Positions 1 to 35,769 of a stretch of 35,769 bases of DNA are shown in pieces (position 1 is the first letter of the stretch; the number at the start of each line of letters is the position of its first letter). Source of the DNA: Terriglobales bacterium (GTDB lineage Bacteria > Acidobacteriota > Terriglobia > Terriglobales > Acidobacteriaceae); assembly GCA_015655315.1 (NCBI GenBank), contig JAATFH010000264.1:1-35769 (forward strand). The letters run 5' to 3'. Made by a program: the position numbers and the translations under genes. Under the pieces are notes generated by a model. It had not been told where the DNA came from. It worked only from the letters and a program-made list of their open reading frames with translations, and searched no databases.

Positions 1-123
1 GGGATTCTTTCGTTTCACGATGACGGAAATGCGGATGGTTTGCTCGGGCGACGTAGGACCAAGGTGCATTGCCTGCACCGGTGCTTTGCGTTCGCTTCTT
101 TCCAGAGTGATGCGAGGAGCCAT
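1..123 (-). CDS. Pro-kumamolisin / S53 (sedolisin) protease, N-terminal fragment
   Basis: A reading frame of 41 codons starts at the ATG on 123-121 and runs off the left edge without a stop. The peptide begins MAPRITLERSERKAPVQAM and continues HLGPTSPEQTIRISVIVKRK. This matches the start of the pro-kumamolisin activation domain, in which a Ser-Glu-Arg segment precedes an Ala-x-x-x-Gly-Pro-x-x-Pro turn and an I-x-V-x-V-x-x-R strand. A ribosome binding site (GAGGTG) lies 5 nt upstream of the ATG. Family knowledge: such proteins are acid-active serine-carboxyl peptidases, usually secreted, whose propeptide is cleaved off at low pH. The catalytic domain with its Glu/Asp/Ser triad would lie outside the window, so activity cannot be judged. 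The start lacks a classical signal peptide, as is often the case in bacterial members. Confidence 0.72.
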   Translation of the reverse strand, partial: MAPRITLERSERKAPVQAMHLGPTSPEQTIRISVIVKRKNP

Positions 124-195
124 AAATCACCTCATTTAATCGTGTGCAACGCGGTTGGAGTCTCGGGCAGACCCGAAACCTTTGACGAGAAACGA

Positions 196-480
196 TCAGG
201 CTGCTCGATTGCGCTCTTTCTTACGAGCGCTTTCGATTCGCCGCGAGAGCAGCTCTTTCGCCTTTTCGAGCCGGGCCTTGTCCTCTGCGCTCAGCACCTT
301 TCCTGCTCGATTGATGAAATAGGTCAGCATTCTCATGCCGGAGCCTGGGCCCTTGGGCGACACCTTCTTCGACGCAAGCGTGCGGGCAATTGTCTCAGGA
401 TTTTTCTTGAAAAGTCCTTCCGGCGGGTGCGTGGAATCGGTCTTCACGTTCCTGACCCACTTTTTCGGCGAAGCAGCCAT
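196..480 (-). CDS. DUF3175 family protein
   Basis: A 94-residue, strongly basic protein with no signal peptide or membrane segment. It matches the layout of DUF3175: an N-terminal KKWVRNV segment, a Gly-Leu-Phe-Lys-Lys-x-Pro turn with I-A-R-T-L near residues 23-35, a central MLTYFINRAGK block near residue 50, and a charged helix (LSAEDKARLEKAKELL) before a basic tail. The function of the family is unknown. The small size and high Lys/Arg content would fit nucleic-acid binding, but that is speculation. An AGGAG box lies about 9 nt before the ATG and supports this start. It lies 72 bp upstream of the protease on the same strand and could be cotranscribed with it. Confidence 0.75.
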   Translation of the reverse strand: MAASPKKWVRNVKTDSTHPPEGLFKKNPETIARTLASKKVSPKGPGSGMRMLTYFINRAGKVLSAEDKARLEKAKELLSRRIESARKKERNRAA

Positions 481-558
481 GAGCGCATCTCCTGCTGGTA
501 TCCCATTTACGTGCTTTACACAGAGATGCTGATTTCATGAAAGAGGCTTTGCGTGATT

Positions 559-900
559 TTATGTCTGGCGGTCACCGTGACTGGGCGGCTGCGAGATCAC
601 CAGAAAGCGCGTGTCCGCATGCGACAGATTCTTCGCCTGGTGCGGCTGGCCCGGAGCAATCTCGATACCCCGACGCGATTTCAGGGCAACGCTTCTGTCA
701 TCGAACTGCATCGTCAGCTCGCCTTCGAGGACATAGAAGAATTGCCGCGCGTGTTGATGCCAGTGCCGCTGCTCCTCGCCTCCCGCAGGCATGCGCTCTT
801 CAATTACGCTGAGTTCCTGGGAGCGCACCAGATGCCAGCCGTCGCATATCTCGCCCCAGACGTAGTGATCGGCTGTCGCTGTACTGATCGCTTCGCTCAC
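559..900 (-). CDS. Small single-domain cupin protein
   Basis: A 113-residue protein with one cupin_2 barrel. Cupin motif 1 is visible as [17 protein letters not shown] near residues 46-62 and gives three His plus a Glu as probable metal ligands. The second motif ([14 protein letters not shown], near 79-92) supplies a further His. It starts with GTG, whose GTGA overlaps the TGA stop of the upstream carboxyltransferase gene (bases 897-900), so translation is probably coupled. Cupins of this size are often metal-dependent isomerases, dioxygenases or small-molecule sensors. Nothing here fixes the substrate. Coupling to a carboxylase subunit suggests a role in acyl-CoA or carbohydrate metabolism, but this is only inference. 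Confidence 0.82.
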
Positions 901-2516
901 AGCGGAATGTTCCCGTGCTTCTTCGGCGGATTCTTATCCCGCTTGCCCTGAAGCATTTCAAGCGCTGTGATCAGCCGTCGGCGCGTCTCGCGCGGCAGAA
1001 TGACGGCATCGACATAGCCGCGCTCGGCGGCGACATAGGGGTTGGCGAACTGCTCGCGGAATTCGTGGACCTTCTCTGCGCGCGCCGAGGCCAGCAACTG
1101 CTGTTTGCGTTCCTCAGTCAAAGGGCCTTCGGTGGCCTCGGCTTCGGCGACCGATTCATGCAGCTCGCGGCCGTAGACAATGTTGACCGCTCCCTCCGGT
1201 CCCATCACGGCGATCTCCGCGGTAGGCCACGCCAGATTCAGGTCGGTGCGGATATGCTTCGAGCTCATGACGCAGTAAGCGCCGCCATAAGCCTTGCGCG
1301 TGATCACTGTGAGCTTGGGCACCGTCGCCTCGGCAAACGCATAGAGCAGCTTGGCTCCGTGGCGGATGATGCCGCCGTACTCCTGCTGCGTTCCCGGCAA
1401 AAATCCGGGCACATCTTCAAGCGTGATAAGCGGGATGTTGAAAGCATCGCAGAAGCGCACAAAGCGTGCGGCTTTGACGCTAGCATCGATATCGAGCACG
1501 CCCGCAAGAAAAGCAGGCTGGTTGGCGACGATGCCAACCGGGCGGCCATTCATGCGGGAGAAGCCGATAACGATATTGCGCGCGAAGTGCTCGTGCACCT
1601 CAAAGAAATAGCCGTCGTCAACAATGCGCTCGATGACCTGCTTGATGTCGTAGGGCTGGTTTGATTCCGCAGGCACAAGAGAATCGAGTTCAGGATCGGC
1701 GCGGTCCACAGGATCGGTGCAGTTGCGGCGCGGCGGATCGTCGATATTGTTCGAGGGCAGAAAGCTGAACAGCTCGCGGATCATGGCGAGGCACTCAGCA
1801 TCGTCGTGCGCCATGAAATGAGCTACGCCGGAACGCTCATTATGCGTGCTCGCACCGCCCAGCTCTTCCTTGGTGACTTCTTCGTGCGTCACCGTCTTGA
1901 TGACATCCGGTCCGGTCACGAACATGTAAGAGGTCTTGTCCACCATCAGCGTAAAGTCGGTGATGGCGGGCGAGTAGACCGCCCCGCCCGCGCAGGGGCC
2001 GAGAATGGCCGATATCTGCGGTATCACGCCGCTGGCCAGCGTGTTGCGCAGAAAAATATCCGCGTAGCCTGCGAGGGAAACAACGCCTTCCTGGATGCGC
2101 GCGCCGCCGGAATCGTTCAGCCCGATGATGGGCGAGCCGACGCGCATCGCCATGTCCATGAGCTTGACGATTTTGGCTGCGTTCGATTCGGAGAGCGAGC
2201 CGCCGAAGACGGTGAAATCCTGCGCGAAGACGAAGACGGTGCGGCCATCGATGCGTCCGTATCCGGTGACGAAACCATCGCCGGGAATGCGCTTCTGCTC
2301 CATGCCGAAGTCGGTGCAGCGATGGGTAACGAACTTGTCGGTTTCCTCGAAGGTGCCTTCATCGAGCAGCAGGACGATGCGCTCGCGTGCCGAGAGCTTG
2401 CCCTCGCGATGCTGGCGTTCGCGCCGCTCTGCGCCGCCGCCTTCTTCGGCAAGGCGGTTACGACGTGCGAGTTCTTCGAGAGATTCTGCCCGTATCGTGG
2501 GGCCGGATGTTCTCAT
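897..2516 (-). CDS. Acyl-CoA carboxylase carboxyltransferase subunit (propionyl-/methylcrotonyl-CoA type)
   Basis: A 539-residue biotin-dependent carboxyltransferase beta subunit, full length for the PccB/MccB family. The N-terminal half contains [13 protein letters not shown] and the oxyanion-forming [12 protein letters not shown] and [12 protein letters not shown] blocks (about 105-190). The C-terminal half has [20 protein letters not shown] and [12 protein letters not shown] (about 375-420), then a tail with YGRELHE and ERGYVDAVI. It would transfer carboxybiotin CO2 to the alpha carbon of an acyl-CoA in the cytoplasm, together with a biotin carboxylase/BCCP partner that is not encoded here. 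GGARIQ and GGAVYSP favour a propionyl-CoA-type substrate over the methylcrotonyl type, but sequence alone does not decide. A TATAAT hexamer lies 8 nt before the ATG with no Shine-Dalgarno sequence. It forms a translationally coupled pair with the cupin. Confidence 0.9.
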
Positions 2517-2524
2517 GAAGTCGG

Positions 2525-2530
2525 ATTATA
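2525..2530 (-). promoter_or_regulatory. Possible -10 hexamer (TATAAT) giving a leaderless carboxyltransferase mRNA
   Basis: Read on the minus strand, TATAAT is followed by 8 nt and then the ATG of the carboxyltransferase. A transcript started the usual 6-8 nt after a -10 box would begin at the start codon. No good -35 hexamer is found 17 nt further up, so this is a weak call based on the exact -10 match and the lack of a ribosome binding site. Confidence 0.35.
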
Positions 2531-2608
2531 GAAGAGCGCATCCCACAGCAGGAGGAAGGGGCAGGGATGGGGGAATCTCTGTGAACAGCAGATGACTCCG
2601 CGATCTTG

Positions 2609-2779
2609 CTAATAGACCTCTTTGTGGAAGAGATCGTCTTTCTCTTCACACGGGGTGCAAACGCAACCGACCGCGCATCCGATCAACATCCCAACACCAA
2701 TCGTTACCAGGATGGCCGGCAAAAAATCGCTCAGATGTGACAAGTGACTCAGTAAATCGTGCATCTTAAGGAACCACAT
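2609..2779 (-). CDS. Small single-pass membrane protein with a Cys-rich juxtamembrane segment
   Basis: A 56-codon frame not matched to any family I know. The N-terminus is amphipathic with repeated Leu-Ser-His. Residues about 20-41 form one hydrophobic helix (FLPAILVTIGVGMLIGCAVG), directly followed by CVCTPCEEKDD and a charged end, giving four Cys around the membrane boundary. The ATG at 2779 is preceded by AGAGGGG with 7 nt spacing, which is a good ribosome binding site for such a short gene. It lies upstream of the carboxyltransferase on the same strand, separated by 92 bp. The Cys cluster could bind metal or form disulfides. Coding status rests on the ribosome binding site and the clean membrane-helix pattern only. 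Confidence 0.5.
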   Translation of the reverse strand: MWFLKMHDLLSHLSHLSDFLPAILVTIGVGMLIGCAVGCVCTPCEEKDDLFHKEVY

Positions 2780-3032
2780 AATCTAGCCCCTCTTCCAATC
2801 TTCCAGGAAAAAGTAATACGACCGCATTGCTTCGAATTGCCTCCATCATCTCACTGCTTCTTATTTTTTAGACGATATAAAGCAACTTTTTTTCTCGAAA
2901 TTAGCGATCCGACTCCCTTATCGGCACTGCACGCGCAGCGCTTGAGACTATCAACTAAGATGCGGTCTCCTATCTTTGCGTATAGATTCCCTATTTGATT
3001 TCTGGCGAATAAAATACGAAAATGTTGCTGCT

Positions 3033-4337
3033 GTGACCACCACTGCCCAACTCGCGGAAAAATCGGAACCGCGCGTGCGATGGCTCTTTCTCGACCTGAA
3101 TTCCTATTTTGCCTCCGTCGAGCAGGAACTTCGCCCGGAGCTCCGCAACCGGCCTGTGGCTGTGGTTCCCGTCATGGCCGACTCAACCTGTTGCATCGCC
3201 GCCAGTTATGAGGCCAAAGCTTTTAAAGTCAAGACCGGAACCCAGGTCGGCGAAGCCAAACGCCTCTGCCCGGGCATTGAACTGGTGGAGGCTCGGCACG
3301 AGCTCTACGTCGATTATCACAATCAAATCGTAAAGGCCGTCGAGAGCTGCGTGCCGGTTTCAACGGTGATGTCGATCGACGAGATGGCCTGCAGCCTGAT
3401 CGGTCGCGAGCAGCCGCTGGTCGCCGCGCTCGATCTGGCGCGGCGCGTGAAAGAGACGATTAAGAAGAACGTCGGCAGCACTCTGCGCTGCTCGGTGGGG
3501 CTGGCTCCCAATCGCTACCTGGCAAAAATCGCTTCGGACATGGAAAAACCGGATGGACTGGTCGCGCTGACCCACGACATCCTGAAGCCCGCCCTCCAGC
3601 AGCTCGTGCTGCGCGATCTGCCCGGGGTCGGCGCGCGCATGGAAAAGCATCTCCACGCGCGGGGCATTCGTACGATGGAGCAGTTACTGGACCTGGATCG
3701 AGAAGCCCTGAGCGACGTGTGGGGCGGCGTCGGCGGGGAGAAACTCTACTACTGGCTGCGCGGCGAAGATTTCAACGACGCCAAGCTGGCGCATGCGAAA
3801 TCGATCAGCCACAGCCACATGCTGCCGCCGGAGTTCCGCTCACGCGACGGGGCCTACGCCATTGCCCATAAGCTGCTGCATAAGGCGGCCATGCGCCTGC
3901 GGGCCGCTCATCTCTGGGCGGCGAATGTATCGCTGGCCGTCAAGTTCGTCGTTCCGAAAGACCTGGCCCGGAAGCGCCACTACTCCGGCATACCGCAGAG
4001 CGGCTGGTCGCACGGCATGACCGTGGTCGAATGCCAGGATAATCAAACTCTGGTAGAAGCCCTCTGCAAGCTGTGGGCGCAGCTGCCGCAGGGAGAGCTT
4101 TATCAGAGACCGTTCTACGTGGGCGTGTGGCTGGGCGAGCTCGTTCCCGACCAGCTGCACACGCTGAGCCTTTTTTCCAGCCTGGAAGCAGAATCGCGGC
4201 GTACCCGGCTTTCGGAAACGATGGATTCGCTGAACCACAAGTACGGAACAGACACGCTCTTCCCGGCAAGCATGCTGCTGGCAAAAGCAGCCGCGCCCAC
4301 ACGCATCGCCTTCACCAGCATTCCCGATCTGTTCTGA
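3033..4337 (+). CDS. Y-family DNA polymerase (DinB/Pol IV-like)
   Basis: A Y-family translesion polymerase of 434 residues from the GTG at 3033. An in-frame TTG at 2976 would add 19 residues of unconvincing sequence and a leader that is not family-like. The palm starts with WLFLDLNSYFASVEQ, giving the first catalytic Asp. The second acidic motif is MSIDEMACSL, about 95 residues on. GLAPNRYLAKIASDMEKPDG is the fingers/palm signature, and DLPGVGARMEKHLHARGI is the thumb helix-hairpin-helix. The C-terminal little-finger region is present (about 290-400). It is expected to bypass damaged template bases with low fidelity. It appears to be expressed alone; no imuA or lexA homologue is nearby. The upstream region is AT-rich and contains GAGAC and GTCTC arms 16 bp apart (2944-2969), a possible operator of unknown meaning. 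Confidence 0.85.
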   Translation: MTTTAQLAEKSEPRVRWLFLDLNSYFASVEQELRPELRNRPVAVVPVMADSTCCIAASYEAKAFKVKTGTQVGEAKRLCPGIELVEARHELYVDYHNQIVKAVESCVPVSTVMSIDEMACSLIGREQPLVAALDLARRVKETIKKNVGSTLRCSVGLAPNRYLAKIASDMEKPDGLVALTHDILKPALQQLVLRDLPGVGARMEKHLHARGIRTMEQLLDLDREALSDVWGGVGGEKLYYWLRGEDFNDAKLAHAKSISHSHMLPPEFRSRDGAYAIAHKLLHKAAMRLRAAHLWAANVSLAVKFVVPKDLARKRHYSGIPQSGWSHGMTVVECQDNQTLVEALCKLWAQLPQGELYQRPFYVGVWLGELVPDQLHTLSLFSSLEAESRRTRLSETMDSLNHKYGTDTLFPASMLLAKAAAPTRIAFTSIPDLF

Positions 4338-4350
4338 AGCGGTCTTGTGA

Positions 4351-4671
4351 ATGAATGCTACTCTGTTCGTGCTCGTCATTCTTGTGACATGTTTTATGAG
4401 TTCTTCAACAAAATCAGTCCTTGCATCTCTCCTTAAAGGATTAGCTTGGCTTTTTTTCGCAATCGCAGGTCTTGCATTTTGGTTAGGAGGGCGGGCCATC
4501 AATGAATTTGCCAGAACGGAACGAATGCTGGCTGAGATGGAAGGGATTGCGTTGGCTGTAGTGTGTCTGGGTTTGGGTGCTGTGGTGAAATCTGCGGGAG
4601 AAAATCTTACGGAATATGAAGAAGAATCGACTCCAACGACTCAGGCCTCCTCAAAAAAGTCGATTGAGTGA
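4351..4671 (+). CDS. Small two-helix membrane protein of unknown function
   Basis: A 106-residue protein I do not recognise. Residues 1-17 are hydrophobic (a first membrane helix or an uncleaved signal). A second strong helix spans about 27-46 (LLKGLAWLFFAIAGLAFWLGG) and a third moderately hydrophobic stretch spans about 63-80 (GIALAVVCLGLGAVV). The tail is acidic and Ser/Thr-rich (YEEESTPTTQ). It starts 13 bp after the polymerase stop, so it could be cotranscribed with it. Base composition is lower in GC than its neighbours. It ends 8 bp from the convergent HxlR gene. Confidence 0.55.
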   Translation: MNATLFVLVILVTCFMSSSTKSVLASLLKGLAWLFFAIAGLAFWLGGRAINEFARTERMLAEMEGIALAVVCLGLGAVVKSAGENLTEYEEESTPTTQASSKKSIE

Positions 4672-4679
4672 CTTCTATC

Positions 4680-5024
4680 CTACCGCCGCGCATTTTTTTC
4701 CATGCGAGCAAGATGTATCCGCCCCCAGCCGCAGATCTGTTCCAATACCGGAGCCAGCGTCCATCCATATTTCGTGATCGAATAGCGCACGCACGGCGGC
4801 ACTCGTTTTTCTTCATGCCTGGCAAGGATGCCGTCGCGCACCAGCTCCTGCAGATGCCGTATCAGCATGCGCTCCGTAATTCCGGGAATGCTGCGCCGCA
4901 GCTCGCTGGTCCGCAGCGGCCCGTCACACAGCCTCCACAAAATAGTCCCTTTCCATCGTCCATCGACGACCGACAACATAGCGTCGATCGGGCACTCCGA
5001 CATCTCTTTTTTCGAAACAGGCAT
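4680..5024 (-). CDS. HxlR-family winged-helix transcriptional regulator
   Basis: A 114-residue HxlR regulator. It shows the usual order: a short N-terminus with the conserved Cys in SECPIDAML (residue 11), DGRWKGTILWRL (helix 1), LRTSELRRSIPGITERMLIRHLQELVRDGIL (recognition helix region, about 37-67) and a wing with VRYSITKYGWTL. Members bind DNA as dimers, and several sense oxidants or electrophiles through the conserved Cys. A longer frame runs upstream to 6047, but it is antisense to the neighbouring genes and does not resemble the family. An ATG at 5072 is possible but would place the inverted repeat at 5042-5057 inside the gene, so 5024 is preferred. It is divergent from the DUF1772 gene, its likely target. 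Confidence 0.87.
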   Translation of the reverse strand: MPVSKKEMSECPIDAMLSVVDGRWKGTILWRLCDGPLRTSELRRSIPGITERMLIRHLQELVRDGILARHEEKRVPPCVRYSITKYGWTLAPVLEQICGWGRIHLARMEKNARR

Positions 5025-5041
5025 AGGCCGCAACTCCAGCG

Positions 5042-5057
5042 CTGACAAATTAGTCAG
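5042..5057. promoter_or_regulatory. Inverted repeat, candidate HxlR operator
   Basis: CTGACAAATTAGTCAG has perfect 5-bp arms (CTGAC/GTCAG) around a 6-bp AT-rich centre. It lies 18 bp upstream of the HxlR start and 66 bp upstream of the divergent membrane-protein start. Position and symmetry fit a site for autoregulation and control of the neighbour. This is inferred from position; no binding data can be seen in sequence. Confidence 0.4.
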
Positions 5058-5123
5058 TACATCCTTTTGCATCAGTATACGGAGAAGCTGGATCAGAAGG
5101 AGTAAATCCACAGGAGTCCTCGC

Positions 5124-5570
5124 ATGCACTCTCTCGACATACTTACCATCCTTTGCTCCGGTTTTATGATCGGCACCGAGCTTGCCGTATCTGCCTTCAT
5201 CAACCCCGTCGTCTGGCAGCTTGAGGATCGCGTGCAGGCAAAAGCTTTGAGCCTCTTCGCCGCCCTGCTCGGCAAGGCGATGCCCGTCTGGTACGGAGTG
5301 TGCCTGCTTCTCAAGCTGATCGAAGCATTCGTACGGCGGCATGAGCCCGCGCTGCCATCTCTGCTCATCGCCGCAGGCCTCTGGATTGCTGTCATCATTT
5401 ACAGCGTGACAGTGCTGGTGCCGATCAATAACCGCATCGTTGTTCTTGAGTCCGGCGCGCTGCCTGCCGGATGGCTGCAGGAACCCAAAAAATGGGACAT
5501 GCTTCACCGCTGGCGCATCTTGTTTCTCACGGTCGCCATGGTCTTCCTGCTTCACGGCATTCTGCGGTAG
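5124..5570 (+). CDS. DUF1772 (anthrone oxygenase-like) membrane protein
   Basis: A 148-residue integral membrane protein with four hydrophobic helices (about 5-24, 40-62, 76-98 and 130-147). It has the DUF1772 hallmarks: a small-residue first helix ending in FINPVVW, VLVPINNRI in the third segment, and WDMLHRWRI before the last helix. The family also includes fungal anthrone oxygenases, but bacterial members mostly have no assigned role and often sit beside HxlR or MarR regulators, as here. An AGGAG box 7 nt before the ATG supports the start. It is likely controlled by the divergent HxlR protein through the palindrome in the shared promoter region. Confidence 0.82.
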   Translation: MHSLDILTILCSGFMIGTELAVSAFINPVVWQLEDRVQAKALSLFAALLGKAMPVWYGVCLLLKLIEAFVRRHEPALPSLLIAAGLWIAVIIYSVTVLVPINNRIVVLESGALPAGWLQEPKKWDMLHRWRILFLTVAMVFLLHGILR

Positions 5571-5599
5571 CGTGCAAATGCATTCGTTAGACTGAACCT

Positions 5600-6445
5600 G
5601 TGATTTCGTCCTACCGCGGCCGACTTGCGCCTTCGCCAACCGGACTGCTCCACCTGGGCCATGCACGAACTTTCTGGACCGCGTATCAACGGGCCTTGAA
5701 ATCCGGCGGCACGCTCGTGATGCGCAATGAAGACCTCGACCCGCAACGCTCGAAGCCGGAGTACGCGGCGGCCATGCTCGAAGATCTTCGCTGGCTCGGA
5801 ATTGGCTGGCAGGAAGGCCCGGATGTGGGTGGCCCGTACGTTCCATATGCGCAGAGCCAGCGGGGGGAGTTCTATCTGGAAACCTGGCGCAGATTGGTGC
5901 GTGAGGGCTTCGTCTATCCCTGCCGCTGCTCACGCAAAGACCTGGCCCGCATCGCGCAGGCGCCGCACGACGAGGATGACGAGCCGCTGTATCCCGGAAC
6001 ATGCCGGCCGGCCTCTGCCTTGGACGAAACAGCGGTACCGGAATCACCCGCCGGTCTGAACTGGCGCTTTCGCGTCCCCGACGGAGAAGCGATTGCCTTT
6101 GAAGACGGCCACTTTGGGCCGCAAAGCTTCGTCGCCGGACGCGACTTCGGCGATTTTCTCGTGTGGCGGCGCGATGACGTTCCCGCTTACCAACTGGCAG
6201 TCGTGGCCGACGATGCAGCCATGCGCATCACGGAAGTAGTGCGCGGCGCCGACCTGCTGCGCTCGACAGCGCGGCAGATTCTCCTCTATCGCGCCCTGAA
6301 TCTGGAGCCGCCCGCCTGGTTCCATTGTCCGCTGATGCACGATGCCGCTGGACAGAGGCTGGCCAAACGTCACGATGCGCTCTCCCTGCGTGCTTTGCGC
6401 GAGCAGGGCCAGACTCCGGAAGAGGTGATTGCGATGTTTGGCTAA
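5600..6445 (+). CDS. gluQ: Glutamyl-queuosine tRNA(Asp) synthetase
   Basis: A 281-residue paralogue of the glutamyl-tRNA synthetase catalytic domain lacking the anticodon-binding region, which is the diagnostic length for GluQRS. The N-terminus reads GRLAPSPTGLLHLGHARTF, containing the HIGH signature as HLGH. RNEDLDPQRSKPEY follows. The zinc-site pattern YPCRCSRKDL ... YPGTC (about 111-135) is typical of the family. The KMSKS-equivalent loop is RLAKRHDALSL near residue 257. The enzyme attaches glutamate to the queuine-derived base at position 34 of tRNA(Asp). The GTG start has no clear ribosome binding site; a TAGACT hexamer 6 nt upstream suggests a leaderless mRNA. Confidence 0.92.
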   Translation: MISSYRGRLAPSPTGLLHLGHARTFWTAYQRALKSGGTLVMRNEDLDPQRSKPEYAAAMLEDLRWLGIGWQEGPDVGGPYVPYAQSQRGEFYLETWRRLVREGFVYPCRCSRKDLARIAQAPHDEDDEPLYPGTCRPASALDETAVPESPAGLNWRFRVPDGEAIAFEDGHFGPQSFVAGRDFGDFLVWRRDDVPAYQLAVVADDAAMRITEVVRGADLLRSTARQILLYRALNLEPPAWFHCPLMHDAAGQRLAKRHDALSLRALREQGQTPEEVIAMFG

Positions 6446-6589
6446 ACGCAGACGACGTTGGACCGCACCACGGTTGAAGGCGCTCCCAAATACGATCCTG
6501 GATTCGCATCGGGATCAAAGTCCAAAAATAGATCGCCAAACAATATCGGAAGGGTCTAAGCTGCATAGGATTTTGGGCAGGCGGCTTGG

Positions 6590-7318
6590 ATGCGTAGCAG
6601 CAATCCAGTCATCGTTGTACTCGTTCTGGTATCGCTCGCGCATCCCGCGCCAAGCCAGGATTCGAATCGCCAAACTCCGGAGAGAGCTTCCCTTCACTCG
6701 AAATCCTCGGACTTCAACCGGGACATCTACTACAAAAACAAGCTCGAGTTTTCTCTCGAATCAGGATGGCTGCCCAACAACATTCCTTTCGTCTTCGACT
6801 TTCTCGTAGGCAGCCGCTTCAACGCGTGGCCGCTTCACTACACGCTCGTGCCGAACATCGCTTCTCTTCGCTGGCACGTGGATGACATATGGGGTCGTGG
6901 GATTTTGCGCGGCAACACCGACTTCACCTTCAGCGGCTCCTACACCGCAATTCCGCGAGGGCCGGAAACGCGGTATTTCGCCTTCGACTACGGTATCCGG
7001 CGCAACTTCATCCAGCGCAACTGGAGGATCGTGCCCTACTTTGAAGCGCGGGGCGGCGTCGGCAATATTAATGCGAAAGAGCCCTATGGAGTGCTCTATG
7101 CACAGGGGCAGGACCTGACATTCACTCTCATGATGGGCAGCGGAGCGCGGTATAACTTCAATCCCCGATACAGCATTGCTGCGGGAATGACATACATGCA
7201 CGTATCCAACTTCTACCTGTCCGAGCCGCGATACGAGGACTTCGGAATCAACGTCTACGGTTCGCTGGTGGGCATCAACATACGCCTGGGCAAGGAAAAA
7301 CGACGGCCTGATCCATAG
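6590..7318 (+). CDS. PagL-like lipid A 3-O-deacylase (acyloxyacyl hydrolase), outer membrane
   Basis: A 242-residue protein with an N-terminal signal sequence (hydrophobic core VIVVLVLVSLAHPAPSQ, likely cleaved near residue 23) and alternating beta-barrel strands. The C-terminal half carries the PagL features: a GSGARYNFNPRYSIAAGMTYMHVSN block, in which His and Ser of HVSN correspond to the catalytic pair, then SEPRYEDFGIN with a candidate acidic residue, and a final amphipathic strand ending in I-R-L-G. PagL removes the 3-linked acyl chain of lipid A in the outer membrane. The protein is somewhat longer than proteobacterial PagL because of an N-terminal insert. It stands alone, with no other lipid A genes close by. 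Confidence 0.75.
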   Translation: MRSSNPVIVVLVLVSLAHPAPSQDSNRQTPERASLHSKSSDFNRDIYYKNKLEFSLESGWLPNNIPFVFDFLVGSRFNAWPLHYTLVPNIASLRWHVDDIWGRGILRGNTDFTFSGSYTAIPRGPETRYFAFDYGIRRNFIQRNWRIVPYFEARGGVGNINAKEPYGVLYAQGQDLTFTLMMGSGARYNFNPRYSIAAGMTYMHVSNFYLSEPRYEDFGINVYGSLVGINIRLGKEKRRPDP

Positions 7319-7438
7319 AAGGGAGAGAACGGGCTTGTCGCCAGCCGGGATGCCGCCGCGTTCCTTTTGCTGAAGAATTTGTTTAAATCAAATAAAACCT
7401 GCAGATTCTCATGAATCATTCCACTGGTTTTGGGGTAG

Positions 7439-9196
7439 ATGGTGTCCGACTTCGCACAACTCGTCAAGCAGCAGGCCGATATCGTGAAGATCATCGGCGA
7501 CTATGTGCGGTTGAGAAAGGCCGGAGCGCAGAATTTCAGCGGCTTATGTCCGTTTCACAAGGAGAAATCGCCGTCATTTTCTGTCCACGCGACGCGGCAG
7601 TTTTTTCACTGCTTCGGATGCGGCGTTTCGGGCGATGTCTTCTCCTTCATTCAAAAGATTGAAAACGTCAGCTTCCCGGAATCCGTTCGTTTCGTCGCGC
7701 AGAAATGCGGAATTCCACTGCCCAAGCGAGAATTCTCATCGGAAGAAGACGCGCAGGAAGGCCGCCAGCGCGCCAAACTTCTTGAGCTGCATGAGTTGGC
7801 CACGACCTGGTTTGAAGAGCAGCTCCGATCCGCTGAAGGAGCTTTGGCGCGCGAATATCTTTCCGGTCGCGGCCTGAAGCCCGAAGATATCCAGAAGTTC
7901 CGCATCGGCTACGCGCCGGAGTCGTTTCATGCGCTGCGCGAGCGTCTGCAATCCGTCGCCGATCAGGAGACACTGCGCCTGTCCGGCCTCTTCGCGTTCA
8001 AGGAGCAGGAAGACGGCAAGCCGGGACCGCTCTACTCGCGCTTTCGTAAGCGGGTGACGTTTCCTATCGCGAATGAATCGGGCCGCGTCATCGCCTTTAC
8101 CGCGCGGGCTCTCGAAGCAGGCGAGAAGTCAGGTCCCAAGTATCTGAACTCGCCGGAGACGCCGCTCTATTCCAAGGGCAACGTCCTTTTCAATCTCGAC
8201 AAGGCGAAGCAGGTCATTCGGGAACAGAAGGGCGCAGTCCTGGTGGAAGGTCAGATGGACTGCATCTCGGTCTATCTGGCAGGCGTGAAGAGCGTGATCG
8301 CAACCAGCGGCACGGCCTTTACGGAAGCCCAGGTGCGTCTGCTGTCGCGCTATACGACCCGCATCATCGTGAACTTCGATCCCGATACCGCAGGCGCGAA
8401 TGCGGCGGAGAAGTCGATTGCCCTGCTCACAGAAGAGGGTTTTGACGTCGGCGTCGTGACGCTCGAAGGCGGACTCGATCCGGATCGCTATATTCGCGAG
8501 CATGGCGCACAGGCGTATTTCGCGGCTCTGCGTGGAGCGAAGCGCCACACCGACTATCTGGTGGAACGGGCGCGGCAGCTGTTCCCTCCAGTGACCGCCG
8601 CGGCGAAGATAGAGGCGTTGAACTTCCTGCTGCCGCATATCAAGCGCATGCCGAACCGCATCACCCGCGACGAATTCGCCGCGGATGCCGCGCAGAAGCT
8701 CGGCATCGATTCAGCGCTGGTGCGGGAAGAGTTAAAGGAAGCAGCCGCGAAGCGCCGCGATTCCCTGGCGCATTCCATCCCTGCCTTCAGCGAAGCGGAG
8801 AAGGTTTTGCTGCAGGCGCTTGCGGGAGCGCTCTCCGAGCCCGCATGCCAGGCGGCGGTCGCCGGCTATGATGCCAATGAAGTCCACTTCGAAGGATTGA
8901 CGGTCGCTCCGATTCTCAAGCAGCTGCGGCATCGCGGCTCCCGCGATCCCATGGAAGCCATCGACGATCCTTTCGGGCGCGGCCTGCTGGCGCGGGCGCT
9001 CCATGAAGAATTGGAGGCGGTCAATGTAGAGCGCGTCACAGCGGCGCTCGACACATTGCGGCACCGCCATCTCGAACGCCGTCAACGCGAACTGCGTGCT
9101 GCCATCAGCGACGCCGAGCGCAGGGCAGACTCCGCTTCCGTGATCCAGCTGACGGCGGAAAAGCTGGCCGTAGACCGCCAGTTGCGTGAGCTCTAA
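7439..9196 (+). CDS. dnaG: DNA primase
   Basis: A 585-residue bacterial primase. The N-terminal CHC2 zinc finger is C37-x2-H40-x17-C58-x2-C61. The RNA polymerase core follows, with the primase basic motif in KYLNSPETPLYSKGNVLFNLDKAK (about 234-257). The TOPRIM domain has EGQMD (Glu270) and NFDPDTAG (Asp314, Asp316). The C-terminal part (about 430-585) is the DnaB-interacting helical region, with a charged coiled-coil end. It synthesises RNA primers at the replication fork. The ATG at 7439 follows an AT-rich stretch (7375-7400) likely to hold the promoter. rpoD, a common neighbour, is not present here. Confidence 0.96.
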   Translation: MVSDFAQLVKQQADIVKIIGDYVRLRKAGAQNFSGLCPFHKEKSPSFSVHATRQFFHCFGCGVSGDVFSFIQKIENVSFPESVRFVAQKCGIPLPKREFSSEEDAQEGRQRAKLLELHELATTWFEEQLRSAEGALAREYLSGRGLKPEDIQKFRIGYAPESFHALRERLQSVADQETLRLSGLFAFKEQEDGKPGPLYSRFRKRVTFPIANESGRVIAFTARALEAGEKSGPKYLNSPETPLYSKGNVLFNLDKAKQVIREQKGAVLVEGQMDCISVYLAGVKSVIATSGTAFTEAQVRLLSRYTTRIIVNFDPDTAGANAAEKSIALLTEEGFDVGVVTLEGGLDPDRYIREHGAQAYFAALRGAKRHTDYLVERARQLFPPVTAAAKIEALNFLLPHIKRMPNRITRDEFAADAAQKLGIDSALVREELKEAAAKRRDSLAHSIPAFSEAEKVLLQALAGALSEPACQAAVAGYDANEVHFEGLTVAPILKQLRHRGSRDPMEAIDDPFGRGLLARALHEELEAVNVERVTAALDTLRHRHLERRQRELRAAISDAERRADSASVIQLTAEKLAVDRQLREL

Positions 9197-9237
9197 GCGG
9201 TCGTCCTGTCTTCGGGAGTCACATCCGCTTCGCCAAT

Positions 9238-9252
9238 CCGGCCTTACGCCGG
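9238..9252. terminator. Short hairpin after dnaG
   Basis: CCGGC-CTTAC-GCCGG makes a perfect 5-bp stem with a 5-nt loop, 42 bp after the dnaG stop. No T-run follows; the next bases are TAAAATAG, which may instead be a -10 element for the following gene. As a terminator this is weak. Confidence 0.3.
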
Positions 9253-9266
9253 TAAAATAGAGGGTG

Positions 9267-10199
9267 ATGAGTACGAACCTTCACACAGCACTGACAGCCA
9301 TGCTGGGCAAAGCTGCCCACGAAGCCGGATTGAGCATTCTTTCCGCCGAAGCAGGCACCGACTTCAACCAACGCCCGACGGCGCAATTCAGGCTGGCGCT
9401 TTCTCCAGACGCGCCTCCGGCGAAGACGCTGCAGCTGGAGCTGAGCGACGCCTTCGACTTCGAGAAGCCCGACCTGCTGCCGGAAATTACCGTCCACCTG
9501 CGCGAAGCGGCAAAGCGCCTGCGCAATCCGCGCCCGGACGCATACGTGACCCAGGCCGGATTGCCGCTCAGCTTCAACCAGTTTGCGTGGCCCTTTCATC
9601 AGTCGACTTCCGGCGCTGACACCTACGTCGTCCACGGCGTCGTCCATCTGGAAGACGGCTCAGACTCGCCTCTGCACGCGAAGGTATCCGCAAGCATGAC
9701 GGTTACATTTGCCGAGATCGTGCCCGCGCCCGAGCAGCCTTACGCGGAGACTTTCATCTACAACGCCATCCGCAAGACACTGGATCAGGGCCAGCTTGAG
9801 CTGCTCAAGAGCGGCAACCGCCAGCCGGTTCCGGTCACGACGCGCTATTACAGCCGCTGGCAGAAGAAGTTCTTCTTCACGGACACGGACGATGCGAGCA
9901 GGCTTGAGTTTCTGGAACTGAAGGCTTACTGGCTTTCGCATGTACTGGGAAAAGACGAGCCCGTCTGGATCGCCGATCCGCGCGATGCGCAATATCTGAA
10001 TACCACTGCTGAGGAGCTGGCCCGCATGGCTGGCGATCTCTCGAAGCAGGGTCTGCTGGTGCTCACGGATGACTACGCCGTTCCGACGGCGACGCTTCTG
10101 GCGAGAGCGGAAGAGTACAACACGAAGATGCACGCCGCGCTCGACATCACCAAGCCGACCTTCAACGAGGAGATGCGCGCCGGCCACACCAACATGTAG
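9267..10199 (+). CDS. Conserved-looking soluble protein of unknown function
   Basis: A 310-residue protein I do not recognise. It has no signal peptide or membrane segment. The N-terminal ~60 residues are mixed alpha/beta. A beta-rich middle (about 90-155, with TYVVHGVVHLEDGSDSPLHAKVSASMTVTF) contains a pattern resembling an immunoglobulin- or hotdog-like sheet. The C-terminal third is helical and aromatic-rich (RYYSRWQKKFFFTDTDD, then LEFLELKAYWLSHVLGKDEPVW). The last part holds TAEELARMAGDLSKQGLLVL, which resembles a winged-helix or small helical module. A GTG at 9264 gives one extra residue; the ATG is preferred. A TAAAAT hexamer lies 8 nt upstream. It follows dnaG on the same strand and is convergent with the TM2 gene, 14 bp away. 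Confidence 0.7.
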   Translation: MSTNLHTALTAMLGKAAHEAGLSILSAEAGTDFNQRPTAQFRLALSPDAPPAKTLQLELSDAFDFEKPDLLPEITVHLREAAKRLRNPRPDAYVTQAGLPLSFNQFAWPFHQSTSGADTYVVHGVVHLEDGSDSPLHAKVSASMTVTFAEIVPAPEQPYAETFIYNAIRKTLDQGQLELLKSGNRQPVPVTTRYYSRWQKKFFFTDTDDASRLEFLELKAYWLSHVLGKDEPVWIADPRDAQYLNTTAEELARMAGDLSKQGLLVLTDDYAVPTATLLARAEEYNTKMHAALDITKPTFNEEMRAGHTNM

Positions 10200-10213
10200 G
10201 AGTGAGCGCAGTT

Positions 10214-10648
10214 CTATTGCACGACCGCCGTGCCGCAGCGGCTGCAGAACTTCACGCCCGGCACCAGCGGTGTTCCACAGGAAGAGCAGGCGGCAGCGGC
10301 CAGGGATCGCGACGGGACCATCCCCGCGCTCCCTGCAGTTGCGGGAATGGCATATTGCAGGCTTGCCGCCAGAAGCGATGCCTGCTGGGCATTGAACTGG
10401 CGCACGCGGCCGGGCATGAAAATGCATTCCACCAGGCTGACAACGGTGGGAACGCCGCTCCAGCAGAAAAGCAGATACAGGATGCCCAGACCGTTCCGGC
10501 GCAGGTAGAAGTGGTGCGCTCCGAAGCTTCCCAGGAATAACGCCAGCAATACGCCCACCACTTCGTCTTTTTGTACGGCAGACATCTGGGCATAGAAGAC
10601 CGCCCTCTGCTGATCGGTCAGGTTGCCGGTAATCCACGGTGTGGTCAT
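10214..10648 (-). CDS. TM2-domain membrane protein with C-terminal zinc ribbon
   Basis: A 144-residue protein starting at MTTPWITGNL. A GAGGGA box 7 nt upstream supports this start over a longer frame reaching 10900, which lacks family resemblance. Residues about 29-80 form a TM2 domain: two membrane helices around the characteristic GSFGAHHFYLRRNGLGILYLL, with GAHHFY matching the family core. After a linker, CSSCGTPLVPGVKFCSRCG (121-139) is a double CxxC zinc ribbon of the zinc-ribbon_2 type. The function is unknown; TM2 proteins are found in all domains of life. It is divergent from the AI-2E-like transporter with 154 bp between the starts. Confidence 0.85.
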   Translation of the reverse strand: MTTPWITGNLTDQQRAVFYAQMSAVQKDEVVGVLLALFLGSFGAHHFYLRRNGLGILYLLFCWSGVPTVVSLVECIFMPGRVRQFNAQQASLLAASLQYAIPATAGSAGMVPSRSLAAAACSSCGTPLVPGVKFCSRCGTAVVQ

Positions 10649-10802
10649 TGGCTTATTCCCTCGTTCCTGCTGGTAAGGAGCATACGCATTCCTATATGAG
10701 ATGGTTCCAGGCCGCCGCTGGCAAGTCTGCATCTGAGCAATTGTTGCAATCTTGCTCTCCTCAGTCTTTAATCGGGAAGACTCCCCCCTGCAGGTATGAA
10801 CC

Positions 10803-12734
10803 ATGAATGGCACCGACCGTGGCGCTGGCGCCATCAACAGGAACAAAAGGGGATGGCTCAACAATGAGCCGATGCTGGTTCTCGCGCTGGTGCTGTTCAC
10901 GCTTTACTTTGCCCGCGATCTGCTGATTCCCTTTGCCATGGCGCTGACGCTGAACTTTCTGCTGGCGCCCGCGGTGATAAAGCTCGAACGCCTGCGCCTG
11001 CGACGGCTCCCGGCAGTGATCCTCGTGGTGCTGCTGGCTTCGGCATTTATGGTGGTTGGCGGCTGGGTGGTGATTCGGCAGCTGCTGGACGTGGCCAGCG
11101 ATATCCCGAGTTACCACCAGAATATCGACCACAAGTTGTCCTCTGTCCACGCCCCCACCACCGGTCCGGTAGGAAATGCAATTACCGGAATCAAGATCCT
11201 CAGCGAGGATTTATACGGGACACAAACCCCCCAGTCGTCGCCGCTGCCCGTGCCGGATAAAAGCCGCATCGGCCCGCGCAGCCGCGAGGGGACGCTATCG
11301 GCCACTCAGCCCATCCTTCAGAATGCAACGCCTTCGCAGGTGGTCGTCGTTCAGCCGCCCCTCAGCGACCGCGCCTACGCCCAGCAGTTGCTCAAGCCCT
11401 TCCTCAAGCCGCTCGGCATGCTCGGCATGGTCGCGATCTTCACCATCTACATGCTGATCAAGCGCGAAGACCTGCGCAACCGGCTCATGCTGCTTGCCGG
11501 GATGGGCCGCCTGAACGTGATGACACAGGCGCTCGACGATGCCGCGCACCGTATCAGCAGTTACCTTCTCCTCAATGTTCTGGTGAATGCCAGCTATGGA
11601 GCCGTCTTCGGCATCGGGCTGTATCTGCTGCATATACCCAATGCCACGCTCTGGGGTGTTCTGCTTGGCATTCTGCGCATGGTTCCGTATGCAGGCATGA
11701 TCATTGGCGGCGGCCTGCCAATCTGTTTTGCCTTCGCCGTTTTTCCGGGATGGTGGCCGTTCATCTTCGTCCTGACGCTGTTCCTGGGGCTGGAGGTGGC
11801 GGTAAGCAACTTCATCGAGCCGTGGCTTTATGGGACGCACACCGGCATCTCGGCACTGGCGCTGGTCACGACCGCCATGGTCTGGACGTTGCTTTGGGGA
11901 TTGCCGGGCCTGATCCTCTCGACGCCGCTCACCGTCTGCCTGATCGTGATGGGCCGTTACATGCCGCAGATGTCGTTCCTGCACATCCTGCTGGGAGACG
12001 AAGCCGAGCTTGCCCCGGAAGCCCACTTCTACGAACGCCTGCTGGCCATGGACCAGACAGAGGCGCACAATATTGCCGATAAATTTCTTGAAGGCCACAG
12101 GCTGGTCGATCTCTATGACGGCGTGGTGCTGCCTGCTTTGAGCCTCGCCGAACAGGACCGGCACAAGGGTTTTCTCGACGATACCCGCAGCACCTTTCTT
12201 TTTCAGAGCGCCACCGAGTTGATCGCCGAGCTGACCGACTACCGTTCGACCTTGCCCGATCTGCTCTCCGATATGGAGGTGCAAACGGAAAAGGCCTGTC
12301 CGATTGTGTGTATCCCGGCCAACGATCAGGCCGACGAGATCGCCGCCGTGATGCTCGCTCAACTGCTGGAACAGAGCGGGCACAAGACGATGCTGTTGCC
12401 TGCCATAGCGCTGACGCCGGAGATCGTCGATCGCCTGCGGGAAGAGCCGAGCACGACGATCTGCATCTCCGCGCTTCCGCCATTTGCGTTCGTGCATGCG
12501 CGCAATCTATGCCAGCGCGTTCGAGAGTGCCTGCCGGAAAACCGTATCCTTATCGGGCTTTGGGGCGCAGCCGGAGACAATGAAACTCTGCGCGAACGAT
12601 TTGGCTCCGGCCGCCCCGATGGCGTGGCGGCTACGCTGGCGCAGGCTCTTCGCTTAGGACGCGGCTGCGAGCCGCATATCGCTGCAATTCCGGCGAGCCG
12701 CAGGATAGAAAGCAGCGCAGGCGTTCGACTCTGA
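10803..12734 (+). CDS. AI-2E family (PerM-like) transporter fused to a B12-binding-like domain
   Basis: A 643-residue fusion. Residues 20-390 are an AI-2E/UPF0118 permease with hydrophobic helices near 23-58, 69-91, 204-219, 255-278, 283-305, 310-332 and 345-383, and family blocks such as LRMVPYAGMIIGG (291-303) and EPWLYGTHTGISALAL (339-354). Residues ~120-185 are a low-complexity Pro/Ser-rich periplasmic or cytoplasmic loop. Residues 400-480 are a helical bundle (ERLLAMDQTEAHNIADKFLE, LPALSLAEQDRHKG), and 500-620 a Rossmann-like fold like the cobalamin-binding domain of MerR/photoreceptor proteins. The His of the D-x-H-x-x-G cobalamin ligand motif is missing (ANDQADE in its place), so cobalamin binding is doubtful. 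The transported substrate is unknown. Confidence 0.85.
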   Translation: MNGTDRGAGAINRNKRGWLNNEPMLVLALVLFTLYFARDLLIPFAMALTLNFLLAPAVIKLERLRLRRLPAVILVVLLASAFMVVGGWVVIRQLLDVASDIPSYHQNIDHKLSSVHAPTTGPVGNAITGIKILSEDLYGTQTPQSSPLPVPDKSRIGPRSREGTLSATQPILQNATPSQVVVVQPPLSDRAYAQQLLKPFLKPLGMLGMVAIFTIYMLIKREDLRNRLMLLAGMGRLNVMTQALDDAAHRISSYLLLNVLVNASYGAVFGIGLYLLHIPNATLWGVLLGILRMVPYAGMIIGGGLPICFAFAVFPGWWPFIFVLTLFLGLEVAVSNFIEPWLYGTHTGISALALVTTAMVWTLLWGLPGLILSTPLTVCLIVMGRYMPQMSFLHILLGDEAELAPEAHFYERLLAMDQTEAHNIADKFLEGHRLVDLYDGVVLPALSLAEQDRHKGFLDDTRSTFLFQSATELIAELTDYRSTLPDLLSDMEVQTEKACPIVCIPANDQADEIAAVMLAQLLEQSGHKTMLLPAIALTPEIVDRLREEPSTTICISALPPFAFVHARNLCQRVRECLPENRILIGLWGAAGDNETLRERFGSGRPDGVAATLAQALRLGRGCEPHIAAIPASRRIESSAGVRL

Positions 12735-12744
12735 AATCTGGAAA

Positions 12745-12837
12745 TCATCCCAGTGGAAAAAAGAAAATAATACATAACAGCATGAGCAGAATAAGGCTGC
12801 CGAAATGAGCAAGCGTGTAGTCTTTGCTGTGGGTCAT
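12745..12837 (-). CDS. 30-residue single-helix membrane microprotein
   Basis: A 30-codon frame reads MTHSKDYTLAHFGSLILLML and continues with a hydrophobic Leu/Cys/Ile/Phe run to a Pro-Leu-Gly end and TGA. Ten polar residues precede one membrane helix of about 18 residues. GAGGAAAA lies 7-14 nt before the ATG as a plausible ribosome binding site. It resembles the many short single-helix proteins associated with membrane complexes, but I cannot name a family. It lies tail-to-tail with the AI-2E gene (10 bp) and is divergent from alr. The rest of the 312-bp gap between those genes shows nothing further that I can support apart from likely promoters. Confidence 0.45.
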   Translation of the reverse strand: MTHSKDYTLAHFGSLILLMLLCIIFFFPLG

Positions 12838-13046
12838 GGAGCGTTTTCCTCATGAACATCTTGTCTGGCTTTCCGCGCTCTGCTCGCGTGGAATCTGTGG
12901 GATGCGTCCTTGACTCCCAAAAAGGAAAACACATTTCCCATCCTGGGATCCGTCGCCAGAAAATTCACAGATCGAAACAACAAAATTTCTGAAGAATACG
13001 CTTTTTAGAGACCAGTCGCTTCGCAGTTTAGGATGAAAGCAACGTC

Positions 13047-14219
13047 ATGATGCCAACTCGTCCTGTCTGGGCGGAGATTTCCCGCTCGCGCCTCCTTGCC
13101 AACTGGAACTTGTTACGCAACGCAGCCGCCGACAAGGCGAATGTGCTTGCTGTAGTAAAGGCGAATGCCTATGGACACGGTATTCTCGATTGCGCCCCAA
13201 TTCTTGCCGGCGCGGGAGCAGAATGGTTCGGCGTAACCTGCGTCGCGGAAGCGATTGCGCTGCGTCAGGTCTGCCCTCAATCGCGCATCCTGGTCATGTC
13301 GGGGCTATGGGAGGGCGAGGCGGAGGCGATCATCGAGCACAGGCTCACCCCACAAATATGGGAGCCGTTTCATTTCAACCTGCTGGAGGCTGCGGCACGC
13401 AGGCGCGGGCTGAATGCAGGATCGATTCCGGTGCATCTTGAGATCGATACCGGCATGTCCCGGCAGGGAGTGCGTTCGCTCGATGGGCTGAAGACATTGC
13501 TCGGTCGCTGCGGCGCCGAGTCGCCGGTTTCTATCGAGGGCGTCATGACTCACTTCAGTGCGCCTGAAGTCATCGAACCCGATGAGACGCAGGCGCAGAT
13601 CGCTCGCCTTGCCGCAGCGCTTGATGTGATCGCGGAGCATGGCATTCGGCCAGCCTGGATACATGCAGGCAACTCGGCCACGCTCTTTGTGCCGTGGCAT
13701 CTGCTTACTCTCAAAGAACTCGCTGAGAAATACAGTGCCCGCCTGATGCTGCGACCAGGACTGGCCCTCTACGGTTATCTGCCGCGATTTGTGCCTTGTA
13801 CTCATGAGGTTGCGGCGCTCCAGCCAGTGCTGGCATGGAAGGCGCGCGTCGTCTCTCTCCGAACCATCGATGCGGACGAGAGCGCAGGGTACAACATGAC
13901 CTTTCGCGCGAGGCGGCGGACCCGGCTCGCGCTCATTCCGGTGGGCTATGCCGATGGCTTCAACCGCCTGCTTTCGAATCGCGGCCATGCGCTGGTGCGC
14001 GGGAAAAGAGTCCCGATCGCCGGACGCGTATCGATGGACCAGACGATCCTCGACGTAACGGATCTTCCCGATGTCGAAATGGGCGACGAAGTCGTTTTGA
14101 TCGGCGAGCAGGGAGAGGAACGCATCACCGCCTATGATCTAGCGGACGCAATCGGTACCATCCCCTACGAAATCACCTGTGCGATCCATGCGCGGGTGCC
14201 GCGCCGTCTGGTTGATTAA
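13047..14219 (+). CDS. alr: Alanine racemase
   Basis: A 390-residue fold-type III PLP enzyme. The N-terminal barrel starts with VWAEISRSRLLANWNLLR. AVVKANAYGHG places the PLP-binding Lys at residue 38. LEIDTGMSRQGV and IHAGNSATLF are barrel strand motifs, and the phosphate/pyridine-binding MLRPGLALYGY is near 233-244. The second catalytic base is the Tyr of ESAGYNMTF (Tyr282), contributed to the partner subunit. The C-terminal beta domain has PIAGRVSMDQTILDVTD. It interconverts L- and D-alanine for peptidoglycan synthesis in the cytoplasm. The next ATG, three bases on, could also serve as start. The hydrolase gene starts 14 bp after the stop. Confidence 0.95.
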   Translation: MMPTRPVWAEISRSRLLANWNLLRNAAADKANVLAVVKANAYGHGILDCAPILAGAGAEWFGVTCVAEAIALRQVCPQSRILVMSGLWEGEAEAIIEHRLTPQIWEPFHFNLLEAAARRRGLNAGSIPVHLEIDTGMSRQGVRSLDGLKTLLGRCGAESPVSIEGVMTHFSAPEVIEPDETQAQIARLAAALDVIAEHGIRPAWIHAGNSATLFVPWHLLTLKELAEKYSARLMLRPGLALYGYLPRFVPCTHEVAALQPVLAWKARVVSLRTIDADESAGYNMTFRARRRTRLALIPVGYADGFNRLLSNRGHALVRGKRVPIAGRVSMDQTILDVTDLPDVEMGDEVVLIGEQGEERITAYDLADAIGTIPYEITCAIHARVPRRLVD

Positions 14220-14233
14220 ATTAAACTATAAGC

Positions 14234-15496
14234 ATGCTTGGTAAGTGGTATGCGCGCCGGATGTTCGCATGGGAGACGGCGCTGACAACGCGCGATGAAA
14301 ATCGGGTCGTTCGGCCTGTCGAATGGGGCTTCGAGTGGCTCGATGATTTCCTGCGCTCGCACCATCTGGGAAGCGCGCCGCAGGCATCGCTCGATCCCGA
14401 GCGCGCTCAAGATGCGATGATCGCGCTCAATGAAGCCGTCGTTCGCGAAAGCGACAGCTTCTTCGGCTATGAGCCGCCGACGGACTACCGGCTGGAAGAA
14501 CGGCATCCGCAGCTGTTCCCGACCAATGTGCGTCCGGAAACCTTGGCGCAGGACGCGAAGCTCAAGGCCATGGCCGCGGACGGCAAACTGGGGGCCGCGC
14601 AATTTTTGCGCTTCACTTCGCCGGTGCGAACGCCATATCCGGAAAACGATCTGGTGAATGCGCGCTGGTATCCCGCTCCAGCAGAAAAACAGGCCGGTAA
14701 GCCGAAGCAGGCGATCATCGTGATGCCGCAGTGGAACGCGGATGCCTTCAGTCACAACGCGCTTTGCTCGCTCTTTAACCGTTTCGGGATTTCCGCATTG
14801 CGGTTGAGCAAGCCGTACCACGACATTCGCCGTCCGGCGGAGCTGGAACGCTCGGACTATGCCGTCAGCTCGAACATCGGGCGCACGATTTCCGCGTGCA
14901 GGCAGGCCGTGATTGATATTCGCTGTTGCCTGGATTGGTTGGAGACGCAGGGCTACGAGCAGTTCGGTATTCTCGGGACAAGCCTCGGCTCCTGTTATGG
15001 CTTTATCGCCAGCGCGCATGATGCACGCCTGCGCGTGAACGCCTTCAATCACGCCTCCGTGTCTTTCGGTGACGTTGCCTGGACAGGGCAGAGCACGCGG
15101 CACATCCGCAAGGCGTTCGAAGATGCCGGATTGACGCAGGCTGGCCTCCATAAGCTGTTCGCTTCCGTCAGTCCTGAGTCGTACATGGAGCGCTTTGCTG
15201 CGACGCCGAAGAAAGTGCTCGTCGTGCACGCGACCTACGACCTGACTTTCCTGCGCGAGTATTCGCTCGAAGTGCTGCGGCGATTTTCGGAGCTGGGCGT
15301 GGATTTTGTCTCGAAGGTGCTGCCCTGCGGTCATTACACGACTGGCGAAACTCCTTACAAATTCATCGATGGCTGGTATCTGGGGTCTTTTGTGTATAAC
15401 GCCTTCAAACAGCTCGCACTGGAACCGTCTAAAATGCCGTCTCTCGCAAAACCTGCAGGGGAACGCGTTCAGGATGAGGAATTGCTGACGCGCTGA
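14234..15496 (+). CDS. Alpha/beta hydrolase of the ABHD18-like family
   Basis: A 420-residue alpha/beta hydrolase without signal peptide. The N-terminal 150 residues (RPVEWGFEWLDDFL and the segment up to SPVRTPYPENDLVNARWY) form a cap or extension before the core. The core shows IIVMPQWNADAFSHNALC (first strand and oxyanion region), FGILGTSLGSCYGF with the Ser of G-T-S-L-G as nucleophile (near residue 254), VLVVHATYDLTFLREY with the probable catalytic Asp (near 340), and LPCGHYTTGE with the His (near 363). The substrate is unknown. It lies 14 bp after alr and could share its transcript, although a TAAACT hexamer 6 nt before the ATG suggests its own leaderless promoter. It is convergent with the M23 peptidase. 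Confidence 0.78.
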   Translation: MLGKWYARRMFAWETALTTRDENRVVRPVEWGFEWLDDFLRSHHLGSAPQASLDPERAQDAMIALNEAVVRESDSFFGYEPPTDYRLEERHPQLFPTNVRPETLAQDAKLKAMAADGKLGAAQFLRFTSPVRTPYPENDLVNARWYPAPAEKQAGKPKQAIIVMPQWNADAFSHNALCSLFNRFGISALRLSKPYHDIRRPAELERSDYAVSSNIGRTISACRQAVIDIRCCLDWLETQGYEQFGILGTSLGSCYGFIASAHDARLRVNAFNHASVSFGDVAWTGQSTRHIRKAFEDAGLTQAGLHKLFASVSPESYMERFAATPKKVLVVHATYDLTFLREYSLEVLRRFSELGVDFVSKVLPCGHYTTGETPYKFIDGWYLGSFVYNAFKQLALEPSKMPSLAKPAGERVQDEELLTR

Positions 15497-15505
15497 CCTC
15501 GTTCG

Positions 15506-16393
15506 CTACGGTGTTGGCGGCAGCTTCAACCGGAAAAGCAGCGCGGGATCGAGATATCCGCCCTGCCAGCGTGCGGCGAAGTGCAGGTGCGGGCCGGTCG
15601 CGCGGCCCGTGGCTCCGCTCAAACCCAGCAGTTGATGGGGCTGCACGGTTTGCCCTTCTGAAACCAGAATCTTCGATAGATGCATATAGATGGTCGTGAA
15701 CTGCTGTCCGTGATCGATGACCACGCAATTCCCCTCATAGAAGAGATTGCGGGCGAGAATCACTTTTCCCGAGTTGGCTGCATGCACCGGCGTCCCCGAC
15801 GCAGCGCGGAAATCCATGCCGCGATGAATGCTGGCCAGCTTGTCATTGAAGACCCGGCGCGTGCCGAACGAATCCGTTGCCGGGGAGTGCACGGGAAGCT
15901 GAAAGTCTCCCTGCCATAAAGGCGCCGATGCGCTCTGAGCGAAGGCGTGGTCTTTGATCTCTTTGTCTGCCGCGATCCTTTTGAGCGTTGCGGCATCCGG
16001 CTCCACAAACTTTTCTGAAACATGAAGCTCGACCTGCCGGTAATTCGCTGGCTCGACGCGAACCTCGCGCGTCGCGCTCACGCTTCTGCCATCCGGCATA
16101 GTGGCGTGCAGTGTAAGCATGTAGGTGCCGGGAGCGATCTCCACATCGGCTCCCGCGAGCGCATACCAGACCGTCCTGCGTGACGATGCAAAGAAATCGA
16201 CCGCGTGGCCGAACCATTCGCCTTGCACGGTGGCTGGAGCACTCCTGAACTCGACCGTCAACAAGCAGGGAGAACCGCTGGCAAGCCGGGCCGGGGTCCA
16301 GGCGATGCTTTTGAAAATGTCATCGCTCTGCGCCCATCCCGAAAACGGCAAGCAGAAGAAGGCGATTGTGAGGAAGGCAAGGTAGAGACGCAT
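15506..16393 (-). CDS. Secreted M23 (LytM-type) peptidase
   Basis: A 295-residue protein with a clear signal peptide (MRLYLAFLTIAFFCLPFSGWAQ, cleavage near 22). Residues ~30-125 form a beta-sandwich-like domain seen in front of some M23 domains. The peptidase domain spans about 170-290, with zinc ligands in HRGMDF (His and Asp) and HLHF (His), and the catalytic first His of that HLH motif; DHGQQFTTIYMHLSKILVSEGQ is the conserved middle. It would cut peptide cross-links in peptidoglycan or activate amidases in the periplasm. GAGGCG lies 5-10 nt before the ATG. It is divergent from glyA with 66 bp between starts. Confidence 0.9.
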   Translation of the reverse strand: MRLYLAFLTIAFFCLPFSGWAQSDDIFKSIAWTPARLASGSPCLLTVEFRSAPATVQGEWFGHAVDFFASSRRTVWYALAGADVEIAPGTYMLTLHATMPDGRSVSATREVRVEPANYRQVELHVSEKFVEPDAATLKRIAADKEIKDHAFAQSASAPLWQGDFQLPVHSPATDSFGTRRVFNDKLASIHRGMDFRAASGTPVHAANSGKVILARNLFYEGNCVVIDHGQQFTTIYMHLSKILVSEGQTVQPHQLLGLSGATGRATGPHLHFAARWQGGYLDPALLFRLKLPPTP

Positions 16394-16418
16394 GGGGTCG
16401 CCTCATGATTGTGCAACA

Positions 16419-16436
16419 ATGCGGCGAAATCCGCAT
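16419..16436. promoter_or_regulatory. Inverted repeat in the glyA/M23 shared promoter
   Basis: ATGCGG-CGAAAT-CCGCAT has perfect 6-bp arms. It lies between the divergent starts, directly upstream of a TACAAT -10-like hexamer (16448-16453) whose spacing would place the transcript start at the glyA ATG. It could be an operator or a part of the promoter. Confidence 0.3.
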
Positions 16437-16459
16437 GATCTTGAGGCTACAATCGATGT

Positions 16460-17740
16460 ATGACCGACCGCATGTCCTTGCCGCTTTCGCAGGCCGATCC
16501 CGAGATCGCCGCCGCCGTTGAAAACGAAATCCGCCGTCAGCACGAGGGTCTGGAGATGATCGCCTCCGAGAATTTCGTCAGCGAAGCGGTACTTGAGGCT
16601 GCCGGAACCGTCTTTACGAATAAATATGCGGAAGGCTATCCGGGACGCCGCTACTATGGCGGATGCGAGTTCGCGGACGTGGTCGAAAACCTCGCTCGCG
16701 ACCGTGCCAAGGAACTCTTCGGCGCAGAGCACGCGAATGTGCAGCCGCATTCCGGCTCGCAGGCCAACGCCAGCGCATACATGGCGGTGCTCAATCCCGG
16801 CGACACGATCCTCGGCCTCGATCTCGCACACGGCGGACACCTGACGCATGGTCACAAGCTGAATTTCTCCGGCAAGCTCTACAAGGTCGTCTCCTATGTT
16901 GTGCGCAAGGACACGGAAGTCATTGACTACGACGAGCTGGAGCAGACCGCCGAGCGCGAAAAGCCGAAGGTCATCATTGGCGGCGGCAGCGCTTATCCGC
17001 GCATCTTCGACTTTCCCCGCATGCGCCAGATTGCGGACAAGGTAGGAGCGCTGCTCATCGTCGACATGGCGCACTTCGCCGGATTGGTTGCCGGAGGCGC
17101 GCATCCATCGCCGGTGCCGCACGCGCACATCGTTACAAGCACCACGCACAAAACACTGCGCGGACCTCGCTCCGGCCTGGTGCTTTCGCAGCAGCAATAT
17201 GCCGCTGCCATCGACAAGGCTGTTTTTCCCGGCCAGCAGGGCGGCCCGCTGGTGCATGTCATGGCCGCGAAGGCAGTGGCTTTTCGCGAAGCGCTGCAGC
17301 CTGACTTCAAGAAGTACGCGGCGCAGATCGTTGCCAACGCAAAGGTACTGGCCGAGACATTGCAGGCCGAGGGATTCCGCATTATCTCCGGCGGAACGGA
17401 TACGCACCTGATGCTGATCGATGTCTTCGCCAAGGGCATGCTGGGCAGCGAGGCCGAAGCCGCGCTTGGGGAAGCGGGTATCACCGTCAATAAAAATGCC
17501 ATCCCTTACGACACTAACCCGCCGCTCAAGCCTTCCGGCATCCGCGTCGGCACGCCTGCGCTCACGACGCGCGGCATGAAGGAATCCGAGATGCGCGTCA
17601 TCGGCAAGTGGATCACGGAAGCCTTGAACGAGCGCACCGATCCGCAGACGCTTGCGCGCATTCGCGGACAGGTGCTGGAACTGGCCGAGCAGTTCCCTCT
17701 CTACGGATGGTTGCGGCAACCGGTTGCCGTCGCACGCTAA
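16460..17740 (+). CDS. glyA: Serine hydroxymethyltransferase
   Basis: A 426-residue PLP enzyme of normal length. Motifs: [53 protein letters not shown], and the PLP-lysine segment [15 protein letters not shown] with Lys231. The C-terminal part includes [13 protein letters not shown] and [16 protein letters not shown]. It converts serine and tetrahydrofolate to glycine and 5,10-methylene-tetrahydrofolate. A TACAAT hexamer ends 6 nt before the ATG and there is no Shine-Dalgarno sequence, suggesting a leaderless transcript; an internal ATG four codons on is less likely. It stands as a single gene. Confidence 0.96.
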
Positions 17741-17796
17741 AATTTCATTCAACTTGAAGACAGTGCTTCTGCATAAATCGAACAGAGGATGTTTGT

Positions 17797-18966
17797 GTGA
17801 CTGACCCAATCTCCCGACGCACCTTTATGAAAGCCGCAGCGATTTCTTCTCTCACAGCCAACACATGGTTGGCCGAGGCCAAGACCGCTGCCGTGCAGGA
17901 CAGCCGTCTGCTGTTTGTTGGAACGCAGACCGGCGTTTCCAGCAAAGGCATTTACGCTTTTCAATGGAACCCGGCCAATGGCGAGCTGAAAGAACTCGGG
18001 CTGGCGGGGGAGAGCAACAATCCAACGTTTCTCGCGCTTTCGCCGGATGGCAAGCATCTCTATGCCGCCAATGAGATTGGCGACTATGAAGGCGCGAAGA
18101 CCGGCTCCGTCAGCGCTTTCAGCCTCGACCGGTCGGCAGCCAAGCTTACCTTTCTCAACAGCGTCTCTTCAGCGGGCACGGGTCCATGTCATGTCAGTAT
18201 CGACCAGACGGGACGGGCTGCATTTTGTGCCAACTATTCCGGGGGCAGCGCCGCATCGTTTCATGTCGATTCGGCAAGCAAGCTGAGCGATGCTGTTTCG
18301 CAGTTCCACTATGAAGGACACGGCTCGGTCGCCGACCGCCAGGCAGCGTCGCACGCGCATCGCGTCACGGTCACGCCGGATAACCATCATCTCCTCGTGA
18401 ACGATCTCGGGCTGGACTGCATCCACATCTACCACCTCGATCCGGCAACGGCGCAGCTTACGCCGGGAGAACCGAAGCAATGGACGGCGAAGCCGGGTTC
18501 AGGTCCGCGCGCCCTGCGCTTTCATCCCAATGGGAAATGGGCCTATAGCCTGAATGAGCTTTCACCCACGCTGGACGCGTTGGCATGGAACAGCAAGGAC
18601 GGCTCTCTGACTTCGATCCAGGAGGTCGATCTGGTACCGAAGGGCTTCCATGGAAACACAGCCGGTTCGGAGATCGTGATCGATCGCAGCGGGCGCTTTG
18701 CCTATGCCGCCGTGCGCTTCTGGGACAAGATTGTCGCCTTCAGTATCGACCCGGCGACGGGCAAGCTGTCGCTGATCGGAGCAACTTCCTGCGGAGGAAA
18801 GGTTACGCGCCACATGACGCTCGATCCCACAGAGCGGTGGCTGCTGGTCGCCAATCAGAACTCGGATAACATCGCGGTCATCGAGAGAAACGCCCAGACG
18901 GGCAAGCTTGCGGAAACCGGAAACAGCTTTCCCCTGGTAAAACCGCAGTGCCTGGTGTTTGTCTAG
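17797..18966 (+). CDS. Tat-exported lactonase-family beta-propeller (6-phosphogluconolactonase-like)
   Basis: A 389-residue protein that begins with a twin-arginine signal (ISRRTFMKAAAISSLTANTWLA), so it is probably exported folded. The rest is a seven-bladed propeller of the Lactonase/YbhE family, with repeated SPDGKHLYAANE, GRAAFCANYSGGS, PDNHHLLVNDLGLDCIHIY, FHPNGKWAYSLNE and RSGRFAYAAVRFWDKIVAF blade strands. SHAHRVTVTPDNHHL carries the conserved His and nearby Arg/Asp typical of the active face. YbhE hydrolyses 6-phosphogluconolactone in the cytosol; an exported member more likely acts on another lactone. A GAGGA box precedes the GTG start. Confidence 0.88.
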   Translation: MTDPISRRTFMKAAAISSLTANTWLAEAKTAAVQDSRLLFVGTQTGVSSKGIYAFQWNPANGELKELGLAGESNNPTFLALSPDGKHLYAANEIGDYEGAKTGSVSAFSLDRSAAKLTFLNSVSSAGTGPCHVSIDQTGRAAFCANYSGGSAASFHVDSASKLSDAVSQFHYEGHGSVADRQAASHAHRVTVTPDNHHLLVNDLGLDCIHIYHLDPATAQLTPGEPKQWTAKPGSGPRALRFHPNGKWAYSLNELSPTLDALAWNSKDGSLTSIQEVDLVPKGFHGNTAGSEIVIDRSGRFAYAAVRFWDKIVAFSIDPATGKLSLIGATSCGGKVTRHMTLDPTERWLLVANQNSDNIAVIERNAQTGKLAETGNSFPLVKPQCLVFV

Positions 18967-19070
18967 ACCGCATTGGCATAGAGAGCGCACCGGCTGTCAT
19001 TCTACGCCCGAGTAAACACAAGATGGAGCATGAGGACCGAAGGTCCATACTTCAATCTAAGATTGAATCC

Positions 19071-19685
19071 ATGAAGGCGGGCCACTTTATCTCAGCGTTC
19101 TTGATCGTTGCATGCCACAACCTCTTGCATGCTCAGGATGTTACTGTAACGGCGAAAGCGCCGCCCGACGAAAGCATCTCACAGTCGTTTACGGCACTCG
19201 ACAGGGAATGTCGAAATTCGGTTAGCAAGCATGACCCGGCAAATGCGGTTATTGCTTGCAAGAAGGTGGCGGACGAGGCAGACAAATACGATCCAAAGAC
19301 GCACTTTATCACGCGCCGGGGAGCCTATGTCTTCTACACAACTTCCTTAATACAGGCGCAAAAATTCCAAGACGCGATTCAGGCGGGAGATAAAGCTGTT
19401 GCGGTGGTTCAGCTTGGTCATGACGACGCTTCAGGAAGCAGCGCAGCTTATGGAGTTCGAGGGCAAGCGGAAGCATTTGCAGGCGATCTAGCAAGCGCAG
19501 ATCGGGACTTAGAGAAAGCGGAAGACTATGAACGTGACGGCTTGAATAGTCCAGCAGGACATGAACTAAGCTTCGAGTACTCAAGAACTCTGAAAGGCTT
19601 GCTTATGTTTCACGCTCAAGTATTAACGGCCATGGGAAAGCAAGAGGCGGCTGCAAAGAGGTCGGCGGAAGCCGCCAAGCTCTGA
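19071..19685 (+). CDS. Secreted TPR-like helical repeat protein, unknown function
   Basis: From the ATG at 19071 the product has 204 residues and begins with a signal peptide (MKAGHFISAFLIVACHNLLHAQ, cut near 23). An in-frame start 41 codons earlier overlaps the lactonase gene and yields no sensible N-terminus. The mature part is made of paired helices with TPR-like spacing: residues about 45-70 (ECRNSVSKHDPANAVIACKKVADEADKYD), 85-115 (AYVFYTTSLIQAQKFQDAIQAGDKAVAV), 123-150 (AAYGVRGQAEAFAGDLASADRDLEKAEDYE) and 170-200. No catalytic motif is seen. A TAAGAT hexamer lies 7 nt before the ATG. Base composition is lower in GC than the lactonase gene before it, fitting an acquired region. Confidence 0.68.
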   Translation: MKAGHFISAFLIVACHNLLHAQDVTVTAKAPPDESISQSFTALDRECRNSVSKHDPANAVIACKKVADEADKYDPKTHFITRRGAYVFYTTSLIQAQKFQDAIQAGDKAVAVVQLGHDDASGSSAAYGVRGQAEAFAGDLASADRDLEKAEDYERDGLNSPAGHELSFEYSRTLKGLLMFHAQVLTAMGKQEAAAKRSAEAAKL

Positions 19686-19926
19686 TATATGAAGGCTCTA
19701 TCCATGCGACTTGGCAATGAGGCCCCAATATAGATCGAATTATAGACGTAGGGGCTCTCACGTGGCTGGGGCACGATAGTTAGCAAACAAAGGCGACTTT
19801 CTTCCCGTACCAACCTCTCACGGAACGCAGGCGACACGTTGGCAGTTTTCTAAAAACATGGCTTTGCAAGTAGGTGGTCAGAGAGTGCGAGGATGCTGCC
19901 ATAATTGATTTGTTCGAGGCAGCCCC

Positions 19927-20274
19927 GTGCAAATCATCTACGCAACCCCATTCGTCCTAATCTCGATGATTGCCTTCGCAGTATTCGTCGCAGTTCCGAG
20001 GCTTCGTCGCCATGCCATCGCGGCCTCAGTGGCACCTGCTGCATTCGGCTTCTGGGCACTGATCGGATACATCGCATGGGTGCTTATCTGCGAGTTCGTG
20101 TTGAGGATTCAGCTCAGACCCGTAGAAGGATTGCATGGGATATTCGATGTCCTATTCTTTTTCATTGCGCCAGGGCTTCTTGGCTCATGGATGTCAGTTT
20201 GGATTATTCGCAAAGTAATTCGGTATATCAAGAGTTCGGCATTTCTCAACCAAAAGTTTCGACCGGGACGATAA
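19927..20274 (+). CDS. Small three-helix membrane protein, unknown
   Basis: A 115-residue protein with a GTG start. Hydrophobic helices span about 3-23 (IIYATPFVLISMIAFAVFVA), 32-58 (AASVAPAAFGFWALIGYIAWVLICEFV) and 70-93 (GIFDVLFFFIAPGLLGSWMSV), with basic loops and a basic tail (RKVIRYIK ... QKFRPGR), so the C-terminus is probably cytoplasmic. I know no family for it. It lies alone in the accessory patch. The 241 bp before it contain only short, unsupported frames. Confidence 0.5.
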   Translation: MQIIYATPFVLISMIAFAVFVAVPRLRRHAIAASVAPAAFGFWALIGYIAWVLICEFVLRIQLRPVEGLHGIFDVLFFFIAPGLLGSWMSVWIIRKVIRYIKSSAFLNQKFRPGR

Positions 20275-20319
20275 CCCGACTTCACGAGCCGTAGAAAACC
20301 TTTCGATCCTGGCGCGACT

Positions 20320-20685
20320 TCAATCAACACGAAGGTCTTCAACGAAGCGGGCGTGATATAAGACCTCACCCGGATCAAGACATAGCTGATCGACGATGAT
20401 GGCAACAAGTGAATCCCAAATGCTCTGTGACGACCAAGGAAGAAGTTCCGGCGGTGCAGGTAACGGCGTTTGCTTTTGTAGAAACAAGAACACCTTCTCC
20501 TTCTCTGTGACCGTAGGGAGGTTTGCAGGAGTAACCGGGCTCTTAAGTGGGGGTACGTGTAACTTCTCGCAGATCAGATTGTAGAAGTCTCCGACAGTGC
20601 AGACTGATGCCGCTTCATCATCTCCAACGTTTATGACGAAGAATTCTTCTGCGCGGAGCACCATCTCGACAGCGTCAAGTCCCAT
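20320..20685 (-). CDS. Acyl-carrier-protein-like protein with swapped halves and no carrier serine
   Basis: A 121-residue acidic protein. Residues 1-42 (MGLDAVEMVLRAEEFFVINV, then GDDEAASVCTVGDFYNLICE) align with the second half of ACP, which in E. coli starts DSLDTVELVMALEEEF. Residues ~88-121 (DSLVAIIVDQLCLDPGEVLY, then HARFVEDLRVD) align with the first half of ACP, which ends in FVEDLGAD just before the DSL carrier serine. Thus the ACP halves are in reversed order around a ~45-residue Pro-rich linker. The serine that would receive phosphopantetheine is replaced by Gly (MGLD for DSLD). The carrier role is therefore unlikely by the usual mechanism; a structural or binding role is possible. 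No synthase genes are adjacent. The start has only a weak GAGA upstream. Confidence 0.68.
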   Translation of the reverse strand: MGLDAVEMVLRAEEFFVINVGDDEAASVCTVGDFYNLICEKLHVPPLKSPVTPANLPTVTEKEKVFLFLQKQTPLPAPPELLPWSSQSIWDSLVAIIVDQLCLDPGEVLYHARFVEDLRVD

Positions 20686-20756
20686 ATCTCAAGACTAACG
20701 CCAGAGCGTATGCAATGAGGATAATCGAGTTGATACCGCAAACGGCGCTCGGAACC

Positions 20757-21262
20757 TTACCGGATTAGTCCAATGAAGCGCGCTACCGGCGTTGGCAGTG
20801 ATGGCCTGGGAGCAATCTCTGGCAACTCGGGCTCGATGAACTCCGGTTGTCTACCGTGCTTCTCTGCGAACTGGAAGTGCACCGGCACCGGCGTTCCCTT
20901 CACCGCCGCCTCGATCGCTATCATACTCAGAATGTCCCTAGGCTGTGGCTAGCGCTTGAGCAGGTGGGCCAGTATCCGGCGCGGCCCATCGGGGAAAAAT
21001 TCTTTCTCGTACTCCTTTCCGGCAGGAACGCGGCGGCGATGGTTGCCGCTGTTTCGTCGCGGTCGATCTCATCGCCTAGCCCCCAATACGGGCAACGTTG
21101 GTCCAGCGGATTGAGAATCAAATCGCCACGCGCGGGCGAGTAGAACTCGCTCACAAAGTCCATTGCCGGGTCGTAGACAATGGCGCTCTCTTCGCGTTCT
21201 CGCACTTGGCGAGGTAGCTGCCGGATGGCGTTCGACTTCCCGCCGCCGATGTCGCTCATCAT
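20757..21262 (-). pseudogene. Decayed VirD4/TraD-type coupling-protein ATPase fragment
   Basis: Read on the minus strand, HILMMSDIGGGKSNAIRQL carries a Walker A (DIGGGKS), then VREREESAIVYDPAMDFVSE, FYSPARGDLILNPLDQRCPY and DEIDRDETAATIAAAFLPE, which match the nucleotide-binding domain of conjugative type IV coupling proteins. The frame then shifts by one base near 21015-21022. In the new frame KEYEKEFFPDGPRRILAHLLKR continues the family pattern, followed by a TAG and a further open stretch (PQPRDILSMIAIEAAVKGTP, then a Pro/Glu-rich tail) to TAA at 20757-20759. The start of the gene is missing: the frame runs directly into the repeat element at 21279. So the gene is truncated, frameshifted and has a nonsense codon. 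It marks a lost conjugative or integrative element. Confidence 0.72.
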
Positions 21263-21278
21263 TAGAATGTGACTCGCT

Positions 21279-21446
21279 TCTGAGCGGAGTATGGCGCGTT
21301 TTGCGCCGCACGCGGCGAAGGATCTGCATCTTCCTGCTCCACCCGCATCTTTTTGCTGGCGGAAAGAAAAACAGATCCTTCGCCACGGCTCAGGATGACA
21401 ACTCTTTGCTAAAATAAATACTTTCGCTTGCGCTTATATGCCGATA
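21279..21446 (-). repeat. Dispersed intergenic repeat, full-length copy A
   Basis: Reverse-complemented, this stretch matches 34489-34664 along its whole length: a CATATAA.CGCAAGCGAAAG head with TATTTATTT, then TTGTCATCCTGAGCC, GGCGAAGGATCTGTTTTTCTTT, a variable middle, GATCCTTCG, a hairpin region and CGCTCAGA at the end. The CAGATCCTTCG / CGAAGGATCTG arms are inverted within the element. It abuts the broken end of the coupling-protein relic. Confidence 0.8.
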
Positions 21447-21502
21447 CTGCCTAGCGAAACCACTCCCGGCGCGTATCGGCAGGCCCAGTTGGCGATGGAC
21501 GG

Positions 21503-22024
21503 CTACGCCGGAAGTAAAACCGCCGTATCCGAGCCATCGGGCTCCGGCTGCTTTGCCTGGGCTCTCACATTGGCCATTGCGACCAGATTTTTTCGCATGG
21601 CTGAAAGACGGTCGCGGCCTGCTTCCGATCCCTCCACCAGACGCTCGACACTGATCAGAAACTCCGGCATGTTCATCTTGTCCCGAAATTCGGCCAGGTA
21701 TGGCTGAACCTTGGCATATTGAAAGTACATCTCCTGGCAGGTGTCGTATACCAGTCCGGCGTCGAGCGCACCGTGCCGTACGAATGCGGCAACCATGTCC
21801 CAGTATCCGTAAACCTGCAGAATGAAACCGGTAAGCTTGCCGCCCGCACTCACAATCTCGACAAATTCACTGGCGGACGCGGGCATAAATTCTCCACCCA
21901 CGTAGGAGCGCGCCTCCCGCATGACGGTCTCCCGCCGCAGTTCATACAGCTTTAGAATCAGTTCGGCCTGCTGAATGGAATTGCAGGATGTGGCTCTCTC
22001 TTCCGTAGTCATGATGTGCGGCAT
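21503..22024 (-). CDS. Conserved hypothetical protein (DUF4760-like)
   Basis: A 173-residue helical, soluble protein. The segment AELILKLYELRRETVMREAR near residues 20-39, followed by FMPASASEFVEIV, YGYWDMVAAFVRHGALDAGL (about 72-91) and YAKVQPYLAEFRDKMNMPEFL (about 102-122), looks like a family I associate loosely with DUF4760 in acidobacteria. The name is tentative. No catalytic motif is visible. AAGGAG lies one base before the first ATG (22024), which is too close, and 13 nt before the second ATG (22012), which is somewhat far, so the start is uncertain. It is the right boundary of the accessory patch and is divergent from glmS. Confidence 0.65.
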   Translation of the reverse strand: MPHIMTTEERATSCNSIQQAELILKLYELRRETVMREARSYVGGEFMPASASEFVEIVSAGGKLTGFILQVYGYWDMVAAFVRHGALDAGLVYDTCQEMYFQYAKVQPYLAEFRDKMNMPEFLISVERLVEGSEAGRDRLSAMRKNLVAMANVRAQAKQPEPDGSDTAVLLPA

Positions 22025-22126
22025 GCTCCTTCATCGAAGAATATAGTCGCTCGTCTGGCCTTCGATGAAAAGAGAAATCCAATGCCTGTCCCGGACAGTT
22101 TTGACACGTACCGTACAATCTGAAGC

Positions 22127-24007
22127 ATGTGTGGCATTGTCGGCTACGTTGGCAATAAAGAAGTTGTCCCCATCATCATTGAGGGCCTGCGCCGCCTGGA
22201 ATATCGCGGCTACGACTCAGCGGGCATCGCGGTCGGCGGAGCCGGCAACGGCCTGGAGTTGCGACGCGCTCCCGGCAAGCTTCGCAACCTCGAAGAAGTC
22301 CTCCGCGACCGCCCTATCCACGGAACCTATGGCATAGGACACACCCGCTGGGCCACCCATGGCCGCCCCACGGAAGAGAACGCCCATCCGCACCGCGACT
22401 GCACCGGCCGCATCGTCGTCGTGCACAACGGCATCGTTGAGAACTACCTCGCCCTCAAGCATGAACTTGCCTCTGAAGGCCACAAATTTGTAACTGAAAC
22501 AGATACAGAAATCATCGCCCACCTCATCGAGCAGGAAGTGTCATCCGCCGCTAGGTCCGGCAAAAGCATGCCGCTCGAAGAGGCCGTACGCCGCTCTGTT
22601 GCCCGCCTCACCGGGGCCTTTGCCATCGTCGTCATCTCCGCCGACGAGCCGGACAAGATCGTAGCCGCGCGCTTCGGCCCGCCCGCCGTAATCGGCCTTG
22701 GCGAAAATGAATATTTCGTAGCCTCAGACGTCCCCGGCATCCTGCACCATACGCGCAACCTCTACTTCCTCGCCGACGGCGATATGGCCGTGCTCACTCC
22801 AGCCGGCGTTCACCTCACCGATTTCGCAGGCAACACAATCGAGCGTCCGGTGCAGCGTATTCTGTGGGACCCGATCCAGGCGGAAAAAGGCGGCTACAAG
22901 CACTTCATGCTCAAGGAAATCTTCGAGCAGCCGCGCGCCATCCGCGACACCACGCTTGGCCGCATCTCGCTCGACACCGGCAAAGTCTTCCTGAGCGAGA
23001 TGAAGATCAGCGACGAAGACTTCCGCCGCGCCACCAAGATCAACATCGCCGCCTGCGGCACCAGCTGGCATGCCGCGACAGCAGGCAAGTTCATGATCGA
23101 GCGCCTTGCGCGCGTTCCCGTCGAAGTCGATTACGCCAGCGAATACCGCTATCGCGACCCGATCCCCGATCCAACCGCACTGGGTCTGCTCATCACGCAG
23201 TCCGGCGAGACCGCTGACACTCTCGCCGCCCAGCGCGAGATGATCGCCAAGGGATCGAAGACCATCGCTATCTGCAACGTCGTGGGCGCCATGATCGCAC
23301 GCGAAGCGCACGGCACTATCTACACGCACGCAGGCCCGGAAATTGGCGTCGCTTCGACCAAAGCTTTCACCGCGCAGCTTGTCGCACTCTTTCTCTTCGC
23401 CGTCCATCTCGCGCAGACACGACAGACGATTTCAGAAGAAGAAAGCCGCGCACTGCTTGATGAATTGACGCTTCTCCCGGGAAAGACAGAAGAAATTCTG
23501 CGCACCGTGGACAGCGAGTGCGAAAAGCTCGCCCGAGTCTACTCGAATGCCAGCGACTTTATTTTTCTCGGACGCGGCATCCACTACCCCATCGCCCTTG
23601 AAGGCGCGCTCAAGCTCAAGGAAATTTCCTACATCCACGCCGAAGGCTATCCGGCAGGCGAGATGAAACCTGGCCCCAACGCCCTCATCGACGAACCGCT
23701 TCCTGTAGTCGTGCTCGCAACAAAAGACGAAAATAATCGCGATTCGAAGCTGCGTTACGAAAAGACTCTTTCCAACATTCAGGAAGTAACCGCACGCTCA
23801 GGCAAGGTCATCGCCGTCGCCATCGAAGGCGACCATGAAATCAGCCAGCTCGTCGACCATGTCCTCTACGTCCCGCACACCTCGGAGCTGCTGTTGTCTG
23901 TGCTTGACGTGATCCCTCTGCAGCTACTCGCCTACCACATCGCAGTGCGACGCGGCTGCGATGTGGATCAACCGCGCAATCTGGCGAAATCCGTAACGGT
24001 CGAATAG
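22127..24007 (+). CDS. glmS: Glutamine-fructose-6-phosphate aminotransferase (isomerizing)
   Basis: A 626-residue two-domain enzyme. The glutaminase domain starts with [10 protein letters not shown] (Cys2 nucleophile after Met removal), followed by [14 protein letters not shown] and [21 protein letters not shown]. Two SIS sugar-isomerase domains follow (about 300-435 with CGTSWHAA and [12 protein letters not shown]; about 470-610 with [26 protein letters not shown]). The C-terminus reads [11 protein letters not shown], the conserved end. It makes glucosamine-6-phosphate for peptidoglycan and lipopolysaccharide. A TACAAT hexamer ends 7 nt before the ATG and there is no Shine-Dalgarno sequence. 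No glmS ribozyme-like leader is present. Confidence 0.97.
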
Positions 24008-24017
24008 TCGCGCAGGA

Positions 24018-25172
24018 CTAATAAACATCTGTCTGGTAACGTCTCGCCTTCTTCATGCTGGCAAGATATTCCTGCGCTGCGTCAGGCGTGCAATTCCGCC
24101 CATTGGCAATCGCGTCCAGCAGCGCCGTTTCCACATCTTTCGCCATGCGATTTGCATCGCCGCATACATAAAAATGCGCGCCACGTTCCAGCCAGCGAAA
24201 TAACTCGGCATCGTTCTCCCGCATACGGTCCTGCACGTAGATTTTGTGCGACTGGTCGCGGGAAAAGGCCGTATCGAACCGTGTCAACGTGCCGTCCTTG
24301 AACATCCCTTCCAGATCTTCGCGATAGAGGAAATCCGAGGCACGGCGCTGTTCGCCAAAGAAAAGCCAGTTCTCACCTTTGTGACCGTGCGCCTTGCGAT
24401 GCTGCAGAAACGCACGGAACGGCGCGATCCCTGTGCCCGGACCGATCATGATGATCGGCGTGTCGGTATTTTCAGGAAGACGGAAGTTATTGTTCGAATG
24501 CAGAAAGATCGGCATTGTAGAGCCTTCGGGCGCGCGTTCTCCCAGATGACCGGAACACAATCCCTGCCTGTTGCGTTGGTGGCTGGTGTAGTAAACCACA
24601 CGCACGATCGTATGCACAGCATCCTTCACCCAGGCTTGCGATGACGCTATCGAATACATGCGCGGAGTAAGTCGAGCAAGCATAGTAAATAACTGTTGCG
24701 GCTGTGTAATCCCGCCGGGATGTTCCGTGATGAGATCGATGAACTCGCGTCCCCAGATATATTCCTCTGCTGCTGAGCGGTTCTCTGGCAGCGTCAATGA
24801 TTTCAAAGTCTCCAGCCCCGGAACCGATGCGGGAGCAACCTTTGTATAAGCATTGACAGCACTGCGGGTGAGCTTGCCGATAGCCAGGCGAGTACGCAGC
24901 GCTTCCTCCAGGCTGATCTCGACCTTGTAGTGGTCCAATACGCGCTCATCGCCTTTAAAGTTGAGCCGCGCAAGCACCTCGGCTACCTCTGAAGGACGGT
25001 TCTCAGGCAAGATGCCGACAGCGTCGCCGGGCGTATATTCCATCCCCGGCTCAAGCTCCAGCTCAATATGACGTGTTTCTTTCTCTGAGTCGGCCATAGT
25101 CATCAATACATTGACGAGCATGCGCGACATATACGGATTATTCCGGGTGTACTTTTGTACCTGTGTGCTCAT
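24018..25172 (-). CDS. Sulfite reductase alpha-subunit-like flavoprotein (FAD/NADPH reductase, no flavodoxin domain)
   Basis: A 384-residue reductase with the CysJ/CPR FAD-binding and NADPH-binding modules but no N-terminal FMN/flavodoxin domain. It shows the connecting helical domain (about 85-165), the FAD motif RMYSIASS (about 175) and the second FAD segment GLCSGHLGERAPEG. The NADPH-binding motif is GPGTGIAPFRAFLQHRKAHG, with LFFGEQRRASDFLYRE and YVCGDANRMAKDVETAL after it. It ends with a DVY tail. It would pass electrons from NADPH to a partner, possibly an assimilatory sulfite reductase or a flavodoxin/ferredoxin encoded elsewhere. It is divergent from a second flavin reductase. The start shows only a weak ribosome binding site. 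Confidence 0.85.
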   Translation of the reverse strand: MSTQVQKYTRNNPYMSRMLVNVLMTMADSEKETRHIELELEPGMEYTPGDAVGILPENRPSEVAEVLARLNFKGDERVLDHYKVEISLEEALRTRLAIGKLTRSAVNAYTKVAPASVPGLETLKSLTLPENRSAAEEYIWGREFIDLITEHPGGITQPQQLFTMLARLTPRMYSIASSQAWVKDAVHTIVRVVYYTSHQRNRQGLCSGHLGERAPEGSTMPIFLHSNNNFRLPENTDTPIIMIGPGTGIAPFRAFLQHRKAHGHKGENWLFFGEQRRASDFLYREDLEGMFKDGTLTRFDTAFSRDQSHKIYVQDRMRENDAELFRWLERGAHFYVCGDANRMAKDVETALLDAIANGRNCTPDAAQEYLASMKKARRYQTDVY

Positions 25173-25325
25173 AGGGTCGTTCAGAATCTTCTAAGATCGA
25201 GTATAACTGCAGGACTTTCGAGAAGCCTGATCGCGTTCGCCGCAACCTGTCGCCGTGAGGAGTCGCCGGGATTGCTGCTGCAACAAATCACAGGCGATAA
25301 TTTAAAAAAGAAAAGAGTTCAAACT

Positions 25326-26105
25326 GTGGCCAGACAGCTCTTTACCGCCCAGCTTCAGCGCAAGTTACTGCTCTCCGATCCAGGGCAGTGCTACCATCTC
25401 GAGTTCGTGATCGATGAGCTTTCGCAATTGGACTTCCTGCCGGGTCAGTTCCTCTCCTGCGTCGCAGTCGATGGCAATGGAAAAGCCCAGACACGCGCCT
25501 ATTCCATTGCCTCGGCGCCGCGCGCAAACACGGTCGACCTGTGCGTAAATCGTGTCGAAGGTGGCTTTTTTTCAAACCTGCTCTGCGATCTCGAACCGGG
25601 CCAGACCGTGCAAATCCACGGACCGCACGGCCTGTTCACCCTGCGTCAGCCGCTGACGGACTCTATCTTCATCGCGACAGACACTGGCATTGCACCGATC
25701 CGTGGATTTATCGAATGGCTTTTCCCCGATAGCGGTGAAGACCGCAGTGGCGGACGTCCAATCTGGCTTGTGTATGGAACACGCTATCCGACTGACATCT
25801 ACTATCAGAAATATTTCGAGAGGGTAGCAGCCGAGCGCCATAACTTCCGCTACTTATCGACACTCAGCCACCCGAACGAGGATTGGGAGGGCCTGCGCGG
25901 TCCTGTACAGGAGCACGTCGCCGGAATTGTGACCGAGCGTACCCATCAGAAACACTCCGGTCCCACGGTCACAGTAGCAGAGCCGGGTGGATTCGACATC
26001 CACGCCTATATCTGCGGCCTGAGCGATATGGTCTCAGCCAACCGTGACAAGCTGAAGGAACTAGGCTGGCAGCGCAAGCAAATCATCTTCGAGCGCTATG
26101 ACTAG
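25326..26105 (+). CDS. FAD-dependent ferredoxin-NADP reductase-like oxidoreductase
   Basis: From the GTG at 25326 the product has 259 residues, normal for a bacterial FNR module. Earlier in-frame starts would overlap the divergent gene and add unrelated sequence. The FAD domain has [24 protein letters not shown] and the NAD(P) domain starts at [20 protein letters not shown], followed by [18 protein letters not shown] and a C-terminal [26 protein letters not shown] precedes the start. No iron-sulfur or globin domain is attached. It probably shuttles electrons between NAD(P)H and a separate carrier. It overlaps the convergent YifB gene by 4 bp at the stop codons. Lying head-to-head with the CysJ-like gene suggests a shared redox task, though no partner cluster is visible. 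Confidence 0.85.
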
Positions 26106-27661
26106 CTCCAGTAGCTCCGGTCCAGAGTCCGGTATTGAATCGCCTCCGCAATGTGCGGCACAGTAATCGACGGCGCGCCTTCCAGATCGGCAATCGTGCG
26201 AGCGACCTTCAGAATACGGTCATGCGCGCGCGCCGTCAGTCCCTGCTGTTGCATCGCCCGCTCCAGCAATCGCTCTGCGTCCGGTCCCAGTTCGCAAAAA
26301 GTCCGAATCTGCCGCGTGCCCATCTGTGCGTTCGAATAAATTTTCTCTGTAGCCCTGGTAAACCGCTCGCGCTGAATACCGCGCGCCGCCAGCACTCTCG
26401 CCCGGATTGCCGCCGAACTCTCGCTCGCCGCCCCGGAGCGCAACTCGCGATACTGCACCGCTGGTACTTCAATGTGAATGTCGATGCGGTCCAGCAGCGG
26501 ACCCGAAACCTTCGACACATAACGCTGGATCATGGGCGGAGTGCACAAGCACTCGCGCGACTTGTCATTGAAATATCCGCAAGGACACGGATTCATCGCC
26601 GCTGCCAGCATGAACGCCGATGGAAAGGTTAACGACATCGAAGCCCGTGCAATCACCACATTGCGATCTTCGAGCGGTTGCCGCATCACTTCCAGAACAT
26701 TGCGCGGAAACTCCGGCAGTTCATCGAGAAACAGCACTCCGTTATGCGCCAGCGACACTTCGCCCGGCCTCGGCACCGCTCCGCCGCCAATCAACCCCGC
26801 ATCGGAAATCGTGTGATGCGGCGAGCGGAAGGGCCGTTGCGTCACCAGACCCGCGTCCGCATCCAGCACTCCGGCGACCGAGTGAATCTTCGTCGTCTCC
26901 AGCGCCTCTTCAAAACTGAGCGGCGCAAGAATCGACGGCAGACGCTTCGCCAGCATCGTTTTGCCCGACCCCGGCGGCCCGATCATCAGAATGTTGTGCC
27001 CACCCGCTGCGGAAACTTCCAGTGCGCGCTTCGCCGTCTGCTGACCGCGCACATCGGCAAAATCGACATGGAAATGCTGCAGTTCTCCCAGCATCTCGGC
27101 AGTCTGCATGCGAAACGGCTCGGTGTGAATCCCGCCATTCCCCGCCGCATTGAGTAGTTCTCGCACTTCGTTCAGCGACTCGACGGGATAAACATTCACG
27201 CCTTCCACCACCGCCGCTTCGCGTGCATTGGCCTTCGGAATCACGAGATTCTTGATTCCGCGCACGCGCGCCGCAACCGCCACCGGCAGCATTCCGGAGA
27301 CAGCCCGCAGTCCGCCATCCAGACCCAGCTCGCCGACCAGCAGAAACTGACTCAGATCGCGAAGCTGCAACGCTCCATACGCGCCGAGAATGCCAATCGC
27401 CATCGGCAGATCGAACCCCGAGCCTTCTTTCTTGATATCAGCCGGAGCAAGGTTGATCGTGATGTGGGTCGGCGGCACATCGAAGCCGGAATTCTTGATT
27501 GCCGCGCGAACGCGGTCGCGGCTTTCGCGCACCGCCGCATCGGGCAGCCCCACGGTATGAAAATGGTCTTCGGTTGTTTTGATTCCGGAAAAATCAACTT
27601 CAACATCGATAATATTGGCATCGATGCCGTACACTGCGGCACTAAGAGCCTTAAAGAGCAT
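26102..27661 (-). CDS. YifB/ComM-family Mg chelatase-like AAA ATPase
   Basis: A 519-residue protein with the three-part family layout. The N-terminal ChlI-like domain (about 20-140) has [26 protein letters not shown] and [19 protein letters not shown]. The AAA core has Walker [16 protein letters not shown] (about 227-241) and Walker [21 protein letters not shown]. The C-terminal Mg-chelatase domain has [31 protein letters not shown] and [12 protein letters not shown]. ComM, the best known member, is a hexameric helicase that promotes branch migration during natural transformation. The start is a bare ATG after AACAATT. It stands as a single gene, divergent from the HEAT-repeat gene. Confidence 0.93.
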
Positions 27662-27792
27662 AATTGTTTATCTGATAAGTGGCTGGAGTATAGCATCGCT
27701 CTCGCGCCGGCGTGCGCGGGAAGCTTCTTCACTGCCAGTTGTCAGGCAAACTTTAGGCACATGGGCCAATACAGAAGTCGCAAAGGATCGAG

Positions 27793-28818
27793 ATGCGTTT
27801 CTATAAGAATTTGGCTTTACTTACTTGCTGCCTCAGCCTGGGACTCACCGCGCTGGCTCAGGCCAATCCTCCAAAGCAACAGCAACCGAACGATAACGGC
27901 ATCGTCGGCGATACCGGCGAAGAAGCAGACCAGCCCGTCAGTATTCCCGTCTCTAACCAGACTCCCGCTCAGATCACCGAAACTGCCTGGCAAATGCTTG
28001 AGACCGGCGCGACGGCCCCAAAGGACTCGCAGGAGCAGCTACGCATCGCTGCGCTCAACGCTATCGGCACTCTCAAGGGCATACAACGTGCAGAAACAGA
28101 TTTGCAGACCGCCATCAAAGATCCAAAGGTCGACGTGCGCGTCGCAGCAGTCGTGGCCTCCGGAACCATGGAGGATGAAAACATGATTCCCATCCTGCGC
28201 CAGTCACTCGACGACCCCGCGCCCGAAGTTGTCTTCGCCGCTGCCGTCTCGCTCTGGAAGATGCACGACCCCACAGGCATCAACATTCTCTATGAAGTGC
28301 TTGCCGGCGACCGCAAGACCAAAGGCTCGTTCGTGCAGACAGGCAAGCGCCAGGCAAGTCAGGACCTGCATAATCCCAGCACGCTTGCCAGGATCGGCGC
28401 ACAACAAGGAGCCTATGCACTGCTCGGTCCCTTCGGCATCGGGCTCGACGCCGCAAGACTCATGATGCACTCCAATAACGCAAACTCGGCGCGCGTGCTC
28501 ACCGTTAACCTGCTCTCGCAGGACCACTCCGATGCAACCCGTGATGAGTTCATCGCCGCGCTCGGGGATAAAGATTACTTCGTGCGGGCAGGCTCAGCTC
28601 GCGTACTCGGCGAGTTCCACGGCAAGGAAGTCACCGACGCACTCGCAGGCATCTTCGGAGATAGCAAGCCTTCCGTGCGTTTCATGGCAGCCGCATCCTA
28701 CATCCGCAGCAGCCAGCCTCCACCAGCACCACCAGCGGCAGAGCCACAACCACAGCCGGATAAGAAAACTCCGCAGCGGCGTCCAAGAACGAAACCCGCC
28801 ACCGGAGGACTACAATAA
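27793..28818 (+). CDS. Secreted HEAT-repeat protein
   Basis: A 341-residue protein with a signal peptide (FYKNLALLTCCLSLGLTALAQ, cut near 23). A disordered, Gln/Pro/Asn-rich stretch runs to about residue 55. Three to four HEAT-type repeats follow: about 75-100, 106-135 (KDPKVDVRVAAVVASGTME) and 138-160 (LRQSLDDPAPEVVFAAAVSL), then, after a 60-residue insert with hydrophobic segments (GAYALLGPFGIGLDAARLMM), 245-300 (GDKDYFVRAGSARVLGEFHG, IFGDSKPSVRFMAAASYI). The tail is Pro-rich and basic. HEAT repeats mediate protein contacts; a role at the envelope is likely but unassigned. AAGGA precedes the ATG. It is 6 bp upstream of sdaA and probably cotranscribed with it. Confidence 0.82.
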   Translation: MRFYKNLALLTCCLSLGLTALAQANPPKQQQPNDNGIVGDTGEEADQPVSIPVSNQTPAQITETAWQMLETGATAPKDSQEQLRIAALNAIGTLKGIQRAETDLQTAIKDPKVDVRVAAVVASGTMEDENMIPILRQSLDDPAPEVVFAAAVSLWKMHDPTGINILYEVLAGDRKTKGSFVQTGKRQASQDLHNPSTLARIGAQQGAYALLGPFGIGLDAARLMMHSNNANSARVLTVNLLSQDHSDATRDEFIAALGDKDYFVRAGSARVLGEFHGKEVTDALAGIFGDSKPSVRFMAAASYIRSSQPPPAPPAAEPQPQPDKKTPQRRPRTKPATGGLQ

Positions 28819-28824
28819 GACTTC

Positions 28825-30210
28825 GTGAAGACGAGTCTCTTTGATCTTTTCAAGGTCGGCATCGGCCCATCCAGTTCGCACACGATGGGCCCGATGCGAG
28901 CCGCCAGACGCTTCACTCTCTCCCTCGAACAGACGGATTTGCTCAACCGCACCGCACGCGTGCAGGTCGAGCTGTATGGCTCCATCGCACTCACCGGATT
29001 AGGCCACGGCACTGACCGCGCCGTCCTGCTCGGCCTCGCTGGAGAAGAACCCTCCACCATCGATCCCGAAACCATAGAACCCAAGCTGCAACAGATTCGC
29101 AGTGCGCGCCAGCTCTCACTTGGGGGCCGCAAAACCATTTCCTTTCACGAAGCAACTGACCTGCTCTTTCACCGCGACAGAATGTTTCCCGAAGGCGCGC
29201 AGACCCAGCACCCTAACGGCGTGCGCTTTTCCGCCTTTGACAGCACAGGCGCAATCCTGGCAAGTGAAGTCTATTTCTCGATCGGCGGCGGTTTCATTGT
29301 TTCCGATGCAGAAGGTGCGGGCGATGCTCCCATGATGACTAACGCATCGTTGCCGCATCCCTTCAAAAGCGCCGCAGAGCTGTTAGAGATAGCGGCGGAG
29401 AAGCAACTCACTATCTCAGAGTTGATGCTTGAAAACGAATCGGCTCTCCGCTCGCCTGAAGAAGTGCGTTCCGGCATTTTTCGAATATGGGGCGTCATGC
29501 AAAGCTGCATCGACCGCGGCATGCGCACTGAAGGCATCCTGCCCGGTGGATTGAATGTGCGCCGCCGCGCATCGCGTCTTGCGCAGCGTCTCCGTGGCAA
29601 GGGATCAACAGACCCACTTGCTCCGCTCGATTGGGTCACCGTCTATGCTATGGCCGTCAACGAAGAGAATGCAGCCGGAGGCCGCGTCGTCACCGCGCCT
29701 ACTAACGGAGCAGCAGGCGTAGTGCCCGCCGTCGCGCGCTACTATCGCGACTTCATCCCCGATGCAGACGACGAAGGCATCCTGCGCTACTTTCTCGTGT
29801 CAGCAGCCATCGGCATCCTCTACAAAGAAAACGCTTCGATCAGCGGCGCAGAAGTTGGCTGTCAGGGATAAGTCGGCGTCGCCTGCTCCATGGCCGCCGG
29901 AGGACTGATGGCCGCAATGCAAGGCACCAACGGTCAGATTGAGCACGCCGCGGAAATCGGCATGGAGCACAACCTCGGTATGACCTGCGATCCCATCGGC
30001 GGCCTCGTGCAGATTCCGTGCATCGAGCGCAACGCCATGGGAGCAGTCAAAGCCGTGCACGCCTGTCGCATCGCCCTCAATGAATCGGAGAGCCACAAAG
30101 TCTCGCTCGATCAGGTCATCAAGACGATGTACCTCACCGGCCTCGACATGCAGTCACGCTACAAAGAAACATCGCTGGCAGGATTAGCTTTGAATATCAT
30201 CGAATGTTGA
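28825..30210 (+). pseudogene. sdaA: L-serine ammonia-lyase (type 2, 4Fe-4S) interrupted by one in-frame TAA
   Basis: The frame from the GTG at 28825 reads as a full L-serine dehydratase for 461 codons except for one TAA at codon 349 (29869-29871). The N-terminal beta domain has SLFDLFKVGIGPSSSHTMGP. The catalytic alpha domain has [20 protein letters not shown] and SGAEVGCQG[15 protein letters not shown]; family members read E at the stop, as in [13 protein letters not shown]. After it the same frame continues with [20 protein letters not shown] and [11 protein letters not shown] to a normal end. Cluster cysteines lie on both sides of the stop, so neither half alone could build the 4Fe-4S site. 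GAA to TAA is a single G-to-T change, with no other damage seen. It would deaminate serine to pyruvate and ammonia. Confidence 0.9.
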
Positions 30211-30227
30211 AAGCTACCAATAGAGGC

Positions 30228-30379
30228 TGTCATCCTGAGCGAAGTCTTTGCGCAGCAAAGACGTAGTCGAAGGATCTGCTTTTTTGCTCGTCCTGGTGCA
30301 AAACCAGGTTAACGAACGAGTCGTTAAGTCGTCGGCATCACAGGAGAAAAACAGATCCTTCGCTGTGCTCAGGATGACA
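30228..30379. repeat. Dispersed repeat, palindromic copy B
   Basis: The ends are perfect 13-bp inverted arms, TGTCATCCTGAGC (30228-30240) and GCTCAGGATGACA (30367-30379). Nested within are 11-bp arms CGAAGGATCTG (30268-30278) and CAGATCCTTCG (30352-30362), and three local hairpins: GTCTTTGC/GCAAAGAC (30244-30262), CCTGGT/ACCAGG (30292-30308) and TTAACGA/TCGTTAA (30309-30327). It fills the gap between the convergent sdaA and methyltransferase genes and could act as a two-way terminator. Confidence 0.85.
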
Positions 30380-30423
30380 TTTTTTCAAGAGAGTCACTTA
30401 GCTGTGGCCTTTAGCGCTAGCTT

Positions 30424-31236
30424 TCACCCAAGCCGCCCATAAGAAACCGCACACTCATACTCCAGCCGCACAACCCCATCCTTCTGATACTTCTCGAACA
30501 AAACGGCAATCGCATCGCACATCTCCGCATACCGCGCATGACCCGGCTTGGGAATGTAAGACGAAGAAACAATCCGTCCCTCCAGAGCTTCAAGCGACAG
30601 CAACTGCGCATTCGGAAAAATAACGCGCCGCATCTCAGAGGGAGCAAAAAATCCCTCAATCTTCTCCACCGTCAGATGTTGCCGCTGCACAACCTCGTAG
30701 TCGATGCCGAACTCACGCAGCAACTCTTCATAGTCATCATGAAAGCCATCGCCGCCAATGCGCCGCTCGTTATAGATCACCGCGCACCATCCACCCGGCC
30801 GCAGAACCCGTGCAAATTCATCCCGCGCGCGTTCCAGATCAAACCAGTGCAAAGCCTGCGCCACAGTCACCAGATCAAACGCATGAGCCTTCAAACCAGT
30901 AGCCTCCGCAGCGCTATCCACGCAACGCAGTTGCGGAAACCGCTCCGTCAGCGTCTCGCAAGCCGCGCGCATCTCAGCATTCGGCTCAACCGCAACCACC
31001 TCATACCCGCGCGCCAGAAATACTTCCGCCAACAACCCGGTTCCCGCAGCGATATCGGCAATCACCGAATCCGCCGTGAGCCTGCATTCTTTTTCCAGCA
31101 GCGTAACTACCGCATCCGGATACCGGGGCCGGAACTGCCGGTAGCTCTCGACGCACCCCGTAAAGCGATCGGGAAAATGTTGAGTGTCCGTCAGCGTTCC
31201 ACCGCCAGTGCCACAGAGTTTCCTCCACCCAGACAA
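30424..31236 (-). CDS. Class I SAM-dependent methyltransferase
   Basis: A methyltransferase of up to 270 residues. Motif I is [20 protein letters not shown] (about 58-77), followed by [17 protein letters not shown] (acidic end of strand beta2), [36 protein letters not shown] (motifs around beta4-beta5) and a C-terminal region with [18 protein letters not shown]. The family acts on small molecules or quinone-like substrates; the substrate cannot be told. The only ATG in frame lies inside the thiolase gene, giving a 46-bp overlap and a poor N-terminus ([13 protein letters not shown]). A CTG near residue 15, just after the thiolase stop, would fit better as an unusual start, with GGTGG upstream. 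It is downstream of the thiolase in the same transcript, probably coupled. Confidence 0.83.
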
Positions 31237-32375
31237 AGTGTCGCTACACCGCGATGCACATCGCGCCGGATCATCTCGTAGATCAGCGTCACCAGCGCGC
31301 GCGCCCCGCTTGCTCCTATTGGATGCCCGATCGCGACCGCGCCGCCGTTCACATTCACTTTTTCAAACGGAATCCCCAGCTCACGCGTCACCGCAATCGC
31401 CTGCACTGCAAAGGCCTCGTTCAACTCAAACAGGTCAACGTCGTCCACCGTCCAGCCCGCCTTCGCCAGAACCTTCTGCACACCCGTCACCGGAGCCATC
31501 ATCACCCAAGCAGGATCGACGCCGCTCGTAGCCTGCGCGCGAATCCGCACCATCGGCTCAAGGCCCAGCAACTTCGCCTTCGCCGCCGACATCACCACCA
31601 GCGCGGCAGCCGCATCGTTCACACCCGGAGCATTCCCCGCCGTCACCGATCCATCTTTTTTGAACGCTGGCTTCAGCGCGCGCAGCGCTTCGAGGCTCGC
31701 ATCTTCGCGAATCGACTCGTCCCGCTCAAACAGCGTCGAAGCCTGCCCTCTCTTCTTTGCCGGAATCTCCACCGGAACCACCTGCGACTTGAAGCGGCAC
31801 TCCTTCCACGCCTCCGCCGCCTTGCGATGCGAGTTCAGCGCATACGCATCCTGCTCTTCGCGCGTGATCTTATACTTCTCCGCAACGTTCTCCGCCGTCT
31901 GTCCCATGTGGTAGTTGTTGAACGAATCCCAAAGCCCGTCGTTCACCATTGAATCGACCGCCGTCGCATTCCCCATGCGAAAACCGCTGCGCGCATTCGG
32001 CAGCAGATACGGCGCATTCGTCATCGACTCCATCCCACCCGCAACCACAATCTCCGCGTTCCCTGTCTGGATCGCCTGCGCCGCCAGCGCCACCGCCTTC
32101 AATCCTGAGCCGCAGACTTTATTGATCGTCATCGCACCCACCGCAGGCGACAACCCTCCATGCAGCGCCGCCTGACGCGCCGGATTCTGCCCCAGCCCAG
32201 CCGACACAACGTTGCCCATGATGCACTCATCGACCGTAGCCGCATCGATACCCGCGCGCTTCACCGCCTCGCGCACCGCTATCGCACCCAGCTGCGTCGC
32301 AGAAAAGTCGGACAACGTTCCCTGAAACTTCCCAACCGGCGTGCGCACGCCTGAGACAATCACAATCTCTTCCAT
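31191..32375 (-). CDS. Acetyl-CoA C-acetyltransferase (thiolase)
   Basis: From the ATG at 32375 the product has 394 residues, the standard length; an ATG five codons upstream lacks support, while GGAG lies 8 nt before 32375. The N-terminal domain starts [20 protein letters not shown]. The acylated cysteine is in [15 protein letters not shown] (about residue 89). The C-terminal motifs are [19 protein letters not shown] (catalytic His) and [13 protein letters not shown] (second catalytic Cys). It condenses or cleaves acetoacetyl-CoA. Lone genes of this type serve in ketone, polyhydroxyalkanoate or fatty-acid metabolism; neither phaB nor beta-oxidation genes are near. The 3' end overlaps the methyltransferase start. 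Confidence 0.94.
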
Positions 32376-32459
32376 AACCACACTCCACACTTAGTTAGAC
32401 GGCAAACACACGAAGATATCAAGCCGGAGATGTAACAATCAATCGAAGGACTTCAGGCA

Positions 32460-33197
32460 ATGCGTGAACAAAACACCACACAAATCGGCGAACATACAAC
32501 ATCGCATGCCATCGCGCCGTGGTGGCACACCGTTCTGCTCATCGCGCCGCTTCTCGCCTTTTCATTGCTCGGCAGCCTCAAGCCCGCACATCAAGCACTC
32601 AGCCAGCATCATATTCGGCAATACCTCGTCACGCTTGCCTGGGAATGGATTCTCGCCGCGCTCGTCCTCTGGGGCATCCGCATGCGCGGAACTCCTCTTC
32701 GCCAGCTTCTCGGCGCGCGTCGCTCTACCTTGCGCGACTGGAGAGACGACATTATCTTCGCTGCCGGCTTTTGGATTGCGTCGGTCATGATCCTTATGGC
32801 CATCGGCATCCTGCTCAAGCTCGCGCATCTCCCGACGCCGCAGAAAGCTCTCGCGCAGCTGGCTCCACAAAATGCATTGGAGCTGCTGTTATGGATACTA
32901 CTCAGCATCTCCGCCGGTATTTGCGAGGAGCTTACCTTCCGCGGTTATCTGCTGCAGCAGTTCTCGCGCGCAGGCCGCAGCCTGTGGTTCGGAGCTATCG
33001 TCTCCTCTCTTCTCTTCGGCATCGCGCACGGATACGAGGGCGCGAGCGGCATGATTGCCATCACCATATTCGGTGTTCTTTTCTGCCTGCTCACAATCAC
33101 GCGCGGCAGTCTTCGCCCTGGAATCATGGCGCATGCATGGCACGATATCTTCTCCGGAATCGCTCTCATGCTGCTGAAACACGCGCATGCGTTTTAA
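32460..33197 (+). CDS. CPBP-family intramembrane metalloprotease
   Basis: A 245-residue polytopic protein with about seven hydrophobic helices. The CPBP (CAAX/Abi) signature is complete: motif 1 ICEELTFRGYLLQQF gives the Glu-Glu pair and Arg, motif 2 LLFGIAHGYEG gives a His, and motif 3 IMAHAWHDIFSG gives two further His residues. The family includes Rce1-type proteases and bacterial proteins for bacteriocin immunity or envelope proteolysis. AAGGA lies 9-13 nt before the ATG. It is divergent from the thiolase and lies directly upstream of the promoter of the lysine-rich peptide gene. Confidence 0.9.
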   Translation: MREQNTTQIGEHTTSHAIAPWWHTVLLIAPLLAFSLLGSLKPAHQALSQHHIRQYLVTLAWEWILAALVLWGIRMRGTPLRQLLGARRSTLRDWRDDIIFAAGFWIASVMILMAIGILLKLAHLPTPQKALAQLAPQNALELLLWILLSISAGICEELTFRGYLLQQFSRAGRSLWFGAIVSSLLFGIAHGYEGASGMIAITIFGVLFCLLTITRGSLRPGIMAHAWHDIFSGIALMLLKHAHAF

Positions 33198-33270
33198 GTT
33201 TTCGCCATCACTTTCGTCATGACTTCGATCCCGAACGAAACAGTCAATCGCAAAGTTTGTCATTTTTTTC

Positions 33271-33299
33271 TTGACACTCTTTTTTAGGAACTCTATACA
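33271..33299 (+). promoter_or_regulatory. Near-consensus sigma70 promoter
   Basis: TTGACA (33271-33276), a 17-bp spacer and TATACA (33294-33299) form an almost ideal housekeeping promoter, the best in the window. Transcription should begin near 33306. It would drive a short unit of about 165 nt containing only the lysine-rich peptide gene. Confidence 0.8.
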
Positions 33300-33306
33300 T
33301 TCGTTA

Positions 33307-33329
33307 ACTGCAGCATTTGTTGTTGCAGT
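33307..33329 (+). promoter_or_regulatory. 5'-terminal hairpin in the leader of the lysine-rich peptide gene
   Basis: ACTGCA (33307-33312) and TGCAGT (33324-33329) are perfect 6-bp arms around an 11-nt loop. The arms start at the predicted 5' end of the transcript, a position where hairpins can protect an mRNA from 5'-dependent decay. A ribosome binding site GGGAG (33339-33343) follows and remains unpaired. Confidence 0.45.
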
Positions 33330-33354
33330 ACACGAATAGGGAGAATAGAAAATT

Positions 33355-33423
33355 ATGGCAACCAAGAAAGCAGCAAAGAAGCCAGCGAAGAAGGCAACCA
33401 AGAAGGCAGCAAAGAAGAAGTAA
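33355..33423 (+). CDS. 22-residue Lys/Ala-rich histone-H1-tail-like peptide
   Basis: The frame encodes Met-Ala-Thr-Lys-Lys, then repeats of Ala-Ala-Lys-Lys, Pro-Ala-Lys-Lys, Ala-Thr-Lys-Lys and Ala-Ala-Lys-Lys-Lys, ending in TAA. Twelve of 22 residues are Lys and none is acidic. The pattern matches the C-terminal tails of histone H1 and of bacterial HU/Hc1-like proteins, but here no folded domain is attached. Support that it is a real gene: a near-consensus promoter, a leader hairpin, GGGAG 11 nt before the ATG, and a perfect terminator stem beginning 21 nt after the stop. It probably binds DNA or RNA without specificity, or acts on acidic membranes. The Lys codons AAG/AAA alternate in a repeat-like fashion, so slippage-driven length change is likely. 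Confidence 0.72.
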   Translation: MATKKAAKKPAKKATKKAAKKK

Positions 33424-33444
33424 GCAAGCAACCAGGCAACACCA

Positions 33445-33471
33445 AAGGGGGACGCCAATAGCGTCCCCCTT
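33445..33471 (+). terminator. Strong hairpin terminator after the lysine-rich peptide gene
   Basis: AAGGGGGACGC-CAATA-GCGTCCCCCTT is a perfect 11-bp stem with a 5-nt loop, G/C-rich at its core. The outer bases AACAC and GTGTT (33437-33441 and 33473-33477) may extend the stem further. It lacks a long T-run (AGTGTTTCT follows), yet its strength and position between two genes argue for termination of the short transcript before rsmE. Confidence 0.8.
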
Positions 33472-33528
33472 AGTGTTTCTGCGGCATTTCACTTTTCTGC
33501 GACAATAAAATTCTGACGACGCGCCCCC

Positions 33529-34260
33529 ATGACCAGACGTAGATGGATTGCCGATAGTTGGGACGAGCACACCGCATCGCTTACCGGCGAGCAGGCTTCG
33601 CACCTCATCCGCGTGCTCCGCGCGCAGCCCGGAACCGAGTACGACATCGTCGCCGGAGATCGAGTCTGGCACGGCGTCATCGCCGGCATCTTCGGCGACG
33701 CCGTCCGCTTCAACCTCATCGGCGAAGTAGAGTCCGATCCTGCTCTGCCCATCACCCTGCTGCTTTCCATTTTCAAATTCGATCGTCTCGAATGGGCGAT
33801 CGAAAAAGGAACGGAGCTGGGAGTCGAGCGTATCCTCCCCATCATCGCGCGCCGCAGCGAAAAACATCTCGCGCAATCGGCGCAAAATCGCGTGGAGCGC
33901 TGGCGCCGCATCGCCCGCGAATCCGCGCAGCAATCGCGCCGCTCCGATATCCCGGTCATTGAAGACGTGCTCCCGCTGAAAACAGCCGCGCGCCAGAGTA
34001 GCGAGGCCACTCGCATCCTGCCCGCCGAGCAGGAGCGCTCAACCTCGCTGCGTCACGCCGTCGAGGAAGCGATAAAGAAGGCCGGAGAGGAAATGCCGTC
34101 CATCCATCTGGCCGTCGGACCGGAAGGTGGATGGACAGCCGACGAAGAAGCCCTCTTCGGGGAAGAGGGCTGGAGATCTGTAAGTCTGGGACCGCGCATC
34201 CTCCGCGCAGAAACTGCGGCCATCACAGCAACAGCAGTCGTGGCTGCATTGCTGGAGTAA
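33529..34260 (+). CDS. rsmE: 16S rRNA m3U1498 methyltransferase
   Basis: A 243-residue SPOUT methyltransferase. The N-terminal PUA-like domain (about 1-70) has LTGEQASHLIRVLRAQPGTEYDIVAGD. The knotted catalytic domain has FKFDRLEWAIEKGTELGVERILPI, RSEKHLAQSAQNRVERWRRIARESAQQSRRSDIP, and the SAM-binding knot IHLAVGPEGGWTADEEALF and VSLGPRILRAETAAI, all diagnostic for RsmE. It methylates N3 of U1498 in 16S rRNA, at the decoding region of the small ribosomal subunit. It lies between the terminator of the peptide gene and a repeat-filled gap. In many genomes rsmE is near dnaJ, as it is here, though on opposite strands. Confidence 0.95.
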   Translation: MTRRRWIADSWDEHTASLTGEQASHLIRVLRAQPGTEYDIVAGDRVWHGVIAGIFGDAVRFNLIGEVESDPALPITLLLSIFKFDRLEWAIEKGTELGVERILPIIARRSEKHLAQSAQNRVERWRRIARESAQQSRRSDIPVIEDVLPLKTAARQSSEATRILPAEQERSTSLRHAVEEAIKKAGEEMPSIHLAVGPEGGWTADEEALFGEEGWRSVSLGPRILRAETAAITATAVVAALLE

Positions 34261-34299
34261 TTGCAGGCACCCTTAGAAAATTGCCAGCCTGAGCTGAGT

Positions 34300-34333
34300 G
34301 TCATCCTGAGCGCAGCGAAGGATCTGCTTTTTC
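34300..34333 (+). repeat. Dispersed repeat, half copy C
   Basis: GTCATCCTGAGCG, followed by CAGCGAAGGATCTGCTTTTT, matches the left arm of the repeat family at 30228 and 34526. The matching right arm is not present nearby, so this is a truncated copy. It starts 40 bp after rsmE. The 34334-34390 stretch after it shows no gene. Confidence 0.75.
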
Positions 34334-34393
34334 GCATCGGCCGGCACCGATCCGCATGGAGCAAAAATTTGAGAAAAGATTTGGATCAGGCAG

Positions 34394-34413
34394 GCGAGGG
34401 CTTCAGCCCTCGC
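34394..34413. repeat. GCGAGGGCT/AGCCCTCGC hairpin of a second intergenic repeat type
   Basis: Perfect 9-bp arms with a 2-base centre (TC) form a tight hairpin. It is followed by CACAAGTCAACACGCCTTTA and GCCGCCGAGG (to about 34443). The combined pattern of a GGGCTTCAGCCC hairpin plus a TTTAGCCGCCGAGG tail looks like a second intergenic repeat class. Only one copy occurs in this window, so repeat status rests on general familiarity with such elements in acidobacterial intergenic DNA. Confidence 0.5.
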
Positions 34414-34488
34414 ACAAGTCAACACGCCTTTAGCCGCCGAGGTAAGAACCATCAACCTGAACATGACTTCTTCAGGGGTATTAGGTGG

Positions 34489-34664
34489 TATCGACATATA
34501 AACGCAAGCGAAAGTATTTATTTCAACAAAGGCTTGTCATCCTGAGCCGAGGCGAAGGATCTGTTTTTCTTTTCGGTCAGCAGAATGTGAGCGGATACGG
34601 GAAAAAGCGGATCCTTCGACTGCGTATGACGCAAAAAACGCGTCATACGCCGCTCAGAATGACA
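34489..34664 (+). repeat. Dispersed intergenic repeat, full-length copy D
   Basis: It has the same head (CATATAAACGCAAGCGAAAG, TATTTATTT), TTGTCATCCTGAGCC, GGCGAAGGATCTGTTTTTCTTT and tail (GATCCTTCG to CGCTCAGAATGACA) as copy A, in opposite orientation. It contains a perfect 11-bp hairpin GCGTATGACGC / GCGTCATACGC (34622-34632 and 34640-34650) with a 7-nt A-rich loop. It ends 12 bp before the dnaJ stop codon, so it may also terminate dnaJ transcription. Confidence 0.82.
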
Positions 34665-34675
34665 ATCAAGTTGTT

Positions 34676-35769
34676 CTAGTTAAACATCTCTTTCACTTTG
34701 GAAAACAAACTCCGGGAAGTAGGAGTGTTCTCAACCGTGAGTGACTCACCCAGCTGCCGCAACAGTTCCTTCTGCACCTTGCTCAACTTCTTCGGCGTCT
34801 GCACCGCAACCTGCACCACCATATCGCCACGTCCATGCTCGTTCAGGTAAGGAACACCCTTTCCGCGCAGACGAAACTCCTTGCCGCTCTGCGTTCCCTC
34901 GGCGATCTTCAGCTTCGTATCGCCTTCCATCGTCGGAATCGAAATCTCATCTCCCAACGCCGCCTGGGAAAACTAAATCGGGATCACGCAATGCAGGTCG
35001 TTGCCATCGCGCTCGAAAAAAGCGTGCGGCTTGATCGAAAGAACAATGTACAAATCGCCCGAAGGCCCGCCAAAGCGCCCGGCATCACCTTCACCCTGGT
35101 AACGGATGCGCGTACCCTCTTCAACACCTGCGGGAATCTTTACATGCAGCGTGTGCTGCTTCTCCATGCGTCCATCGCCACGGCACGTCGAGCATGGATC
35201 GGTCACTACGCTACCCGTGCCGCCGCACACATTGCATGTCCGCGCAATCGAGAAAAATCCCTGCTGGTAGCGAACCTGTCCGCGTCCCTGGCATTGCGTG
35301 CAGATCGAAGGACCGCGCCCGCTCGCTGTACCGGAACCCTGGCACGTGGTGCAGGCCTCTGCGCGTTTAATCGTAATCTGCACTTCTTTGCCAAAGACGG
35401 CGTCCTCAAACTCAATCACATGATCGAATCGAATATCGCGCCCGCGCTGCGCGCGCGAAGGACGGCGGCCGGAGTTGCCGCCCATGTTGAACATCTCGCC
35501 AAAGAAATCTCCGAAGATGTCGCCGATATCGCCCATGCCGGAAAACGGATCGCCGTTGCTCCCGCCTACTCCGCTCACGCCCGCATGGCCGTACCGGTCA
35601 TAGGCCGCGCGCTTCTGCGGATCGCTCAGGACCTGATACGCCTCGCTGCACTCCTTGAACTTCTCCTCGGCCTCGGCGTTGTCGGGATTGCGATCTGGGT
35701 GATACTGCATCGCGAGTTTGCGGTACGCAGTCTTCAGCTCCTGGTCGGTGGCAGTCCGCGTCACGCTTA
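34676..35769 (-). pseudogene. dnaJ: Chaperone DnaJ, 5' end beyond the window, with one in-frame TAG
   Basis: The frame enters from the right edge at [19 protein letters not shown] (the usual Asp-Tyr-Tyr-Glu-Val-Leu start is outside). It shows the J domain with [11 protein letters not shown] (HPD motif), the Gly/Phe-rich linker, four CxxCxGxG zinc repeats ([32 protein letters not shown]) and the client-binding domain up to DLHCVIPI. There a TAG (34975-34973) replaces the Ser expected in [18 protein letters not shown]. The same frame continues [20 protein letters not shown] to a normal end at 34676. A TCG-to-TAG change is a single base. The first product would lack about 99 residues of the C-terminal domain and the dimerisation end. 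DnaJ stimulates DnaK and prevents aggregation. No dnaK or grpE is in view. Confidence 0.9.

Follow-up and report, generated by a model that had tools for sequence, protein, structure and literature searches.

A single-copy gene of Terriglobia for a lysine-rich micropeptide, carried on a possibly bifunctional RNA

Few groups of soil bacteria are as abundant as the Terriglobia. In the window (the whole analysed stretch of DNA, 35,769 nucleotides from a Terriglobales bacterium), a preliminary description pointed to a self-contained, overlooked unit for a minimal Lys-rich peptide, which raises the question of whether so small a locus is a gene and, if so, whether it acts through its peptide, its RNA or both. 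Based on comparisons with related units throughout the class, we propose, at odds slightly better than even (roughly 0.55), that the locus specifies a bifunctional transcript with an SgrS/SgrT-like layout, encoding a minimal Lys/Ala polycation. The gene is present once in most Terriglobia genomes, yet none of the libraries searched has a family model for it, and gene finders with a 30-aa floor are blind to the micro-ORF.

The unit in the window and across the class

The promoter-to-terminator unit is confirmed at 33271-33471 of the window, spanning about 200 bp (Table 1). Promoter, 5' hairpin, ribosome binding site, 22-codon Lys/Ala frame and perfect 11-bp terminator all lie where they had first been placed. 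A 17-nt spacer separates TTGACA from TATACA, a pair that occurs once in the 35.8 kb window at a chance expectation of 0.04 (at most one mismatch allowed). The initial wording of a near-consensus promoter is generous for the -10 hexamer, which agrees with the consensus at 4/6 positions; a generic promoter scan missed the promoter because TATACA is without the final T. The window transcript (33303-33478) folds at z = -3.7 relative to shuffles, beginning with the hairpin and ending with the perfect terminator. Elsewhere in the window, GTCATCCTGAGCGCAGCGAAGGATCTGC (34299-34335) resembles an intergenic repeat that is dispersed through many genomes of acidobacteria.

Table 1. Elements of the unit and its neighbours, in window coordinates.
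Feature	Position	Strand	Observation
CPBP/Rce1-like membrane protease (PF02517), upstream neighbour outside the unit	32460..33197	+	
T-tract and -35 hexamer TTGACA (33271-33276)	33263..33276	+	TTTT.CTTGAC invariant in 23 relatives and the class-wide alignment; exact spaced match
-10 hexamer TATACA	33294..33299	+	TATAC invariant in 23 relatives; T.TA invariant class-wide
5'-terminal RNA hairpin, ACTGCAGC-loop-GTTGCAGT	33307..33329	+	MFE fold; 149 distinct leaders
GGGAGAATAG box; GGAG within it is the ribosome binding site	33339..33348	+	Nearly invariant; GGAGAA kept class-wide
Micro-ORF, ATG start, 22 codons, Lys/Ala, peptide MATKKAAKKPAKKATKKAAKKK	33355..33423	+	161 distinct homologous units, codon test
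3' UTR box AGGCAA, after the stop codon and before the terminator	33434..33439	+	Enriched in 3' UTRs; kept in ORF-less genera
Intrinsic terminator AAGGGGGACGC-CAATA-GCGTCCCCCTT and T-rich tail	33445..33480	+	Perfect 11-bp stem 33445-33471
RsmE-type 16S rRNA methyltransferase (PF04452), downstream neighbour outside the unit	33529..34260	+	

Both RNA ends recur among the relatives. The 149 distinct leaders fold at a mean z of -3.6, and the first stem begins no more than 15 nt from the expected 5' end in every one of them (149/149); the hairpin arms vary in sequence yet remain complementary, as in CTGCAGC/GTTGCAG (L001) and CTGCGGC/CCGCAG (L007). Terminators are detected in 139/156 distinct downstream regions, compared to 2/156 after shuffling.

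A DNA search of 61 genomes yielded aligned units from many genera, and in the resulting alignments (A1 and A2) the conserved blocks are the promoter, GGGAGAATAG, ATGGCAAC and the terminator. RNAalifold applied to A1 paired the T's of the promoter with the leader, a spurious structure since the promoter is not transcribed, and profile R1 was therefore built from sequence only. The unit, which the preliminary description proposed to look for in other acidobacteria, is found as one copy per genome in 72/74 sampled genomes of the window's own family (f1, Acidobacteriaceae-type), comprising 71 with one R1 match each and one, G311, recovered separately; the class-wide profile R2 has matches in 144/250 class genomes. 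Edaphobacter, Granulicella, Terracidiphilus and Ca. Sulfotelmatobacter are among the named genera matched. R1 matches in families other than f1 are weak, and nearly all of them have a short Lys/Ala peptide encoded where it would be expected. Three families (f4, f7 and f9) are apparently without the unit by both profiles. Outside the class, R1 matches 0/134 genomes, and R2 gives weak, mainly promoter-covering partial matches among which the unit itself was not found. A simpler class-wide pattern, GGGAGAATNG..ATGGC, was discarded as too loose, its hits outside the family being mostly chance matches.

Two observations concern the edges of this distribution. The unit was not found in genus g57 (G264, G299 and G407) and is present in its sister genus g9, apparently a complete loss, and a MAG contig labelled Phycisphaerae (L223, JAIORC010000276.1) bears the unit, probably as a mis-binned acidobacterial contig.

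The genes that follow the unit differ between clades. Among 184 coding loci, some of them short, rsmE lies downstream on the same strand in 69, on the opposite strand in 19 and is absent from 96, and families f6, f8 and f10 have other genes at this place; hence the unit is a free-standing gene. These changing neighbours also argue against a leader peptide or attenuator that acts on the downstream gene via lysine codons. The order of short Lys-rich ORF, terminator and, in the window, rsmE would fit such a device, which would need a fixed downstream gene; we consider it very unlikely. The unit is conserved class-wide as an autonomous single-copy gene of Terriglobia (Acidobacteriota).

The micro-ORF and its peptide

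The 161 distinct coding units that were read encode 102 distinct peptides that are 12-32 aa long, and a single one reaches 76 aa; those of family f5 are shorter still (10-13 aa; e.g. MKKAKKKKKR and MPAKKKAKKKR), so that the overall range is 10-32 aa. About 50% of the residues are Lys and about 30% Ala. Most peptides start with M(A/KN/KC/KS/P)..TKK and end with KKK, KKR or KKH. Such K-rich peptides occur in all ten families read (f1, f2, f3, f5, f6, f8, f10, f11, f14 and f15), and the start, the K-rich frame and the stop are all maintained whatever the length between 10 and 32 codons.

Changes between 88 nearest-neighbour ORF pairs fall on codon positions 1/2/3 in the proportion 88/52/386. The nonsynonymous fraction is 0.281, compared to 0.685 +/- 0.017 when the same changes are placed at random. 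This strong bias towards synonymous changes indicates that the peptide is made and selected, and it is near certain, as judged from the codons, that the micro-ORF frame is coding and under purifying selection. The compared frames show selection on charge and composition rather than on exact sequence or length, both of which drift. Together, the class-wide conservation and the protein-level selection bear out the initial proposal of an overlooked gene for a minimal Lys-rich peptide.

The same data weigh on a purely non-coding sRNA, in which the Lys/Ala frame would be a by-product of A/G-rich RNA. RNA that is kept without the frame in genera g32 and g53 and in genomes G184 and G077 speaks for this reading, which is nevertheless refuted for the coding clades by the third-position excess, the drop in nonsynonymous fraction (0.28 vs 0.69) and the preservation of start, frame and stop in ten families; overall, we hold it to be extremely improbable. 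The least probable reading we considered is that the unit is what decay has left of a larger H1-like gene. The composition resembles H1 tails, a larger K-rich ORF exists in the source genome and one f6 member reaches 76 aa; against this stand the near-universal single copy, the short length in all families and the purifying selection. The likeness to a histone-H1 tail drawn in the preliminary description holds for composition and goes no further, as some members have merely 10-13 residues. A type I toxin, i.e. a short hydrophobic membrane peptide, was rejected, the peptide being about half Lys and without a hydrophobic stretch.

The 76-aa member (L125, in genome G229 of family f6) is a micro-ORF grown to Lys/Ala repeats, a bridge from micropeptide to H1-like proteins. 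The larger ORF of the source genome (L003:1200-1800, G000:C170, at a contig end) is Lys/Ala/Ser-rich and H1-like; its 3' UTR carries CCAGGCAAGCAAAAG ahead of the terminator, which resembles the AGGCAA box of the micro-unit.

Searches of Pfam and NCBIfam with two 22-aa members and the 76-aa member gave no match at E<=1, and neither the peptide string nor the element was found in a literature search.

RNA-level constraint after loss of the frame

AGGCAA is present in 71/132 distinct 3' UTRs compared to 1.9 expected from shuffles, in raw counts that include shared ancestry. The box is confined to f1; families f6 and f8 have the peptide and no evident box.

In two genera the unit persists without an ORF, in 45/47 genomes (19/19 of g32 and 26/28 of g53). 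Both keep the promoter, the 5' hairpin, GGGAG (as a GGGAG..AAGGCAA box) and the terminator, and the Lys-rich ORF was not found in any g32 or g53 copy read. In g53, the box at the former ORF, GGGAGCGCAGGCAAACGCAACCA(A)GGCAAAGCA (GGGAGCGC..AAAGCA), has a mean pairwise identity of 0.974, and AAGGCAACACAC one of 0.962, compared to 0.80 for the promoter, 0.65 for the hairpin region, 0.692 for rsmE coding sequence and 0.373 for post-terminator DNA. A 1-nt indel within the box (CCAAGG/CCAGG) splits the species into two groups, and the box is thus not a conserved frame. Many compensatory pairs are seen in the g53 terminator stem. A frame reading through into rsmE in some g32 genomes was dismissed, as an indel in a close relative breaks it.

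In g51, the coding relatives have this box as well, located 3' of the stop codon (CCAACCAAGGCAAA). In the gyrB tree, coding g51 is the neighbour of g53, and g32 branches outside the pair; the node joining g53 and g51 has a support of 94/92, slightly below the tool's starred threshold. From this placement, the ORF has been lost at least twice. Further ORF-less copies occur in G184, inside g51, and in G077 of family f6. The latter (L453), another independent ORF loss, keeps GGGAGAATCG and the terminator, and its promoter T-tract is gone.

These comparisons show RNA-level constraint that persists without the ORF in g32, g53 and G184, as read from the aligned copies. As at least two lineages have lost the peptide and kept the RNA, a second role for the RNA itself is probable. 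The preliminary description had held that relatives with a broken frame and intact hairpins would point to an sRNA instead of a peptide. Such relatives exist in two genera and in single species; the peptide stands wherever it is present, and an additional RNA-level role is suggested.

The main rival follows from the position of the ORF-less copies: in g32 and g53, rsmE lies immediately downstream on the same strand at every such locus with enough sequence. The unit could thus be a peptide-only gene for a highly expressed polycation that binds nucleoid, ribosome or polyphosphate, its remains in g32 and g53 having been recycled as promoter and leader of rsmE, with no trans-acting RNA. Codon-level selection, the constant adjacency of rsmE and the presence of the peptide in all deep families, when the 3' box is found in f1 only, agree with this account. 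It explains less well that the terminator between the box and rsmE is maintained through compensatory changes, and that the AAGGCAA box is shared by coding relatives in which another, convergent gene lies downstream. Moreover, g53 loci (e.g. L152) show strong conservation of CAGTATCCTG, which sits 10-20 nt upstream of the rsmE start codon and may serve rsmE as a promoter of its own, leaving it a very short leader. We regard the peptide-only account as possible and rather doubtful.

Targets for the RNA were sought with the 17-nt complement of the g53 box in eight g53 genomes; near-matches recur inside ABC-F and other coding genes, none of them convincing. Rfam searches of the window and the ORF-less units, at gathering and permissive thresholds, returned nothing credible and no family at gathering score.

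Proposed mechanism and comparison with known systems

For the bifunctional transcript that we favour, we propose the following mode of action. A strong sigma-70-type promoter would give rise to an RNA of about 170 nt that starts with the 5'-terminal stem-loop and finishes with the terminator; with hairpins at both ends, the RNA should be stable. From GGAG, an ORF of 10-32 codons would be translated into a disordered Lys/Ala polycation, most likely a small diffusible counter-ion that coats polyanions such as DNA, RNA/ribosomes or polyphosphate. Binding to nucleic acid or another polyanion is probable from the charge, and the product is predicted to be abundant; the nucleoid role and very high expression suggested in the preliminary description are candidate properties. 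In f1, the RNA carries a second element, the unpaired AAGGCAA-type box between ORF and terminator, and selection retains this box, together with promoter, 5' hairpin, GGGAG and terminator, after ORF loss. The transcript would then double as an sRNA and as the message for a small protein; its retention is observed, and regulation in trans is what we infer from it.

A broader view, which we offer tentatively and hold at somewhat less than even odds, is that the unit is bifunctional and belongs, as an RNA gene, to the single-copy core of Terriglobia; its peptide would be a free-standing 'histone tail' of 10-32 aa, among the smallest nucleic-acid-coating polycations, and its RNA half would be a separate regulator that outlives the peptide in several lineages. 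If so, a bare charge pattern of 10-32 residues, with no fold or fixed sequence, would be seen to be selected over a whole class. Relatives with and without the ORF exist naturally, so that genetics can tell the RNA role from the peptide role.

Among known proteins, the H1-like AlgP, HctA/HctB and BpH1 share the Lys/Ala/Pro/Thr composition, as in the KPAA repeats of AlgP. The KPAA-repeat tail of AlgP, a protein tied to polyphosphate granules and DNA, is needed for granule spacing (PMC9239181). These proteins are larger, however, the AlgP tail alone having 154 aa, compared to 10-32 aa and no fold here. The coding sRNA ORFs surveyed in 14 species by Friedman et al. 2017 have ORFs of 10-50 aa, sRNA-sized transcripts and coding selection in common with the unit; that set is enriched in transmembrane and type I toxin peptides (PMC5521070), whereas the unit's peptides are soluble polycations.

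Closest in layout are the dual-function sRNAs SgrS/SgrT, VcdRP and SR1/SR1P, which likewise are short stand-alone transcripts with a small ORF in the 5' part. There is no sequence relation to any of them, and a polycation is unlike SgrT or the 29-aa VcdP (PMC8672173). With SgrS/SgrT the unit further shares a conserved unpaired segment between ORF and terminator and a history in which some lineages have kept the RNA and lost the ORF; SgrT is absent in Yersinia, and its start codon is mutated in E. coli O157:H7 (PMC4021124). The traits of an SgrS/SgrT-type gene found in the unit are therefore a selected small ORF in a short terminated transcript, an unpaired segment apart from the ORF (in f1 only) and constraint after ORF loss. 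It differs from SgrS/SgrT in that its ORF predates its RNA box and has the broader distribution of the two.
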